NCBI RefSeq assembly: GCF_013378445.1
Contig: NZ_JABXYK010000012.1
Location: forward strand, 62,001-126,000
DNA from: Mycoplana rhizolycopersici
GTDB lineage: Bacteria; Pseudomonadota; Alphaproteobacteria; Rhizobiales; Rhizobiaceae
Reading direction: 5' to 3'
DNA: 64,000 bases
Shown: positions 1 through 64,000 of the stretch, piece after piece
How the letters are laid out: the number at the start of each line of letters is the position of its first letter
Numbering within the stretch: position 1 is the first letter of the stretch
Program-made: the position numbers and the translations under genes
Notes under the pieces: generated by a model
The model's input: the letters and a program-made list of their open reading frames with translations, nothing else
Told to the model about the DNA's origin: nothing
The model's database searches: none

Positions 1-1687
1 GGACGTTGCAGGCCGGACGCCATCGGGGCCGCAGGCGCTGCGCAAGCGCCTGCATTTCTATGAGGACGAGGCTTTCGACTTCCCGCCCGCGGTCCGCAGT
101 GTCATTCCCGGGGCGCCGCCGACACCGGCGCACCCTCCTGCAAGGCGGATCGTCTATGCCGCCACCTCGCTTCTCGCCGGGCTGACAGGCGGGCTTGGGA
201 ATGCGGTGGTCCTTGCCAACCTCCCCTATCTCGAGGGATCGCTGGGGCTCGACTTGAGCGAGATCGCCTGGCTTCCCGTCGTCTATCTGGTCACCAATGC
301 GGTGACGGGCTGCGTGCTGGTCAAGTATCGCCAGCAGTTCGGCATCCGCTCGTTCTGCATGATCTTCCTCTCCCTTCAGGTCCTGCTCATCGCAGCGCAT
401 CTTGCAGTTCGGGGCCTCGACAGCGCCATCGCCGTGCGCGCGGCGAGCGGCATCTCCGGTTCGGCGCTGACGTCGCTGGGCGTGCTCTACATGATCCAGG
501 CACTACCCGCATCGCACCGCCAGAAGGCAGTCACTCTCGGCATCGGGCTGCAGCCGCTGGCGCTGCTGCTGGCGCGCCTGCTGCCGACCGATGCACTGGC
601 ATTCGGAAACTGGGTCGGCCTCTATCTGTTCGAGCTCGGGCTTTCGCTGCTGACGCTCGCCGCTGTCATGCTCGTCCGGCTGCCGCCGAACCAGCGCGTC
701 AAGGCCTTCAGCCGCTGGGACGCGCTCAGCTTCGTCTTCTATGCGTCCGGCATAGGGCTTCTCGGCTCGGCAATCGGCCTTGGCGGCTATCTGTGGTGGA
801 CGAACGAAAGCTGGATCGGCTGGGCGCTTGCTGCGTCGATCGCCTGTCTTGGGGTCGCCTTTCTCATTGAATACTTCCGCGCCGATCCGCTCATCGACGT
901 GCGATGGCTCAGCGCCGGCACGATCGTCCGCTGGACGATCGTAACGATTGCGGCTCGCATCGTTCTGTCCGAGCAGTCGATCGCCGTCGTCGGCATGCTG
1001 CGCGATGCCGGCCTGGTCAACGAGGACTTCAGTTCCCTGTCGTGGGTGATCTTTCTGGCTGCGGTCGCCGGGCTCGTGGTCGGCGCGCTCTCCGTCGGTC
1101 CCAACCGCCTTGCAGGTCTTGTCATGCTGGCAATTTCGCTGGTCGCCGTCGCCGCCTTCCTCGATTCCTTCTCCAGCCTGTCGACGCGCGCGCCGCAGCT
1201 CTATCTCACCCAGGCGATGATCGCATTTTCGACCACGATGTTCATCGGGCCGTCCTTCGTGTTCGGGCTCAACGAGGTGATTGCGGGTGGGGGCAAGCGG
1301 ATGACCAGCTTCATCGCGCTCTTCGGCATGACGCAATCTATCGGCTCGCTGATCGGCACCGCCTTGATTCAGACCTATCTCTACTTTGCGCAGCAATGGC
1401 ATCTGGCCGATCTAGCCGCACAGGCGGAGAAAATCGCGCCGATGGTGCCGGATACGACCCGCGCGCTCGCGGCACGGTACCAGCCCACGCTGCAGGATCC
1501 GCTGCTGCGCTCGGCGGAAGGCGTTGCGCAATTCTCCCAGCAGATCCTGATGGATGCTCGCATCGCTGCCTACGACGACGTGTTCCTCGCCGTCGCTCTC
1601 CTGGCGCTCGCCACCACGGCTGCGATGCTGCTTTTCTTCGCCTGGTCCTGGTTGCGCCCATTCACTGCCGAGGCGAAAGCGTCATGA
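1..1687 (+). CDS. MFS transporter, DHA2 (EmrB/QacA-like) drug exporter, 5'-truncated by window edge
   Basis: The frame is already open at base 2 and has no start inside the window, so the N-terminus is missing; about 561 residues are visible. After a soluble stretch of about 50 residues the protein is almost entirely hydrophobic segments, consistent with the 12-14 helices of DHA2 exporters. It overlaps the next gene, an HlyD-type adaptor, by ATGA at 1684-1687, the normal arrangement for a pump plus membrane-fusion protein that exports toxic compounds across both membranes with a TolC-type channel. A GTG at 206 could be mistaken for a start, but the coding frame and sequence clearly continue upstream of it. 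The substrate cannot be read from the sequence. Confidence 0.85.
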   Translation, partial: DVAGRTPSGPQALRKRLHFYEDEAFDFPPAVRSVIPGAPPTPAHPPARRIVYAATSLLAGLTGGLGNAVVLANLPYLEGSLGLDLSEIAWLPVVYLVTNAVTGCVLVKYRQQFGIRSFCMIFLSLQVLLIAAHLAVRGLDSAIAVRAASGISGSALTSLGVLYMIQALPASHRQKAVTLGIGLQPLALLLARLLPTDALAFGNWVGLYLFELGLSLLTLAAVMLVRLPPNQRVKAFSRWDALSFVFYASGIGLLGSAIGLGGYLWWTNESWIGWALAASIACLGVAFLIEYFRADPLIDVRWLSAGTIVRWTIVTIAARIVLSEQSIAVVGMLRDAGLVNEDFSSLSWVIFLAAVAGLVVGALSVGPNRLAGLVMLAISLVAVAAFLDSFSSLSTRAPQLYLTQAMIAFSTTMFIGPSFVFGLNEVIAGGGKRMTSFIALFGMTQSIGSLIGTALIQTYLYFAQQWHLADLAAQAEKIAPMVPDTTRALAARYQPTLQDPLLRSAEGVAQFSQQILMDARIAAYDDVFLAVALLALATTAAMLLFFAWSWLRPFTAEAKAS

Positions 1688-2805
1688 ACAGTATCGATCA
1701 AACCGCGCGGGCCGATACCGCAACACCGGTCAAGCCTGTCGAAACACCGCCCAAACCCACCGAGTGGCGTCCGCCCGGAGCCACGCTCGCCACGATTTTC
1801 CTTGCTGCGGCACTTGCCGGCGGCGGCATGCTGGCGGTGTTGTCGGCGTGGCGGCTGCCACCCTTCGCAACGGCGGTGGTCGGTACCGACAACGCCTATG
1901 TTCGCGGCCGGACGACGATCGTCAGCCCGCAGGTCAGCGGCTACGTCGCTGAAATTCCGGTTCATGACTACCAGGCGGTTGCCGGTGGCGAGACTCTCGT
2001 CCGCATCGACGACCGCACCTATCGCCAGCAGGTCGCCGCCGCGCAGGCAAGCCTCGACCTCGCGCGCGCCAACCTGGAAAACAACAAGCAGACGATCGCG
2101 CAGCGCCGGCTCGACATTGCCGCCGCAGAGGCCAAGATCGCCAGCGCCGACGCGCAACTGGTCAAGGCCACGGCCGACAAGCAGCGTGCCGACGAGCTTG
2201 TACGGCAAGGCTCGATGTCCCAAAGTCAGGTGGACACCGCGACCGCCGCGCTCGATACGATGAAGGCGGCGGTTCGTGAGGCTCTTGCAAACCGCGACAG
2301 CGCCGATCAGGCGCTGAAATCCGCAGAGGTCAACGATGCCGCGCTTCGTTCGCAGGTCGAGAACGCCGCGGCCCAGCTGGAGCTTGCCAGGATCGACCTC
2401 GGCTATACCGAGGTGAAGGCGCCGGAAGGCGGCACGCTCAGCGACGTCGGCGCCAGAACCGGACAGTACGTCAGCAACGGCACCGAGCTGATGTTCCTTG
2501 TTCCGGATGCGCACTGGGTCATCGCCAATCTGAAGGAAGCGGATGCGGCAGACGTGCGGCCGGGCCAGCGGGCCTGGTTCACCGTGGACGCACTGGCCGG
2601 CGCGCGCTTCGAGGGGCGTGTCGACAGGATATCGCCTGCCGCCGGCTCGGAGTTCTCCGTATTGCGGACCGACAACGCCATCGGAAACTTCACCAAGATC
2701 CCCCAGCGCATTCCGGTGAAGATCGTCATCGATCCCGGCCAGCCTTCGATCGACCGGTTGCGGCCGGGCATGTCGGTGGAAGCCTATGTCGATACGGACA
2801 GCTGA
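1684..2805 (+). CDS. HlyD/EmrA family membrane fusion protein
   Basis: This 373-residue protein has a proline-rich cytoplasmic N-terminus, one membrane segment at about residues 38-58, then the family motif GTDNAYVRG and a biotinyl-lipoyl-like half (VSGYVAEIPV). A long alanine/glutamine-rich coiled-coil hairpin follows at about 115-235, then the second lipoyl half (YTEVKAPEGG) and a C-terminal beta-barrel (RIPVKIVID). It is the periplasmic adaptor that links the upstream MFS pump to an outer-membrane channel. Its ATG overlaps the pump's stop codon, so the two are translationally coupled. The next gene starts 10 bases after its stop and is probably in the same operon. Length and domain order are normal for EmrA-type proteins. 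Confidence 0.9.
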   Translation: MNSIDQTARADTATPVKPVETPPKPTEWRPPGATLATIFLAAALAGGGMLAVLSAWRLPPFATAVVGTDNAYVRGRTTIVSPQVSGYVAEIPVHDYQAVAGGETLVRIDDRTYRQQVAAAQASLDLARANLENNKQTIAQRRLDIAAAEAKIASADAQLVKATADKQRADELVRQGSMSQSQVDTATAALDTMKAAVREALANRDSADQALKSAEVNDAALRSQVENAAAQLELARIDLGYTEVKAPEGGTLSDVGARTGQYVSNGTELMFLVPDAHWVIANLKEADAADVRPGQRAWFTVDALAGARFEGRVDRISPAAGSEFSVLRTDNAIGNFTKIPQRIPVKIVIDPGQPSIDRLRPGMSVEAYVDTDS

Positions 2806-2815
2806 AGGAATCGCC

Positions 2816-4474
2816 ATGATCTCGACGGCCGACCCGACCGATCCCTGGCTGCGCAAGGCGCAGACCTTTCCGCGCCTCAACGAGGACATGATCGCGCGCC
2901 TCGCCGCCTACGGCACCGAGGAGACGGCCCCGGAGCGGCAGCTTCTCTTCCGGCGTGGAGACCGCGCCGTCGACTTCTTCGTGGTGATCGAGGGGGAGGT
3001 GAGGGTCTATGCCGACCATCCGCTCGTCGGGCGCCGGCATCTCTTCAACTACGGCGCGGGCCAGTTCAGCGGCGAACAGATCCTGTTCACCGATCGACCG
3101 GCGCTTCTGTCGGGGGAGTGCAGTGCGGGTACGCGCTTCATCCGCGTCCCCCACCGCCGTTTCCGGGCGATGCTGACAGGCGAAAGCGATATCGGCGAGA
3201 CGATCATGCGTGCTTTCGTGCTGCGCCGGGCCGGTCTGCTCAGGCATCAGAGCGGCGGCGTGTTGCTGATCGGCCATCGCGACAGCGCGGAGTTGCTGGG
3301 CCTGGAACGGTTCCTCATCCGCAATCTCTATCCGGCGGAAGTCCTCGATGCCACGGATCGGGAGCGCGCTACCGCGGTTCTTGGGCCACTGGACATTACT
3401 GAAGAGGATCTGCCGGTCGCAGTCACGCAGGATCGTGAGGCGATCAAGGGCGCCACCAATGCGGTTCTCGCCGATCGGCTGGGCCTGTTCGAGCCGCCGC
3501 AGGCGGATACGGTTCACGATGTCGCCATCGTCGGCGGTGGACCGGCCGGGCTGGCGGCAGCGGTCTATGCCGCCTCGGAAGGATTGAAGACGGTCGTCAT
3601 CGAGACCATGGCGCCGGGCGGTCAGGCGGGGACCTCCTCCCGGATCGAGAACTACCTGGGATTTCCCACTGGCATTTCGGGCCAGGCGCTCGCCGGGCGG
3701 GCGCACATGCAGGCGCAGAAGTTCGGCGCCAGGATCTGCGTGTCGCGGAGCGTCGAGGCGCTCGACTGCGATATAGCACCTTACGGACTTGCGCTCAGCG
3801 ACGGGCGAACGATCAGGGCGTGGTCGGTGGTGATTTCCAGCGGCGCCCGTTATCGCAAGCTCGACCTGCCGGAGTACGATCGCTTCGAAGGGCACGGGAT
3901 CCACTACGCGGCAACGGCGCTCGAGGCCGATCTTTGCGTTCAACAGCCGGTCTTCGTGGTCGGCGGCGGCAATTCCGCAGGCCAGGCCGCAGTGTTCCTC
4001 GCGCAGAGCGCGCAGCACGTCCACATGCTGGTGCGCGGCGATATCGCCGCCACCATGTCGGACTATCTCGTCCAGCGGATCAGGAACTCGCATCACATCA
4101 CGCTGCACGAACATAGCGAGGTGACCGCGCTTCAAGGCGAAAACAGACTTGAACGCGTCAGCTGGATCGACCGAAAGGCGGGCGTGGAAAATCTGACGCC
4201 TGCGTCCCACCTCTTCGTCATGATCGGCGCGTCGCCGAACACGGGGTGGCTGAAAGGCTGCGTCGCGCTGGACCGCAGCGGCTTCGTGCAGACCGGACCC
4301 GGCTTTGCCCCGGCGGAGGAGACGAGCCCGCATGCGACGAGCCGCGCCGGCATCTTTGCGGTCGGCGATGTCCGGTCGGAGTCGGTCAAGCGCGTCGCTT
4401 CGGCGGTGGGGGAGGGCGCCGTCGTCGTCGCTGCGATCCACCGGTATCTCGCGGGGCATCGCCCGTTGAGATGA
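2816..4474 (+). CDS. Cyclic nucleotide-binding domain fused to thioredoxin reductase-like FAD oxidoreductase (no CxxC)
   Basis: The start at 2816 is chosen because AAGGA lies 7 bases upstream; an in-frame ATG at 2786 lies inside the preceding gene. Three parts are visible in 552 residues: a cyclic-nucleotide-binding fold (about 25-130, with LLFRRGDRAVDFFVV and SGEQILF), a middle domain resembling a thioredoxin fold without cysteines (about 140-215), and a thioredoxin-reductase-like FAD/NAD(P) module with GGGPAGLAA (about 236), a second dinucleotide motif GGGNSAGQ (about 382) and AVGD (about 516). Where thioredoxin reductases carry the redox CATC pair this protein reads YAATALEA (about 365), so it cannot use the classical disulfide relay. 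It is probably co-transcribed with the exporter pair; substrate and ligand are unknown. Confidence 0.85.
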   Translation: MISTADPTDPWLRKAQTFPRLNEDMIARLAAYGTEETAPERQLLFRRGDRAVDFFVVIEGEVRVYADHPLVGRRHLFNYGAGQFSGEQILFTDRPALLSGECSAGTRFIRVPHRRFRAMLTGESDIGETIMRAFVLRRAGLLRHQSGGVLLIGHRDSAELLGLERFLIRNLYPAEVLDATDRERATAVLGPLDITEEDLPVAVTQDREAIKGATNAVLADRLGLFEPPQADTVHDVAIVGGGPAGLAAAVYAASEGLKTVVIETMAPGGQAGTSSRIENYLGFPTGISGQALAGRAHMQAQKFGARICVSRSVEALDCDIAPYGLALSDGRTIRAWSVVISSGARYRKLDLPEYDRFEGHGIHYAATALEADLCVQQPVFVVGGGNSAGQAAVFLAQSAQHVHMLVRGDIAATMSDYLVQRIRNSHHITLHEHSEVTALQGENRLERVSWIDRKAGVENLTPASHLFVMIGASPNTGWLKGCVALDRSGFVQTGPGFAPAEETSPHATSRAGIFAVGDVRSESVKRVASAVGEGAVVVAAIHRYLAGHRPLR

Positions 4475-4483
4475 CGCATCCCC

Positions 4484-5389
4484 TCAGCTGCGCATCGTCC
4501 TGCGCCAGGTGGCGGGCGGCGTCCCGATGGAGGCGGAGAAGGCCCGGGTGAAATGGGCCTGGTCGGCAAAACCGCACGCCGCCGAGATTTCCGATATCGA
4601 CAGAGCCGAGTTCAAAAGCAGCGTTCGCGCCTGATCGAGGCGCTGCTGCATCAGCCACTGGTGCGGGGTCACGCCCGCCGTTTCGCGAAAGGCGCGCAGG
4701 AACGCGCTCGGAGACATGTTGCACTGTGCTGCGATGTCGGCCATCGAGATATCCGCCCGCGGGCGGCTGCGCAGAAGTTCCTTGGCGCGGATTTCGGCCC
4801 TGCGCGACAGGGTTCGTCTTCTGTCCGATCCTGTTTCCCGGCCATCGCCGTATTGGCGGATCAGGTGGACGCCGATCGCGACAGACATCTGATCCACGAA
4901 GAGGGCGCTCGGCTGGCGGTCCGGGGCTAGCGAAGAAAACAGCGCTTTCGATAGCCCGGCGAGCACGGGATCGTGCTGACCGGCCGTCTCGCAAAGCCGG
5001 GTCACGGCCGCGGTGCCGGAGCCGTCTGCCAGCTGGCTGAGCGTCGTCTTCGAAATCTCCAGGAGGATGAAGTCGAAGCTGCCTTCCAGATAGGCGGCAT
5101 AGGGATCGGACAGGTCGCGGACATAGACGGTGTTCTCCGCGAAATCGTGTACCGAGGAACCGGGGCCCTTGAAAATGCGCCGCCTGTGCCCGCCCGCTGC
5201 CGACAGGCCGACGAGAAAACCGCGACCGCTTTCCGGCATCGTGACGTGGCCGGGCGAACCGGCGCGCGAATGCTTGCGGAAGAAGTCGATGCTGGCGCCC
5301 TGGATGCGCTGGTCGCAGTCGAGCTTGTGAAGGGAGCAGCCGAAGCTGTCGGTCTTCTGAGCTGGGCGCGGATCAAAAGCATTGGACAT
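4484..5389 (-). CDS. AraC family transcriptional regulator
   Basis: This 301-residue protein has an N-terminal cupin-like sensing region of about 190 residues and a C-terminal AraC/XylS double helix-turn-helix: first helix pair ISMADIAAQCNMSPSAFLRA, second ISEISAACGFADQAHFTRAF. The end of the family signature (GTPPATWRR) lies close to the C-terminus. Its 3' end meets the oxidoreductase gene tail to tail with 9 bases between stop codons, so it is not in that operon but may control it. A good sigma-70-like promoter precedes it (see 5441-5469). Effector and targets are not evident. Confidence 0.88.
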   Translation of the reverse strand: MSNAFDPRPAQKTDSFGCSLHKLDCDQRIQGASIDFFRKHSRAGSPGHVTMPESGRGFLVGLSAAGGHRRRIFKGPGSSVHDFAENTVYVRDLSDPYAAYLEGSFDFILLEISKTTLSQLADGSGTAAVTRLCETAGQHDPVLAGLSKALFSSLAPDRQPSALFVDQMSVAIGVHLIRQYGDGRETGSDRRRTLSRRAEIRAKELLRSRPRADISMADIAAQCNMSPSAFLRAFRETAGVTPHQWLMQQRLDQARTLLLNSALSISEISAACGFADQAHFTRAFSASIGTPPATWRRTMRS

Positions 5390-5440
5390 CGTGCGGGAAG
5401 TCCCGTTCTGAGCGGCAAGACGATCTTGGGAATCGGCCGC

Positions 5441-5469
5441 ATTAAGCCTTCTCGCAGCCGGTTTGTCAA
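5441..5469 (-). promoter_or_regulatory. Sigma-70-like promoter of the AraC gene
   Basis: Read on the minus strand, TTGACA (5469-5464) is followed by exactly 17 bases and then CTTAAT (5446-5441). This places the start of transcription near 5434, about 45 bases before the AraC start codon. It lies in the 97-base gap after cydB, so the regulator has its own promoter even though it follows the poxB-cydAB operon on the same strand. Confidence 0.6.
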
Positions 5470-5486
5470 AACGCCACGGTGTGCCG

Positions 5487-6470
5487 TCACCTGTAGCCTT
5501 CCCCGAGTTCGACCTTCCCCTTGAACAGAAGATAGACGATCACGGTGTAGGCGACGTTGAGCGGCAGCACGAACAGGCCCGCCCACAGCATGAAGGACAG
5601 GCTGGACATCGGGGCCGCGGCTTCGGCGATCGTGACCGAGAAGGGAACCATGTACGGCAGGAAGGATGCGGCGAGCGTTCCGAACGCGGAGAGGAAGAGA
5701 ATGACGGCGCCGGCGAAGGGGAGGCGGTCGTCGCGGCGCCTACAGCCTGCCCAGACCAGCAAACATCCGGAGACGCCGACAAGCGGGAAGAGCACCAGGA
5801 AGGGACGCTCGAGCCAGCGCGCCATGACGGGGAGGTTCATTGCCAGGGAGGCGACGAAGGCTGCGGCGAGAAAGGCGAGCACGCCTGCCAGCAGGCGGGG
5901 CAGCTGGCGATAGGCGCGGTCGCGCACCTCGCCTTCGGTCTTGCGCACCAGCCAGCCTGCGCCGAGCAGGCTGTAGCCGAGACACAGCCCCACGCCGCAG
6001 AGGACGGAGAACGGCGTCAGCCAGCCGAATGGCGTGCCGGTGAAACGGCCCGCCTCGTTCGGCACGCCGCCGACCATCGCGCCAACCGCTGCGCCCTGGA
6101 CGAACGTCGCCACAAGCGAGCCGAGCGTGAAGCCCGCATCCCAGAACCACTTCCGGGAGATGCTTTTTTCCCGGAACTCGAAGGCGACGCCGCGAAAGAT
6201 CAGCGCCGAAAGCATCACCACGATCGGAATGTAGAACGCGCTGAGCAGCAGCGAATAGACGAGCGGAAAGGCGCCAAAGAGGATCGTCCCCGTCAGCACG
6301 AGCCAGGTTTCGTTGCCGTCCCATACAGGGGAGATGGACCGTAGCATCTGCCTCCTGTCCGCCTCGTTGCGGTTCAGGCCGAAAAGGATGCCGACGCCCA
6401 GGTCGAAGCCGTCGAGAACGACGTAGAGGGCGAGCGTCAGGGAAAGAGCGGCAGTCCAGAACGCGATCAT
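5487..6470 (-). CDS. cydB: Cytochrome bd-type (cyanide-insensitive) quinol oxidase subunit II
   Basis: This 327-residue integral membrane protein has the CydB N-terminus with the helix LTLALYVVLDGFDLGVG and the segment WDGNETWLVL, followed by further hydrophobic helices. Subunit II partners the haem-bearing subunit I in oxidising ubiquinol and reducing oxygen to water without proton pumping. It lies 5 bases after cydA and is the last gene of poxB-cydA-cydB. No small CydX-type frame is visible in the 97 bases after it. The short-loop subunit I next door suggests the CIO branch, for which cioB would be an alternative name. Confidence 0.93.
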   Translation of the reverse strand: MIAFWTAALSLTLALYVVLDGFDLGVGILFGLNRNEADRRQMLRSISPVWDGNETWLVLTGTILFGAFPLVYSLLLSAFYIPIVVMLSALIFRGVAFEFREKSISRKWFWDAGFTLGSLVATFVQGAAVGAMVGGVPNEAGRFTGTPFGWLTPFSVLCGVGLCLGYSLLGAGWLVRKTEGEVRDRAYRQLPRLLAGVLAFLAAAFVASLAMNLPVMARWLERPFLVLFPLVGVSGCLLVWAGCRRRDDRLPFAGAVILFLSAFGTLAASFLPYMVPFSVTIAEAAAPMSSLSFMLWAGLFVLPLNVAYTVIVYLLFKGKVELGEGYR

Positions 6471-6475
6471 GATCG

Positions 6476-7882
6476 TTACTCCGCTGGGTTGCTTGATGCG
6501 GCCGGACCGCCTGCGGCCAAGCCGAGAGGGCGTTTCGGATTGAGTTGCGGATCCATCGTCTGCGGGTCCGGTTCGGGACCGCGGCGGAGAAGGCGGTGGA
6601 CGTAGGCGATCCCGGCGACCGCGATCGTCCCGTAGATCAGTGCGAAGATCACGAGGCTGACGCCGACTTCACGCGCTGTCAGCGAAGGCGTTGCCGCCTC
6701 CGCCGTTCTGAGCACGCCATAGACGGCCCAGGGCTGCCGGCCGACCTCGGCGGTGAACCAGCCGGTGAGGGTGGCGATTAAGCCGAGCGGGAAGCTGAGG
6801 AAGATGCACCAGATCAACCAGCGCCGCTGCGGCAGGAGGCGCCGGTGCGTTGTCCATGTGCCGAACCAGGCGAGCGCCAGCATCACGAGGCCGCAGCCGA
6901 CCATGATGCGGAAGGCGAAGAACGGGATGGCGACCGGCGGGCGCTGGTCCGGCGGAAAGCTCTTGAGGCCCACTTCCTCCGAGGTCAGGCTCATCGAGCC
7001 GATGACGCTGCCCAGATAGGGGATGGAAATGGCGTAGCGGTTCGCCTCCGTCGCCTCGTCGGGGATGGCAAAGAGCACCTCGGCGGCCGGCTTCTCGTTT
7101 TCCCAGCGGCCCTCGATCGCTGCGAATTTCGCCGGCTGCCTGTCGTGCACGTAGTCGCCGGTCAGGTGGCCGAACAGGATCTGCAGCGGGACGAGAACGG
7201 CGGCCAGCCCAAGACCCATCCGGATCATCTCGACGCCTTCGGCATGAAGGCGCTTTTCGATCAGGTACCAGGCACCGGTCGCTGCCACGCAGAAAGCCGT
7301 GGTCACATAGGCGGCGAGCACCATGTGCGGGAAGCGTACCCAGACGACGGGACTGAAGATGATGGCGAACCAGTCGGTCGGTACGAAGATGCCGTTCGCA
7401 TCCATTTCGTAGCCTACGGGCCACTGCATCCAGGAGTTGTTCACCATGATCCAGAAGGACGAGAGGCTGGTGCCGAGCGTCACCATCGCGCAGGCGAACA
7501 GGTAGAACCAAGTGGGCACGCGCCTGCGCCCGAACATCATCACGCCGAAGAAGCTCGCTTCCAGCGCGAAGGCGGTGAAGCTCTCGTATCCGAGCAGCGG
7601 CCCCTGGACCGGGCCGGTGCGCAGCGAAAGCTCGCTCCAGTTGGTGCCGAACTGGAAGGCCATCACGATGCCGGTGACGACGCCGAGCCCGAAGGCGATG
7701 GCGAAGATGTGCAGCCAGAAATCGAACAGACGGCGATAGAGCGGCCTGCCGGTCGCAAGCCGCAGCGCTTCCAGAAACGTCAGCCACGCGGCCAGTCCAA
7801 CCGTGAAGGCCGGAAAGATGATGTGAAAGGATACCGTGAAGGCGAACTGGATTCGCGACAGGAGCAGGGCGCTGACGTCCAT
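6476..7882 (-). CDS. cydA: Cytochrome bd-type quinol oxidase subunit I, cyanide-insensitive (CioA-like) form
   Basis: This 468-residue subunit begins RIQFAFTVSFHIIFPAFTVG with the conserved N-terminal haem-ligand histidine at position 20. It carries the quinol-site and haem-region motifs NNSWMQWPVGYE, FGHLTGDY and AEVGRQPWAVYG. The periplasmic Q loop after the DRQPAKFAAIEG motif is short, as in the cyanide-insensitive oxidase (CIO) group rather than the E. coli long-loop CydA. The enzyme takes electrons from ubiquinol to oxygen. It sits 9 bases after poxB and 5 bases before cydB, which implies a single transcript and direct functional coupling to the pyruvate oxidase. Confidence 0.94.
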   Translation of the reverse strand: MDVSALLLSRIQFAFTVSFHIIFPAFTVGLAAWLTFLEALRLATGRPLYRRLFDFWLHIFAIAFGLGVVTGIVMAFQFGTNWSELSLRTGPVQGPLLGYESFTAFALEASFFGVMMFGRRRVPTWFYLFACAMVTLGTSLSSFWIMVNNSWMQWPVGYEMDANGIFVPTDWFAIIFSPVVWVRFPHMVLAAYVTTAFCVAATGAWYLIEKRLHAEGVEMIRMGLGLAAVLVPLQILFGHLTGDYVHDRQPAKFAAIEGRWENEKPAAEVLFAIPDEATEANRYAISIPYLGSVIGSMSLTSEEVGLKSFPPDQRPPVAIPFFAFRIMVGCGLVMLALAWFGTWTTHRRLLPQRRWLIWCIFLSFPLGLIATLTGWFTAEVGRQPWAVYGVLRTAEAATPSLTAREVGVSLVIFALIYGTIAVAGIAYVHRLLRRGPEPDPQTMDPQLNPKRPLGLAAGGPAASSNPAE

Positions 7883-7891
7883 GGCCGGCTC

Positions 7892-9625
7892 CTAGTGCCA
7901 GAGGTTGACGCGGGCGAGGTCCAGCAGTTCGTCGCCGCGCCCCGAGAACACCGCCTTCAGCGAATAGAGCGTGAAGCCCTTCGCCATCTCGGCGGTTATC
8001 GCCGGCGGGATCGGCAGTTCCGTGCGGGCGACGACGGCATCGACCAGAACCGGGCCGTCGTGGGCAAGCGCTTCGCGAATGCCGGCCTCGACGTCTCCAG
8101 GTTTTTCCAGGCGGATGCCCTTGATGCCCAGCGCCTGCGCCATGGCGGCGAAGTTGGGGTTTGCGAGGTCGGTGCCCATGGGCAGGAAGCCGGTCGACTT
8201 CTGCTCCACCTCGACGAAGCCGAGCGTGCCGTTGTTGAAGACGATGATCTTCGCCGGCAGCTTCAGCTGGGCAAGGCTTAGGAAGTCGCCCATCAGCATC
8301 GCGAAACCGCCGTCGCCGGAAAGCGAAATCACCTGCCGGCCCGGATAGGTCGCCTGCGCGCCGATCGACTGGGCCATCGCGTTGGCCATCGAGCCGTGCC
8401 AGAACGAGCCCACGAGCCGGCGCACGCCGTTCATGGCGAGATAGCGGGCCGCCCAGACCGTCGGCAACCCGACGTCGCAGGTGAAGATGGCGTCGTCATC
8501 AGCAAGATCGCTGAGGGCCTTTGCCACCTGCTGGGGATGAATCACCGTGTCATGGTGCGCTTCCGCCAGGCCGTCCAGTTCCTTCCGCGTGCGCCGATAG
8601 TGTTCCAGCGCCTGGGTCAGGTGCGCATCGTCATCGCGCGTGTCGAGCAGCGGCAGGAGCGCTCCGACCGTCGTGCGCACATCGCCGACGAGGCCGAGAT
8701 CGACCTTGGCCCGCTTGCCGATCTGCCCCGGGCGAAGGTCGACCTGCGCGATCCGCACGCCGCGGCCCTGCGGATAGAACTGGCGATAGGGGAAGTCGGT
8801 GCCGAGCATCAGGAGCGTGTCGCAATCGAGCATGGCGTAGTAGCCGGAGGAAAAGCCGATCAGGCCGGTCATGCCGACGTCGAAGGGGTTGTCATATTCG
8901 ACGTGCTCCTTGCCCTTGAGCGCGTGGACGACGGGGGCCTTCAGCTTTTCGGCGAGGGACACGATCTCTTCGTGGGCACCGGCGCAGCCCGACCCGCACA
9001 GGATCGTCACCTTGCCGCCGTCATTGAGCATGTCCGCCAGCGATTTCAGGTCGTCGGCCGGCGGGGTGACGCTGGGCGCGCGCGGAAGGAGGGCGGCCGG
9101 CTTCGGATCGGTCGGCACCGCGGCCTGCTGCAAAGCGATGTCACCGGGGATGACGACGACGGAAACGCCGCGCTGGCCGACCGCTTCGCGGATCGCGATC
9201 TCGAGTGTGCGCGGCATCTGGTTGGCGCCGGAGACCAACTCGCAATAGGCCGAGCATTCGCGAAACAGCTCCTGCGGCCGGGTCTCCTGAAAATAGCCGC
9301 TGCCGATTTCCTGGGAGGGGATGTGGGCGGCAATTGCCAGCACCGGCACGCGCGAGCGATGCGCATCGAAGAGACCGTTGATCAGGTGGAGGTTGCCGGG
9401 GCCGCAACTGCCTGCACAAACGGCGAGCGAGCCGGTGAGATGCGCCTCGGCGCTTGCGGCGAAGGCTCCCGCTTCCTCGTGGCGGACATGGATCCACTCG
9501 ATCTTGCCCTGGCGGCGGATGGCATCGGTTATGCCGTTGAGGCTGTCGCCGACGACCCCGTAGATTCTCTTCACGCCGGCGGCGGCGAGGGTGGCGGCGA
9601 ATTGATCGGCAACGGTTTCGGCCAT
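7892..9625 (-). CDS. poxB: Pyruvate:ubiquinone oxidoreductase (pyruvate oxidase)
   Basis: This 577-residue ThDP/FAD enzyme decarboxylates pyruvate to acetate and CO2 and passes electrons to ubiquinone at the membrane. It matches E. coli PoxB along its whole length in recalled conserved blocks: [56 protein letters not shown], the ThDP motif [12 protein letters not shown] followed by FNNGTLGFV, and a C-terminal tail [16 protein letters not shown] that corresponds to the lipid-binding peptide of the E. coli enzyme. AAGGAG lies 8 bases upstream of the start. It is first gene of an operon with a quinol oxidase, so its electron acceptor's re-oxidation is encoded alongside. Confidence 0.94.
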
Positions 9626-9756
9626 GATGCTTCTCCTTGTCGGGCGGGGGAACCTGTACGGGACAGATGGTGCCTTGGGAAAAGCGTTCCGGATAGACAG
9701 ATCCGGCGGGCGTTTGGACGGAACAACCGCAGGTTTTCGGCTGGTAGCCGGCGCTT

Positions 9757-10074
9757 TCAGTAGTACCGGGGAATCGGACCGTTCTGCGGCGTCTGGTCAG
9801 GCAGGTCGACGAACGCCTCGTCGACGTAGCACCAGCCCCAGCCTTCCGGCGGATCGTAGCCCTCGATGATCTGATGGCCGGTTTCGCGGAAATGCGCGGT
9901 CGCGTGCCGGCCGATCGACTGGTCGCAGCATCCGACATGCCCGCAGATGCGGCAGAGCCTCAAATGAAACCACTCGAGTCCTTCTCCCAGGCATTCCTCA
10001 CATCCGAGCGTCTTCGGCCCGACGCGCCGGACCAGCCTGATATGAGAGCAATTGGCCATGGCCTGATCCGTCAT
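9757..10074 (-). CDS. UBP-type zinc finger protein
   Basis: This 105-residue protein is essentially one ZnF-UBP domain. The full set of candidate zinc ligands is present: C9 and H11 (NCSHI), C25 and C28 (CEEC), C41 and C44 (CRIC), C49, H57, H61 and H67. After the finger comes [13 protein letters not shown], at the position where eukaryotic domains of this family contact the ubiquitin C-terminus. Bacteria lack ubiquitin, and the ligand of bacterial members is not established. Its start codon overlaps the stop of the upstream receiver protein by ATGA (10071-10074), so the two are translationally coupled. poxB begins 131 bases downstream on the same strand. Confidence 0.85.
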
Positions 10075-10436
10075 TTGCTTGCGATTGCGTCTTCGACGCA
10101 GGTGGCGAGCGCCTCGGCCTGGAAGGGCTTCTGCAGGACGCAGACCTCCGGTCCGACCTGCGCGCGCACCGCCTTTCCCGATGACGCGGTGATGAAGACG
10201 AACGGCGTCGTGCATTGCCGCTCGCGCAGCATGGTGAACAGGTCGATGCCGCTCATGCCGTCCATCTGAACATCGGAGACGATGCAGGAACAGGTAGACA
10301 CGCATTCGGAGTCCAGGAACTCCTCCGCCGAAACGAAGGCCCTTACCGAAAAGCCAAGCGATCTGAGAAGGCTGCTGGTCGCCCGACGAACGGCTTCTTC
10401 GTCGTCGATCACCGAAACGATGTGGGGAGTTTCCAC
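10071..10436 (-). CDS. Single-domain response regulator (receiver only, FixJ/CheY-like)
   Basis: This 121-residue protein is a bare receiver: acidic pair D11/D12, phospho-acceptor D55 (CIVSDVQMDG), T83 (FITAS) and K103 (LQKPF). It has no output domain, so it must act through a partner protein or as a phosphate sink. GTG at 10436 is the best start because the fold begins at once; it has only a weak ribosome site. The stop overlaps the start of the UBP-finger gene, which makes that protein a plausible output partner. No histidine kinase is encoded in the window. A promoter-like GTATAATT lies about 77 bases upstream. Confidence 0.85.
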   Translation of the reverse strand: METPHIVSVIDDEEAVRRATSSLLRSLGFSVRAFVSAEEFLDSECVSTCSCIVSDVQMDGMSGIDLFTMLRERQCTTPFVFITASSGKAVRAQVGPEVCVLQKPFQAEALATCVEDAIASK

Positions 10437-10440
10437 CGGG

Positions 10441-10448
10441 AATTATAC
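10441..10448 (-). promoter_or_regulatory. Copy of the GTATAATT motif touching the receiver start codon
   Basis: On the minus strand GTATAATT ends 4 bases before the GTG start of the receiver gene. If it acted as a -10 box the transcript would begin inside the start codon, so it would be leaderless or nonfunctional. It is listed because it matches the more credible copies at 10513, 11373 and 13948. Confidence 0.25.
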
Positions 10449-10512
10449 CAATCTCCGGCCGGAGCCGGTTTCTGTCATTGGTGGCAGTATGGCCCCGAAC
10501 CATCGCCATTTG

Positions 10513-10529
10513 AATTATACAGGGGTTTA
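10513..10529 (-). promoter_or_regulatory. Candidate promoter -10 element for receiver/UBP-finger operon
   Basis: On the minus strand this reads TAAACCCCTGTATAATT. The TATAAT box is perfect and lies about 77 bases upstream of the receiver start codon. No TTGACA-like -35 is seen at 17 bases, so an extended -10, an activator or another sigma factor is likely. Fifteen of 17 bases match the element at 13948-13964 in front of the candidate sRNA. Confidence 0.5.
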
Positions 10530-10657
10530 TTCGGTAGACATCTCGAGAGAATTGGCCGGTTTTGGTTCCGCCAAAGTTAAAAAATACAAGTCTTGATACG
10601 AATACTGCGAAAATCGATGCGGGGCGTAGCGCTATTAAAATCTGGCAGGCCGGGGCC

Positions 10658-11281
10658 TCACGCGGTCGATCTGGACAGGCCCAGCACTTCCGCCATCCGC
10701 ACCAGGTCGGCAAATGTTTTGGCCATCATCTTGCGGCTGATTTTGCCACGGTGAATCTTGACGGTGATCTCGCTCAGGCCGAGCTCCCCGGCGATCTGCT
10801 TGTTCATCAGGCCGGCTGTCGCCATGGCCATGATCTGCTGCTCGCGCGGGGAAAGCGTCTGGTAGCGGGTGCGCAGCTCAATCTCCGTCCGGTCCGAGCC
10901 GCGGACGAGCCTGTCCTTCTCCACTGCGGCTGCGACGGCGTCCAGGATGTCCTGATCGCGGAAGGGCTTGGCCAGAAAGTCGGCAGCGCCCGCCTTCATC
11001 GCCCTGACCGTCATCGGAATGTCGCCATGGCCGGTCACGAATATCACGGGCGTGTTCACGCCCCGCTCGGCGAGCTTCTGGTGAAAGTCCAGCCCGCTGG
11101 TGAAGGGCAGCCGCACGTCCAGGATCAGGCAGTTCGCATCCGGCAGGCGAGCATCGTCATAGAGTTCCTGCGCCGTTGCGAACGTCTTGACGCTGTATCC
11201 GACGGACCGGAGCAGGGTGTCCAAGGAATGGCGAATGAGCGGCTCGTCATCAACGACCAGGACAAGGGGGCTTTCCGACAT
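10658..11281 (-). CDS. FixJ-type two-component response regulator (receiver + LuxR helix-turn-helix)
   Basis: The 207 residues start MSESPLVLVVDDEPL. The receiver has D11/D12, phospho-acceptor D55 (CLILDVRLP), T83 (FVTGHGD) and K105 (FLAKPF). A LuxR/FixJ-type helix-turn-helix fills about 140-205 (LSPREQQIM, MNKQIAGELGLSEITVKIHR). A longer in-frame start at 11374 exists but its extra residues do not resemble a receiver. It is an orphan regulator: no kinase is nearby. It is transcribed towards the second receiver, the zinc finger and poxB-cydAB, which are natural candidate targets, and it diverges from a short AraC gene. Confidence 0.88.
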   Translation of the reverse strand: MSESPLVLVVDDEPLIRHSLDTLLRSVGYSVKTFATAQELYDDARLPDANCLILDVRLPFTSGLDFHQKLAERGVNTPVIFVTGHGDIPMTVRAMKAGAADFLAKPFRDQDILDAVAAAVEKDRLVRGSDRTEIELRTRYQTLSPREQQIMAMATAGLMNKQIAGELGLSEITVKIHRGKISRKMMAKTFADLVRMAEVLGLSRSTA

Positions 11282-11372
11282 GGCAGGCGCTTCTTCCAGA
11301 TTGCAGTTCCTCGTTCCTGCGCATTCGCAAGGCGGACGCCAAGAACACCTAAACACGCGCCCGCGCGAGGGC

Positions 11373-11380
11373 AATTATAC
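11373..11380 (-). promoter_or_regulatory. Candidate -10 element of the FixJ-type regulator gene
   Basis: GTATAATT on the minus strand lies about 92 bases before the regulator's start codon. It overlaps a perfect 12-base palindrome ATACCCGGGTAT at 11377-11388, a possible regulator site. A second inverted repeat, CCGCTA (11392-11397) with TAGCGG (11409-11414), lies just upstream, between this gene and the divergent AraC gene. Confidence 0.45.
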
Positions 11381-11504
11381 CCGGGTATGCTCCGCTAACA
11401 CTCATGTGTAGCGGAAGTCGATCACAGTACGATTTCGCATCATGCGGACCGATTTCATTATGGAGGCACAAAATCGCACTGCCATCTTTTCAAGGAGATC
11501 GAAG

Positions 11505-12095
11505 ATGTCTGTCAATGCCGATGCAGTCCTTGAGCGCTCTGAACGCCGAAACGATATTCGCGACCTGAGCAACAGGACCTCGAGCGAGGTCTCGGATCTG
11601 CTCCTGCGGGCGATCAGCCTCGTCGAGCGGGACGAGGTCGTTGCCATCGACCTGATGAAGAAGGCGTCCAGCCTCCTGAGGCCGAGCGGTGCCAAGACGT
11701 CACCGGCTGCTGACCAGGGCATCGTCGTCGGGGGGCTCGCACCCTGGCAGGCAAAGCGTACCACGGCCTATATTGCCGAGCGCATCTCCCATTCGATCTC
11801 GCTTCCCGAGCTTGCCAGCGTCGCAAAGCTGAGCACGAGCTATTTCTCCGCCGCCTTCAAGGCGACCTTCGGCATGCCGCCGCACGCCTATATTGTGCAC
11901 CAGCGGGTCGCCTTCGCCAAGCACCTGATGACCAGCAGCGAGGCGCCGCTCTGCGAAATCGCGCTCGATTGCGGCCTGTCAGACCAGGCGCACCTCTCCC
12001 GCGTCTTTCGCAAGGTAACCGGCATGACACCCAGCGCCTGGCGCCGCTTCAGCGCCCGCCCCCTTGTCGCGGCCGCTTCCCTTGGCGATCGGTAA
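11505..12095 (+). CDS. Short AraC family transcriptional regulator
   Basis: The start at 11505 is supported by AAGGAGA six bases upstream; an in-frame ATG at 11442 lacks one. Of 196 residues the last 100 or so form the AraC double helix-turn-helix (ISLPELASVAKLSTSYFSAA and CEIALDCGLSDQAHLSRVFR, ending GMTPSAWRR). The N-terminal 90 residues are charged and helical and do not resemble a cupin sensor, so signal input may come from another protein. It is divergent from the FixJ-type regulator and precedes the flavin reductase gene by 182 bases. This arrangement fits a regulator of either neighbour. Confidence 0.85.
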   Translation: MSVNADAVLERSERRNDIRDLSNRTSSEVSDLLLRAISLVERDEVVAIDLMKKASSLLRPSGAKTSPAADQGIVVGGLAPWQAKRTTAYIAERISHSISLPELASVAKLSTSYFSAAFKATFGMPPHAYIVHQRVAFAKHLMTSSEAPLCEIALDCGLSDQAHLSRVFRKVTGMTPSAWRRFSARPLVAAASLGDR

Positions 12096-12277
12096 TCGCC
12101 GGTTCATGCGAGCTTGAGGCCGTCCGCATCTGCGATGCCGGAAGATGCCGGCCTGCCTATCGAAACTCATCCGAAACGGAACTGCTGTATAGTCCGCCCG
12201 CGGCGGTTATCCTGCCAGCCATCCGCTATCGAGCGCGATCTGACATCGCAGGCCTGATCAGGGCAAGGAGGGAAGGA

Positions 12278-13393
12278 ATGACCGGAACGAAGCTTTTTTC
12301 GCCCATCCAGATGGGAAACCTGCGGCTCGACAACCGCATCGTCATCGCCCCCATGTGCCAGTATTCGGCGGAAGATGGCAGGATGACCGACTGGCACCTG
12401 ATGCACCTCGGCATGCTGGCAAATTCCGGTGCGGGCGTGCTCACGATCGAGGCGACGGCGGTCTCCCCTGAGGGCCGCATCTCCTATGGCGACGTCGGGC
12501 TCTACTCCGACGCATGCGAAGCGGCGATGGAGCGCGTCCTTGCCGGCGTCCGCCGGTGGTCGAACATGCCGATCGCGATCCAGCTTGGCCATGCCGGGCG
12601 CAAGGCCTCGAGCGAGGTGCCATGGCTTGGCGGCGGGCAGATCGCGCCGTCATCGACCAACGGATGGAAAACGGTCGCGCCCGCCGGGGTTCCGTTCCGC
12701 ACGATCTACGACCCGCCCGTCGCGCTCGACGACAGCGGTATGAACCGCATACGCAAGGCGTTCGCCGACGCCGCCCGACGCGCGGCGAAACTGGGGATCG
12801 ACGCGGTGCAGATTCACGGCGCACACGGATACCTGCTGCACCAGTTTCTTTCGCCGCTGTCGAACACGCGGGCCGACGCCTATGGCGGCTCGCTCGAAAA
12901 CCGCATGCGTTTTCCGCTGGAGGTTTTCGAGGCCGTGCGCGAAGCCTTTCCGGCGGAGCGTCCCGTCACGATGCGGCTTTCGGCCACCGACTGGGTTGCC
13001 GGAGGCTGGGACGTCGATCAGTCCATCGCGTTTGCCCAGGAGCTCGAACGCCGGGGTTGCAGCGCTATCCACGTGTCGAGCGGAGGGCTCTCCGAGCACC
13101 AGAAGATCGCGCTCGGGCCGAACTATCAGGTGCCGTTCGCCCGCGCGATCAAGGCGGCGACCAGCCTTCCGGTTATCGCCGTCGGCCTTATCACCGAATT
13201 CGAGCAGGCCGAGGCGATCCTCGTCACAGGCGATGCGGACATGATCGCCATCGCACGCGCGATCCTCTACGATCCCCGCTGGCCCTGGCATGCGGCCGCG
13301 CATTTCGGCGAGACGGTGCGGGCTGCCGACCAGTATCTTCGCTGCCAGCCCCGCCAGTTCAAGCACCTGTTCGAACACGTTTCGGCCGTCTGA
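12278..13393 (+). CDS. NADH:flavin oxidoreductase, old yellow enzyme family (YqjM/NemA-like)
   Basis: The ATG at 12278 has a purine-rich site (AAGGAGGGAAGGA) just upstream. The 371-residue TIM barrel shows FMN and substrate motifs of the OYE family: APMCQYSAEDGRMTDWHLMH near the N-terminus with the YqjM-type cysteine, the pocket HGAHGYLLHQFLSPLSNTR with its paired histidines, and YGGSLENRMRF. The C-terminal phosphate-binding region is VGLITEFEQAEAIL. Such enzymes reduce activated C=C bonds of enals, enones or nitro compounds using NAD(P)H, often in electrophile stress. It is a single gene, followed by a hairpin at 13422-13447. Confidence 0.92.
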   Translation: MTGTKLFSPIQMGNLRLDNRIVIAPMCQYSAEDGRMTDWHLMHLGMLANSGAGVLTIEATAVSPEGRISYGDVGLYSDACEAAMERVLAGVRRWSNMPIAIQLGHAGRKASSEVPWLGGGQIAPSSTNGWKTVAPAGVPFRTIYDPPVALDDSGMNRIRKAFADAARRAAKLGIDAVQIHGAHGYLLHQFLSPLSNTRADAYGGSLENRMRFPLEVFEAVREAFPAERPVTMRLSATDWVAGGWDVDQSIAFAQELERRGCSAIHVSSGGLSEHQKIALGPNYQVPFARAIKAATSLPVIAVGLITEFEQAEAILVTGDADMIAIARAILYDPRWPWHAAAHFGETVRAADQYLRCQPRQFKHLFEHVSAV

Positions 13394-13421
13394 CCGCCCC
13401 GGCCGCGTTTGCGGGGCGCAT

Positions 13422-13447
13422 CCCTTTCGATCCATGAGTCGAAAGGG
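13422..13447 (+). terminator. Hairpin after the OYE gene
   Basis: CCCTTTCGA (13422-13430) and TCGAAAGGG (13439-13447) form a perfect 9-bp stem with an 8-base loop, 28 bases after the OYE stop. No T run follows, so termination may be weak or factor-dependent. Confidence 0.4.
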
Positions 13448-13458
13448 CGCGCCGTGCT

Positions 13459-13704
13459 GTGCAGGGCAGTGCCGACAGGATGGCAGGCAATACCGTTGCC
13501 CTCGTCGGGGACGCAGCGTTCGTCGTGCGGCCCCACACGGCGATGGGCGCCTCGAAGGCTGCGGGTGACGCAATGGCGCTTGGTGACAGCCTCTCCCGTT
13601 CGCAATCGGTCGACGAAGCCTTGCGGCGTTATGCTGCGTTGCGCATGCCCGTCGGGGAAGACATTTCAAGCTACGGTCGCCGACTGGGCGCATCCGCGCT
13701 CTGA
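13459..13704 (+). pseudogene. C-terminal remnant of an FAD-dependent monooxygenase
   Basis: The 81 residues contain VALVGDAAFVVRPHTAMGAS and KAAGDAMALGDSL, the GD motif and following helix that lie near the C-terminus of p-hydroxybenzoate-hydroxylase-type FAD monooxygenases (normally about 370-400 residues). Everything upstream, including the N-terminal GxGxxG FAD fold, is missing; the sequence before it is the OYE intergenic hairpin. The only start is a GTG without a ribosome site. It is best read as a deletion remnant rather than a functional small gene. Confidence 0.7.
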
Positions 13705-13792
13705 CGCCTGCTTCGGGAGGGAAGACACGTGCTCTCCTCCCGTTCGCGTTCGATGGCATGGAAACTGCCACTTGAGACCGGATGCCGACGCG

Positions 13793-13942
13793 AAAGACCG
13801 CCCGGCGGCGGAGCCGGGCGGTCTGGCGGAGTTTGGGTCCGCGAGCTTTGGACGAGGGGGGGATCCGAAGCTCGGTAGCGGGGAGGGGAGTGCGCTACCG
13901 CCTCTTTTGAGGCTGAAACGAGATTACTATGGCGCGCGCGGC
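13793..13942 (-). ncRNA. Candidate small RNA with C-rich (anti-Shine-Dalgarno-like) hairpin loops
   Basis: A perfect -10 box (13948-13955) faces this stretch on the minus strand, which has no gene. The RNA would fold into four almost contiguous hairpins: GCCTC/GAGGC with an AAAA loop (13913-13900); CGGTAGCG/CGCTACCG, 8 bp perfect, loop CACTCCCCTCCC (13900-13873); GAGCTT/AAGCTC extended by GGA/TCC, loop TCCCCCCCTCG (13873-13843); and an 11-bp perfect terminator-like stem (13823-13796) followed by TTTCGCG. Two hairpins exposing C-rich loops followed by a GC terminator resemble, from memory, the rhizobial alpha-r14/suhB (NfeR1) and cuckoo sRNAs, whose loops mimic anti-Shine-Dalgarno sequence. 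The match to a named family is inference. Confidence 0.5.
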
Positions 13943-13947
13943 TTTGA

Positions 13948-13964
13948 AATTATACCGGGGTTTG
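13948..13964 (-). promoter_or_regulatory. Candidate promoter element of the small RNA
   Basis: On the minus strand this reads CAAACCCCGGTATAATT, matching 15 of 17 bases of the element at 10513-10529 upstream of the receiver/UBP-finger genes. It points into a stretch with no protein gene on that strand, which is why a small RNA is proposed. CCGGG/CCCGG repeats lie in the spacer just upstream of the -10. Confidence 0.5.
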
Positions 13965-14001
13965 CCCGGCATCATACATGCGGATGGGGTGATGGGGCGG
14001 A

Positions 14002-14460
14002 TCATGCAAGCCGGGCTATCACGCCAACCGCGAGGATCGCAGCCCCGGCGAAATCCGTCACCATGGCGAAGCTTTCCTTTGCGCTCCGGTCGCGATTCAT
14101 GGCGTGCTTGACCCCTGCCAGCGCCAGATAGAGACCGCCGGCCAGCCCCGCCGGAGCCACCCAGCCGGGCATCAGCAGGCTCAGCGTGCCGATCAGCCCC
14201 ATCGCCAGGTTGCCGCAGCCGATCTCGGTGACCAGCTTTTCGGCGTCCGGGTCGTCGATCCCGAAAATGCTCTTGGCGGTGAAGGACGGCTGAAGCACCT
14301 GCTTGAAGCCGGCAAGCAGCAGCCTGATGCCCGCGGCCCAGAACACGAACCACTTGCCCACCAGAAACAGCAGGCCGGCGTCCGATCCCGCGATCCATTC
14401 CGCAAGGATGGACAGGACCGGAAGAACGAACATCAATGCGGCGACAGCGACGAAATACAT
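14002..14460 (-). CDS. Small integral membrane protein of unknown function (possibly DUF6790-like)
   Basis: The protein from the ATG at 14460 has 152 residues and begins with a hydrophobic segment (MYFVAVAALMFVLPVLSILA). Three further hydrophobic stretches are visible at about 28-52, 85-115 and 130-150. A conserved-looking motif EIGCGNLAMGLIGTLSLL precedes the third. It reminds me of the DUF6790 membrane family but I cannot confirm this. No partner gene is evident: the preceding gene on this strand ends about 190 bases away behind a strong terminator. No function is assigned. Confidence 0.65.
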   Translation of the reverse strand: MYFVAVAALMFVLPVLSILAEWIAGSDAGLLFLVGKWFVFWAAGIRLLLAGFKQVLQPSFTAKSIFGIDDPDAEKLVTEIGCGNLAMGLIGTLSLLMPGWVAPAGLAGGLYLALAGVKHAMNRDRSAKESFAMVTDFAGAAILAVGVIARLA

Positions 14461-14598
14461 CGGAAAACTCCGCGTCAGGGACAGCGGTTTCCATCCTAGA
14501 TTGCCGCGTCGGCGAAGCCAATGGGCGGCGGCGCGCGCCGGGGTTCGTCCATTCGGTGGATCGCTGGTGTAGCATTGCCGCCATGCCGGCAAAAAAAG

Positions 14599-14622
14599 AA
14601 CCCGCGGCGACTGCCGCGGGTT
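14599..14622 (-). terminator. Intrinsic terminator of the carboxynorspermidine dehydrogenase operon
   Basis: AACCCGCGGC (14599-14608) and GCCGCGGGTT (14613-14622) form a perfect 10-bp stem with loop GACT. On the minus strand it is followed by TTCTTTTTTT. It lies 26 bases after the dehydrogenase stop codon. Confidence 0.9.
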
Positions 14623-14647
14623 TGATCGTTCGTTTCGGAGCCGTTGC

Positions 14648-15886
14648 CTATTCGAACAGCGGGCGCTCCTGGCCATTCTCGCGGATCCAGGTCGACAGGC
14701 CGATCTTGGCGAGCACGGAGAGGAAGGGCTTGGGCGCCAGTTCCTCGACGTTCGCCATATGCTTGACGTCCCACTCGCCGGTCGCGACCAGCATGGCGGC
14801 GGCGACCGGGGGAACGCCGGCAGTGTAGGAGATGCCCTGGGAGCCGACCTCTTCGTAGGCTTCCTTGTGGTCCGCCACGTTGTAGATGAAGACCTCGCGT
14901 TCCTTGCCGTCCTTGGTGCCCTTGACGAAGTCGCCGATGCAGGTCTTGCCGGTATATTCCGGTGCGAGCGAGGCCGGGTCGGGCAGGCAGGCCTTGACGA
15001 CCTTGAGCGGCACGACTTCGGAACCGTCGGCGAGCTTGACCGGCTGCTCGGAGAGAAGGCCGATCGACTTCAGGACGGTGAAGACGTTGATGTAGTGGTC
15101 GCCGAAGCCCATCCAGAAGCGCACGTCGGCGCCGTCCATGTTCTTGGCCAGCGAATGCACTTCGTCATGGCCGCAGAGATAGGCGCGGCGGGTGCCGACG
15201 ACCGGCAGGTCGTAGTCCTTGCCGATCTCGAACATCTTGTTGACGTTCCATTCGCCGTTCTGCCACGAATAGACCACGCCGGTGAATTCGCGGAAGTTGA
15301 TTTCCGGGTCGAAGTTGGTGGCGAAGTACTTGCCATGGCTGCCGGCGTTGATGTCGACGATGTCGACGTCCGTCACCTTGTCGAGGTACTCGTCCTTGGC
15401 GAGCCTGGCGTAGGCGTTGACGACGCCCGGGTCGAAGCCGGCGCCGAGGATGGCGGTGATGCCCTTCTCCCGGCATTCGTCAGCGCGCTTCCATTCGTAG
15501 TTTCCGTACCACGGCGGGGTCTCGCAGATCTTGTTCGGCTCTTCGTGGATAGCCGTGTCGATATAGGCGACGCCGGTATCCATGCAGGCGCGCAGCACCG
15601 ACATGTTGAGGAAGGCGGTGCCGACATTGATGACGATCTCGCAGCCCGTCTTCTTGATGAGCGCCTTCGTGGCTTCGATATCGAGGGCATCCAGGGCATG
15701 GGCTTCGAGGGCGCCCGGCTGCTTCATCGCCTTCTTTTCATGGACGGAGGCGATGATCGCATCGCACTTGGACTTCGTGCGCGAAGCGATGTGAATGTCG
15801 CCGAGGACGTCATTGTTCTGAGCGCACTTGTGCGCCACCACCTGGGCAACGCCACCCGCGCCGATGATGAGAACGTTCTTTTTCAT
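14648..15886 (-). CDS. Carboxynorspermidine (carboxyspermidine) dehydrogenase
   Basis: This 412-residue saccharopine-dehydrogenase-like protein starts MKKNVLIIGAGGVAQVVAHK, a Rossmann NAD(P) motif. It continues with VINVGTAFLNMSVLRACMDT, AILGAGFDPGVVNAYARLA and DINAGSHGKYFATNFDPEIN, blocks typical of the bacterial polyamine enzyme. It condenses aspartate semialdehyde with a diamine (diaminopropane or putrescine) and reduces the product to carboxynorspermidine or carboxyspermidine. It follows the matching decarboxylase by 53 bases on the same strand and ends at a clear intrinsic terminator. AAGGAG lies about 12 bases upstream of the start. The sequence does not decide between the two diamine substrates; in rhizobia the route supplies spermidine. 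Confidence 0.93.
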   Translation of the reverse strand: MKKNVLIIGAGGVAQVVAHKCAQNNDVLGDIHIASRTKSKCDAIIASVHEKKAMKQPGALEAHALDALDIEATKALIKKTGCEIVINVGTAFLNMSVLRACMDTGVAYIDTAIHEEPNKICETPPWYGNYEWKRADECREKGITAILGAGFDPGVVNAYARLAKDEYLDKVTDVDIVDINAGSHGKYFATNFDPEINFREFTGVVYSWQNGEWNVNKMFEIGKDYDLPVVGTRRAYLCGHDEVHSLAKNMDGADVRFWMGFGDHYINVFTVLKSIGLLSEQPVKLADGSEVVPLKVVKACLPDPASLAPEYTGKTCIGDFVKGTKDGKEREVFIYNVADHKEAYEEVGSQGISYTAGVPPVAAAMLVATGEWDVKHMANVEELAPKPFLSVLAKIGLSTWIRENGQERPLFE

Positions 15887-15939
15887 TTCGGGGTAAATCT
15901 CCTTGTACCCTTAGCTGTCGTAGCTGTGAATTTTTGGCC

Positions 15940-17037
15940 TCAGGAGAGGCTCTGTTCGTAGTCCGCATAGGTGAAGTCGCGGACCGTCCTGATCGAGCCA
16001 TCCAGTTCGCGGATGGCGATGGCCGGCATCTTGACGCCGTTGAACCAGTTCTTCTTGACCATTGTATAACCGGCGGCGTCCTGGATCGAGATGCGGTCGC
16101 CGACGCTGATCTCGTTTTCGAAGTCGAACTCGCCGAAGATGTCGCCGGCCAGGCACGACTTGCCGCAGATCATCCAGCGGTGCGGGCCCTTGTTCGGGGC
16201 GAGCTTGGCGCTCTCGCGGTAGATCAGAAGATCAAGCATGTGGGCTTCGATCGATGAATCGACGATCGCGAGGTTCTTGCCGTTGTAGAGCGTGTCGAGC
16301 ACCGTCACCTCCAGCGTCGTGGACTTGGTGATCGAGGCCTCGCCGGGCTCCAGATAGACCTGCACGTCGTATTCGCCGGAAAAGCGCTTGAGACGCTCGG
16401 CGAATTTCTCCAGCGGGTAGCTCTCGCCGGTGAAATGGATGCCGCCGCCGAGGCTGACCCATTCCGCCCTGCGCAAGAGTGGTGCGAACTTCTCCTCGAT
16501 CGCGCCGAGCATGCGGTCGAAAAGGTCGAAGTCGCCGTTCTCGCAGTTGTTGTGGATCATGAAGCCGGAGATCATGTCCATGACCGGCTCGACCTTCTTC
16601 ACGTCCCACTCGCCGAGCCTGGAGAAGGGGCGGGCGGGATCGGCGAGATCGAAGCTTGAGGAGGAGACGCCGGGGTTGAGGCGGAGGCCGCGGACGATGC
16701 CCGAGGACTGCCTGTCGAAGCGCTGCAACTGGCCGATCGAGTTGAAGATGATCTTGTCGGCGTGGCTGACGACCTCGTCGATCTCGTAGTCGGCATAGGC
16801 GACCGAATAGGCATGCGTCTCCTTGCCGAAGCGCTCGTGGCCGAGACGCACTTCGTTCAGCGACGAGGACGTCGTGCCGTCCATGTAGTCGCGCATGAAG
16901 TCGAACACGCCCCAGGTCGCGAAGCATTTCAGCGCCAACAGGGCCTTCGCGCCGGAAAGCTCGCGGAGCCTGGCGATCTTTTCCATGTTCAGAAGCAGCT
17001 TCGACTTGTCGATCAGGTAGTAGGGCGTCTGGATCAT
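15940..17037 (-). CDS. nspC: Carboxynorspermidine/carboxyspermidine decarboxylase
   Basis: This is a fold-III PLP decarboxylase of 365 residues from the ATG at 17037, giving the family-typical start MIQTPYYLIDKSKLLLNME. The PLP lysine is in ALLALKCFATWGVFDFMRDY (about residue 37). Other family blocks are HNNCENGDFDLF, SLGGGIHFTGESYPLEKF and the active-site loop CLAGDIFGEFDFE with its cysteine. It removes CO2 from carboxy(nor)spermidine to complete the polyamine. A longer in-frame start at 17103 exists but the extra residues are not family-like. It is the first gene of a two-gene operon with the dehydrogenase. Confidence 0.93.
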   Translation of the reverse strand: MIQTPYYLIDKSKLLLNMEKIARLRELSGAKALLALKCFATWGVFDFMRDYMDGTTSSSLNEVRLGHERFGKETHAYSVAYADYEIDEVVSHADKIIFNSIGQLQRFDRQSSGIVRGLRLNPGVSSSSFDLADPARPFSRLGEWDVKKVEPVMDMISGFMIHNNCENGDFDLFDRMLGAIEEKFAPLLRRAEWVSLGGGIHFTGESYPLEKFAERLKRFSGEYDVQVYLEPGEASITKSTTLEVTVLDTLYNGKNLAIVDSSIEAHMLDLLIYRESAKLAPNKGPHRWMICGKSCLAGDIFGEFDFENEISVGDRISIQDAAGYTMVKKNWFNGVKMPAIAIRELDGSIRTVRDFTYADYEQSLS

Positions 17038-17537
17038 CAATTCTGGTCTTTCGTGGAGCCGATATTGCAGCTTTATGTGAGCGCTCGGAGCCGGTAGTCC
17101 CATGTCTACTTGATGCGCGCAGGCATCGCGGTCTTCAGCTCAGGGAACTGTCATCTTCAATCCGCAAGGGCCTGCCATTTCGCGCAAGGCACCGGCAGCG
17201 GCGGTTCTGTCTCTCTTGGCGTTCGCGTGCCGGCATGCGGGTCACCCCGACCGTTTACAGCGCGAATGTGACGGTCGGGCTACAATCGCGCGCCGAAGCG
17301 CGACAACTCCTGACCTGTTTGAGAGAGCAAAGACAGCATGGCGCCTATCTAGCCGTACGGCCGGGGAAGTCAAGGCAAGCCGCATCTTGCCGCTATCCGG
17401 CCCCTTGGTCCGGCTCTTGCGAAAACAGGGCAGGATGGTATCTGACGGAGACGCGCCTGCGGGTCTTTGCGGCATTGCAAGTTCGACATGGCCGGCGCAC
17501 CCATCGCCATCGGAGCGTTCCCTTGCCCAGAAAGCCC
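17038..17537. other. 500-base divergent intergenic region between nspC and the pseudouridine synthase gene
   Basis: No convincing gene is seen. The only notable structure is a 9-bp inverted repeat CCCGACCGT (17246-17254) / ACGGTCGGG (17271-17279) with a 16-base loop, followed on the plus strand by TACAAT at 17281-17286. This could be a regulator site near a plus-strand promoter, leaving a leader of about 250 bases before the pseudouridine synthase. The open frame that continues upstream of 17538 has no family similarity. Confidence 0.4.
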
Positions 17538-18329
17538 ATGCAGAACCAAGCCAACAGGGTCACGCTGCCGCGGGCCTTTTCCAAGCTCGGCATCTGTTCG
17601 CGCAAGCAGGCCGAAGCGCTGATCGTCGAGGGGCGGGTGCGGGTCAACAAGCGGGTCGTAAACGACGTCGAGGCCTGGGTGGACATGGCGTCCGACCGGA
17701 TCGAGCTCGACGGCCAGCCGCTGAAGGCGCATGCCAAGGTCTATCTGGCGCTGAACAAGCCGCGCGGTCTCGTGACGACGCGGGACGATCCCGAGGGGCG
17801 CAACACCGTTTTCGATTGCCTCGAGGGGCTGAACCTCCCCTTCGTCGCGCCGGTCGGCCGCCTCGACAAGGCAAGCGAGGGGCTTTTGCTCTTCACCAAC
17901 GACACGCAACTGGCGCAGCGGCTGCTCGACCCGGACAAGGACGTTCGCAAGATCTATCACGTGCAGGTCTCCGGCCAGCCGGGCGAGGCGGAGATCGCGC
18001 GCATGACGACAGGCATGGAGGTGGACGGCCAGACGCTGACGGCTGCGGCGGTGCGGCTGCTGCGCGCGGGGGAAAAGAACGCCTGGCTGGAAGTGGAGCT
18101 CACCGAGGGCAAGAACCGCCAGATCCGTCGTATGCTGGAGGCCATGGGGCTCGAGTGCCTCCGGCTCGTCCGCGTCGCCATCGGCGACATCACGCTTGGC
18201 GACCTCGCCAAGGGCGTGACCCGTTTCCTCACCGATGCCGAAGTTCGCTCCCTGCAGCGGGGTGCGGGACTGGATGCGGCGGCGGGAGCGAAATCCGCCG
18301 GCACCGTGGCGCGGCGAAAGCGGCGCTGA
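17538..18329 (+). CDS. 23S rRNA pseudouridine synthase, RluB/E/F (RsuA) family
   Basis: The 263-residue protein begins with an S4 RNA-binding domain (LPRAFSKLGICSRKQAEALI ... GRVRVNKRVV), then the RsuA-family catalytic domain: LALNKPRGLVTTRDDPEGR, the catalytic aspartate in APVGRLDKASEGLLLFTND, and ELTEGKNRQIRRMLEAMGLE. It isomerises a uridine in rRNA. The short C-terminal basic tail (VARRKRR) is normal. The start at 17538 is the first ATG before the S4 domain; ribosome-site support is weak and a TTG a few codons upstream cannot be excluded. It ends tail to tail with the ROK gene. Confidence 0.9.
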   Translation: MQNQANRVTLPRAFSKLGICSRKQAEALIVEGRVRVNKRVVNDVEAWVDMASDRIELDGQPLKAHAKVYLALNKPRGLVTTRDDPEGRNTVFDCLEGLNLPFVAPVGRLDKASEGLLLFTNDTQLAQRLLDPDKDVRKIYHVQVSGQPGEAEIARMTTGMEVDGQTLTAAAVRLLRAGEKNAWLEVELTEGKNRQIRRMLEAMGLECLRLVRVAIGDITLGDLAKGVTRFLTDAEVRSLQRGAGLDAAAGAKSAGTVARRKRR

Positions 18330-18362
18330 GGCGGATGCCTGACGCAGTCACGCTTGCGCAGT

Positions 18363-19589
18363 TCAGCCGCCGGCAGCCTCTTCGCCAGCGGCCTTGAGGA
18401 TCGCCGAAAAGCGCGGATCGAAGGCGCGGCCGATCGGTTCGGCCGCCGCACCCAGCGCCACCGACCATGGGTCTGTCATGCCCAGCTGAAGCCGCGGCAG
18501 GGTGCGTCCCGGGCGGTCGGCAATGGAGGGCATCAAGGGCTCCATCGCCGCCATCAAGCGGCGTGCCAGCGGTTCGGGCGCACCGCCGCAGAGGATGACG
18601 GTCTGCGGATCGAAGATCGTCTCGACAAGGTGGACGCCCCAGCGCAGGTCGGCGGCGGCCGAGCCGATCCAGTCGAGGATGCGGGGATCTTCGGCTTCGG
18701 CCCGGCGTCCGATATCGTCATAGACCCCGTGCGCGGCGGGATCGATTTCCAGGTGCTGGTAGAGGGATGCAAGGGAGGCGCGGTGCTCCAGCGAGGTCCG
18801 CTTCGGATCCTGCGGGGAGAGCAGGGCCATGCCGATCTCGCCGCCATTGCCGTTGGCGCCGCTGTAGAGTTCGGAATTGAGGATCAACCCGGCGCCGATG
18901 CCGTAACCGAGATAGAGGCAGACGGCGTGTTCGAGGCCATGTGCCGCTCCGACCAGGCGCTCGGCTGTCGCGCAGGCGGCTGCGTCGTTCTGCAGGCCGA
19001 CTTCCAGTCCCGTTCCCGCTGCCAGCGTTTCCACCAGCGGAAACTTCTGCCATGCCTCCATCATCCACTGGTCGTTGTCGTCACCATCGATGCCGAAGGG
19101 GCCGGGCATAGCGACGCCCAGCCCGACTAGCCGCGCCTCGGCGTCTGACGCCATGGCTATAAGCCTCTCGCGCACGCCCGATACCAGATCGAGCACGACC
19201 CTGACGCCGGTGGCGGGACCGTCGGCCGGCAGATCGGCTTCCGCCCGCAACAGGACGGTGCCGACGAGATCGACGGCAACCGCTCGCGTCACGTGGCGGT
19301 CGATCTGCAGCCCGATCGCAAAGGCTCCGCCGGGGACGAGCGCATAGGGCGTGGACGGCTGGCCGCGCCCCTTCTTCACGGTCTCCTGCGGCACGACCAG
19401 ACCGTCGCGTTCGAGTTCGTCGATGATGTTGGAAACCGTCTGCTTGGTCAGCCGCGTTGCACGCGCCAGATCGGCCCGCGACAGCGCGCCGTTCAGCCGC
19501 AGCGCCTCGATGATGACGCGCCGATTGTGGGCGCTCGTGCCTTCGTGATTGGTCCCGCTTTTCGCGCGGATCGGCTGTGGACGGTTCAT
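18363..19589 (-). CDS. ROK family transcriptional regulator
   Basis: The 408 residues have an N-terminal winged helix-turn-helix (LSRADLARATRLTKQTVSNI, about 36-55) and a ROK sugar-kinase-like body with VGLGVAMPGPFGIDG, YLGYGIGAGLILNSELYSGA and NGNGGEIGMALLSP. The CxCGxxGCxE zinc motif that normally follows in ROK proteins is absent (the region reads LEHRASLASLYQH), so the metal site appears lost. It is divergent from the sugar ABC operon beginning at 19811, with nested palindromes in between (19628-19651). This makes it the likely sugar-responsive repressor of that operon. Confidence 0.9.
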   Translation of the reverse strand: MNRPQPIRAKSGTNHEGTSAHNRRVIIEALRLNGALSRADLARATRLTKQTVSNIIDELERDGLVVPQETVKKGRGQPSTPYALVPGGAFAIGLQIDRHVTRAVAVDLVGTVLLRAEADLPADGPATGVRVVLDLVSGVRERLIAMASDAEARLVGLGVAMPGPFGIDGDDNDQWMMEAWQKFPLVETLAAGTGLEVGLQNDAAACATAERLVGAAHGLEHAVCLYLGYGIGAGLILNSELYSGANGNGGEIGMALLSPQDPKRTSLEHRASLASLYQHLEIDPAAHGVYDDIGRRAEAEDPRILDWIGSAAADLRWGVHLVETIFDPQTVILCGGAPEPLARRLMAAMEPLMPSIADRPGRTLPRLQLGMTDPWSVALGAAAEPIGRAFDPRFSAILKAAGEEAAGG

Positions 19590-19627
19590 CCTGCAATCCC
19601 CCTTGACAGCAATAGAAGTCTGGGAAA

Positions 19628-19651
19628 GACTTAAGTCAAGTCAATTGACTT
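19628..19651. promoter_or_regulatory. Nested palindromes, candidate ROK operator
   Basis: GACTTAAGTC (19628-19637) and AAGTCAATTGACTT (19638-19651) are perfect back-to-back palindromes built from the same GACTT/AAGTC unit. They lie 39 bases upstream of the ROK start codon and 160 bases before the solute-binding protein gene. On the minus strand a TTGACT-N17-TCTATT promoter for the ROK gene would start inside the element, which suits autorepression. Confidence 0.55.
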
Positions 19652-19810
19652 AATAAGGGTCTGAAAGAACCCAGGGAACATGGGCCGGTCGAACCGGCTG
19701 GTGAAAGTGCGGATGCCGGCATTCCTTCCCGGGAGTGCCACGGGCGTCGCGGCCGAACATGCGGCCGGCGGCGTTTCATGCCGATCGCGACCGAAAAACA
19801 GGAGGCAAAG

Positions 19811-21049
19811 ATGTCGAATTCCATTACGAGAGCCCTGATCGGGGCAGCGCTTCTCAGCGCATCCTTCGCCCACCAGGCGCTTGCCGAAACCACGCTGAAC
19901 GCGCTCTTCATGGCGCAGGCCGCCTATAGCGAGGCGGACGTGCGGGCCATGGCCGAAGCCTTCTCAAAGGCCAATCCGGAAATCAAGGTCAATCTCGAAT
20001 TCGTCCCCTACGAGGGCCTGCACGACAAGACGGTGCTGGCGCAGGGCTCGGGCGGCGGCTACGACGTGGTGCTGTTCGACGTGATCTGGCCGGCCGAATA
20101 TGCGAGCAACAACGTGCTTGTCGACGTCTCCTCGCGCATCACCGACGAGATGAAGAAGGGCGTGCTGCCCGGTGCCTGGACCACGGTGCAGTATGACGGC
20201 AAGTCCTATGGCATGCCGTGGATCCTCGACACCAAGTACCTGTTCTACAACAAGGAGATCCTGGAGAAGGCCGGTATCACCGCGCCGCCGAAGACCTGGG
20301 ACGAATTGGCCGAACAGGCGAAGACCATCAAGGACAAGGGGCTTTTGGCAACGCCGATCGCCTGGAGCTGGGCGCAGGCGGAAGCGGCAATCTGCGACTA
20401 CACCACGCTCGTCAGCGCCTATGGCGGCGATTTCCTGAAGGATGGCAAGCCAGACTTCCAGAGCGGCGGCGGGCTGGATGCGCTGAACTACATGGTGACG
20501 AGCTACACCTCCGGCCTGACCAACCCCAACTCCAAGGAGTTCCTGGAAGAGGATGTGCGCAAGGTGTTCGAAAACGGCGAGGCCGCCTTCGCGCTGAACT
20601 GGACCTACATGTACAATCTCGCCAACGCCGGTGCCGACAGCAAGGTCGCCGGCAAGGTCGGCGTCGTGCCTGCTCCCGGTGTTGCCGGCAAGAGCGAGGT
20701 GTCCGCCGTGAACGGCTCGATGGGGCTCGGCATCACCAGCGTCAGCCAGCACCCGGACGAGGCCTGGAAGTACATCGCGTTTATGACGTCGCAGCAGACG
20801 CAGAACCAGTATGCCAAGCTAAGCCTGCCGATCTGGGCGTCTTCCTACGAGGACCCGGCTGTGACCACCGGGCAGGAAGAGCTGATCGGCGCTGCCAAGC
20901 TCGGACTGGCCGCCATGTATCCGCGTCCCACGACCCCGAAGTATCAGGAAATGTCGACCGCGCTGCAGCAGGCGATCCAGGAGGCGCTGCTCGGGCAGTC
21001 CTCCGCCGAGGATGCACTGAAGTCGGCGGCCGAAAACAGCGGTCTCTGA
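19811..21049 (+). CDS. ABC transporter sugar-binding protein (family 1)
   Basis: AGGAGG six bases upstream sets the ATG at 19811; an upstream in-frame ATG at 19778 has no such site. The 412-residue precursor has a signal peptide (about 1-25, cleavage near ALAETTLNA). The mature body has family-1 sugar-binding features: NPEIKVNLEFVPYEGLHDK, GGYDVVLFDVIWPAEYA, SYGMPWILDTKYLFYNKEIL and NGEAAFALNWTYMYN. It captures the substrate in the periplasm for the two permeases that follow. It is the first gene of a six-gene operon; the companion SIS and PfkB enzymes suggest a fructosamine or amino-sugar ligand. Confidence 0.92.
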   Translation: MSNSITRALIGAALLSASFAHQALAETTLNALFMAQAAYSEADVRAMAEAFSKANPEIKVNLEFVPYEGLHDKTVLAQGSGGGYDVVLFDVIWPAEYASNNVLVDVSSRITDEMKKGVLPGAWTTVQYDGKSYGMPWILDTKYLFYNKEILEKAGITAPPKTWDELAEQAKTIKDKGLLATPIAWSWAQAEAAICDYTTLVSAYGGDFLKDGKPDFQSGGGLDALNYMVTSYTSGLTNPNSKEFLEEDVRKVFENGEAAFALNWTYMYNLANAGADSKVAGKVGVVPAPGVAGKSEVSAVNGSMGLGITSVSQHPDEAWKYIAFMTSQQTQNQYAKLSLPIWASSYEDPAVTTGQEELIGAAKLGLAAMYPRPTTPKYQEMSTALQQAIQEALLGQSSAEDALKSAAENSGL

Positions 21050-21229
21050 GCCGAATATGCGCTTCGCCGGGCGGCGCCTTCAGCCGCCCGGACGATCCGA
21101 ACCGAGCCTTCCCCTTCAATGGAGCGGCAGGCGATTTTGACAGACAGGTGCGGCGCGTGTTCCTCTTTCGGGGCCGATGGTTCCGACGGACTGCGATGGG
21201 CTGTATCGAAGAGATGGAAGGGCTGCCCG

Positions 21230-22114
21230 ATGTCCGGCACCTGGATGACGACCAGAGCCTGGCTTTTGATGACCCCGCTGCTTGCGGTGATGATCGCCGT
21301 GATCGGCTGGCCGCTCGTCCATACCGTCGGCCTGTCGTTTACGGATGCCAAGCTGGTCGGTACCGCCGGCACCTTCGTCGGCATCGACAACTATGTGCGG
21401 ATGCTGTCGAGCGCGAACTTCCAGCGCACGCTCGTGACGACGGCGTGGTTCGCGATCGTCTCGGTGGCCGCCGAAATGGTGCTCGGCGTGCTCGCGGCGT
21501 TGCTGCTCAACCAGCAATTCCGCGGGCGTACCGCATTGCGGGCGCTGATGATCCTGCCCTGGGCGTTGCCCACCGTTGTCAACGCCACGCTCTGGCGGCT
21601 GATCTACAATCCCGAATACGGCGCCCTGAACGCGGCGCTGACGCAGATCGGCCTGATTGATGGCTATCGATCGTGGCTTGGCGAGCCGGGCTCGGCGCTG
21701 ACCGCGCTGATCGTCGCCGACTGCTGGAAGAATTTTCCGCTGGTGGCGCTGATCGCGCTCGCGGCCCTGCAGGCGGTGCCGCGCGACATCACTGCCGCCT
21801 CGCTGGTGGACGGCGCCGGTCCGCTCAATCGCTTCCGCTTCGTCATCCTGCCTTATCTCGCAGGTCCCCTCATGGTGGCGCTGGTGCTGCGCACGATCGA
21901 GGCCTTCAAGGTGTTCGACATCATCTGGGTGATGACCCGCGGCGGGCCGGCCAACAGCACCCGTACGCTGTCGATCCTCGTCTATCAGGAAGCGTTCTCG
22001 TTCCAGCGTGCCGGTTCCGGCGCCTCACTGGCGCTGATCGTGACGCTGCTGGTGACGCTGCTGGCGCTCGCCTATGCGGCGCTGGTGCGCAAGACAGCCG
22101 GGAGGACGGCCTGA
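21230..22114 (+). CDS. ABC transporter permease (MalF-type)
   Basis: The start at 21230 is chosen because GGAAGGG lies about 8 bases upstream; the in-frame extension to 21119 is not family-like. The 294-residue protein has about six hydrophobic helices, beginning WLLMTPLLAVMIAVIGWPLV. The cytoplasmic coupling (EAA) loop is ITAASLVDGAGPLNRFRFVI followed by LP. It forms half of the membrane channel for the sugar bound by the preceding protein. The stop overlaps the next permease start as TGATG. A 180-base gap separates it from the binding protein. Confidence 0.92.
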   Translation: MSGTWMTTRAWLLMTPLLAVMIAVIGWPLVHTVGLSFTDAKLVGTAGTFVGIDNYVRMLSSANFQRTLVTTAWFAIVSVAAEMVLGVLAALLLNQQFRGRTALRALMILPWALPTVVNATLWRLIYNPEYGALNAALTQIGLIDGYRSWLGEPGSALTALIVADCWKNFPLVALIALAALQAVPRDITAASLVDGAGPLNRFRFVILPYLAGPLMVALVLRTIEAFKVFDIIWVMTRGGPANSTRTLSILVYQEAFSFQRAGSGASLALIVTLLVTLLALAYAALVRKTAGRTA

Positions 22115-22959
22115 TGGAACGCAGGAGCCCCGCCTTCTCGATCTTCATCCATCTGTGCGCGCTGCTGCTCGCCGTCGTCATTCTGGCGCCGCTCGTCTGG
22201 TTGTTCGTCATGAGCATCTCGCCGGCGGCAGATCTCTCCGCAAAACCGTTGCGCTGGTGGCCGCAGACGGTGGATTTCTCGCGGTATGGTCTCCTGCTCT
22301 CGACCGTGGCAAACAGCGCCGGGGCAGCCTTCACCGCCTCCCTCAGAAACAGCCTCGTGGTTTCCGGCATGGCGACCGTGGCGGCGATCGCCCTTGCCAT
22401 CCCCGCCGGATGGGCCGTGTCGCGCACGCCTTCGACGGGCTGGTCGCTGTCGCTCGTCATCGCCACCTACATGCTGCCGCCGGTGGCGCTCGCCGTGCCG
22501 CTCTACATGGGGCTTGCAGCACTCGGCCTGCTGAACACCGTGTTCGGGCTGGCGCTCGTCTATCTGACCATCCTTGCGCCCTTCACCACCTGGCTGATGA
22601 AATCCGGCTTCGACACGATCCCGCGCGAGATCGAGTCGGCTGCCATGATGGACGGGGCCGGGCTGTGGCAGACGCTGCGCATCATCACCCTGCCGCTCGC
22701 AGCCCCGGTGATGGGCACGGCTGCCCTGTTCGCCTTCCTGCTCGCCTGGGACGAATTTTTCTATGCGCTGCTGTTCACCTCCGACCAGCGCGCCAAGACC
22801 CTGACGGTCGCCATCGCCGATCTCGCCGGCGGCCGTGTTTCCGACTACGGACTGATTGCGACCGCCGGCGTGCTCGCCGCCCTGCCGCCGGTGCTGATCG
22901 GTTTCATCATGCAACGGGCCCTGATCTCCGGGCTGACCAGCGGCGGCGTCAAGGGATGA
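22114..22959 (+). CDS. ABC transporter permease (MalG-type)
   Basis: This 281-residue inner-membrane protein overlaps the previous gene by one base (TGATG). It has about six helices and the coupling loop IESAAMMDGAGLWQTLRIIT. The periplasmic loop after the first helix is long, as in MalG-type subunits, and the C-terminus ends LISGLTSGGVKG, a common tail of this family. It pairs with the 294-residue permease. Confidence 0.93.
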   Translation: MERRSPAFSIFIHLCALLLAVVILAPLVWLFVMSISPAADLSAKPLRWWPQTVDFSRYGLLLSTVANSAGAAFTASLRNSLVVSGMATVAAIALAIPAGWAVSRTPSTGWSLSLVIATYMLPPVALAVPLYMGLAALGLLNTVFGLALVYLTILAPFTTWLMKSGFDTIPREIESAAMMDGAGLWQTLRIITLPLAAPVMGTAALFAFLLAWDEFFYALLFTSDQRAKTLTVAIADLAGGRVSDYGLIATAGVLAALPPVLIGFIMQRALISGLTSGGVKG

Positions 22960-22984
22960 CGGGCAAGAGACGAGAGGAATGACC

Positions 22985-24001
22985 ATGAGCGAACAGAGAA
23001 CACGCCCGCCCGGGCTCGTCGCGATCGACCGCGAGATGGCCCGCCAGCGCGCCGATGCGATCGCCTCCTTCCATGGGGCCGGTGGCGTCGCCGCAGAGGT
23101 CGCGGCCTCGCTGCGCAGGACCGGACAGTTGCTTCTGCTCGGCATGGGCGGCTCGCATGCTGTCGGCCGGGCGGTCGAGCCGCTCTACCGGGCGCTTGGC
23201 ATCGATGCGATCGCGGTTCCGCTCTCCGAGCAGCTCGGGCAGCCGCTGAAAATCGAGGGCAGGACCATTCTCGTCACGTCGCAGTCCGGCGAGAGCGCCG
23301 AGGTGCTGCGCTGGTTCGCCGAGACCGGCGGCACGCCGGACACCTTCGGGCTCACACTTGAGGACGGCTCCTTCCTCGCCCGCAATGCGCCGTGCCTCGT
23401 CGGCGCGGGCGGAACCGAACTGGCCTTCGCCGCCACCCGCAGCCTGACGATCAGCCTCGCCCTGCACCTGGCGGTGCTGGCGGAGCTGGGCGACGACCCC
23501 GCTTCGGCGCTCGCCGCGCTCGAGGATAGGCAGGAACCGGACATAGGTTCAGCCGTCACGGCCCTTTCCGGCGTCTCAGCCGTGGTGACGTCGGGGCGCA
23601 GGCTGCAGGGGGTCGCCGAGGCACTGGCGCTCGGCCTCACCGAACTGTCGCGCCGGCCCTGTTTTTCGCTGGAAGGCGGGCAGCTTAGACATGGGCCGAT
23701 GGAAATGCTGCAGCCGGACATGGGCGTCGTACTCTTCCGCGGGGATGACCCGACGGGGCAGCTGGTCACGGCGATGGCGGTGTCGACGGTGGAGACCGGC
23801 GCGCCGGTCGTCGTCTTCGACTCCTCCGGTGAGCCGCCGGTCAAGGGAGCCGTCACGCTCGCCTTCCCGCCCTCGACCGGCGTTGCGGCGATCTTCCGGA
23901 TGCTGTCTGTGGCGCAGCGGCTGATGATCGCGTTTGCCTGGGAGCGGGTGGACGACGTCGGCACGCCGGTGCGCACCACCAAGATCACCCGGAGCGAATG
24001 A
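22985..24001 (+). CDS. SIS-domain sugar isomerase/deglycase (FrlB/GlmS-like)
   Basis: The ATG at 22985 is preceded at 6 bases by AGAGGA; an ATG at 22979 directly abuts that site. The 338 residues form two SIS domains: the first with LLLGMGGSHAVGRAVEP and TSQSGESAEVLRWF, the second with CFSLEGGQLRHGPMEMLQPD, which resembles the GlmS HGP loop. Such proteins isomerise or deaminate aminosugar phosphates or deglycate fructosamine phosphates. With the adjacent PfkB kinase and ABC importer the layout resembles frlB/frlD of Amadori-product use. The exact substrate is inference. Confidence 0.85.
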   Translation: MSEQRTRPPGLVAIDREMARQRADAIASFHGAGGVAAEVAASLRRTGQLLLLGMGGSHAVGRAVEPLYRALGIDAIAVPLSEQLGQPLKIEGRTILVTSQSGESAEVLRWFAETGGTPDTFGLTLEDGSFLARNAPCLVGAGGTELAFAATRSLTISLALHLAVLAELGDDPASALAALEDRQEPDIGSAVTALSGVSAVVTSGRRLQGVAEALALGLTELSRRPCFSLEGGQLRHGPMEMLQPDMGVVLFRGDDPTGQLVTAMAVSTVETGAPVVVFDSSGEPPVKGAVTLAFPPSTGVAAIFRMLSVAQRLMIAFAWERVDDVGTPVRTTKITRSE

Positions 24002-24930
24002 TGCGGCCGCTTGCAGTCGTCGGCAACGTCAATGTCGATCTGATCCTCGGGCCTGCCGCGCCCTGGCCGAAGGCCGGGACGGAGGTGATCGTCGACCATG
24101 ACGAGCTTCGTGTCGGCGGGGCGGCCGGCAATGCCGCGCTCGCCTGGATCGGCATCGGCGTGGATTTCTCGATCGCCGCCAATGTCGGCTCCGACCGGTT
24201 CGGGGGCTGGCTGCGCGAGGAATTCGGCGCACGCGCGGATCGCTGGCAGGTTTGCCCGGAAGGAACGACGCTTTCGGTCGGCATCACCCATCCCGACGGC
24301 GAGCGCACATTCTTCACCACCCGCGGCCATCTCGCCCGCCTCGGTCTTGCCGATGTGCTTTCAGCGCTGGACGGTCCCTCGCTTGCTGGCGGATACCTGC
24401 TTCTGTGCGGTTCGTTTCTCACCGACGACCTGTCCGCCGATTATCCGGAGTTCTTCGACTGGGCGGACCGGCACGGCATCGCCGTGGCCCTCGACACGGG
24501 CTGGCCGCTCGCGGGCTGGACGGAGGCGAACTGCACTGCCGCGCGCGGCTGGCTGTCGCGCTCGCGCATCGCCTTGCTGAACGAGGTCGAGACGACGACG
24601 CTTGCCGGCATCACGGACCCCGCGGCCGCGGCCGCGACGGTGCGTGCGTCGATGCGGGAGGATGCGATCGTCGTCGTCAAGCGTGGCCCGGAGGGTGCGA
24701 TCGCGATCGGTGCCGACGGTGTCCTCGTCTTGCGGGCGGCGCCCGCGGTGACGGTCATCGACACGATCGGCGCCGGCGACGTGTTCAACGCCGGGTTCCT
24801 CGCAGCACTTGCCGGCGGCGAGACGCTTTCCAGCTGCCTGCGGGCCGGAACACATCTCGCCTCAAAGGCCATTTCAACCCTTCCCCGCAGTTATGGCGGG
24901 CCGGTCCATTTCGGGGAGAGCATGGCGTGA
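23998..24930 (+). CDS. PfkB family carbohydrate kinase
   Basis: This 310-residue ribokinase-fold enzyme starts MMRPLAVVGNVNVDLILG (ATG at 23998, or the next codon at 24001). It has the substrate-side motif VGGAAGNAALAWIGIG and the C-terminal PfkB signature VIDTIGAGDVFNAGFLAAL with the catalytic aspartate. The start overlaps the SIS stop codon (ATGA), and the stop overlaps the GTG of the ATPase gene. In frl-type systems the PfkB kinase phosphorylates the imported fructosamine before the SIS deglycase splits it; that role fits here but is not proven. Confidence 0.9.
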   Translation: MMRPLAVVGNVNVDLILGPAAPWPKAGTEVIVDHDELRVGGAAGNAALAWIGIGVDFSIAANVGSDRFGGWLREEFGARADRWQVCPEGTTLSVGITHPDGERTFFTTRGHLARLGLADVLSALDGPSLAGGYLLLCGSFLTDDLSADYPEFFDWADRHGIAVALDTGWPLAGWTEANCTAARGWLSRSRIALLNEVETTTLAGITDPAAAAATVRASMREDAIVVVKRGPEGAIAIGADGVLVLRAAPAVTVIDTIGAGDVFNAGFLAALAGGETLSSCLRAGTHLASKAISTLPRSYGGPVHFGESMA

Positions 24931-25994
24931 GCGCGCTTGAGATCATCGGGGTCCGCAAGACCTATGGCGAGGTCGAGACGCTGAAGGGCATCGACATCGC
25001 GCTTCTGAGCGGGGAATTCCTCGTGCTGCTCGGCTCTTCGGGCTGCGGCAAGTCCACGCTGCTCAACATCATCGCCGGACTGGCCGAGGCAAGCGGCGGC
25101 GACGTGCGCATTGGGAAACGATCGGTGCTCGGCGTCCACCCCAAGGACCGCGACATCGCCATGGTGTTCCAGTCCTACGCGCTCTATCCGAACCTGTCTG
25201 TTCGTCGCAACATCGGCTTCGGGCTGGAGATGCGCAAGGTGCCGGCGGCTGAACGCGACCGCGCCGTGCGCGAGGTGGCGAAGCTCCTGCAGATCGAAAA
25301 CCTGCTCGATCGCAAGCCTTCACAGCTCTCGGGCGGCCAGCGCCAGCGCGTGGCGATCGGCCGTGCGCTGGTGCGCAAGCCGCAGGTTTTCCTGTTCGAC
25401 GAGCCGCTCTCCAACCTGGATGCCAAGCTGCGCATGGAGATGCGCACCGAGCTGAAGCGCCTGCATCAGATGCTGAAAACGACGATGGTCTACGTCACCC
25501 ACGACCAGATCGAGGCGATGACGCTCGCGACGCGGATCGCTGTCATGCGCGATGGGCGGATCGAGCAGCTCGGCACGCCGGAAGAGATCTATGACCGGCC
25601 GGCGACGCTCTACGTTGCCACATTCGTCGGTGCGCCGCCGATGAACCTGGTGGACGTCGCCGTGGATGGAGGCGCCCTCGCTTTCGGGGAGCTGGTGGCG
25701 CCGGTGCCTCGGCTGTGGGAAGACGCGGTGCGCGAAGGCCAGCGCCTCGTGCTCGGCATCCGGCCGGAGGCGTTGCATTTCGGCGGGAGGGGCGACCATT
25801 TAATCGCAGCCAAGGTCGATGTCGTCGAGCTCACCGGCCCGGAACTGGTCGTCTCCGCAAGCGTCGGCACCCAGCGGCTGACCGCCTGCCTGCCGCCGCG
25901 GACCCGAGTGGAGGTGGGGCAGGTGGTCGAACTTTCCTTTGATGCGGACGCCATGCACCTTTTCGACGCGGACAGCGGCCGGCGGATCGGCTGA
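24927..25994 (+). CDS. ABC transporter ATP-binding protein (UgpC/MsmK-type)
   Basis: GTG at 24927 overlaps the kinase stop (GTGA). The 355 residues contain Walker A GSSGCGKST, Q-loop MVFQSYALYPNL, signature LSGGQRQRVAIGRAL, Walker B VFLFDEPLSNLDAK and the H-loop YVTHDQIEAMTLA. A C-terminal regulatory TOBE-type domain fills about 240-355 (VLGIRPEALHF). It powers the two permeases upstream and closes the plus-strand sugar operon. Having its own ATPase differs from the Gram-positive frl loci, which rely on a shared one. Confidence 0.93.
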   Translation: MSALEIIGVRKTYGEVETLKGIDIALLSGEFLVLLGSSGCGKSTLLNIIAGLAEASGGDVRIGKRSVLGVHPKDRDIAMVFQSYALYPNLSVRRNIGFGLEMRKVPAAERDRAVREVAKLLQIENLLDRKPSQLSGGQRQRVAIGRALVRKPQVFLFDEPLSNLDAKLRMEMRTELKRLHQMLKTTMVYVTHDQIEAMTLATRIAVMRDGRIEQLGTPEEIYDRPATLYVATFVGAPPMNLVDVAVDGGALAFGELVAPVPRLWEDAVREGQRLVLGIRPEALHFGGRGDHLIAAKVDVVELTGPELVVSASVGTQRLTACLPPRTRVEVGQVVELSFDADAMHLFDADSGRRIG

Positions 25995-26032
25995 ACAGGC
26001 TGCCCGCACGCCGCTTGCGCCGAAATCGGCCT

Positions 26033-27301
26033 CTATCCGATCAGGATCGCGCGGAAGTCGTTGACATTGGTGCCGGTCGGGCCCGTCTCGAAGATATCGC
26101 CGGCAGCCTGGAAGGCGGTATAGGCGTCGTGGCCGAGAAGGCGGGCCTGCGGATCCTGTCCGGCGGCGCGCATGCGGGCGATGGATGCGCCGTCGGCGAA
26201 GGCGCCGGCATTGTGCTCCGAACCATCGCGGCCATCGGTATCGGCGGCAAGCGCATGGATGCCGGCGAGGCCGTCAATGGCAATCGCGAAGGAGAGCAGA
26301 AGTTCGCTGTTGCGGCCGCCCTTGCCGAAGCTTTCGCCCCGGATCGAGACGGTCGTTTCACCGCCCGAGAGGATCAGGGAGGGGGCAGGGAAGGGGCGGT
26401 TGCGCGTGCGCACCTCCCGCGCGATAGCCGCATGCATCAGACCGATATCGCGCGCTTCTCCCTCTATCGCGTCGGAGAGGATGAAGGTGTCGATGCCGGC
26501 CGCGCGCGCCTTGGATGCGGCCGCCTCCAGCGAGACGCGCGCCGAAGCGATCACGTGATGTTGCTGGTTGGCGAAGGCCGGATGGTCCGGGCCTGGTGCG
26601 GCAGCTGCGTCGGAGGCCAGATGCGACATTACGCGCTGTGGCAGCTGCATGCGGTACTGGCGGACGATCTCGATTGCGTCCGACGGCGTCGAGGCGTCCG
26701 GGACGGTAGGCCCCGAGGCGACATGCGCGGGATTGTCGCCGGGAATGTCGGAAACGATCAGGCTCACCACCTTCGCCGGATAAGCGGCATAGGCAAGCCG
26801 CCCGCCCTTGATGGACGAGACGTGCTTGCGCACCACGTTCATGGCGGAGATGGGCGCGCCGGAGGCAAGCAGGGCGCGATTGACGGCGATCTCGTCTTCG
26901 AGCGTGAGATCGCCCGCTGGCGCCGGCAGCAGCGACGAGCCTCCGCCCGATACCAGCGCGATGACGAGATCGTCTGCGGTGAGGCCGTTCACCAGTCCGA
27001 GCAATCTCTTGGCGGCGGCAAGCCCGGCCGCGTCGGGGACGGGATGGGCAGCCTGAAGCACCTTGATCTGCCGGCAGGTGGCGACCGGCCCGTGCTGGGC
27101 GACGACTGCGCCTTCGAGCGGTGCTTCCCAGAGGCTTTCGAGCGCTGCAGCCATCTGGCTCGCCGCCTTGCCCGCGCCGACGACGATCGTGCGTCCTTTC
27201 GGTCGCTTTGGCAGGTGGGCAAGGATCGCGGCCAGCGGATCGGCCGCCTTGACGGCTTCATGGAACAGCGAGGCGAGAAAGGCGCGTGGATTTTCAATCA
27301 T
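26033..27301 (-). CDS. Glycerate 2-kinase, type 2 (DUF4147/MOFRL family)
   Basis: The 422 residues match the GckA/TtuD family: an N-terminal domain with IVVGAGKAASQMAAALE, the loop VSGGGSSLLPAPA, and KHVSSIKGGRLA; and a C-terminal MOFRL domain with LSGGETTVSIRG, GKGGRNSELLLSFAI and ADTDGRDGSEHNAGAF. It phosphorylates glycerate to 2-phosphoglycerate, which feeds glycolysis. Older annotations call it hydroxypyruvate reductase. It is the last gene of the nine-gene minus-strand operon, 6 bases after a Dabb protein, which suggests that glycerate is an end product of that pathway. Confidence 0.92.
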   Translation of the reverse strand: MIENPRAFLASLFHEAVKAADPLAAILAHLPKRPKGRTIVVGAGKAASQMAAALESLWEAPLEGAVVAQHGPVATCRQIKVLQAAHPVPDAAGLAAAKRLLGLVNGLTADDLVIALVSGGGSSLLPAPAGDLTLEDEIAVNRALLASGAPISAMNVVRKHVSSIKGGRLAYAAYPAKVVSLIVSDIPGDNPAHVASGPTVPDASTPSDAIEIVRQYRMQLPQRVMSHLASDAAAAPGPDHPAFANQQHHVIASARVSLEAAASKARAAGIDTFILSDAIEGEARDIGLMHAAIAREVRTRNRPFPAPSLILSGGETTVSIRGESFGKGGRNSELLLSFAIAIDGLAGIHALAADTDGRDGSEHNAGAFADGASIARMRAAGQDPQARLLGHDAYTAFQAAGDIFETGPTGTNVNDFRAILIG

Positions 27302-27307
27302 GCCTTA

Positions 27308-27625
27308 TCAATCGATCGTTTCGAGGTCGTACACAAGTACCCCGGCGACACCGTCGAGGGCGGCGGCGACGATTTTCGCCCCGGTCTTTCTGTGTTCCTC
27401 GTCGGCAAGATAGCTGTCGCGTGCGAAGCTGTCGTCGAAATCGACGATGAAGCCGTCGGAGAAGCCCTTGTCCATGCCCGCTTCCGGGCTGACATTGATG
27501 CCGACATGGACGGCCAGCAAGCCGGGAATGCGGTCTTTCAGGGCTGTGATCTCCTCGAAGATCTCGCTTTTGGCGGCCGCCGAGATCGTCGGCTTGAAGC
27601 GGATGAAGACGCAGTGGCGGATCAT
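27308..27625 (-). CDS. Dabb (stress-responsive alpha/beta barrel) domain protein
   Basis: This 105-residue dimeric alpha+beta barrel starts MIRHCVFIRFKPTI and has the conserved helix-strand VDFDDSFARDSYLADEEHRK. Dabb proteins are ferredoxin-fold dimers; some catalyse cyclisation, lyase or monooxygenase-like reactions, but most are uncharacterised. Lying between a GMC oxidoreductase (9 bases upstream) and glycerate kinase (6 bases downstream), it is probably an enzyme or accessory factor of the pathway. Confidence 0.88.
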   Translation of the reverse strand: MIRHCVFIRFKPTISAAAKSEIFEEITALKDRIPGLLAVHVGINVSPEAGMDKGFSDGFIVDFDDSFARDSYLADEEHRKTGAKIVAAALDGVAGVLVYDLETID

Positions 27626-27634
27626 GCGGTGCTC

Positions 27635-29290
27635 CTATCGAATGTCGGTGCGGGCGCGTGCCCGGGTATCGTTGCGCTCGTGGGCGAAGATCTGCGGCGG
27701 CAGCGGCTGCAGGTCACGGATGATGTCTGCGCCCTTCTCGCCCACCATGATCGTCGGCGCATTGGTGTTGCACGAGGGCACGCGCGGCATCACGGACGAA
27801 TCGCAGACGCGCAATCCTTCCAGTCCGTGCACCCTGAGATCTAGCCCGACGACGGCATCCGCGCCCGTGCCCATCTTGCAGGTGCCGACGGGATGGTGGT
27901 CGGTCTTGGCATTGGCGCAGCCGTAGTCGAACAGATCCTCGTCGGTGAGATATTTGGGGCCGGGCAGCCGCTCGGCAAGAACGAACGGCTTCAGCGCCGG
28001 CTGCTGCATGATCTCGCGGGCGATCTTCAGCCCTTCGATCGACATCTTGCGATCGTGCGGATCCGCCCAGTAGTTCGGATCAATCAGCGGCGCGGCTGCC
28101 GGATCGGCCGAGGCGAGCCGTACCGTGCCGCGCGAACGGGGATGCAGATAGGCGGAGTTCAGCGTCACGCCGGCGTTCTTCAGCCGCTCCACGCCCGCCT
28201 CGATGCCCGAGCCGAGTCCGAGGTGGAACTGGATGTCGGGCGAGCGGGCGTCCGGATCGGCATACCAGAAGCCGCCAGTCTCGAAGAGCGAGGAGGCGAC
28301 CGGGCCGGAACGGAACAGCACGTATTGCAAGCCTGCCCAGAGCGTTCGGTGGAGCTTGGCCACATTGTCGTAAGTGTGGTCGCCGGTGCATTCGCAGATG
28401 ACGAACAGGTCGAGATGGTCCTGCAGGTTGGAGCCGACGCCGGGCAGGTCGTGCTTCACCGGCACCCCGGCCGATTTGAGATGGTCGGCCGGGCCGATTC
28501 CCGACTGCAGCAGGAGCTTCGGCGAGCCGATGGCACCGGAGGAGACGAGAACCTCGCGCTCCGCCCGCAACGTCTCCGGCCCGCGCGAGGTTGCGATCTC
28601 GACGCCGACGGCGCGCGCGCCCTCAAGGACGATCCGGGTGACGCGGGCGCCGGTGCGGATGGTCAGGTTCTTCCGATCCTTGATCGGCGAGAGATAGGCC
28701 AGCGAGGCCGAGGAACGGCGGCGGTTGCGCTGCGTCAGCTGGTAGAAGCCGACGCCGGCCTGCTGGCGGCCGTTGAAGTCGTGGTTATACGGAATGCCGA
28801 GCTCCTGGCCGGCGCGGATGTAGGCGTCGCAGATCGGCAGGCCGGAAACCGGCATCGACACGCCGAGCGGGCCGCCATAGGCATGGTAGTCGTCGGCGAA
28901 GCGCTGGTTGTCCTCTGCACGCTTGAAATAGGGCAGAACCGAGCGGTAGTCCCAGCCCTCGCAACCGTCTTCGGTGGCCCAGAGGTCGTAGTCGGCGGCG
29001 TTGCCGCGGGTATAGAGCTGGGCGTTGATCGACGAGCCTCCGCCGATCACCTTGGCCTGCGTATAGCGCAGCACGCGGCCCTTCATGTGCTTCTGCGGTA
29101 CCGTCTCCCAGCCCCAGCTGGCGACGCCCTTGGTCATCTTGGCAAAGCCTGCCGGCATATGGAACAGCGGGTTCCAGTCGCCGCCGCCGGCCTCCAGCAG
29201 CAGGACACGCACCGTGGGGTCTTCCGAGAGGCGGTTGGCGAGAACGCAACCCGCAGGCCCGGCGCCGGTGATGATGTAGTCGTAAGCCAT
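27635..29290 (-). CDS. GMC family FAD oxidoreductase (choline dehydrogenase-like)
   Basis: This 551-residue GMC enzyme has the N-terminal FAD motif ITGAGPAGCVLANRLSED, the family signature GGGSSINAQLYTRGNAADYD, and the catalytic pair near the C-terminus: histidine in DHHPVGTCKMG and asparagine in NTNAPTIMVGEKGAD. These enzymes oxidise primary or secondary alcohols and donate electrons to a membrane acceptor or oxygen. It resembles BetA in length, but its place in a sugar-importer operon suggests a polyol or sugar substrate rather than choline. A 204-base gap with a repeat hairpin separates it from the SDR gene upstream. Confidence 0.9.
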   Translation of the reverse strand: MAYDYIITGAGPAGCVLANRLSEDPTVRVLLLEAGGGDWNPLFHMPAGFAKMTKGVASWGWETVPQKHMKGRVLRYTQAKVIGGGSSINAQLYTRGNAADYDLWATEDGCEGWDYRSVLPYFKRAEDNQRFADDYHAYGGPLGVSMPVSGLPICDAYIRAGQELGIPYNHDFNGRQQAGVGFYQLTQRNRRRSSASLAYLSPIKDRKNLTIRTGARVTRIVLEGARAVGVEIATSRGPETLRAEREVLVSSGAIGSPKLLLQSGIGPADHLKSAGVPVKHDLPGVGSNLQDHLDLFVICECTGDHTYDNVAKLHRTLWAGLQYVLFRSGPVASSLFETGGFWYADPDARSPDIQFHLGLGSGIEAGVERLKNAGVTLNSAYLHPRSRGTVRLASADPAAAPLIDPNYWADPHDRKMSIEGLKIAREIMQQPALKPFVLAERLPGPKYLTDEDLFDYGCANAKTDHHPVGTCKMGTGADAVVGLDLRVHGLEGLRVCDSSVMPRVPSCNTNAPTIMVGEKGADIIRDLQPLPPQIFAHERNDTRARARTDIR

Positions 29291-29389
29291 GCACGTTTCC
29301 TCGAGGATTCAAGCTGTTCGCGTGTTCAATATTTTATGTGCCGGCCGATGCTGTCTGGCACTCATCCGCCGAGCACCCCGGCTGCCGCC

Positions 29390-29417
29390 ATCTTCTCCCC
29401 GCAGGCGGGGGAGAGGG
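29390..29417. repeat. CTCCCCGC palindromic intergenic repeat
   Basis: The stem CTCCCCGC...GCGGGGGAG is the same family of C/G hairpins found at 34760-34867 and 54934-54953. It lies in the gap between the SDR and GMC genes. In rhizobial genomes such hairpins are common interspersed intergenic repeats. Confidence 0.55.
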
Positions 29418-29494
29418 GACTGGGTGAGCGGCGAACTCACCACTTGGGCGGGACGGGCCTGCGGGCACCGCGGAGCTGCGGCCGCCGCCAATCC

Positions 29495-30292
29495 TTACAG
29501 CCGCCCGATCGAGAGCCCTCCGTCCAGATCGATCACCGAGCCCGTGGCGAAGGCGAAGCGGCCGGTGGCAAGGGCAGCGACGGCCGAGCCGATATCCTCC
29601 GGTTCGCCCCATCGCTTCATCGGCACCAGTCCGCCCGCGATCAGCGCGTCGTACTTGGCCGATACGCCTGCGGTCATTTCCGAGCGGATGATGCCGGGGC
29701 GGATCTCGAAGACGGCGATACCGGTTTCGGCCAGCCGCAGTGCCAGCCCCTGGCTGAAGGCTGCAAGCCCGGCCTTCGTCATGCAATAGTCGAGCCGCTC
29801 GGGCGAAGACAGCGAGGCCGAGACGGATGTGACGTTGACGATCGACCGCGGACCGGTGGCGGGCGCCGCGAGCATCGCGCGCAGGACGGCCTGCGTGAAG
29901 AACACCGTGCCGCGCAGGTTGGTGGCGACGATCGTGTCGAAATTCTCAGGCTGGAGGTCGAGAAAGTCGCCACGCACCACCGAGGCGATGCCAGCGTTGT
30001 TGACCAGGCAATCGATGTGGCCGAAAGCGTCGACAATGGCCTCGACCGTCTCCTGATGGCTCTCGACTGCGGCGAGATCGGCCTGGAAATAGGCCGCCTT
30101 GGCTCCGGCTTCACCGAGCTTTGCGAGCACAGTGTCGGTGCCCTCGTCCGAGGCGCCGATGCCGGTGATGGCGATGTCGAAGCCGTCCACCGCAAGAGCC
30201 CGGGCAATGCCGAGCCCGATGCCGCGACGGCCGCCGGTGACGATGGCGAGCGGGCGGGCTTTCCGATGGCGGAGCGAGCGAAACGATGTCAT
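29495..30292 (-). CDS. Short-chain dehydrogenase/reductase
   Basis: The 265 residues are a classical SDR: cofactor motif AIVTGGRRGIGLGIA (about 17-30), NNAGIAS (about 98), catalytic serine in VTSVSASLSS and YCMTK (Y and K of the YxxxK pair). The C-terminus FATGSVIDLDGGLSIGRL is typical. The start overlaps the stop of the upstream GMC gene as ATGA (30292), so the two are translationally coupled and likely act on consecutive intermediates. Cofactor preference for NAD or NADP is not decided by sight. Confidence 0.9.
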   Translation of the reverse strand: MTSFRSLRHRKARPLAIVTGGRRGIGLGIARALAVDGFDIAITGIGASDEGTDTVLAKLGEAGAKAAYFQADLAAVESHQETVEAIVDAFGHIDCLVNNAGIASVVRGDFLDLQPENFDTIVATNLRGTVFFTQAVLRAMLAAPATGPRSIVNVTSVSASLSSPERLDYCMTKAGLAAFSQGLALRLAETGIAVFEIRPGIIRSEMTAGVSAKYDALIAGGLVPMKRWGEPEDIGSAVAALATGRFAFATGSVIDLDGGLSIGRL

Positions 30293-31800
30293 CACGCGAC
30301 AGCCTCCCTGGCTCGGATGTGTTCGGCCACGCGCAGCGCCTGCGCGGCAATCGTCAGTGCCGGGTTGACCGCCGCCGAGGTCGGCAGGAAGGACGCATCG
30401 ACGACGAAGAGGTTCGGATGGTCGAACGAGCGGCAGTAGACGTCGAGCGGTGCGCTTGCCGGGTCGCTGCCGAGGCGGACCGTGCCGCACTGATGGGAGG
30501 GGGTACGCTTGTCGAAGGCGCGCGACAGGACGATCGGGAAGCCCGCCTTCTTCAATACCGCCTTCAGCTTCGCCACCAGCTCGAGATGGGCGTCCCAGTT
30601 GGTGCGGGTCCATTTCAGCACGATCCGGTCGCCGTCGACGGTGATCCGGCTTTCGGGGTGGGGCAGGTCTTCGCTCATGGCATAGAAGTCGACCGCATGC
30701 CGTGAGATCCGCTCCAGCAGCCATTCCGGTACCTGCGGCATGTTGGCCTTGAGGATCTTGCCCGAGACACGGCCGAGAAGCTGGACATTGCCGAGCGGTG
30801 GCCCGCCTTCTCCGTCGGAGAGATAGAAATCGTTGAAGCCGAAGGTCTTCTGGTAGATCGAGGTGTTGCGGAAGGACGGCGAGAGCGCGATCACCGCACT
30901 CGAATTGTGGTTCATGAAGTTGCGCCCGACCTGATCGGACGAATTGGCGAGCCCGCGCGGGTTGGCGTCGTTGGCGGAACGCAGCAAAAGCGCCGCCGAC
31001 TGCACGGCACCGGCGGAGAGGATGACGAGTTTCGGCGAAAGGCTCTCTTCCCTCCCGCCCCTGACGTAGCGGATCTCGGCGATCGAACGTCCGTCCGGGC
31101 CGGTCACAAGCCGCGTCACCCGGCTGCCTGTTTGCAGCGTCACATGAGGGTGCCGCAGGGCTTGCGCGAGTGCTGCGGTTTCCGCATCCATCTTGCCGTC
31201 GTCGGCGTTCGGATGGGCGTCCCACGGCGTTTTCGCCTTCTTCAGCCAACGTTCGATGTCGATGCCCAGCGGCAGCGAATAGGGGTGCATGCCGGCCGCC
31301 TTGAGCCGCTTGCGCACCAGCGCGATCGCCGGTTCGTCCGGGACCGGCGGAAAGGGATAGGCCGCCGAATGCGGAGGCTCGGTCGGATCCTCGTCCAGCG
31401 CTCCGCGGACCTGGTAGAGCTTTTCCGCAGCCGAATACCACGGCTCCAGTTCCTCATAAGGGAACGGCCATGCGGGCGAGACGCCCTCGCGGTGGCGCAT
31501 TTCCAGAAAGTCCTCCCGGCGATAGCGCACGAGGACCGCGCCGAAGAACTTCGAGTTGCCGCCGACATTGTAGTAGTTGCCGGGGTTGAAGCCCGCGCCG
31601 CCGGCCTCGTACCAGGTCTCCTTCGGGCGGAAGTGGCCGCGCTGGAAGATCGCCCGCTGGTCGCGGTTCTCCGGCCGGTCCGCGATCCGTTCTCCGGCCT
31701 CGAGGATCAGGATGCGGGCACCGCTCGACGCAAGGCCGGCGGCGACGGTTGCTCCGCCGATGCCGGAGCCGATGATGACGATGTCTGGCTGCTCGCTCAT
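30292..31800 (-). CDS. GMC family FAD oxidoreductase (sugar dehydrogenase-like)
   Basis: This 502-residue enzyme belongs to a different GMC branch from its neighbour: N-terminal IVIIGSGIGGATVAAGLAS, the flavin-loop region YYNVGGNSKFFGAVLVRYR, and C-terminal catalytic histidine and asparagine in SHQCGTVRLGSDP and AAVNPALTIAAQALR. The branch includes gluconate and glucoside dehydrogenase catalytic subunits. No small Tat-exported partner or cytochrome subunit is visible beside it. It starts 9 bases after the ATPase stop, so it belongs to the ABC operon and likely performs the first oxidation of the imported substrate. Confidence 0.9.
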   Translation of the reverse strand: MSEQPDIVIIGSGIGGATVAAGLASSGARILILEAGERIADRPENRDQRAIFQRGHFRPKETWYEAGGAGFNPGNYYNVGGNSKFFGAVLVRYRREDFLEMRHREGVSPAWPFPYEELEPWYSAAEKLYQVRGALDEDPTEPPHSAAYPFPPVPDEPAIALVRKRLKAAGMHPYSLPLGIDIERWLKKAKTPWDAHPNADDGKMDAETAALAQALRHPHVTLQTGSRVTRLVTGPDGRSIAEIRYVRGGREESLSPKLVILSAGAVQSAALLLRSANDANPRGLANSSDQVGRNFMNHNSSAVIALSPSFRNTSIYQKTFGFNDFYLSDGEGGPPLGNVQLLGRVSGKILKANMPQVPEWLLERISRHAVDFYAMSEDLPHPESRITVDGDRIVLKWTRTNWDAHLELVAKLKAVLKKAGFPIVLSRAFDKRTPSHQCGTVRLGSDPASAPLDVYCRSFDHPNLFVVDASFLPTSAAVNPALTIAAQALRVAEHIRAREAVA

Positions 31801-31809
31801 CGTCTCGTC

Positions 31810-32925
31810 TCAGGCGATGCGCCGCTGGCTGTCGGGGTCGAAGAACACGGCCTTGTCGAGATTGAAGGCAAGCCGCGCTTTCTGTCCGGCGGAGATGCGC
31901 GCGTCGGCGCGCAGCCGGGCCACGATCTCCTTGCCGCCGAGATGGGTCACGGCGAAGGTGTCGGCACCGGCGGGCTCCACCACCTCGATCAGGCAATCGC
32001 CCTCCGCGATCGCACGGGCATTGTGGTCGGCGCCCTCCGGATCGGTCAGCGCCTCGGGGCGGATGCCGAAGATCACCTCCTTGCCGCGATAGGCGCCGAG
32101 GCCCTGCGGCGCGTTGTCGACGACGAGCTTCAGCGGCTCGGTTTCGGGGCGGGCGAGCGACACCGAAAGCGCGCCGCCGTCGCCTTCGACTTTCGCTTTC
32201 AAAAGGTTCATCGCCGGCGAGCCCATGAAGTCGGCGACGAAGATGTTGGCGGGATTGTTGTAGATCTCGGCAGGGGTTCCGAACTGCTGCAGCACGCCGT
32301 CCTTCAGCACGGCGATTTTCGTTGCCAGTGTCATTGCCTCGATCTGGTCGTGGGTGACGTAGACGATGGTCGTCTTCATGCGCTGGTGCAGGCGCTTGAT
32401 CTCGGTGCGCATGTCGACGCGCAGCTTGGCGTCGAGGTTGGAGAGCGGCTCGTCGAACAGGAACAGCTTGGGATCGCGCACGAGCGCCCGACCCATGGCG
32501 ACGCGCTGGCGCTGGCCGCCGGAGAGCTGGCCGGGCTTGCGGTCGAGCAGATGGCCGATCTGCAGCATGTCGGCGACCTGCTTGATCGCCTTGTCGCGCT
32601 CAACCTTCGGCACGCCACGGATTTCCATGCCGAAGGCGATGTTTCCGGCCACCGTCATGTTCGGATAGAGCGCATAGGACTGGAACACCATGGCGATGTC
32701 GCGTTTGGAGGGATGCAGGCCTGCGACGGAGCGGCCGTCGATGGCGATGTCGCCGGAGGTGATCGGCTCCAGACCGGCGATGGTGTTGAGCAGCGTGGAC
32801 TTGCCGCAGCCGGAGGGACCGACGAGGACGAGGAAGCCGCCCTGTTCGATTTCCAGGTTGATGTCTTTCAGGATTTCCAGCGCGCCGTAGGACTTGCGTA
32901 GATTGCTGATCTTGAGAAACGACAT
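31810..32925 (-). CDS. ABC transporter ATP-binding protein (UgpC/MsmK-type)
   Basis: The 371 residues starting MSFLKISNLRKSYG carry Walker A GPSGCGKST, MVFQSYALYPNM, LSGGQRQRVAMGRAL, Walker B LFLFDEPLSNLDAK and the TOBE-type C-terminus (IFGIRPEAL). AAAGGA sits 8 bases before the chosen ATG; a second ATG three codons earlier overlaps the permease stop. It energises the two permeases immediately upstream and is closely related to the ATPase at 24927, though the C-terminal domains differ. Confidence 0.93.
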   Translation of the reverse strand: MSFLKISNLRKSYGALEILKDINLEIEQGGFLVLVGPSGCGKSTLLNTIAGLEPITSGDIAIDGRSVAGLHPSKRDIAMVFQSYALYPNMTVAGNIAFGMEIRGVPKVERDKAIKQVADMLQIGHLLDRKPGQLSGGQRQRVAMGRALVRDPKLFLFDEPLSNLDAKLRVDMRTEIKRLHQRMKTTIVYVTHDQIEAMTLATKIAVLKDGVLQQFGTPAEIYNNPANIFVADFMGSPAMNLLKAKVEGDGGALSVSLARPETEPLKLVVDNAPQGLGAYRGKEVIFGIRPEALTDPEGADHNARAIAEGDCLIEVVEPAGADTFAVTHLGGKEIVARLRADARISAGQKARLAFNLDKAVFFDPDSQRRIA

Positions 32926-32930
32926 GGCGG

Positions 32931-33812
32931 TCATCCTTTCACGGCGCCGGACATCAGGCCGCGCACGAAGTAGCGGCCGGAGACGATGTAGACGATGAGG
33001 GTGGGAAGGGCTGCGAGGATCGCGCCCGCGAAGTGGACGTTGTATTCCTTTACGCCCGTCGACGAGGAGACGAGGTTGTTCAGTGCCACCGTCATCGGCG
33101 TCGAATAGGGGCCGGAGAAGGACGCGCCGAACAGGAAGTCGTTCCAGATGTTGGTGAACTGCCAGATGACGGAGACGACGATGATCGGACCCGACGACGG
33201 CAGGAGGATGCGGCGGAAGATCTGGAAGAAGCTCGCCCCGTCGATCTGGGCGGCACGGACCAGTTCGGTCGGGAAGTTTTCGTAGTAGTTGCGGAAATAG
33301 AGCGTGGTGAAGCCGATGCCGTAGATCACGTGCACCATGATCAGGCCCCAGATCGAACCGGCGATGCCGAAGATGCCGAGCATGCGCGCCATCGGGATCA
33401 GAACGATCTGGAAGGGGATGAAGCAGGACAGAAGCAGCAGCCCGAAGAAGACGTTCGAACCGCGGAACGGCCATTTCGTCAGGACATAGCCGTTGAGCGC
33501 GCCGATGATGGTGGAGATCGCCACGGCCGGCACCACCATCAGGATCGAATTGATGAAGAACGGACGAAGGCCGGTCGGCTGCACGCCGATCTGCGCGGTC
33601 GACCAGGCCGACAGCCAGGGCTCGATCGTCCAGGTTTGCGGCAGGTTCAGCATGCCGCCCTGGCGGATCTCGTCCAGGGGCTTCAGCGAATTGACCACCA
33701 TCACGTAGAGCGGCAGCAGGTAGTAGAAGGCAAAGATGATCAGCGCCGTGTAGATCAGCGCGCGCGTCAGGCGGCCGTGGCTGATGACGTTGTCGGAAGT
33801 TGCAGCGCTCAT
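32931..33812 (-). CDS. ABC transporter permease (MalG-type)
   Basis: This 293-residue inner-membrane protein has about six helices, coupling loop LVRAAQIDGASFFQIFRRIL followed by LP, and the tail VRGLMSGAVKG. Its start overlaps the upstream permease stop (ATGA at 33809-33812). It forms the import channel with its neighbour for the substrate of the 417-residue binding protein. Confidence 0.93.
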   Translation of the reverse strand: MSAATSDNVISHGRLTRALIYTALIIFAFYYLLPLYVMVVNSLKPLDEIRQGGMLNLPQTWTIEPWLSAWSTAQIGVQPTGLRPFFINSILMVVPAVAISTIIGALNGYVLTKWPFRGSNVFFGLLLLSCFIPFQIVLIPMARMLGIFGIAGSIWGLIMVHVIYGIGFTTLYFRNYYENFPTELVRAAQIDGASFFQIFRRILLPSSGPIIVVSVIWQFTNIWNDFLFGASFSGPYSTPMTVALNNLVSSSTGVKEYNVHFAGAILAALPTLIVYIVSGRYFVRGLMSGAVKG

Positions 33813-34690
33813 CGGCCCTTGCCTCCACGGATTTCGGAATAGAGATAGGGAACGATGATCGAGAAGATCATGATCAGCATGATGATCGCCGAGGACGCGC
33901 CGATGCCCATCTGGTTTCGGGTAAACGTGTAGGAGTACATGAAGGTCGCCGGCAGCTCGGTCGCCTGTCCCGGGCCGCCGCCGGTGAGCGCGATGACCAG
34001 GTCGTAGGCCTTGATCGCAAGGTGCGCGAGCACGACGAAGGCGGAGAGGAAGATCGGGCGCATCAGCGGGATGATGATGCGGCGATAGACGGTCATCGTG
34101 GAGGCACCGTCGATCTGGGCGGCCTTGATGATCTCGTTGTCGACGCCGCGCAGGCCGGCCAGGAACATCGCCATGACGAAGCCGGACGACTGCCAGACGG
34201 CGGCGATCACGACGCAGTAGATCGCGTAGTTGCGGTCCTTGATCCAGTTGAAGGAGAAGCTCTCCCAGCCCCAGAGATGCATGGTGTTCTCAAGGCCGAT
34301 GCCGGGGTCGAGGAACCATTTCCACGCCGTGCCGGTGACGATGAAGGACAGCGCCATCGGGTAGAGGTAGATCGGCCGCAGCAGGCCCTCGATGCGGATG
34401 CGCTGGTCAAGCAGGATCGCAAGCCCGAGGCCCAGCACGCTGCAGATGACGATGTAGAGGGATGCGAAGATCGCAAGGTTCGAGATCGCCCGCCACCAGT
34501 GCGGCAGTGACCACAGCCGCACATAGTTCTGCAGGCCGACGAAGTTGTAGGACGGCAGCATCTTGCTGTCCGTCAGCGACAGGATCCCCGTATAGGCAAT
34601 GAAGCCGTAGACGAATACCAGGACTATGAGGAAGCTGGGGGCGAGCACGAGCTTGGGAAGAAGCTCCTGCAGCCGCGAGCGGCTATCCAT
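33809..34690 (-). CDS. ABC transporter permease (MalF/UgpA-type)
   Basis: The 293 residues have about six membrane helices, first LVLAPSFLIVLVFVYGFIAY, and the coupling loop IIKAAQIDGASTMTVYRRII followed by IP. ATG at 34690 (MDSRSRLQELL) has GGTGG upstream; an in-frame GTG at 34702 would add four residues. It is the second gene of the operon, separated from the binding protein by a 199-base gap containing a palindromic repeat. Confidence 0.92.
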   Translation of the reverse strand: MDSRSRLQELLPKLVLAPSFLIVLVFVYGFIAYTGILSLTDSKMLPSYNFVGLQNYVRLWSLPHWWRAISNLAIFASLYIVICSVLGLGLAILLDQRIRIEGLLRPIYLYPMALSFIVTGTAWKWFLDPGIGLENTMHLWGWESFSFNWIKDRNYAIYCVVIAAVWQSSGFVMAMFLAGLRGVDNEIIKAAQIDGASTMTVYRRIIIPLMRPIFLSAFVVLAHLAIKAYDLVIALTGGGPGQATELPATFMYSYTFTRNQMGIGASSAIIMLIMIFSIIVPYLYSEIRGGKGR

Positions 34691-34759
34691 GATCGTTACC
34701 ACCGTTGTTGTGCGGTCTTCTGGTCAAGGGGCGAGTGCCTCGTCTTCGAGGAAGAATGC

Positions 34760-34867
34760 CCCCTCATCCGCCTGCCGGCACCTTCTCCCCGCAGCCGGGG
34801 AAAAGGCCGACGGCGCGGCGTCTCCGTTGCCTCTCCCCGCCTGCGGGGAGAGGGTCAGGGTGAGGGG
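34760..34867. repeat. Palindromic intergenic repeat element, about 108 bases
   Basis: The element starts CCCCCTCATCC and ends TGAGGGGCC, so its ends are inverted. It holds a clean hairpin CCTCTCCCCGC (34830-34840) / GCGGGGAGAGG (34843-34853) and a second degenerate one at 34781-34804. It fills the gap between the binding-protein and permease genes and may stabilise the 3' end of the binding-protein mRNA. The type is common between genes in Rhizobiales. Confidence 0.7.
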
Positions 34868-34889
34868 CCAGCAGCCCCTCTTCATCCGC

Positions 34890-36143
34890 CTACTTCGCGC
34901 CCTCGACCGCGGCGACCAGTTCCTTGGTGGCTTCCTCGGAGGAAAGCTCGCCGTTGAACTGGCGGGTCACCACGTCATAGATCGCGTTCTTGACTGCGGC
35001 CGGGTTGGCATGGCCGTGCGCCATGGAGCCGTAGAGCGAGCCGCTGGCATTGGCTTCCGCCAAGTCCTTGATGCCCTTCTTGCCGCAATCGTCGAAGTCT
35101 GTGTCCGGAACGTCGGTACGGGCCGGAACCGAGCCCTTGACCACGTTGAAGGCCGACTGGAAGGTCGGGCTTTCGATGGCAGACGCCATGGCGAGCTGGG
35201 CGGGAACCTTGTCGGCGGCGACCTTGAACATTGCGAATTGGTCGGAGTTGAAGGTGACGGACCCCTGAGTGCCGGGGAAGCGCATGCAGACGAAGTCCGT
35301 GCCCGGCTTCTTGCCGGCCTTCAGGAATTCACCCTTGGCCCAGTCGCCCATGAACTGCAGGCCGGCCTTGTCCTCGATGACCATAGCGGAAGCGAGGTTC
35401 CAGTCGCGGCCGGAGAAGTTGTCGTCCACATAGGAGCGCAGCTTCGTCATGCGGTCGAAGGCTTCCTTCATCTGGTCGCTGCCCAGCGTTTCCGGATCGA
35501 GATCGATGAAGGCCTTCTTGTAGAAATCGTTTCCGAGCGAGAGCACGACGGCGTCGAAGATCGTCGCATCCTGCCACGGCTGACCGCCATGGGCGACGGG
35601 CGTGATGCCCTGCGCCTTGAAGTTGTCGAGCAGCGCGATCAGTTCGTCCCAGTTCTGCGGCTCCTTGCCGCCGGCCTTGTCGAGCGCCGCCTTGTTGATC
35701 CACATCCAGTTGGTGGAGTGGACATTCACAGGGGCTGCGATCCAGTGGCCGTCATACTTCGAGAACTGCTGCAGGGCGCCGGGGACGACCTTGTCCCAGC
35801 CTTCCTTGGCGGCGACTTCGTCAAGATTGCCGAGCGCGCCTTCCTTGGCCCAGTCGAGAATGTCGAAGCCGAGCATCTGCACGGCGGTCGGTGCGTTGCC
35901 GGCGGTGACGCGGGCGCGAAGCACGGTCATCGCCTCGGTGCCGCCGCCGCCTGCCACCGGCATGTCGGTCCAGGTGATGCCCTTGGATTCGAGATCCTTC
36001 TTCAGGACGTCGAGCGCAGCAGCCTCGCCGCCGGACGTCCACCAGTGCAGCACTTCCACGTTCTCCGCAGCGCGCGCGGAGACGCCGCCGCCAAGGCTCA
36101 TCATCACCGCGGCGATCGCGGTCGTCGTTACAAACTTGCGCAT
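34890..36143 (-). CDS. ABC transporter sugar-binding protein (family 1)
   Basis: GGGAGG lies 7 bases upstream of the ATG at 36143, which gives a 417-residue precursor with signal peptide [20 protein letters not shown] and cleavage near SARAAENVE. The mature part has [40 protein letters not shown] and [14 protein letters not shown], typical of glucose/mannitol-type binding proteins. It is the first gene of the nine-gene minus-strand operon. Its promoter overlaps a LacI-type operator, so expression is probably induced by the transported compound. Confidence 0.92.
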
Positions 36144-36256
36144 CGATTTCCTCCCGTTTGCAAGTTTCAAAGGCGGGATCCTCCTCCCGCCTGTTCCAGT
36201 CGCCGCCGGCCCTCCGACGATGACTTTGGAGCTACGGCATCAAGCCGCCGGCACAA

Positions 36257-36286
36257 TTTAAAACGTTATAAGTTCCGTCAAGTCAA
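36257..36286 (-). promoter_or_regulatory. Promoter and operator of the nine-gene ABC/GMC operon
   Basis: On the minus strand TTGACT (36286-36281), 17 bases, then TTTTAA (36263-36258) form a plausible promoter. The -10 is covered by TTTAAAACGTT (plus strand 36257-36267), whose AACGTT core suits a LacI-family repressor. The same 11 bases occur again at 36391-36401 in front of the divergent LacI gene. Confidence 0.6.
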
Positions 36287-36380
36287 GCGCGCCACGCAAC
36301 TGCTACCGATCCTTCAAAACACTGTGAATTGCCAAGGTTAATCGCCATCTGTCGATGTTGTCGCGAAGTTGTGCAGTGCG

Positions 36381-36405
36381 TGCAAACCCGTTTAAAACGT
36401 TTGCA
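36381..36405. promoter_or_regulatory. LacI operator near its own gene
   Basis: TGCAAAC (36381-36387) and GTTTGCA (36399-36405) are perfect inverted arms that enclose TTTAAAACGTT (36391-36401), the same 11-mer as at 36257. The site is 109-133 bases before the LacI start codon used here, which fits autoregulation plus control of the divergent operon. Confidence 0.55.
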
Positions 36406-36513
36406 GCGCAGGATTGCCTCCGGCCCGGCCTGTTTGTAAGGTGCCGCCGAAATTGTGCCCCCAAGCTGAAGAAAATCGACGTGCCACGCCGCCAAACGCC
36501 TTCCGAAACCGAG

Positions 36514-37533
36514 ATGACGAAGACCGGCACGCGCGCCGGCAAGCCGACCCTGAGGACCATTGCCGACATGACCGGGCTTGCGGTTACCACCGTGTCCCGT
36601 GCGCTCGGCAACGCACCGCAGATTTCGAAAGCCACGCGCAAACGGGTGCACGAGGTGGCAAGTGAGATCGGCTATCTGCCCGATCGCGCCGCTCAGCGCC
36701 TGAAAACCGGCCGCACCAATGTCATATCCGTGCTGCTCGACCCGCACGAGGAAATCCTCGGCTACGGCACGTCGCTGATGCACGGCCTGGCGCGGGCGCT
36801 GCAATCGACGTCCTATCACCTGATCGTCTCGCCGAATTTCATCAGCGGCAGCAACGTCGACGCCGTCAACTACATCATCCGCAACGGCATGGCCGACGGC
36901 CTGATCTTCTCGCGGACCGAGCCCTTCGATCCGCGCGTGCGCCTGCTGCTGGAGAACGGCTTTCCCTTCGTCACGCATGGTCGGACGGAGTTCACCACCC
37001 CGCACGCCTATGTCGACTTCGACAACTACACCTTCGCCTATGAGGCGGTGCGACGCCTGATTACCAAGGGCCGCCACCAGTTGCTGCTCATCCCCCCGCC
37101 GAAGCGGCTGACCTTCTGCCAGCACATGCTGCACGGCTTCATGACCGCGGTGCGCGAGGCGGGCATCTCGTTCGAGGTGCCGGAGACCGTTGACCTCGAT
37201 TGCCCGCCCGACCAGATCCGCGATCACATGCGCCGGCGGATGGCGCAGGCGGATGCGCCGGACGGGATCGTCTGTCCCGGCGAAGTCTCGGCGCTGGCCT
37301 CGATCACCGGCATGAGTGACTGCGGCCTCACCCTGGGCATCGAATATGACATCGTCGCCAAGCAGACGTCCCAGCTTCTGACGCAGATCCAGCCCAAGGT
37401 GGAGACGATCTACGAGGACCTGACCGCGACGGGCGAGGCAATGGGCGACATTCTCCTGAGGCGCATCGCCGGCGAGGATGCGGCGGACCTGCACGTGCTG
37501 CTGGCGCCGCATTTGAACTTCCCGACGCCCTGA
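36514..37533 (+). CDS. LacI family transcriptional regulator
   Basis: From ATG 36514 the protein has 339 residues: helix-turn-helix LRTIADMTGLAVTTVSRALG (about 13-32), hinge IGYLPDRAAQRLKTGRTNVI, then a periplasmic-binding-protein-like effector domain (about 65-335; ISVLLDPHEEILGYGTSLMH, NGMADGLIFSRTEP, GIVCPGEVSAL). GTG at 36481 with a weak GAAG site would add 11 residues and is a real alternative. It is divergent from the nine-gene operon, and twin operator cores lie between them, so it should repress that operon until an inducer sugar binds. Confidence 0.9.
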   Translation: MTKTGTRAGKPTLRTIADMTGLAVTTVSRALGNAPQISKATRKRVHEVASEIGYLPDRAAQRLKTGRTNVISVLLDPHEEILGYGTSLMHGLARALQSTSYHLIVSPNFISGSNVDAVNYIIRNGMADGLIFSRTEPFDPRVRLLLENGFPFVTHGRTEFTTPHAYVDFDNYTFAYEAVRRLITKGRHQLLLIPPPKRLTFCQHMLHGFMTAVREAGISFEVPETVDLDCPPDQIRDHMRRRMAQADAPDGIVCPGEVSALASITGMSDCGLTLGIEYDIVAKQTSQLLTQIQPKVETIYEDLTATGEAMGDILLRRIAGEDAADLHVLLAPHLNFPTP

Positions 37534-37577
37534 GGGGGCGCAGGCGCCTCCTGCGATAGGGGAGGGAGCGGCTGCGT

Positions 37578-39086
37578 TCATCGCGGCATCCACCAGTTCG
37601 TACGTGCGCCGATGTGCATGTTGAGGGTCTTCGTCTCGGTGTAGTCCTCGACCGCATGGCGGCCGAGTTCGCGCCCGAGCCCCGACTGGCGATAGCCGCC
37701 GAAGGGCAATTCGGCGGCGCCGTCCATGAAGGTGTTCATCCAGACCGTGCCGGCGCGGACACGACGGCCGATCGTCAGGCAGGTGTCGAAATCGCGGCTC
37801 CAGACGCCGGCCGACAGGCCGTAGTCGATGGCGTTGGCGATGCGGATCGCCTCCTCGGTCGACTCGAACGTCAATACGGAGAGAACCGGGCCGAACACCT
37901 CTTCGCGGGCGACCGCCATGTCCGGCTTCACCCCGGAGAGGATGGTCGGCGCCATGAACTGGCCGAGCCCGAGGTCGAGCGGGCTGCCGCCCAGCGCGAT
38001 GCCGGCGCCCGCGTCCTGCGCGCCTGCGACGTAGCCCGCGATCTTTTCGAGGTGCTGCGGCGTGATGATCGCGCCGACCTGGGTCGAGGGATCGAGCGGA
38101 TCACCGACGCGCACCTTCTGCGAAAGCTCCGCGATACGCGCCGTCACCTCGTCGGCGACGTCGCGATGCAGGATCAGCCGCGAGCCGGCATTGCAGCATT
38201 CACCGGCATTGAAATAGGCGCCGAAGACGGCGGCATCGACGAACGCGTCGAGGTCAGCGTCCGGGAAGACTATCTGCGGGTTCTTGCCGCCGAGTTCGAG
38301 GGACACCTTCTTCAGCGTCTGGGCCGCATTCGCCATCGTCAGCCGGCCGACGCCGGTCGAACCGGTGAAGGAGACCATGTCGACGTCCGGATGCGTCGTC
38401 ATCGGGGCGCCGACTGCAGGCCCGGTGCCGGTGACGATGTTGACCACACCGGCAGGCACGCCGGCCTCGATCAGGATCTCGCCCAGCACCAGCGTCGAGC
38501 CCGAGGTGAGCTCCGACGGCTTGACGACGGCGGTGCAGCCGGCGGCCAGTGCAAAGGGCAGCTTCTGGCTGACGATCAGGAAGGGGAAGTTCCACGGCGT
38601 GATGATCGAGACGACACCGATCGCCTCGCGGAGCACGACGCCGAGCGTGCCGTCGCCAAGCGTGTTGTAGCTCTCGCCGTGCAGGTCGCGGGCAAGCGCT
38701 GCGGCATAGCGCCAGATGTCGACGGCGCCGCCGAGCTCGCCCTTCGCCTGGCTGATAGGCTTACCGCTCTCGATCGCGTCGAGAAACGCAAGCTCGTCGG
38801 CGCGCGCCGCGATCAGGTCGGCCGCCTTGAGCAGGATGTTGGAGCGTTCCGCGGCCGTCATCCTCGGCCAGTGGCCTTCGTCGAAGGCGCGGCGGGCGGC
38901 GGCGATCGCCCGCTCGGCATCCTTCGCCGTGCCGGCCTGATAGCGGCTGACGGTAACGCCATGGCCGGGGGCGACACGCTCGAGAGACGCGCCGCTATCG
39001 GAGGCGACCCATGCGCCGTCGATCAGCATGCGGAAATCGCGTGCCTTGTGATTTTGAAGTGCCTTCGGCTGCACTGTGACCGTCAT
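37578..39086 (-). CDS. NAD(P)-dependent aldehyde dehydrogenase
   Basis: The 502 residues are a full-length ALDH: ITPWNFPFLIVSQKLPFALA, cofactor loop FTGSTGVGRLTMANA, the general-base glutamate in SLELGGKNPQIV and the catalytic cysteine in FNAGECCNAGSRL. AGGGAGA lies six bases before the ATG at 39086, favoured over one at 39092. The start overlaps the enoyl-CoA hydratase stop (TGATG). It is the last gene of a CoA-transferase/hydratase/ALDH operon, so it may oxidise an aldehyde linked to a CoA-ester pathway. The substrate is unknown. Confidence 0.92.
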   Translation of the reverse strand: MTVTVQPKALQNHKARDFRMLIDGAWVASDSGASLERVAPGHGVTVSRYQAGTAKDAERAIAAARRAFDEGHWPRMTAAERSNILLKAADLIAARADELAFLDAIESGKPISQAKGELGGAVDIWRYAAALARDLHGESYNTLGDGTLGVVLREAIGVVSIITPWNFPFLIVSQKLPFALAAGCTAVVKPSELTSGSTLVLGEILIEAGVPAGVVNIVTGTGPAVGAPMTTHPDVDMVSFTGSTGVGRLTMANAAQTLKKVSLELGGKNPQIVFPDADLDAFVDAAVFGAYFNAGECCNAGSRLILHRDVADEVTARIAELSQKVRVGDPLDPSTQVGAIITPQHLEKIAGYVAGAQDAGAGIALGGSPLDLGLGQFMAPTILSGVKPDMAVAREEVFGPVLSVLTFESTEEAIRIANAIDYGLSAGVWSRDFDTCLTIGRRVRAGTVWMNTFMDGAAELPFGGYRQSGLGRELGRHAVEDYTETKTLNMHIGARTNWWMPR

Positions 39087-39865
39087 CACCATTCTCCCTT
39101 GAAGATTGCGGGGCGCTTTTCGCTGAAGGCGGCGACGCCTTCCTTCAGGTCGCCCGTCTTGGCGACGAGGATGGAGCCGAGGGCTTCCACCGCGCTGCCG
39201 TTGTCCTCGCCGTTGGCGACGGCGATCATCAGTTTCGAAATCTCGGTCGCGGCCGGCCCGCGCGCGGCGATGCGCGCAGCATAGTCCTGTGCGGCCTGCA
39301 CCGAAACGCCGCTATCCACCACATGGTCGACGATGCCCAGCGTTTCGGCCGCTTCTGCCGTCAGCACCTCGCCGCCGAGCAGCATGCGCCGCACTGCCTG
39401 CGCGCCGAAGCGTTTCACCAGCCGCTGCGTGCCCGACCAGCCGGGCACCATGCCGAGGCCCGCTTCCGGCAGGCCGATCTTGACCTGGCGCTCGGCGATG
39501 CGGATGTCGGCTGCGGCGGCCAGTTCCAGCCCGCCTCCCAGCGCGTGGCCGTTGACGGCAGCGACCAGCGGCATGCGCAGCGTCGCCAGCCGCTCGAACA
39601 CCCGGTGGCCGAAGCGCACCCAGGCGTGGCCGAACTCGTTGGGCTCCATGCCGCCCCAGGCCTTGATGTCGCCGCCGGCCGAAAAGGCCTTGCCTTCGCC
39701 GGTCAGGATCGCGACCCGGACGGTCGCATCTGCCTCGATCACCTCGCAGGCGGCGGCAAGTTCCTTGAGCATGTCGATGTCGAAGGCGTTCAGCTTTTCC
39801 GGCCGCGCGATCGTAAGGGTGGCGATGGGACCGTCGACGGTCACCCGGATGCGCGGCTCAGACAT
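39086..39865 (-). CDS. Enoyl-CoA hydratase/isomerase family protein
   Basis: This 259-residue crotonase-fold protein has the oxyanion-hole and catalytic regions GKAFSAGGDIKAW, NGHALGGGLELAAAADIRIA and PEAGLGMVPGWSGTQRLVKR with glutamates at both expected positions. It hydrates or isomerises an enoyl-CoA. It overlaps the CoA-transferase end by 8 bases and the ALDH start by one, which implies tight coupling. The preferred acyl chain cannot be inferred. Confidence 0.92.
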   Translation of the reverse strand: MSEPRIRVTVDGPIATLTIARPEKLNAFDIDMLKELAAACEVIEADATVRVAILTGEGKAFSAGGDIKAWGGMEPNEFGHAWVRFGHRVFERLATLRMPLVAAVNGHALGGGLELAAAADIRIAERQVKIGLPEAGLGMVPGWSGTQRLVKRFGAQAVRRMLLGGEVLTAEAAETLGIVDHVVDSGVSVQAAQDYAARIAARGPAATEISKLMIAVANGEDNGSAVEALGSILVAKTGDLKEGVAAFSEKRPAIFKGEW

Positions 39866-41471
39866 GGCTCGCCCCCTCGAGGGTTCGTTGCGGCTTGCGC
39901 GGCAGCACCAGTCCAAGCGGCGCGTCGGCGAAGAGGGCTGGATCCATCACCTTCAGGTCGTCGGCAACGATCAGCGGAAATTCCGACTGGTCGAGAATAT
40001 GCGCCTCAAGGTCGACGCCCGGCGCGATCTCGGTCAGCATTACCCCCCTCGGCGTCAGCTTCATCACGCAGCGTTCGGTGACGTAGGTGATGTCCTGGCC
40101 CTGCTCGATGGCGCGGCTGCCGGAGAAGGTGACGTGCTCGACCGCGTTGACCAGCTTCTTCAGCTTGCCTTCCTTCTCGATCACAAGCCTGCCGTCCTCG
40201 ATCCCGAGCTTCGCGCCCGCGTTGAACATGCCGGAGAAGACGATCTTCCTGGCACGCGCCGTGATGTCGACGAAGCCGCCGGCGCCGGCCGTCACATGCG
40301 GCCGGAAGGAGAGCTTGGAGACGTTCACCGAGCCGTCGCGGCCGATCTCGAGGAACGACAGCAGCGACGCATCGAAGCCGCCACCCTGGAAATAGGTGAA
40401 CTGGTAGGGCGAGGGCATGTAGGCGTCGGCATTGGAGGCGCAGCCGAAGGCGAAGTCGAGCAGCGGCACCCCGCCGACGGCTCCCTGCTCGATCACCCAG
40501 GTGACGTCGCCGTGAAGACCTTCCTCCAGCAGGATGCGCGGCACGTTGGCGGAGATGCCGAAGCCGAGATTAACGCAACTGCCGGCCTGAAGCTCCAGCG
40601 CAACCCGGCGGGCGATCACCTTCTGGATGTTGAATCCCGGCACGCGGAACGTGTCGAGCGGGCGCATGATCTCGCCGGAGATTGCCGGATCGTAGAGCGT
40701 CTGCGTTGTCTGCTTCTGGTCGGGATCGACGATCACGTAGTCAACCAGCATGCCCGGCACGCGCACGTCGTGCGGCCGCAGCGACCCGTCCTTGGTGATC
40801 CGCTTGACCTGGGCGATGACGATGCCGCCGTTGTTGCGGGCTGCCAGCGCCTGGTCGAGACCGCCGAGATAGGCGCCCTCGTGCTCGTAGGTAAGATTGC
40901 CGCGCTCGTCGGCGGTGGTGGCGCGGATGATCGCCACCTGCGGCACGATCGCCGGGAAGTAGAGCCAGTCTTCACCCTCGAACGCCACCTTCTTCACGAC
41001 CGGCTCGGCCGCAGCCTTGTCGTTCATCGCGCAGCCCTGGCGGGACGGGTCGACGAAGGTGTCGAGACCGACCTTGGTCAGCACGCCCGGGCGCTTTGCG
41101 GCCGCTTCGCGGTGCATGTCGAAGAGGATGCCGGAGGGGATGTTGTAGGCGGGGATCTCGTTGCCGGTCACCATCTGCCAGATCAGCGGCGGCTCGGAAG
41201 AGGACGGGCCGGAAGGGTAGGAGCCGCCGATGATCCTGGCCAGCAATCCTTTCCGGGCGATGTGGTCGACGCCCTTGATGCCGCTCATGTCGCCGGCCGC
41301 GATCGGATGCAGGGTGGTGATGTTTTGCGGATGCCCGGTCGCCTCGAAGCGCTCCCCGATCGCCTTTAGCATCAGGTCGGGGCAGCCGAGGCCGGAGGAA
41401 GACGACACCGAGACGACGGCGCCGTCCGGGATCAGGCTGGCTGCTTCAGCAAGAGAAATGTGCTTGGTCAT
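39858..41471 (-). CDS. Family I acyl-CoA:carboxylate CoA-transferase, fused alpha-beta (propionate CoA-transferase-like)
   Basis: The 537-residue protein fuses both family-I CoA-transferase halves. The alpha half has AASLIPDGAVVSVSSSSGLG and the beta half has VNLGFGISANVPRILLEEG and VTWVIEQGAVGGVPL, where the catalytic glutamate is expected in IEQG. Length matches YdiF/Pct-type enzymes. It would load CoA from acetyl-CoA or a similar donor onto a short carboxylate, supplying the next enzyme, enoyl-CoA hydratase. It is the first gene of a three-gene operon. Confidence 0.92.
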   Translation of the reverse strand: MTKHISLAEAASLIPDGAVVSVSSSSGLGCPDLMLKAIGERFEATGHPQNITTLHPIAAGDMSGIKGVDHIARKGLLARIIGGSYPSGPSSSEPPLIWQMVTGNEIPAYNIPSGILFDMHREAAAKRPGVLTKVGLDTFVDPSRQGCAMNDKAAAEPVVKKVAFEGEDWLYFPAIVPQVAIIRATTADERGNLTYEHEGAYLGGLDQALAARNNGGIVIAQVKRITKDGSLRPHDVRVPGMLVDYVIVDPDQKQTTQTLYDPAISGEIMRPLDTFRVPGFNIQKVIARRVALELQAGSCVNLGFGISANVPRILLEEGLHGDVTWVIEQGAVGGVPLLDFAFGCASNADAYMPSPYQFTYFQGGGFDASLLSFLEIGRDGSVNVSKLSFRPHVTAGAGGFVDITARARKIVFSGMFNAGAKLGIEDGRLVIEKEGKLKKLVNAVEHVTFSGSRAIEQGQDITYVTERCVMKLTPRGVMLTEIAPGVDLEAHILDQSEFPLIVADDLKVMDPALFADAPLGLVLPRKPQRTLEGASHV

Positions 41472-41701
41472 GATGCGGCCCGAAGTTGGAATTGATCCGG
41501 CGAGGTCGATGCTTGCTGTGCCTTCTCGTCGGCGGGGAGAGGCTGCGCCAGGGGCGGCCGATGGGCGCTTTCCTGGTTCGATTGCGGGGCAAGTCCCGCC
41601 GTTGCCTCGCATGCGCGCGGCGCTTCTCCGCGATTTGGAGACGAGGCCGCTTCCGCTATGGCCACAGTCCGAGAGAGAGTTCGCATCAGATCACCAGCCT
41701 C

Positions 41702-43760
<2,059 letters not shown>

Positions 43761-43805
43761 GGCAAATGCTCCCTTACGGACCTCCTCGTCCGCTTTCGGT
43801 GGGCA

Positions 43806-43834
43806 GGATTATTGGATCGTTCCAAATAAGTCAA
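43806..43834 (-). promoter_or_regulatory. LacI gene promoter with operator in the spacer
   Basis: Minus strand: TTGACT (43834-43829), 17 bases, TAATCC (43811-43806). The spacer is occupied by the palindrome TTGGATCGTTCCAA (43812-43825), the classical position for steric repression. Thirteen bases (GATCGTTCCAAAT) recur in the site at 44246-44263. Confidence 0.7.
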
Positions 43835-43964
43835 GGCCATTTGTGTGTGCGCTGGGAAGGGGAAGCCGCGCCGGTTGGCTGCTTTCCTTCACCGCGTGCT
43901 TGGTGGTCGAGTGGGTATCGATCCGGCCATGACCGACGGCTCAATCTTCCCTGCCTGTCCGTCC

Positions 43965-44097
43965 TTTGTCGTCCCTAGATCATGCTCGGGCTTGTCCGGA
44001 GCATTCGGTTCTCCGCAGTCCATCTCATACTATCTTTTTGATAAGTAATGTGAATTGGTAAAATACCGAGATCCTCGGAGCAAGCCAAAGGATGACG
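43965..44097. repeat. Inverted intergenic repeat pair
   Basis: A segment around CATGCTCGGGCTTGTCCGG (43981-43999) is repeated in inverted, diverged form around CCTCGGAGCAAGCCAAAGG (44073-44091). The spacer of about 60-70 bases is AT-rich. It resembles the CATCCTCGGGCTTGACCCG-type repeats scattered between rhizobial genes. It accounts for much of the 538-base gap between the LacI and DUF993 genes; the rest shows no gene. Confidence 0.5.
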
Positions 44098-44245
44098 TGG
44101 GGGAGGCGGCCGCTACAATGCCGAGAGGATGCCTTTGTTTTGCTGCCGGGTTCACTGCCTGAAGTCGGGCGTTGCTGCGATTGGATCGGCGCAGCCGGCT
44201 TGCCGCGCATCTTGGCAACTCGGTCTCGCCATCTCACCTCTTGCA

Positions 44246-44263
44246 ATTTGGAACGATCTAAAT
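44246..44263. promoter_or_regulatory. Second LacI operator, upstream of the DUF993 gene
   Basis: ATTTGGAACGATCTAAAT is an imperfect 18-base palindrome. Its reverse complement shares GATCGTTCCAAAT with the operator at 43812. It lies 36 bases before the DUF993 start codon, a position suited to blocking that promoter. Confidence 0.65.
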
Positions 44264-44298
44264 TATGCCGTCTCCCCAAACCGAGGAGGAGGTTTCCC

Positions 44299-45465
44299 AT
44301 GCCGACAGTCAACCTGCCGGGCGCGGATGGCAGCATCGCGCCGTACACGCTGACCGGAACGCCGACAGAGAGGCCGAAGGCCCCGCCTGCTTTCAATCGC
44401 ATCGCGTATGCGGCCGCCCACGTGGTCTCGGACCCGTTGCGCGAGACCCGTCCCTGGGAGGCGCCTGCGATCGACTGGGAGGCGACGCTGGCATTCCGGC
44501 ATCACCTTTGGTCGCTCGGCTTTCGCATCGCCGAGGCGATGGACACGGCCCAGCGCGGCATGGGGCTCGACTGGGCCGGCGCGCAGGAGCTGATCCGCCG
44601 CTCGCTTGCGGAAGCCCGGACGCTGCCCGGCGCCGACCTTGCCTGCGGTGCGGGCACGGACCACCTCTCGCCGGCCGACACGCGCTCTCTGGACGACGTG
44701 ATCGCCGCCTATGAGGAACAGGTCGGTTTCGTCGAAAAGCATGGCGGCCGCGCCATCATGATGGCGAGCCGGGCGCTGGCGCGCGTCGCGCGCTCGCCCG
44801 ACGACTACCGCAAGGTCTACGGCCGCATCCTCGGTCAGGCCAAGGAGAAGGTCGTGCTGCACTGGCTGGGTGACATGTTCGATCCGCAGCTGAAAGGCTA
44901 CTGGGGCGGCGACCACTTCGAAGACGCGCTTTCGACGGTGATTTCCATCATCGAGGAAAACGGCGCCAAGGTCGAGGGCATCAAGATCTCGTTGCTCGAC
45001 AATGCCAAGGAGGTGGCGCTGCGGGAGCGGCTGCCCGACGGCGTGCTCTGCTTTACCGGCGACGATTTCAATTATGCCGAGCTGATCGAGGGAGACGGCC
45101 GGAAGTACAGCCATGCGCTGCTGGGCATCTTCGACGCGGTCGCACCGCAGGCGTCGAAGGCGCTCGCCTCGCTTGCGGCGGGCGATGTCGGCACGTTCCG
45201 CGCCGTGATCGAGCCGACCGTGCCGCTGTCACGGAAGATCTTCGAGGCGCCGACGCAGTATTACAAGGCCGGCGTCGTCTTTCTCGCCTGGCTGAACGGG
45301 CACCAGTCGCATTTCACCATGCCGGCCGGCATGCAGTCCGCGCGCGGGATGCTGCACTATGCCGACGTCTTCCGGCTTGCCGACCGCGCCGATGTGCTGG
45401 ACAAGCCGGAGCTGGCGGCTGTGCGGATGAAGAGCCTGATGGCGGTGATGGGCGTAGGCGAATAG
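44299..45465 (+). CDS. DUF993 family protein (aldolase / dihydrodipicolinate synthase-like)
   Basis: AGGAGGAGG six bases upstream fixes the ATG at 44299. The 388-residue protein matches DUF993, a TIM-barrel group related to dihydrodipicolinate synthase-type aldolases: WSLGFRIAEAMDTAQRGMGL, LACGAGTDHLSPADTRSLDD, VVLHWLGDMFDPQLKGYWGG, and KISLLDNAKEVALRERLPDG with a candidate Schiff-base lysine in EGIKIS. The reaction of this family is not known to me. Shared operators tie it to the LacI/Gfo-Idh-MocA pair, so it probably cleaves or processes an oxidised sugar or inositol-like compound. Confidence 0.88.
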   Translation: MPTVNLPGADGSIAPYTLTGTPTERPKAPPAFNRIAYAAAHVVSDPLRETRPWEAPAIDWEATLAFRHHLWSLGFRIAEAMDTAQRGMGLDWAGAQELIRRSLAEARTLPGADLACGAGTDHLSPADTRSLDDVIAAYEEQVGFVEKHGGRAIMMASRALARVARSPDDYRKVYGRILGQAKEKVVLHWLGDMFDPQLKGYWGGDHFEDALSTVISIIEENGAKVEGIKISLLDNAKEVALRERLPDGVLCFTGDDFNYAELIEGDGRKYSHALLGIFDAVAPQASKALASLAAGDVGTFRAVIEPTVPLSRKIFEAPTQYYKAGVVFLAWLNGHQSHFTMPAGMQSARGMLHYADVFRLADRADVLDKPELAAVRMKSLMAVMGVGE

Positions 45466-45636
45466 GCGCAGCACGACCATCGCAGGTCCTTTGGCCGTTC
45501 GCCCGGCCTGCGCACGATCGGGCGGGCGGTCGTCTCGATCGCCGTCCGCCATGTTGCGGTTCGTCGCAATCTGGGCATTTTGCTTTTCCGGCCGGTGCGC
45601 TATCCAGAGCCCACGGCAAACGGTAGGAGAGCGAGG

Positions 45637-46332
45637 ATGACGGCTGCGGACGCCCGGATCGGGGAAAGCTGGAGGGGACCGCTCGCGGCGGAGTTCGAAA
45701 GCCCGTACATGGCGGCGCTGAGAGGCTTTCTGGTCCGCGAGAAGGAGCAGGGAAAGCGCATCTTTCCCAAGGGGGCGGAGTACTTCCGCGCGCTGGACCT
45801 GACGCCACTCGAAGACGTCAAGGTGGTGATCCTCGGGCAGGATCCCTATCACGGCGAGGGGCAGGCGCACGGGCTCTGCTTCAGCGTGCGGCCGGGCGTG
45901 CGCGTCCCGCCTTCGCTCGTCAACATCTACAAGGAAATCTCAGCCGACCTCGGCATCCCCCCGGCACGCCACGGCTTTCTCGAGCACTGGGCGCGGCAGG
46001 GCGTCCTGTTGCTCAACAGCGTGCTGACGGTGGAAATGGGGCGCGCGGCCTCGCATCAGGGGCGGGGCTGGGAACGCTTCACCGACGCGGTCATACGGGC
46101 GGTCAACGAAAACGACCAGCCGGTCGTCTTCATGCTCTGGGGCTCCTACGCCCAGAAGAAGGCGGCCTTCGTGGACCAGACGAAGCATCTCGTGCTGCGC
46201 GCGCCGCATCCTTCGCCGTTGTCAGCGCATAGCGGCTTCCTCGGCTGTCGGCATTTCTCCAAGGCGAATGCCTTCCTTGAGACCCGCGGCCGGAACCCGA
46301 TCGACTGGCAACTGCCGGAACGGGTGGAATAG
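45637..46332 (+). CDS. ung: Uracil-DNA glycosylase
   Basis: AGGAGA lies 8 bases before ATG 45637. The 231-residue family-1 enzyme has the catalytic water-activating loop [40 protein letters not shown] and the leucine-loop region [17 protein letters not shown]. It excises uracil from DNA after cytosine deamination or misincorporation. It is a single gene, with 171 unremarkable bases before it. An in-frame extension to 45580 has no support. Confidence 0.95.
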
Positions 46333-46386
46333 GCTCGGCACGCTTCAGGGGCGGCAAGGCCCCTCACGATCCGCTGCCGTCCGGCC

Positions 46387-47340
46387 TCATGCGGCCCGGG
46401 CAAGCGTCCTTGCGATCAGGTCCAGAACGGCATCCGCATCGATCCCGGTGCAGGCATGCTGGCTGGGGAAGTCATCCCAATTGCCGGGCGGGAAGGCGCG
46501 ACCGTCCGGTTTCTGGATCGTCTGCCCCTCGGCAATACCGCCTGAGACGACACGGATCGGGCCCGAGCGCGTGGTGAAGAATTCGGGTGCCACGAGATAG
46601 ACACAGGCGCAGCTGTCATGGACGACCATGCCGTCCTTCACGTGGCGGCCGTAGAAATCGATGTAGAGCTGCGAGATGTCGGAGAGGAGTTGCGCACGCA
46701 CGCCGCCCTTCGCGACGATCTCGTTCAAGAGCGTGCGCGTCATCACGGTCTTCATCGTCACGTCGAGGCCGACGACGGTCACCTTCCAGGGCGCGGTCAT
46801 CACCACGTCTGCGGCTTCCGGATCACCATGGATGTTGGCCTCGGCGGCAGGCGTGATGTTGCCGGGAACATCGAAGGCGCCGCCCATGATGATGACCTGC
46901 TTGACGAGCGTGGCAATCTCCGGGTCCTCCTTGAGCGCGAAGGCGAGGTTCGACATGCGCCCGACCGCGATCAGCGTCACTTCTCCCGGATTTTTCCTGA
47001 CGGTGTCGATGATGAAGCGGTGCGCCGGCATCGGATCGACCGGCAGGTCGATCGTTTCGGGAACGTCGATATTGCCGAGCCCGTCCTGGCCATGGATCAT
47101 GACGGGCCAGTCGACCGGATTGCGCATGGGATTGAACGCCTTGCCGTCGCCCCTGGCGACCGGGGCTGCGATATCCCATTCGCGCTTGAGAAACAGCGCG
47201 TTGCGCGTCGTCGTCTCGACGGAAGCATTGCCGAAGACGGTGGTGATGCCGATTAGGTCGATATCGGGATGATGATGCAGGAACAGAAGCGCCATCGCGT
47301 CGTCGATGCCGGGATCGGTGTCGAATATGACCTTGTGCAT
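46387..47340 (-). CDS. Inosine/uridine-preferring nucleoside hydrolase family protein
   Basis: The 317-residue protein begins MHKVIFDTDPGIDDAMALLF, the DxDxxxDD calcium-binding motif of nucleoside hydrolases. Further family features are VTLIAVGRMSNLAFALKEDP, VIIMGGAFDVPGNITPAAE with NIHGDPEAAD, and VHDSCACVYLV with the conserved histidine-aspartate. It hydrolyses the N-glycosidic bond of a nucleoside into ribose and base. The gene follows a D-amino-acid dehydrogenase-like gene by 19 bases on the same strand, so the two may be co-transcribed. Confidence 0.93.
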   Translation of the reverse strand: MHKVIFDTDPGIDDAMALLFLHHHPDIDLIGITTVFGNASVETTTRNALFLKREWDIAAPVARGDGKAFNPMRNPVDWPVMIHGQDGLGNIDVPETIDLPVDPMPAHRFIIDTVRKNPGEVTLIAVGRMSNLAFALKEDPEIATLVKQVIIMGGAFDVPGNITPAAEANIHGDPEAADVVMTAPWKVTVVGLDVTMKTVMTRTLLNEIVAKGGVRAQLLSDISQLYIDFYGRHVKDGMVVHDSCACVYLVAPEFFTTRSGPIRVVSGGIAEGQTIQKPDGRAFPPGNWDDFPSQHACTGIDADAVLDLIARTLARAA

Positions 47341-47359
47341 GGGTAGGGGACTTTCGGTG

Positions 47360-48598
47360 TTACTGGAAGCGCCGGATGGAGAAGGGTTCGAGTTCGGCCC
47401 TTGCCGCGCCTGAAAATAGGTCGGCGACATGCCGCCCGGTGGTGGCTGCAAGCGTCAGGCCGAGATGGCCGTGGCCGAAGGCAAAGGCGATGCGGGCGTC
47501 GCCGGGGTGCAGGCCGATCACGGGGATCGAATCCGGCGTGGAAGGGCGGCGGCCCATCCATTCGGTGCCGCCCTCGTCGGGCAGATCGGGCACGTAGCGG
47601 CGCATCTTCCGGCGCATGGCGGCGGCGCGTGCGTAGTTGGCAGCCGTTTCCGGACGCGCCAGTTCGACGGCGCCGCCGACGCGCAGCATGTTTTCGAAGG
47701 GGGTTGCGACAAAGCCGTGCTCGGAGAAGAACACCGGCATTTCCAGCGTCACGGCGGGATTGACGAAGGTGGTGTTGTAGCCGCGCTCGGTTTCGAGCAG
47801 GACGTGGAGACCCATGCGCTCCACCAGCGGCCTGGACCAGATGCCGGCTGCGACCACCGCCTTGTCGAAGAGATGGTTGTTCTGCGCCTCGGTTCGCACC
47901 GTGATACCCTGCTCGCCCCAGGTCAGCATGGAGGCGGCCGCGTCGAGGAAGGTGGCCCGCTCGCGCAGGACCGCCTGCAGGCGGCGCAGCAACGTCAGCG
48001 GATACTCGAAGGTCTGGTATCCGTCGTTGTAGATCGCGCCGGCGAACGCGCCGGACAATGCCGGCACCCGCCGGCGCGCCTCGGCCGCATCGAGCTTGTC
48101 GATGCCGAAGCCACCGAGAAGACGGGCGTTTTCAGTCGCATGCGCGAAGGCTTTGTCGCGGGCCGCTTCCGTGTCGAAAACGGTCAGCGCGCCCGTCTTG
48201 CGCAGATGACCGCTGATGCCGGCCATTTGCGCCATGGCGGAATGGTCGGCGGCGGCGGTTTTCATCAGGAAAGCCAGCGCGGCCCGGGAGCGCTCGACCG
48301 TTGCCGGGCTGGAGGAGCGCAGAAGCTTCATCAGCCAGGGCAGCATCGCGGGCAGATCTCCCCAACGCAGCGCCAGCGGGCCGAGGGGATCGAGCAGCCA
48401 GCGCGGAACGGACATCAGCATGCCGGGGCTTGCGATCGGGTCGATCTCGGGAATGGCGAGGATGCCCGCATTGCCGACCGAAGCCGGCAGGCCGCCCGCA
48501 TCGCGCTCGATGATCGTCACCTGATGGCCTCGGTCGAGGAGATGGAGCGCTGTGGCGCAGCCGATGATGCCGCCGCCGACGATGCCGATATGTGCCAT
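47360..48598 (-). CDS. FAD-dependent oxidoreductase, D-amino-acid dehydrogenase (DadA)-like
   Basis: This 412-residue DAO-fold flavoprotein opens MAHIGIVGGGIIGCATALHL and has VVAAGIWSRPLVERMGLHVL and near the C-terminus WMGRRPSTPDSIPVIGLHP with FAFGHGHLGLTLAATTGRHV, the DadA-type flavin-binding end. It probably oxidises a D-amino or N-alkylated amino acid to a keto acid, passing electrons to quinone. Its pairing with a nucleoside hydrolase is unusual and leaves the physiological substrate unclear. Confidence 0.88.
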   Translation of the reverse strand: MAHIGIVGGGIIGCATALHLLDRGHQVTIIERDAGGLPASVGNAGILAIPEIDPIASPGMLMSVPRWLLDPLGPLALRWGDLPAMLPWLMKLLRSSSPATVERSRAALAFLMKTAAADHSAMAQMAGISGHLRKTGALTVFDTEAARDKAFAHATENARLLGGFGIDKLDAAEARRRVPALSGAFAGAIYNDGYQTFEYPLTLLRRLQAVLRERATFLDAAASMLTWGEQGITVRTEAQNNHLFDKAVVAAGIWSRPLVERMGLHVLLETERGYNTTFVNPAVTLEMPVFFSEHGFVATPFENMLRVGGAVELARPETAANYARAAAMRRKMRRYVPDLPDEGGTEWMGRRPSTPDSIPVIGLHPGDARIAFAFGHGHLGLTLAATTGRHVADLFSGAARAELEPFSIRRFQ

Positions 48599-48762
48599 GC
48601 CTGTCCTGCTCGGTAAATGCGTGGTCCGACGCGAAGCGGCCCTTCTGACCGCGGCGGACGATAGACGGAAAAGAAAATGCTGTCGACCGCGTGCGGGGAC
48701 GCGCCGGGGACAACGCGCGGCGGATGCCGGGCGCTCGGTCGAGGCGCCGGCTGCGACCGGTG

Positions 48763-49626
48763 TCAGCCGCCCGCGGGCGGGCGGACAGACCTGTTGGCGG
48801 CAGAGCGGCTTGCGACCGTCTGGCGGAGGAAGGCTGCGACGAAGAGGACGGTCAATGTCACGACGATCGTCGGAGCCGGGGCGCTGTCGAGGAAGAAGCT
48901 GACATAGATGCCGACGAGCGATGCGCCAACGGCAATCGCAACCGCCGTGACCAGCATCGATCCGAACTGCCGCGTCAGCAGGGCGGCAATCGCGCCCGGT
49001 GCGACCATCAGCGACACCGACAGGATGATGCCGACCGCCTTGAGCGCGCCGACGACCACCAGCGAGATCACCGCGAGCAGGCCGTAGTGCAGCAGGCGGA
49101 CGGGCAGGCCAATGGCCGCGGCATGCTGCCGGTCGAACGCCTGGACGAGAAGATCCTTGCGGAAGAACAGGATGAAGGCGGTGCAGGCGAGCGCGATCAG
49201 GCCCGTTTCCACGAGATCGGAAAGCGCGATGCCGAGCATGTCGCCAAACAGGATGTGGTCGAGATGGACGTCGGATTCGACGGCGACGTAGAGGACGATG
49301 CCGAGGCCGAACATGCCGGAGAAGACGATGCCGAGCACCGTGTCCTCCTTCACGCGGCTGTTGTTGCGCACGTAGCCGGCGGCCAGTGCGCAGAACAGCC
49401 CGGCGACGAAGGCGCCGATCGCAAAGGGAAGGCCCACCACATAGGCGATGACGACGCCGGGCAGCACCGCGTGGGAAACCGCATCGCCCATCAGCGACCA
49501 GCCCTTGAGCACGAGGTAGCAGGACAGCAGCGCCATCGGCACGGCGATCATCAGCGTGACTGCGAAGGCGTATTGCATGAAGCCCAGCCGGAAGGGCATG
49601 AGCGCCAGTTCGAGGAATTCGCTCAT
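48763..49626 (-). CDS. sitD: Manganese/iron ABC transporter permease (SitD-like)
   Basis: This 287-residue ABC-3 family permease has about eight to nine helices. It contains LVLKGWSLMGDAVSHAVLPG and GMFGLGIVLYVAVESDVHLD, the family signature regions. It overlaps sitC by ATGA (49623-49626) and is the fourth gene of sitABCD. The proline/arginine-rich C-terminus is cytoplasmic. Metal choice is inferred from the operon, chiefly the Mur-like boxes upstream of sitA. Confidence 0.9.
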   Translation of the reverse strand: MSEFLELALMPFRLGFMQYAFAVTLMIAVPMALLSCYLVLKGWSLMGDAVSHAVLPGVVIAYVVGLPFAIGAFVAGLFCALAAGYVRNNSRVKEDTVLGIVFSGMFGLGIVLYVAVESDVHLDHILFGDMLGIALSDLVETGLIALACTAFILFFRKDLLVQAFDRQHAAAIGLPVRLLHYGLLAVISLVVVGALKAVGIILSVSLMVAPGAIAALLTRQFGSMLVTAVAIAVGASLVGIYVSFFLDSAPAPTIVVTLTVLFVAAFLRQTVASRSAANRSVRPPAGG

Positions 49627-50489
49627 GCCGCCCCGCCTTTCTGCTCCAGCGCCAGGCGTCCCTTGCGGCGGATGGCAATCATCCCGTGCTTGGGCGCGAA
49701 AACGAAGGCTGCCAGGAAGATCAGTGTTTGCAGGACGACGATGATGCCGCCGGTGGCGCCGTCGAGAAAATAGGAGACATAGGCGCCGACAAAGCTGGTG
49801 CCGGCACCGAGCAGGGCTGCGATCAGGATGAGGCGCTGGAAGCGGTCCGTCAGCAGATAGGCGGTGGCGCCGGGTGTGACGACCATGGCGATGACCAGGA
49901 ACGCGCCGACCGTCTGCAGCGCTGCGACGGTGGAGGCCGCAAGCAGGGTGAAGAACAGGAGCTTCAGTGCCAGCGGCTTCAGCCCGATCGAGCGGGCGTG
50001 GTTCTCGTCGAAGAAGGTGACCATCAGGTCCTTCCATTTCAAAAGCAGGACGACCAGCGTCACGCCGCCGATGATGGCGAGCTGCAGCGTGTCGGCCGGC
50101 GTGATCGCCAGGATATTGCCGAGCACGATCGTCTGGATGTTCACGGAGGTGGGCGAGAGCGACACCATGAACAGGCCGACGCCGAAGAAGGACGTGAAGA
50201 TCATGCCGATGATCGCATCTTCCTTCAGCTTGGTTCGGTGATTGAGGAAGAGCATGGCGCCGGCGGCGAGACCCCCGGACAGGAAGGCGCCGGCGGCGAA
50301 GGGCAGGCCCAGCATGTAGGCGCCGGCCACGCCCGGAACGATCGCGTGGGAAAGCGCATCGCCGATCAGCGACCAGCCCTTGAGCATGAGATAGGCGGAG
50401 AGAAAGCCGCAGACGCAGCCGACGAGAGCACTGACCCACATGGCGTTGACCATGTAGTCGTAGCCGAAGGGTTCGAGGAGCGTGCTCAC
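49623..50489 (-). CDS. sitC: Manganese/iron ABC transporter permease (SitC-like)
   Basis: This 288-residue ABC-3 permease has the segment [20 protein letters not shown], paralogous to that in SitD, and multiple hydrophobic helices. It overlaps the ATPase gene by 4 bases upstream and SitD by 4 downstream, so three consecutive stop-start overlaps couple the transporter subunits. It forms the metal channel as a heterodimer with SitD. Confidence 0.9.
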
Positions 50490-51373
50490 TGGTCCGTCTT
50501 CTCCGGTTCCACAGCGGGGTTGCCCTTGGCGCCATAGATGACGAAGGGGCGCTCGTCGTCGCTGATGACCTTGACCTGGCGGGGATCGGCATCCTCGTGC
50601 AGGTCCTGGCCGGAAAGGATGAAATGGCGCAGCACGCCGCCGAAGGCGCGCTCCAGGTTCGCCTCGTTGAACGTCTCGGCGGTCGGGCCGGACGCGATCA
50701 CGGTGCCCTTGACGAAGACGGTGCGGTCGCAGAAGTCAGGCACGCTGCCGAGATTGTGCGTCGAGACCAGCATCACCCGGCCTTCATCACGCAGCGTCCC
50801 GAGGAGCTCGATGATCTGTTCCTCCGTAGTGACGTCGACGCCGGTGAAGGGCTCGTCGAGCAGGATCACCTGGCCTTCCTGCGCCAGCGCCCTTGCGAGG
50901 AAGACGCGTTTGCGCTGGCCGCCCGAGAGTTCGCCGATCTGGCGTTTGCGGAAATCGCTCATGTTGACGCGGGCCAGCGCCTCGGCGACCATCTCGTGGT
51001 CGTGCCGGGAAGGGACGCGCAGCCAGTTCATGTGGCCGTAGCGTCCCATCATCACCACGTCCTCGACGAGGACGGGGAAGGTCCAGTCCACCTCTTCGGC
51101 CTGCGGGACGTAGGCGACGAGGTTTTTCTTCAGGGCCTCGCGCACCGGCATGCCGAGGATGGTGACTTTGCCGCCGGCCAGCGGCACGAAACCCATGATC
51201 GCCTTGAAAAGGGTGGACTTGCCGCTGCCGTTGACGCCGACGAGCGCGGTGATTGTGCCGCGTGGTACCGAAAAACTGGCATGCTTCAGCGCGGTCACCC
51301 CGGTCCGATAGGTGACGGTGACGTCCTCCGCCGCGATCCCGTCGACAGGCTTGCCGCGGCCCCCCATCATCAT
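50486..51373 (-). CDS. sitB: Manganese/iron ABC transporter ATP-binding protein (SitB-like)
   Basis: The 295 residues have Walker [13 protein letters not shown], signature [20 protein letters not shown], Walker [13 protein letters not shown] and [13 protein letters not shown], typical of the metal-chelate ATPase group. It overlaps sitA by 4 bases (51370-51373). The C-terminal tail of about 50 residues beyond the core is longer than in many SitB proteins and has no recognisable motif. It energises Mn(II) uptake. Confidence 0.92.
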
Positions 51374-52266
51374 TGCGAAAGTCCCTTCACGATGGTCTCC
51401 GACGTGACGCGGAGCAGGTCGAGGTAGGTGGGCACCGGGCCGTCGGCCTCGCTGAGGCTGTCGACGTAGAGAACGCCGCCATAGGCGGCTCCCGTCTCGG
51501 CGGCGACCTGTCTGGCAGGCTTGTCGGAGACGGTGCTTTCGGAGAAGACGACATGAATATTGTGCTCGCGCACGGCATCGATCACCGCCTTGACCTGCTT
51601 GGGCGTGCCCTGCTGGTCGGCATTGATCGGCCAGAGGAACAGCTCCTTCAGCCCGAAATCCCGGGCGAGGTAGGAGAAGGCGCCTTCGCTTGTGACGAGC
51701 CAGCGCTTATCTTCCGGCAGTTTGCCGAGCTCGGCCTTGATCTCTTCCGACAGCGCCTTGATCTTCTCGCCATAGGCCTTGGCGTTCGCCTCGTAGACGG
51801 CGGCGTTTTGCGGATCGATCTGCGTCAGGGCCTTGCGGATGTTCTCGACATAGATCAGCGCGTTGTCCGGCGACATCCAGGCATGCGGATTGGGCTTGCC
51901 GCTGTAGGGACCTTCGCTAATCCCCATCGGCTCGACGCCATCGGAGACGACGGCGCTCGGGACGTCGTTGAGATTGGCAAGGAACTTTTCGAACCAGCGC
52001 TCGAGGTTCAGCCCGTTCCAGAGCACCAGCGAAGCGTCCTGCGCCTTGAGGATGTCGCGCGGCGTCGGCTGGTAGTTGTGGATCTCGGCTCCGGGCTTGG
52101 CAATCGAGTCCACGACAGCGGCGTCGCCGGCGACATTGCGGGCGATGTCGGCGATGACGGTGAAGGTGGTGATGACCTTCGGCTTTTCCTGGGCCGCTGC
52201 AGACGACGCCCCGCCGAGCGTGACAAATGCTGCGAGGAGGGCGGATTTCAAAATTCCTGAGATCAT
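51370..52266 (-). CDS. sitA: Periplasmic manganese/iron-binding protein (SitA-like)
   Basis: The 298-residue precursor from ATG 52266 has a signal peptide ([20 protein letters not shown]). The cluster A-I fold carries the four expected metal ligands in order: histidine in [11 protein letters not shown], histidine in [13 protein letters not shown], glutamate in [13 protein letters not shown], and aspartate in [20 protein letters not shown]. The two-histidine/acidic set is that of Mn/Fe-specific proteins; no long histidine-rich zinc loop is present. It is first in sitABCD under a promoter flanked by Mur-like boxes. Confidence 0.92.
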
Positions 52267-52285
52267 TGATTGAGACCATACGTTT

Positions 52286-52302
52286 TTGCAAATGAGTTGC
52301 AA
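52286..52302. promoter_or_regulatory. Mur/Fur-type box 1, overlapping the sitA transcription start
   Basis: TTGCAAATGAGTTGCAA has the same 17-base layout as the second box at 52339 (TTGCAA arms around a centre beginning AT). It lies directly downstream of the -10, where repressor binding would block the start of transcription. Confidence 0.6.
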
Positions 52303-52305
52303 TAA

Positions 52306-52333
52306 AATATAGGCGGCAAAATTGAAGTGTCAA
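52306..52333 (-). promoter_or_regulatory. sitA promoter
   Basis: On the minus strand TTGACA (52333-52328), 16 bases and TATATT (52311-52306) form a strong rhizobial-style promoter, with a start near 52299 and a leader of about 33 bases. It sits between two near-identical boxes. Confidence 0.7.
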
Positions 52334-52338
52334 TGCAA

Positions 52339-52355
52339 TTGCAAATCATTCGCAA
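52339..52355. promoter_or_regulatory. Mur/Fur-type box 2, upstream of the sitA -35
   Basis: TTGCAAATCATTCGCAA repeats the layout of box 1, 53 bases away, about five helical turns. It lies just upstream of the -35 hexamer. In rhizobia the Fur homologue Mur represses sit genes through paired TTGCAAAT-type sites when manganese is sufficient; that assignment is from family knowledge. Confidence 0.6.
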
Positions 52356-52537
52356 ATTTGTCGCCTCACCTATCCGCGCGGAGGGACTTTATTAACCATC
52401 GCCAGAGGGAATCCTGCTCGGCCCGCGCGTTCTGCCGTCTCTTAAGTTTTCGGAAACGGCCGCAGAAATACGGTGACTGCAGTTCCCGCACGTACGTTCG
52501 GGGCGGCAACTTTCACGTCCAAGAGTAGTGCGTCCCG

Positions 52538-53221
52538 GTGAAATTTCTCTCCAAGCTGCAATTGCCGAAGAAGGTGCTGGTCCTTGTCGCGGGCGTCGTC
52601 GTCCTGACAGGCGCATCGGGTGCTGTGGCGGTTTTCGTCGGGCGCGAAGCGATCCTGGGGCCGTCGGAAGAGCGTGTTTCCGGCGTGGCCTGCACCACGG
52701 TGATGACCCTGCGGCAGAAGCGCGACGGGCAGGCATGGATCCGCCACTATATCCGCTCGACAGCCGAGGACGGAGACGTGCGCATCAAGACCGCGCTTCG
52801 TGTGGCAGCCGCGCTCTCCAACAAGGAAGAGGCGGATCTCTATCAGGTGGTGCTCCTCGACGAGGCCGGTCCCTCGCTCAGGGCCGACATGCGCGGTCGG
52901 GCGATCGGCGCGGAAGTGCTGTTCAGCCGCGAGCCGGGCAAGATTTCGGGCATGACTGCACCGTTCGAGGCAAGCGTCGTCGATGGAGCGGCCGCCGAAA
53001 ACGGTGAATTCTACGGCGAGCGAAAGGCCTTGAGCCTCGCGGAGATCAAGACCATCGTCACAGCGATGACGGACAAGGCCGACTGTCTCGATCCGAACGA
53101 TCCCGACGGAACCGCGGTCGCCGAAAACCATGGCGAAGGCGGTGGCGGCCATGCTACGGCAGCAACGCAGGCGGAAAGCGAAACCGCACCGCAGGAACAC
53201 GCGGCCGCCACGGGCCACTGA
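52538..53221 (+). CDS. Conserved hypothetical protein with N-terminal membrane anchor
   Basis: GTG at 52538 is the only reasonable start because a TAG lies four codons upstream in frame. The 227-residue product has a signal or anchor helix (VLVLVAGVVVLTGASGAVAV, about 13-32), then a soluble domain with SGVACTTVMTLRQKRDGQAW, TALRVAAALSNKEEADLYQV and ALSLAEIKTIVTAMTDKADC. The tail is low-complexity, rich in His, Gly, Ala and Glu. I do not recognise the family. It is divergent from sitABCD, so it may share that promoter region, and it ends before the bidirectional lysS terminator. Confidence 0.75.
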   Translation: MKFLSKLQLPKKVLVLVAGVVVLTGASGAVAVFVGREAILGPSEERVSGVACTTVMTLRQKRDGQAWIRHYIRSTAEDGDVRIKTALRVAAALSNKEEADLYQVVLLDEAGPSLRADMRGRAIGAEVLFSREPGKISGMTAPFEASVVDGAAAENGEFYGERKALSLAEIKTIVTAMTDKADCLDPNDPDGTAVAENHGEGGGGHATAATQAESETAPQEHAAATGH

Positions 53222-53328
53222 CGTCTTTTGCTTTCAGATGAAGCAATTCTGCCGGATCAGGCGCCGCTTGCCGCGTCGTGAACGGTTGCGTGCGGCATTG
53301 AACCAGAGCCCCACCAAGCACGAACGAA

Positions 53329-53351
53329 AAGCCCCGCACGAGGCGGGGCTT
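53329..53351 (-). terminator. Intrinsic terminator of lysS (bidirectional)
   Basis: AAGCCCCGC (53329-53337) and GCGGGGCTT (53343-53351) form a perfect 9-bp stem with loop ACGAG. On the minus strand it continues TTTTCG, 30 bases after the lysS stop. It may also stop plus-strand transcription from the hypothetical gene. Confidence 0.85.
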
Positions 53352-53380
53352 CATGAAAGTTTCTCGTCCGTGAGGCTCGG

Positions 53381-54877
53381 TCAGTCCGCCTTCGCCCGGC
53401 GGGCGGGGAAGAGAATGACGTCGCGGATCGAGGGCGCGTTGGTCAAAAGCATGATCAGCCGATCGACGCCGATGCCGAGACCGCCGGCCGGCGGCATGCC
53501 CTGATCGATGGCGTCGAGGAACTCGTCGTCCAGCTGCTTTTCCTTCTCGCCGCGCGCATGTGCCTGTTCGAGCTGCTCGACCATGCGGGCGCGCTGCTCG
53601 ACCGGATCGTTCAGCTCGGAGAACGCGTTGCCGAGTTCCCAGGTGTTGCAGTAGGTCTCGAAGCGTTCCACGAGACGCGGCTCGCCCGGCACTTCCTTGG
53701 CGAAGGGCGAGATGTCCTTCGGGAAATGGGTGACGTGGCTCGGCTGGATCAGCGTCGGCTCGACCTTCTCCTCGAAGATGAAGGCGAGGCATTCGCCCCA
53801 GGTCCAGTCCTTCTCGACTGCAAAGCCGGCGGCCTTGGCGGCGGCGCGGGCTTCCTCGTCGGTCTTGATCGCGAGGAAGTCGATGCCGGTTACTTCCTTC
53901 ACGGCGTCGGGCATCGGCACGCGCTTGAACGGACCCTTGAAGGAGATTTCCTTGTCGCCGTAGGCGAATTCCGTCGAGCCGTGGATCTTTACCGCAAGTT
54001 CGGCGAAGAGGCGTTCCACGAGGTCCATGATGTCCTCGTAGTCGGCATAGGCCCAGTAGCACTCCATCATCGTGAATTCGGGATTGTGCCGGGTCGACAC
54101 GCCCTCATTGCGGAAGTTGCGGTTGATCTCGAACACCTTGTCGGAAAGGCCCGAAACCAGCGTGCGCTTCAGGTACAGTTCCGGCGCGATACGCAGGAAC
54201 ATGTCGAGCTTCAGCGTGTTGTGGTGCGTCTTGAACGGTTCGGCCGTGGCACCGCCATAGACGGAGTGCAGCATCGGCGTCTCGACTTCCATGAAGCCGT
54301 CGTTCTCCATGAAGCGGCGGATGCCGGAGATGATCTTCGAGCGCTGCTGGAAGCGCAGCTTGGATTCCTCGTTCGTCATGATGTCGAGGTGGCGCTTGCG
54401 GTAGCGGATCTCGATGTCGGAGACGCCGTGCCACTTTTCCGGCATCGGCAGCAGCGACTTGGTCAGCATCGTGATTTCGCGGGCATTGATCGACAGCTCA
54501 CCGCGCTTGGTGCGGCGCACCGTGCCGGTCACGCCGATGATGTCGCCGATGTCGATCATCGACAGCATGTTGCGGGCTTCTTCCGGCGTCACGTCCTTGT
54601 GGCTGAAGATCTGGATCTTGCCCGACGCGTCATGGATGTCCATGAACATGCCGGAATTGCGCGAGGAATAGACCCGGCCGGCAACGGTGACGACGTCCTG
54701 GGTCTCGGTGTCCGGCTCCAGGTTCTCGTATTTCGCAGCCAGATCCGCATTGGTGATCGTGCGATGGAAATGTGCCGGATAGACGTCGCCGATCTGCTCG
54801 CGCAGCAGGTCGAGCTTCTGGCGGCGCACTTCGGCGGCGTCGGAGGAGAGGGCGGTTTCGGTCTTGGTATCGGTCAT
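53381..54877 (-). CDS. lysS: Lysyl-tRNA synthetase, class II
   Basis: The 498-residue enzyme has an N-terminal OB-fold anticodon-binding domain (VAGRVYSSRNSGMFMDIHD, about 60-160) and the class II catalytic core: motif 2 FRNEGVSTRHNPEFTMMECY and motif 3 GGLGIGVDRLIMLLTNAPSI followed by RDVILFP. It charges tRNA-Lys. Start ATG 54877 has AAGGCG upstream; an in-frame extension is not family-like. It follows gltX on the same strand with a 95-base gap containing a short C/G hairpin repeat, and it ends at an intrinsic terminator. Confidence 0.95.
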   Translation of the reverse strand: MTDTKTETALSSDAAEVRRQKLDLLREQIGDVYPAHFHRTITNADLAAKYENLEPDTETQDVVTVAGRVYSSRNSGMFMDIHDASGKIQIFSHKDVTPEEARNMLSMIDIGDIIGVTGTVRRTKRGELSINAREITMLTKSLLPMPEKWHGVSDIEIRYRKRHLDIMTNEESKLRFQQRSKIISGIRRFMENDGFMEVETPMLHSVYGGATAEPFKTHHNTLKLDMFLRIAPELYLKRTLVSGLSDKVFEINRNFRNEGVSTRHNPEFTMMECYWAYADYEDIMDLVERLFAELAVKIHGSTEFAYGDKEISFKGPFKRVPMPDAVKEVTGIDFLAIKTDEEARAAAKAAGFAVEKDWTWGECLAFIFEEKVEPTLIQPSHVTHFPKDISPFAKEVPGEPRLVERFETYCNTWELGNAFSELNDPVEQRARMVEQLEQAHARGEKEKQLDDEFLDAIDQGMPPAGGLGIGVDRLIMLLTNAPSIRDVILFPARRAKAD

Positions 54878-54933
54878 CGTTTCGCCTTTTGGGGCTGGTT
54901 GTTCTGTTTGCCGGTGCGGCTGGCTCGGCCTGT

Positions 54934-54953
54934 CCCTCCCCACATGGGGGAGG
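54934..54953. repeat. Short CCCTCCCC palindromic repeat between gltX and lysS
   Basis: CCCTCCCC (54934-54941) faces GGGGGAGGG (54945-54953) across a short loop. It resembles the cores of the repeats at 29390 and 34830 and is probably a minimal or degenerate copy. Confidence 0.4.
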
Positions 54954-54972
54954 GAGCGCGTCGCGAATATCC

Positions 54973-56442
54973 TTACTTCCCGCTTCCGACCATGGAAGCC
55001 ACCACCTTGGCGGCGACCTTCAGGCGCTGGCGGACGACGGAACGGCCGAGGATGGCCATCGAATCGAAGAGCGGCAGCGAGCGCGACGAGCCGGACACGG
55101 CGACGAACAGCGGCGCCAGCACCACCTTGAGCTTCTTGCCCATGCGGTCGGCGATCGCGCGCAGTTCCGCCTCGATGGTTTCGACGTTCCATTCGAAGAT
55201 CTTTTCGAGATCCGGCTGGACCGTCTCGAGGATCTCCAGGATCTCTTCCGGCGTCGACTTCACCTTGGCGAAGGCCGATGGCTCCAGTCCGAGGTCGGAT
55301 TTCAGCAGGAAGCCGGCAAGGTCGGGCAGTTCGCCGAGCTTGGTAATGCGCGACTGGGAAAGCTTCAGGCCCTCCTTCAGGCGATCGTTCTCCATCGCCC
55401 AGGTCAGCACGCGCGCGGCAAATTCCTCTTCCGAGAGCTTCTCGCGGAGCCAGCGGCCGTTCAGCCAGTCGAGCTTCTGGATGTCGAAGATGGCACCCGA
55501 CTTCGACAGGTTGTCGGGATCGAACTTTTCCGACAGCTCCTGCATCGTCATCAGTTCCTCGCCTTCGGCGATCTGGATGAAGAACAGGCCGAGGAAGTTC
55601 ATCAGCGCTTCCGGCATGTAGCCGAGTGCGGAGTAGTAGGAGATCGAGGTCGGGTTCTTGCGTTTCGACAGCTTAGACTTGTCGGCGTTGCGCATCAGGG
55701 AAAGATGCATGAAGACGGGCTCGTCCCAGCCGAAATAGCGGTAGAGCAGGATGTGCTTCGGCACCGACGCCAGCCATTCCTCGCCGCGCGCCACATGGGT
55801 GATCTTCATCAGGTGGTCGTCGATGACGTTTGCCATGTGGTAGGTCGGCATGCCGTCGCCCTTGATCAGGACCTGCATGTCCACCGAATCCCAAGGGATC
55901 GAGACGTCGCCATAGACACCGTCTGTGAAGTCGCACGACCCCTCTGTCGGGATCTTCAGGCGGACGACCGAGTTTTCGCCCGCCGCCATCTTGGCGGTCA
56001 CTTCCTCGGCCGACAGGTGGAGGCAAAGGCCGTCATACTTCGGCTGCTTGCCCTCGGCACGCTGGGCGTTGCGCATCTGCTCAAGCCGCTCGGGCGTGCA
56101 GAAGCAGCGGAAGGCATGGCCCTTGTCCAGCAGTTGCTGCGCGTAGGGCTGGTACATGTCCTTGCGGTCGGACTGGCGATACGGGCCATAGGGGCCGCCG
56201 ATATCCGGACCTTCCGACCATTCCAGCCCGCACCATTTCAGCGCGTCCAGCACCTTGGTCTCAAACTCCGGCGTCGAGCGGGTCGCATCGGTGTCCTCGA
56301 TGCGCAGGATGAAGGTGCCATTGTGCTTCTTGGCGAAGAGGTAGTTGAACAGCGCGATATAGGCGGTGCCGACATGGGGTTCGCCGGTGGGGGAGGGTGC
56401 GATGCGGACGCGTACGGGGGCGTTCGTCGTGGAAGTGCTCAT
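54973..56442 (-). CDS. gltX: Glutamyl-tRNA synthetase
   Basis: This 489-residue class I synthetase has RIAPSPTGEPHVGTAYIALF (HIGH-type motif), RIEDTDATRSTPEFE and the KMSKS-type loop KLSKRKNPTSISYY. A C-terminal helical anticodon-binding domain fills about 330-489. It charges tRNA-Glu, and in alphaproteobacteria usually also tRNA-Gln for later amidation. Alphaproteobacteria often carry two GltX paralogues, so a second copy elsewhere is possible. It precedes lysS on the same strand. Confidence 0.95.
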   Translation of the reverse strand: MSTSTTNAPVRVRIAPSPTGEPHVGTAYIALFNYLFAKKHNGTFILRIEDTDATRSTPEFETKVLDALKWCGLEWSEGPDIGGPYGPYRQSDRKDMYQPYAQQLLDKGHAFRCFCTPERLEQMRNAQRAEGKQPKYDGLCLHLSAEEVTAKMAAGENSVVRLKIPTEGSCDFTDGVYGDVSIPWDSVDMQVLIKGDGMPTYHMANVIDDHLMKITHVARGEEWLASVPKHILLYRYFGWDEPVFMHLSLMRNADKSKLSKRKNPTSISYYSALGYMPEALMNFLGLFFIQIAEGEELMTMQELSEKFDPDNLSKSGAIFDIQKLDWLNGRWLREKLSEEEFAARVLTWAMENDRLKEGLKLSQSRITKLGELPDLAGFLLKSDLGLEPSAFAKVKSTPEEILEILETVQPDLEKIFEWNVETIEAELRAIADRMGKKLKVVLAPLFVAVSGSSRSLPLFDSMAILGRSVVRQRLKVAAKVVASMVGSGK

Positions 56443-56657
56443 GTTTTCGGCCCGGTCGAAATGCTGTGATGCCGTCCCGCGGAGGGATTTCCGCGTGATC
56501 GGCTCATGCTTTTAGGGAGGGAAAGCCCGGTTTTCCGCCGATTTTGCGGCCGGAATGAAGCTTTCCGTTTGGGCTGGGGTGAGACCACATTCGCCCCGGC
56601 GCGTCAAGGGGCGCACTCGCTTCGCCTCTGTTCCAGCCGTCAGGTACCGCGAGGCGC

Positions 56658-58430
56658 TTAGTTCACCGGCCAGACATAGAGCAGCGCCGGGACGCTGACG
56701 AGGACGATCATCAGGGACAGGGGCAGGCCCAGGCGCGGATAGTCGCTGAACCGGTAGCCGCCCGGCCCCATAACGAGGGTGTTGCACTGGTGCCCGATCG
56801 GGGTGAGGAAGTCGCAGCCGGCGCCGATCGCGACCGCCATCAGAAATGCTTCCGGCCGGTAGTCGAGGGCGGAGGCGAAGCTGACGGCGATCGGCGCCAT
56901 GACCAGAACCGTCGCGGCATTGTTCAGGAACGGCGTGACGGCCATCGCCGTCAGCAGGATCATCGCCAGCGCCCCGTAGGTCGGCAGGCCCGAGGCGACG
57001 CTGCCGAGCCAACCGGCGATCAGTTCGCTTCCTCCCGTCGAGCGCAGCGTATCGGCGACGGGGATGAGCGCTGCCAGCATGACGAGGATCGGCCCGTCGA
57101 CGGCGCGGTAGGCATCTGCCAGCGGGATGACGCGCAGCAAGAGCATGGCGACTGCGGCGGCGAAGAAGGCGGTGGCGACCGGGATCGCGCCGGTCGCGCT
57201 TGCGATCATTGCTGCGGCTAGCACGAGGAGCGGCACGTAGGCGCGCCTTTTGGTGCCGAGCAGGATCTGCCTTTGCGCCAGCGGCAGCAGGCCCAGTTCC
57301 TGCAGCGTTGACGGCAGCGTCTTCATGCCGCCCTGTACCATCAGCATGTCGCCGGGCGCGAGCGTCACCTCGCTCAGCCGCTCGGAAATGCGCTTTCCTT
57401 GCCGGTTCACGGCCAGCAGGTTGATGCCGTAGCTGTGAAACAGGGCAAGCCTGCGGGCGGAAAGGCCGGCAAGACGGGAATCCGTCGAGACCACCACTTC
57501 GACGGCGGCGATGTCCTCGCCTGCGGCGGGCGCCTGCTGCATAGGCTTGCCGGACAGCTTGAGGCCGGCGGCCTCCGTCACCTGGTCGAGCGCCGTCGGC
57601 GTTCCCTCGAGAAGAAGCGTGTCGCCCGCCTTGACCGTGATGTCGGGCAGCGGCGCCATGCGACGGCCGTCGCGAATGATCGCGGTCGCGGCGATGTCGC
57701 CATGGCCGGGCTTGAGCAACGCGTTCAACGATTTTCCGACTGCGCCGGAACCGTTCGTCACCGTTGCGTCGGACGAGTAGGTGCCGAGTTCGAGCGCCTC
57801 GTCCAGCGACGGGTTCTGATTGGTGCGCACCGGCACGAGCTTGTGAAGGGCGAGCAGGAAAAAGATGCCGGCCACCGTCAGGATGCCGCCGACCGGGGTG
57901 AAGTCGAACATGGTGAAGCTCTCGCCCGTAATCTCCTGTCGCATGCGGGAGACGACGATGTTCGGCGAGGTGCCGATCTGCGTCATCAGTCCGCCGAGCA
58001 GGGCAGCGAAGGCCATGGGCATCAGATAGCGCGAAACCGGCACTCCGGATCGGCGCGAGAACTGGAAGGCCATCGGCATCATGATGGCGAGCGCGCCGAT
58101 GTTCTTGATGAAGGCGGACATGACAGCGACGGCGACCAGCAAGAGCACCATCTGCGGCATGAAGGCGGACATGTTCGGGAAGAAGCGTTGGACTGCCCGG
58201 TTGATGATGCCCGATCGCGCCACGGCGGCGCTGACCACAAGAGCGCTGCCGACGATGATGACGATATCGTCGCTGAAGCCGGAAAACGCCTTGTCGAAGG
58301 GGACGATGCCGGCGGCGATGGCTATCAGCAGCGCAAGGCAGGCCACGACGTCGTAGCGCAGTCTGCCCCAGACGAACGCCGCCATCATCGCAAGAATGAT
58401 CGCGAACGACAAGATTTGCGGTGTCGACAT
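56658..58430 (-). CDS. SLC13/DASS-type permease with two TrkA-C (RCK_C) domains
   Basis: The 590-residue protein starts with hydrophobic helices (about 5-190, including SFAIILAMMAAFVWG). It has TQIGTSPNIVVSRMRQEITG, the signature asparagine-proline loop, then a cytoplasmic insert of two TrkA-C-like domains (about 215-375; TVKAGDTLLLEGTPTALDQV, VTLAPGDMLMVQGGMKTLP), then more helices with FLNNAATVLVMAPIAVSFAS and a second loop CDFLTPIGHQCNTLVMGPGG. This group transports dicarboxylates, sulfate or cations; the substrate is not evident. A perfect palindrome lies 62 bases upstream of the start. Confidence 0.9.
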   Translation of the reverse strand: MSTPQILSFAIILAMMAAFVWGRLRYDVVACLALLIAIAAGIVPFDKAFSGFSDDIVIIVGSALVVSAAVARSGIINRAVQRFFPNMSAFMPQMVLLLVAVAVMSAFIKNIGALAIMMPMAFQFSRRSGVPVSRYLMPMAFAALLGGLMTQIGTSPNIVVSRMRQEITGESFTMFDFTPVGGILTVAGIFFLLALHKLVPVRTNQNPSLDEALELGTYSSDATVTNGSGAVGKSLNALLKPGHGDIAATAIIRDGRRMAPLPDITVKAGDTLLLEGTPTALDQVTEAAGLKLSGKPMQQAPAAGEDIAAVEVVVSTDSRLAGLSARRLALFHSYGINLLAVNRQGKRISERLSEVTLAPGDMLMVQGGMKTLPSTLQELGLLPLAQRQILLGTKRRAYVPLLVLAAAMIASATGAIPVATAFFAAAVAMLLLRVIPLADAYRAVDGPILVMLAALIPVADTLRSTGGSELIAGWLGSVASGLPTYGALAMILLTAMAVTPFLNNAATVLVMAPIAVSFASALDYRPEAFLMAVAIGAGCDFLTPIGHQCNTLVMGPGGYRFSDYPRLGLPLSLMIVLVSVPALLYVWPVN

Positions 58431-58491
58431 TATGGCCCCCGGGCTTGCCGGCGCGGGGCGTCGGCGGGACAGGAATTCGCTTCGCTAGAAT

Positions 58492-58505
58492 TGGTTCCGG
58501 AACCA
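58492..58505. promoter_or_regulatory. Perfect palindrome upstream of the SLC13-type transporter gene
   Basis: TGGTTCCGGAACCA is a perfect 14-base palindrome without a loop, followed on the plus strand by TTTTT. It lies 62 bases before the transporter's start codon, so a dimeric repressor or activator site is more likely than a terminator. Confidence 0.5.
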
Positions 58506-58670
58506 TTTTTAGCGATGGTCATTGTGGTGTCAGGAGGCGTGGCCGTGTCAACCGGACACGACGGGCATGGAGAACACGGGAATTTTTCCGGTTTCTTCCT
58601 GTGGCCAACGAAACGGCAGTCGAGCTTCTTACCCGTTCGGCCTGCGCCTTCTGCTTCCCGTAGACTGAAA

Positions 58671-58696
58671 GGCCGGCGAGCATCGTCTCGCCGGCC
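58671..58696 (-). terminator. Intrinsic terminator downstream of terC
   Basis: GGCCGGCGAG (58671-58680) and CTCGCCGGCC (58687-58696) form a perfect 10-bp stem with loop CATCGT, 45 bases after the terC stop. On the minus strand TTTC follows. On the plus strand the hairpin is followed by ATTTTT, which is the stronger T run, although no plus-strand gene is seen upstream. Confidence 0.75.
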
Positions 58697-58740
58697 ATTT
58701 TTCCGTGCATTCGCATTTGCTGCGGCACGGCTCGTGGCCG

Positions 58741-59499
58741 TCAGTGCATACTGCGCTTTTCCGTCTTCGCTTTCAGCCTCGCATTGCGTGAAAGCGTGTT
58801 CAGGATTTCCACCAGTGCGGAGAACGCCATCGCCGCATAGATGTAGCCCTTGGGAACGTGGAAGCCCATGCCCTCGGCGATCAGCGTCGTGCCGATCATC
58901 AAGAGGAATGCCAGCGCCAGCATGACGATGGTCGGGTTCTTCTCGATGAAGTTCGCCAGCGGAGTGGCCGCGACCAGCATGACGGTGACTGCCACGACCA
59001 CGGCCACGACCATGATCGGCAGGTGCGGGGTCATGCCGACGGCGGTGATGATGCTGTCGACCGAGAATACGAGGTCCAGCAGCAGGATCTGGCCGATCGC
59101 AGCGCCGAAGGAGGCGTTTGCCGTCGAGGCGATGAAATCCTCGTCGTGGTCGGCCGGGTCGACGTTGTGATGGATTTCCTTCGTCGCCTTCCACACCAGG
59201 AAGAGGCCGCCGGCGATCAGGATCATGTCCTTCCATGAAAAGCCGTGCCCGAAGACCTCGAACACGGGCGTGGTGAGCCTGACGATCCAGGCGACGGTTC
59301 CGAGCAACGCCAGGCGCATGACGAGCGCAAGGCCGATGCCGACGCGGCGTGCGGTTTCGCGCTGGTCGGGGGGAAGCTTGTTGGTGAGGATGGAGATGAA
59401 GATCAGGTTGTCGATGCCAAGGACCACTTCCATGACGATCAGCGTCAAAAGGGCGATCCACGCTTCTGGGCTCTGCATCAGGGCCAGGATGCTATCCAT
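58741..59499 (-). CDS. TerC family membrane protein
   Basis: This 252-residue membrane protein has seven or so helices with acidic residues inside two of them: [20 protein letters not shown] and [20 protein letters not shown], the TerC signature. It starts at ATG 59499; an in-frame extension lacks similarity. TerC-type proteins are linked to tellurite resistance and, in better-studied bacteria, to manganese export and metalation of secreted enzymes. No ter partner genes are present, so a general metal role is more likely here. Confidence 0.9.
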
Positions 59500-59684
59500 C
59501 CGGTATCTTCCTCTCGGGGTTCGGGCGTCGAATGACGTTGATATGTATGGAGAACCCGGGGGGTTGCAAGACGTCGGCCGGCGGACGGACGCAAATTCCA
59601 CATGAACGGTCAGTTCCGCGCGGGCGATCCGTTTGCGGACCTCGGACCGGTCGAGTGCGGCGGCGGCCGTTCGGCCGTCGAAGC

Positions 59685-60368
59685 CTATGCCCGCGCGCCG
59701 TGCCCATCATAGGCGGCAAGGAAGACACGGATGCCGCCATCGACGACACGCTCGATCTCCGATTGCGGCGGCGGCGCGTCCATCGTGCCGAAGAGGCGGT
59801 ATTTGAAAAAGCCGACGGTCGCGAGCTCGAGAAACTGCCGGGCCGCCAGTTCCGGGTCGTCGATCACGAGCGTCCCCTTGGCGACCTGGCGTTCGAGATA
59901 GCCCTTGAGGACCGAAACCGGGTTCATTGGCGTTGCGGACAGGAAGGTGCAGGCAAGGTTCGGCATGCGCTGGTTGACGGAAATGACCATCCGCATCGCC
60001 TTGATCGTGTATTCCGACGTCAGATGCGTGGCAAAGAGGATGCCGAAGCTGCGCAGCGCTTCCCGGACGGATACGTCCGCATCGAGCGCATGCCGGGCGG
60101 ATTCGGTGATCCGGTAGCGCTCGCGCTGGATTAGTTCGGCGAAGAGGTCTTCCTTATTCTCGAAGTAGACATAGATGGTGCCCTTCGAGACGCCGGCGGC
60201 ACGGGTGATATCGTTCATGCTCGCCGCGTCGAAGCCCTGTTCCATGAAAACGCGCTTGGCGCCGTCGAGAATTTGCTCACGCTTGACCGGGTCCTCCCCG
60301 GCGACGCGACGTCCGGCAGGCGGCGTAGCGCAATCCTCGTGACAAACTTTCGTTACGTCCGTTTCCAT
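59685..60368 (-). CDS. TetR family transcriptional repressor
   Basis: The 227-residue protein has an N-terminal helix-turn-helix [20 protein letters not shown] followed by NKEDLF, and a C-terminal ligand-binding helical domain of about 150 residues. [13 protein letters not shown] is taken as the start; the AGGAGG nearby is about 15 bases upstream, farther than usual. It is divergent from the emrAB-like pair, with twin operators in the shared promoter region, so it should repress both directions until a toxic ligand binds. Confidence 0.9.
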
Positions 60369-60402
60369 CGCGTTATCTATGAAGCCTCCTTGCTGCACTT
60401 TT

Positions 60403-60418
60403 CGAACCGCTCGGTTCG
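60403..60418. promoter_or_regulatory. TetR operator 1
   Basis: CGAACCGCTCGGTTCG is a perfect 16-base palindrome apart from its two central bases. It lies just downstream of the TetR gene's own promoter (minus-strand TTGACA at 60457-60452, 17 bases, CATATC at 60434-60429). Confidence 0.75.
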
Positions 60419-60426
60419 ATTTGATC

Positions 60427-60457
60427 TTGATATGAAGCAGAAATAGGACTATGTCAA
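60427..60457. promoter_or_regulatory. Overlapping divergent promoters of tetR and the emrAB-like operon
   Basis: Plus strand: TTGATA (60427-60432), 17 bases, TATGTC (60450-60455), leading to the HlyD gene. Minus strand: TTGACA (60457-60452), 17 bases, CATATC (60434-60429), leading to tetR. Each -35 overlaps or abuts the other's -10. Confidence 0.6.
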
Positions 60458-60460
60458 ATC

Positions 60461-60474
60461 GAACCGAACGGTTC
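60461..60474. promoter_or_regulatory. TetR operator 2
   Basis: GAACCGAACGGTTC is a palindrome with the same arms as operator 1. It lies immediately downstream of the plus-strand promoter. The region from CGGTTCGATTTGA (60412) to TCAAATCGAACCG (60454-60466) is a perfect 13-bp inverted repeat linking both operators. Confidence 0.75.
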
Positions 60475-60522
60475 AGTTCAATTCGATATTTGTTTCTTTC
60501 CCCAAAGCTGCCGGGTATTCCG

Positions 60523-61746
60523 ATGTCGGTCTCGAAGAGTTCCAGCAAAGCCAAAGTCCGCCCCGTCGACGATGATTTCGTCCCCGAGGCGGTAGACGTT
60601 CAGCCGGCCGCAGAAGCGCCGCAGCCGGCCAAGGCCGAGCCTGTGCCGCAGGCGCCCGCCGCACCTGAGGCCGCGCCGCCTGCCAAGTCCGGCGGCAAGC
60701 GCTTTGTCCTGCCGGTGCTGTTGCTTGCGCTGCTCGCCGGCGGTGCCGTCTATGGCTATGAATGGTGGACGAACGGCCGCTTCATGGTGTCGACCGACGA
60801 CGCCTATGTCCAGGGAGACATTGCGACGATCTCGCCGAAGGTGACGGGCTACGTTGCCAAGGTCAATGTGTCGGCCAACCAGCAGGTCAAGGCGGGCGAC
60901 GTGCTCGTGACGCTGGACGACGGCGACTATCGCAACGCGCTCGACCAGGCCAACGCGCAGATCGCGACCGCCAAGCTGTCGCTTGGCCGCATCGACGCGC
61001 AGATCGACGGCGCCAAGGCCTCGCTCACCCAGGCGGAAGCGCAGAGGGCCGCGCTTCAGGCGTCCGTTCGCGGCGCCGAGATCAACCAGGGCCGCGCCAG
61101 CACGCTGCAGTCGAAGTCGGTCGGAACGACCGCCGAACTTGACAGCGCCAATGTTGCGCTCGATCAGGCGAAGGCCAATCTGGCGGGCGGCGAGGCGACG
61201 ATCGTCTCAGCCAGGGCGAACATCGCGCTGCTGGAAGCCCAGTACAAGGAGACCGAGGGTACGATCCGTACGCTCGAACTGCAGCGCGACAAGGCCGCGC
61301 GCGACCTCGGCTTCACCGTCCTGAAGGCGCCTTATGACGGCGTCGTCGGCAACCGTTCCGTCCAGGTCGGCGATCTCGTTTCGCCCGGCCAGCGGCTGAT
61401 GGCGCTGGTGCCGACGCGCGAGCTCTACATCGACGCCAACTTCAAGGAGACGCAGATCGCGCACCTGGTTCCCGGTTCGAAGGTCAACGTCCACGTGGAC
61501 GCCTATGACGACCATCCGATCCAGGCGACCGTGGAGTCGATCGCGCCGGCCTCCGGCTCGGTGTTCTCGCTGCTGCCGCCGGAAAATGCGACCGGCAACT
61601 TCACCAAGATCATCCAGCGCGTGCCGGTGCGCATCGCGCTGCCGCAGGATGCGCTCGACAGCGGCCGCCTTCGGGCCGGCCTGAGCGTCGTCGTCGACGT
61701 CGATACCCGCACGGCTCCCGAGGCAGGCACCGTTGCGGCAAAGTGA
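60523..61746 (+). CDS. emrA: EmrA/HlyD-type membrane fusion protein
   Basis: The 407-residue protein from ATG 60523 has a Pro/Ala-rich cytoplasmic tail of about 60 residues, one membrane helix (FVLPVLLLALLAGGAVYGYE), the motif STDDAYVQGDIATISPKVTG, a long coiled-coil hairpin (about 130-260), then FTVLKAPYDGVVGNRSVQVG and VPVRIALPQD. It connects the inner-membrane pump encoded next to an outer-membrane channel. An in-frame start at 60451 falls within the promoter and operators and is unlikely. It is under the TetR repressor. Confidence 0.9.
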   Translation: MSVSKSSSKAKVRPVDDDFVPEAVDVQPAAEAPQPAKAEPVPQAPAAPEAAPPAKSGGKRFVLPVLLLALLAGGAVYGYEWWTNGRFMVSTDDAYVQGDIATISPKVTGYVAKVNVSANQQVKAGDVLVTLDDGDYRNALDQANAQIATAKLSLGRIDAQIDGAKASLTQAEAQRAALQASVRGAEINQGRASTLQSKSVGTTAELDSANVALDQAKANLAGGEATIVSARANIALLEAQYKETEGTIRTLELQRDKAARDLGFTVLKAPYDGVVGNRSVQVGDLVSPGQRLMALVPTRELYIDANFKETQIAHLVPGSKVNVHVDAYDDHPIQATVESIAPASGSVFSLLPPENATGNFTKIIQRVPVRIALPQDALDSGRLRAGLSVVVDVDTRTAPEAGTVAAK

Positions 61747-61778
61747 ATGCTGCGCGCCCGCTTGGGCGTGCAGCATTC
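61745..61778 (+). other. Intercistronic hairpin between emrA-like and emrB-like genes
   Basis: GAATGCTGC-G-CGCCC and GGGCG-T-GCAGCATTC pair into a 15-bp stem (one G-U) with loop GCTT. It starts inside the emrA stop codon. No T run follows, so an mRNA processing, stabilising or attenuating role is more likely than full termination. Confidence 0.6.
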
Positions 61779-61897
61779 TACCATCAGCCGCGCCGCCCAT
61801 CGGTCGCGCAGGTCGAAACTGAAGTGTTGAAAAGGCGCATCCGCCTCTTCGGCGCCCTTGCGGGTGCTGTAGCGATCATGCGCCAGCGGAGCATGGC

Positions 61898-63493
61898 ATG
61901 TCTGCCACCACCACACTACCGGGCAAGGGCGTAGCGGCAGCGGCCCCGGCAGCCGACACCATGGACCCGCGGAAGATGATCGCCTTCATCGCCATGGTGC
62001 TCGGCATGTTCATGGCGATCCTGGACATCCAGGTGGTGTCGGCGTCGCTTGCCGAAATCCAGGCGGGCCTCAGCGCCGGCTCGGACGAGATCGCCTGGGT
62101 CCAGACGGCCTATCTGATCGCGGAAGTGATCATGATCCCGCTGTCGGGCACGCTCGCCCGGATCGTCTCGACGCGCTACCTCTTCGCCTTTTCCGCTGCC
62201 GGCTTCACGCTTGCCAGCATCCTGTGCGCCACGGCAACGAACATCGAACAGATGATCGTCTACCGTGCCCTGCAGGGCTTCATCGGCGGCGGCATGATCC
62301 CGTCGGTGTTTGCCGCGGCGTTCACGATCTTCCCGCCCTCGAAGCGCAGCGTGGTGAACCCGATCATCGGCCTCATCGCAACGCTCGCCCCCACCATCGG
62401 CCCGACCGTCGGCGGCTATCTCAGCCATGCCTTTTCCTGGCACTGGCTGTTTCTGATCAACGTCATTCCCGGCATCATCGTGACCGTGGTCGCATGGAAC
62501 TTCATCGATTTCGACAAGCCCGAGATGTCGCTCTTGAAGAAGTTCGACTGGATGGGCCTGGCGGCGATGGCCGTGTTCCTGGGTTCGCTGGAATATGTGC
62601 TGGAGGAGGGCAACGCCAACGACTGGTTCAACGACGACCACATCGTCATGGGCGCCATCGCCTGCGCGATCGGGGCGGCGGTGTTCTTTTTCCGGGCCTT
62701 CCGGGTGGAATTCCCGGTGGTCGATCTCAGGGCGTTCGCCGACCGAAACTTCGCGTTCGGCTCGATGTTCTCCTTCATCATGGGCATAGGCCTCTACGGA
62801 CTGACCTATCTCTACCCGGTCTATCTCGGCCGCATTCGCGGCTACGATTCGCTGATGATCGGCGAGACGATGTTCGTTTCGGGGCTGGCGATGTTCTTCA
62901 CCGCGCCCGTCGCCGGCATCCTGTCCAACAAGCTCGATCCGCGCGTGATGATGTCGATCGGCTTCCTCTCCTTCGGCGCCGGCACCTACATCATGACCGG
63001 GCTGACCGCGGACTGGGATTTCTACGAACTGCTCATCCCGCAGATCCTGCGCGGTGTCGGCCTGATGCTCTGCATGGTTCCGATCAACAATATCGCGCTC
63101 GGTACCCTGCCGCCGGCCCGCGTGCGCAATGCGTCGGGCCTCTACAACCTGACCCGAAACCTCGGCGGCGCCGTTGGCCTTGCGATCATCAACCTGCTTT
63201 TGACGACGCGCCAGGACGTGCACTACATGCGCCTGCGCGAGCACGTCAACTGGGGCAATCCGGAAGCCGTTGAGCGGATGAGCGACATGGCGGCCAACTA
63301 CACTGCGCACGGGCTGGACGGCGCGACCGCAGCGATCAAGCAACTGGTCGGACTGGTGCAGCGCGAGGCGATGATCATGGCCTTCAGCGACGTGTTCATG
63401 TTCCTGACGGTGCTGTTTGCCGGCATGCTTTTCTGCGTGGTGCTGATCAAGAAACCACAGGCAAAGGCCGGCGGTGGCGGCGGCGGCCATTGA
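61898..63493 (+). CDS. emrB: DHA2 family MFS multidrug exporter (EmrB-like)
   Basis: The 531-residue protein has about 14 hydrophobic helices. Family motifs are visible: LGMFMAILDIQVVSASLAEI (motif D1), IAWVQTAYLIAEVIMIPLSG, and motif C LAPTIGPTVGGYLSHAFSWH. It exports hydrophobic toxicants in exchange for protons, working with the upstream adaptor. The Gly/His-rich tail (GGGGGGH) is unremarkable. It follows the adaptor after 151 bases containing the hairpin at 61745. It is homologous in role to the partial pump at the left edge but belongs to a more typical EmrB branch. Confidence 0.93.
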   Translation: MSATTTLPGKGVAAAAPAADTMDPRKMIAFIAMVLGMFMAILDIQVVSASLAEIQAGLSAGSDEIAWVQTAYLIAEVIMIPLSGTLARIVSTRYLFAFSAAGFTLASILCATATNIEQMIVYRALQGFIGGGMIPSVFAAAFTIFPPSKRSVVNPIIGLIATLAPTIGPTVGGYLSHAFSWHWLFLINVIPGIIVTVVAWNFIDFDKPEMSLLKKFDWMGLAAMAVFLGSLEYVLEEGNANDWFNDDHIVMGAIACAIGAAVFFFRAFRVEFPVVDLRAFADRNFAFGSMFSFIMGIGLYGLTYLYPVYLGRIRGYDSLMIGETMFVSGLAMFFTAPVAGILSNKLDPRVMMSIGFLSFGAGTYIMTGLTADWDFYELLIPQILRGVGLMLCMVPINNIALGTLPPARVRNASGLYNLTRNLGGAVGLAIINLLLTTRQDVHYMRLREHVNWGNPEAVERMSDMAANYTAHGLDGATAAIKQLVGLVQREAMIMAFSDVFMFLTVLFAGMLFCVVLIKKPQAKAGGGGGGH

Positions 63494-63497
63494 TGCT

Positions 63498-63528
63498 TGC
63501 CGGCGCGCGGGACTGTACCTGCGCGCGG
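63498..63528 (+). terminator. Weak terminator-like hairpin after the emrB-like gene
   Basis: GCC-GCGCGC and GCGCGC-GGC pair with a one-base bulge and a 12-base loop, starting 5 bases after the emrB stop. Only TTCGG follows, so efficiency is doubtful. Confidence 0.3.
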
Positions 63529-63573
63529 CTTCGGGTAGGATGCCTGCCGCGAGCATGACGATCCGGTGAAGGC

Positions 63574-64000
63574 ATGGCATCTTATCGACGACCTCTTTTC
63601 TTGCGCCGCACCCTCCTTTGCACGGCTGCCGGTCTCGGCGTGGCCGGCCTCTTGCGCGGCGTGCCCGGCCGGGCCCAGGCGCAAAGCCAGACGCAGGCCG
63701 ACACCCAACCCGCCAGGCCGAAAGTCGATGCGACCTTCATCTTCGCGGCCGATGTGCATGCCTGCCTGGTCACAGCGGCTGCGCTGAGCCCCAATTGCGA
63801 GGCGGAAGGCAAGACCGACGCCAACCTCGTCCGCCACGTGCGCGCGCTCAACGCGCTGGAGAACAAGGACTGGCCGCACACGATCGACGGCGTGCCGACC
63901 GGCCTTGCAAGCGGCGGCGAGCCGATCGGCCGGCCGCTCGGCGTCGTCATGGGCGGCGACATGACGGATGACGGTGGCGGGCAGCTGAAGCTGCCGGGCG
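63574..64000 (+). CDS. Exported metallophosphoesterase (calcineurin-like), 3'-truncated by window edge
   Basis: ATG 63574 has GGTGAAGG just upstream, and the frame is open to the end of the window (142 residues visible). The N-terminus has arginine pairs followed by a hydrophobic stretch and an Ala-x-Ala site (RRTLLCTAAGLGVAGLLRGV ... GRAQAQ), which looks like a Tat-type signal. Then come metal-binding motifs of calcineurin-like phosphoesterases: DATFIFAADVHACLV (DxH) and GVVMGGDMTDDGGG (GD). Substrate and full length cannot be determined from this part. Confidence 0.75.
   Translation, partial: MASYRRPLFLRRTLLCTAAGLGVAGLLRGVPGRAQAQSQTQADTQPARPKVDATFIFAADVHACLVTAAALSPNCEAEGKTDANLVRHVRALNALENKDWPHTIDGVPTGLASGGEPIGRPLGVVMGGDMTDDGGGQLKLPG

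Follow-up and report, generated by a model that had tools for sequence, protein, structure and literature searches.

The described systems closest to the RNA reported here are the ar14/cuckoo small RNAs (sRNAs). According to the available sections of the papers describing them, an identical CCUCCUCCC lies in the loop of each of their three hairpins (PMC10746234; PMC3927594) and their RpoD promoter reads CTTAGAC-N17-CTATAT (PMC10746234). AbcR (ar15) and MmgR (ar8) are rhizobial trans-acting sRNAs with CU-rich anti-Shine-Dalgarno (anti-SD) stretches, and in Sinorhizobium meliloti both NfeR1 and AbcR repress mRNAs by pairing with SD regions (PMC7143759, consulted in part). With regard to transcriptional control, the sequence recognised by StyR-like proteins is reported to be ATAAAC-N4-GTTTAT, and the site from which StyR activates lies about 40 bp upstream of the start; the consulted part of PMC5874301 gives Lys175, Val176 and His179 as contact residues and cites the StyR structure. 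Here, we describe a conserved structured RNA family outside Rfam, which may be under the control of a regulator of the FixJ/StyR type.

The predicted sRNA, about 122 nt long, occupies positions 13793-13914 on the minus strand of the window, that is, the whole 64-kb stretch of DNA analysed. From 13914 to 13793 it folds into four hairpins and a terminator stem: hairpin 0 (13900-13913, GCCUC-AAAA-GAGGC; helix 1 of the covariation alignment), hairpin 1 (13874-13899, loop CACUCCCCUCCC; helix 2), hairpin 2 (13843-13873, loop UCCCCCCCUCG; helices 3-5), hairpin 3 (13826-13842, GCGGA-CCCAAAC-UCCGC; helix 6) and a terminator stem-loop (13796-13823; helix 7) followed by UUUCG, with a short U tract at 13795-13793. 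The stem GGTAGCG/CGCTACC of hairpin 1 (13899-13893 with 13880-13874) encloses CACTCCCCTCCC, the stem GAGCTTCGGA/TCCAAAGCTC of hairpin 2 (13873-13864 with 13852-13843, one mismatch) encloses TCCCCCCCTCG, and an 11-bp GC stem (13823-13813 with 13806-13796) closes the unit. A terminator scan of 13300-14700 did not flag the 13823-13796 stem, after which only UUUCG comes, and flagged 14622-14599 instead.

The minus strand of 13790-13944 folds at -68.4 kcal/mol (z -5.25); 200 dinucleotide shuffles averaged -47.3 +/- 4.0, and none was as stable. The plus strand is also above chance, although more weakly (z -3.58), since inverted repeats fold on both strands. An earlier sequence-only reading had proposed a structured minus-strand RNA in this gene-free stretch, and what it observed holds for both the fold and the sequence itself. 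Its stems and the 11-bp GC stem stand, and we add to the hairpins that it located the 5' hairpin at 13913-13900 and the hairpin at 13842-13826. The stem that it placed at 13873-13900 keeps seven pairs and loses the eighth, as C13900 is also needed by hairpin 0. The sRNA stretch is single copy in its own genome. At about 13480-13705 on the plus strand, the window holds an apparent remnant of a FAD-dependent monooxygenase-type gene; R. subbaraonis has an open frame of 410 aa at the same place (L003, 180-1412).

Covariance models and BLAST revealed homologues in Mycoplana, Ferirhizobium, Rhizobium (R. etli, R. leguminosarum) and Sinorhizobium. The DNA search gave copies in three of the seven genomes of the genus; L005-L007, from the first such search, were terminator or coding matches by eye. 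With a covariance model built from three sequences (R1), 18 of the 297 genomes of the family gave matches at E up to 0.01, only the stronger of which were accepted, and a model built from eight (R2) matched 20 of 394 at E up to 0.001, scoring at least 38 bits in 13 of the 20, including five of the seven genomes of the genus. Across the order, R2 at E up to 1e-4 had matches in 7 of 297 genomes, of which only those in the own genome and in G157 are convincing. A pattern scan of GTDB genomes returned eight records, six of them confirmed by R1 (among which Rhizobium subbaraonis JC85, Mycoplana azooxidifex, Rhizobium sp. GN54, Ferirhizobium litorale and Rhizobium sp. BK399) and two due to chance (L066, L067).

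Plasmid BLAST found 18 records, including R. etli CFN 42 p42f, R. leguminosarum WSM1325 pR132502, S. medicae WSM419 pSMED02 and a S. meliloti plasmid, and R2 matched all 14 of these records that were examined. The p42f copy lies near 599.68-599.82 kb; Table 1 of PMC4167512, a paper available in part, lists ReC entries only, so that a transcript at this place is neither confirmed nor excluded, and the available main text of PMC2881028 does not mention p42f. Four copies of the sRNA were found in G373 and two, in tandem, in F. litorale.

The R1 matches of at most 36.5 bits (L025, L026, L028-L035, L038) and the R2 matches L092-L098 were left out of the alignment, because inspection by eye pointed to terminators, to coding sequence or to other anti-SD RNAs; L093, for example, contains CCTCCTCCC. 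The upstream box described below is not near any of L092-L098. L027/L078 (G124, 33.2 bits), which looks like a divergent ar14, was also set aside, and L107-L109 were checked for the box and had none. L100, L123 and two loci from another family of the order (L105 and L106, in G428 and G503) were kept among the 36 rows used for covariation, though they lack the box. L105 and L106 are similar loci of C-rich-loop hairpins and a terminator, perhaps belonging to a further small RNA family.

Among the 36 distinct aligned matches, both sides changed at 27 of the 32 model pairs, including 6 of 6 in helix 2 (hairpin 1) and 8 of 8 in helices 3-5 (hairpin 2), and standard pairs filled 89.9% of the cells. 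The covariation score was 0.395, compared with 0.157 +/- 0.010 in shuffles, none of 500 reaching the observed value; when partners were slid by one to three columns, pairing fell to 31-52% and covariation to 0.033-0.112. The alignment was fitted to the structure and therefore these figures lean towards it. Had homologues lost the stems and loops, the sequence-only reading would have been in trouble; both are kept.

Upstream of the sRNA lies the box AAACCCCGGTATAATT (13948-13963, minus strand, score 11/13), a probable response-regulator operator. As A[TA]ACC-N3-GTATA-N-TT, it precedes 32 of the 36 matches with a score of 9/13 or better and is lacking in the other four; scores of at least 10 were reached by 31 of the 36, compared with 12 of 1,800 shuffled sequences. 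Box positions 0, 2, 3, 8, 9 and 14 are invariant in the 32 members, part of this invariance arising by construction since the members were picked by box score. The bases further downstream lay outside that choice, after which the spacing was measured: counting from the box, offset 37 is T in 31 members, offset 38 is A in all 32 and offset 42 is T in 28. The motif TANYYT lies at offset 36-37 in 24 of the 32, while no two-base window held more than four in 2,000 shuffle rounds. This TA-N3-T, at a fixed 37 nt from the box, is likely the -10 (TAATCT at 13921-13926, minus strand, in the window), and such a distance places the centre of the box near -43. From the conserved -10, the 5' end of the sRNA is expected near 13914, just before hairpin 0.

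The sequence-only reading had instead taken GTATAATT as the core promoter box. The string is indeed present at 13955-13948, where it forms the right half of our box, but the conservation and spacing seen in the 32 members indicate that it is probably not the -10. An ordinary sigma-70 promoter with TATAAT (13954-13949) as its -10, and no regulator, would explain the perfect string, the conservation of its TATA part and a weak GTTTAG-like stretch 17 nt upstream in several members. Nevertheless, the -35 region is poorly conserved, with none by consensus at the window copy, and many members have TGTAGT or TTTAGT in place of TATAAT. The best-conserved bases, ATACC, fall outside any -10, and the second TA-N3-T at a fixed distance downstream also argues against such a promoter, which we consider unlikely. 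A sigma-70-type consensus scan of 13300-14700 found no promoter, and the box was absent from eight ar14 loci and from four stretches with suhB-type RNAs of the own genome. If read correctly, the promoter of this sRNA cautions against calling a TATAAT-like string the -10 when comparative data are lacking.

The exact pattern AWACCNNNGTATANTT occurs at four sites in the genome (5.6 Mb), each of them on contig C12 (155 kb); the reversed control pattern has no site there. The four sites belong to the sRNA, a FixJ/StyR-type regulator gene, a receiver-only regulator gene and the gap between a PAS kinase gene and ydeP, and all four are present in R. subbaraonis. Across 11 genomes the exact box was found at 18 sites in 6 genomes, compared with 2 control sites; by reading, seven of these are sRNA promoters, seven stand at regulator genes or beside ydeP and four elsewhere. 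Three own sites lie inside the window and are the only ones in it scoring at least 11 of 13. The second copy (11373-11388, minus strand, 12/13) stands 91 nt before the FixJ-type regulator gene, as it does in R. subbaraonis, and the third (10513-10528, minus strand, 11/13) before the receiver-only regulator gene. The fourth is 28 kb from the sRNA and does not share the strand of ydeP, on which an inverted copy has the sequence AAACCCGGGTATGATT. A long inverted repeat, AACTATACCCGGGTTTGCCCCGGCAAACCCGGGTATGATT, bears two facing boxes in the gap between the PAS kinase gene and ydeP (L142, about 3355-3395; G000:C12 near 47.37 kb). Another box, in G373, stands 77 nt before an ORF for a Gly-rich, probably exported protein (L145, 3837-3852, plus strand; G373:C25) and within 2 kb of an sRNA copy.

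Upstream of ydeP, five of 11 rows have a box of their own scoring 10-11/13 at 62-105 nt (R. subbaraonis, F. litorale, G157, BK399 and CC1099), three have the box of the sRNA only and three have none scoring at least 10. The FixJ-type regulator genes of seven loci from other genera or from G001 (L146, L153, L154, L156, L157, L162, L164) have no box of at least 10 upstream, and evidence of conserved autoregulation is therefore confined to the genomes of the window and of R. subbaraonis. That of L165 (G313) has a poor box only, at 214 nt.

The same genes are linked to the sRNA. In flanks of about 1.5 to 10 kb, a YdeP homologue, PAS kinase or FixJ-type regulator was found at 19 of the 32 sRNA loci and none of them at 13; YdeP homologues stand at 11 loci (three as short fragments, one matching in three pieces) and a PAS kinase or FixJ-type regulator at 14. 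YdeP copies number 0-2 per genome in 23 genomes, with none, at the cut-off used, in the sRNA-bearing G002, G006 and G338, and all three kinds of genes are absent from 19.5-kb stretches of Mycoplana G002, G005 and G006. The YdeP protein belongs to the FdhF/YdeP family of NCBIfam (970.8 bits, over the cut-off), and its 1009.6 bits with the model of the E. coli acid-resistance YdeP are below the cut-off of that model (1473).

The proposed regulator of the sRNA (10658-11281, minus strand) has the Pfam domains Response_reg and GerE. Among solved structures, the best relative of this protein is 1yio (E 1.1e-52), an entry named response regulatory protein, which we take to be StyR. Compared with the StyR contact residues, the window protein keeps Lys175 only, Val176 being replaced by Ile and His179 by Gly. 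In the receiver-only response regulator (10071-10436, minus strand; Pfam Response_reg), residues 45, 49 and 51, immediately ahead of the phosphorylated Asp, are cysteines. In Caulobacter FixT, an Fe-S-binding motif of four cysteines (C53, C56, C59, C64) occupies a comparable place (PMC7078487, in the sections seen), and by analogy the window protein may be a FixT-like feedback protein.

What the RNA does is suggested by its loops. In the 32 members these are 62% C and 6% G, compared with 41% and 26% overall, and loops with CUCC, CCUC or CCCC number 76, compared with a mean of 18.6 and a maximum of 25 in 20 rounds of mononucleotide shuffles, an enrichment of about four-fold. Every member has one to four C-rich loops, although those of hairpins 0 and 3 in the window copy are not strongly so. 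All 32 members thus have one of the features expected of RNAs of the anti-SD kind, conserved C/U-rich loops that are unpaired and could pair with SD sequences. These loops look built for covering ribosome-binding sites and, by analogy with the rhizobial RNAs mentioned above, the RNA likely represses several mRNAs through loop-SD pairing. The loops might instead bind a protein or act as an RNA sponge, as those of 6C-type RNAs might. The seven consecutive C of loop 2 recall 6C RNA, and one homologue scored 33.5 bits with the 6C model; that is, however, the best score obtained against a cut-off of 47 bits (RF01066), the sRNA locus itself has no 6C match, and in S. meliloti the nearest relatives that have been studied act by pairing with mRNAs (PMC7143759, in part). 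A protein-binding or sponge role seems rather improbable to us.

The sequence-only reading had placed the RNA among those with C/U-rich anti-SD-like loops, possibly in a family distinct from ar14/suhB, and covariation, loop enrichment and Rfam now agree. Running the Rfam ar14 and suhB models at the locus, as that reading had proposed, gave no match even at E up to 10; the four matches that did appear at this threshold (mir-1268, a part of the CC0196 terminator and CRISPR-DR9 twice) are at chance level. The only Rfam match over its gathering threshold in the window is Atu_At1 (RF02496), a Rhizobiales sRNA, at 58536-58643 on the plus strand (109.4 bits, cut-off 60). Five suhB-model matches were found in the own genome, four of them over the cut-off of 41 bits (RF00519) and all away from the sRNA locus, where that cut-off was not reached; by reading, these RNAs are presumably of the AbcR and MmgR types. 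Neither the locus nor the family is named in the literature found, from which subscription papers are mostly absent.

Could the sRNA be a fast-evolving ar14/cuckoo (NfeR1) member whose loops drifted from CCUCCUCCC? Both share a design in which stems vary and loops are rich in C/U, R2 gives weak cross-scores of up to 24.8 bits on ar14 loci, and the ar14 model gives 23.7 and 27.3 bits on two homologues. On the other hand, none of 11 homologue loci reaches the ar14 cut-off of 58.8 bits (RF02344), the best being the set-aside L078 with 49.5 bits, and the genome has three ar14 copies elsewhere (C6:262030-262774), the eight ar14 loci checked being without the box. The window copy lacks CCUCCUCCC, as the earlier reading had noted, its loops being CACUCCCCUCCC, UCCCCCCCUCG and CCCAAAC. 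By reading, CTTAGAC-N17-CTATAT is absent from 13915-13975 and other members have only a loose TTTAG-like stretch. The family looks like known anti-SD sRNAs, and probably works like them, but falls outside ar14 by score and motif; drift from ar14 is in our view about as improbable as a protein-binding or sponge role. Last, it is highly improbable that the RNA is the structured 3' end of an mRNA from the gene at 14002-14676 (weak DUF6790 match), directly upstream on the same strand, as homologues with box, hairpins and terminator adjoin YdeP, aldehyde dehydrogenase or OYE-type flavoprotein genes.

We therefore slightly favour a free-standing, trans-acting anti-SD sRNA of a family outside Rfam, activated through the box by a FixJ/StyR-type regulator. 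The PAS histidine kinase would feed this regulator, most likely the one at 10658-11281, which would bind A[TA]ACC-N3-GTAT near -43 and activate a weak promoter with the -10 TAATCT. The RNA of about 122 nt would begin just before hairpin 0, its stems presenting the C-rich loops for pairing with GGAGG/GAGGG SD sequences of several mRNAs and so lowering their translation. The same box would also serve to switch on ydeP and the regulator genes.

More tentatively, and with belief and doubt in near balance but doubt ahead, we propose that a FixJ-type two-component system, itself linked to a YdeP-type oxidoreductase, has a multi-loop anti-SD sRNA dedicated to it as an arm for post-transcriptional repression. 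Its regulator would read A[TA]ACC-N3-GTAT at about -43, and one to four copies of the sRNA gene would be inherited along with ydeP and the regulators on Rhizobiaceae chromosomes and plasmids. We found no description of such an operator at this position in the literature, which was seen in part, and what is new about the sRNA is that it likely belongs to a FixJ-type regulon. If true, rhizobia such as R. etli CFN 42 and S. medicae WSM419 own another conserved anti-SD family beside NfeR1 and AbcR, one for which start site, operator and regulator are all predicted. The sRNA and the uncharacterised kinase-regulator-YdeP module would then become directly testable, and would show a route by which a FixJ-type activator also represses.

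Compared with known systems, the sRNA shares with ar14/cuckoo (RF02344; NfeR1, SmelA075, SmelA099) a rhizobial host, a length of about 120 nt, hairpins with variable stems, C/U-rich anti-SD loops and tandem or multiple copies. It differs in having four hairpins plus a terminator, whereas the ar14 copies of the same genome have three hairpins with the third as terminator, as well as in its promoter, its neighbours, its missing core motif and its score below the ar14 cut-off. With the suhB-model RNAs AbcR and MmgR it would share, as far as the sources seen in part describe them, the trans-acting kind with CU-rich anti-SD stretches; sequence and structure differ, and these RNAs have separate copies in the same genome. 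It resembles 6C RNA in having hairpin loops of many C, but the 6C model has two hairpins. Finally, the box resembles the StyR/TodT-type (NarL/FixJ) operators, in the consulted parts of their descriptions, in being an inverted repeat with a 4-nt centre and in its predicted place as an activating site about 40 bp upstream. Its half-sites are A[TA]AC/GTAT instead of AAAC/GTTT and, unlike in StyR/TodT-type systems, the output here would include an sRNA.
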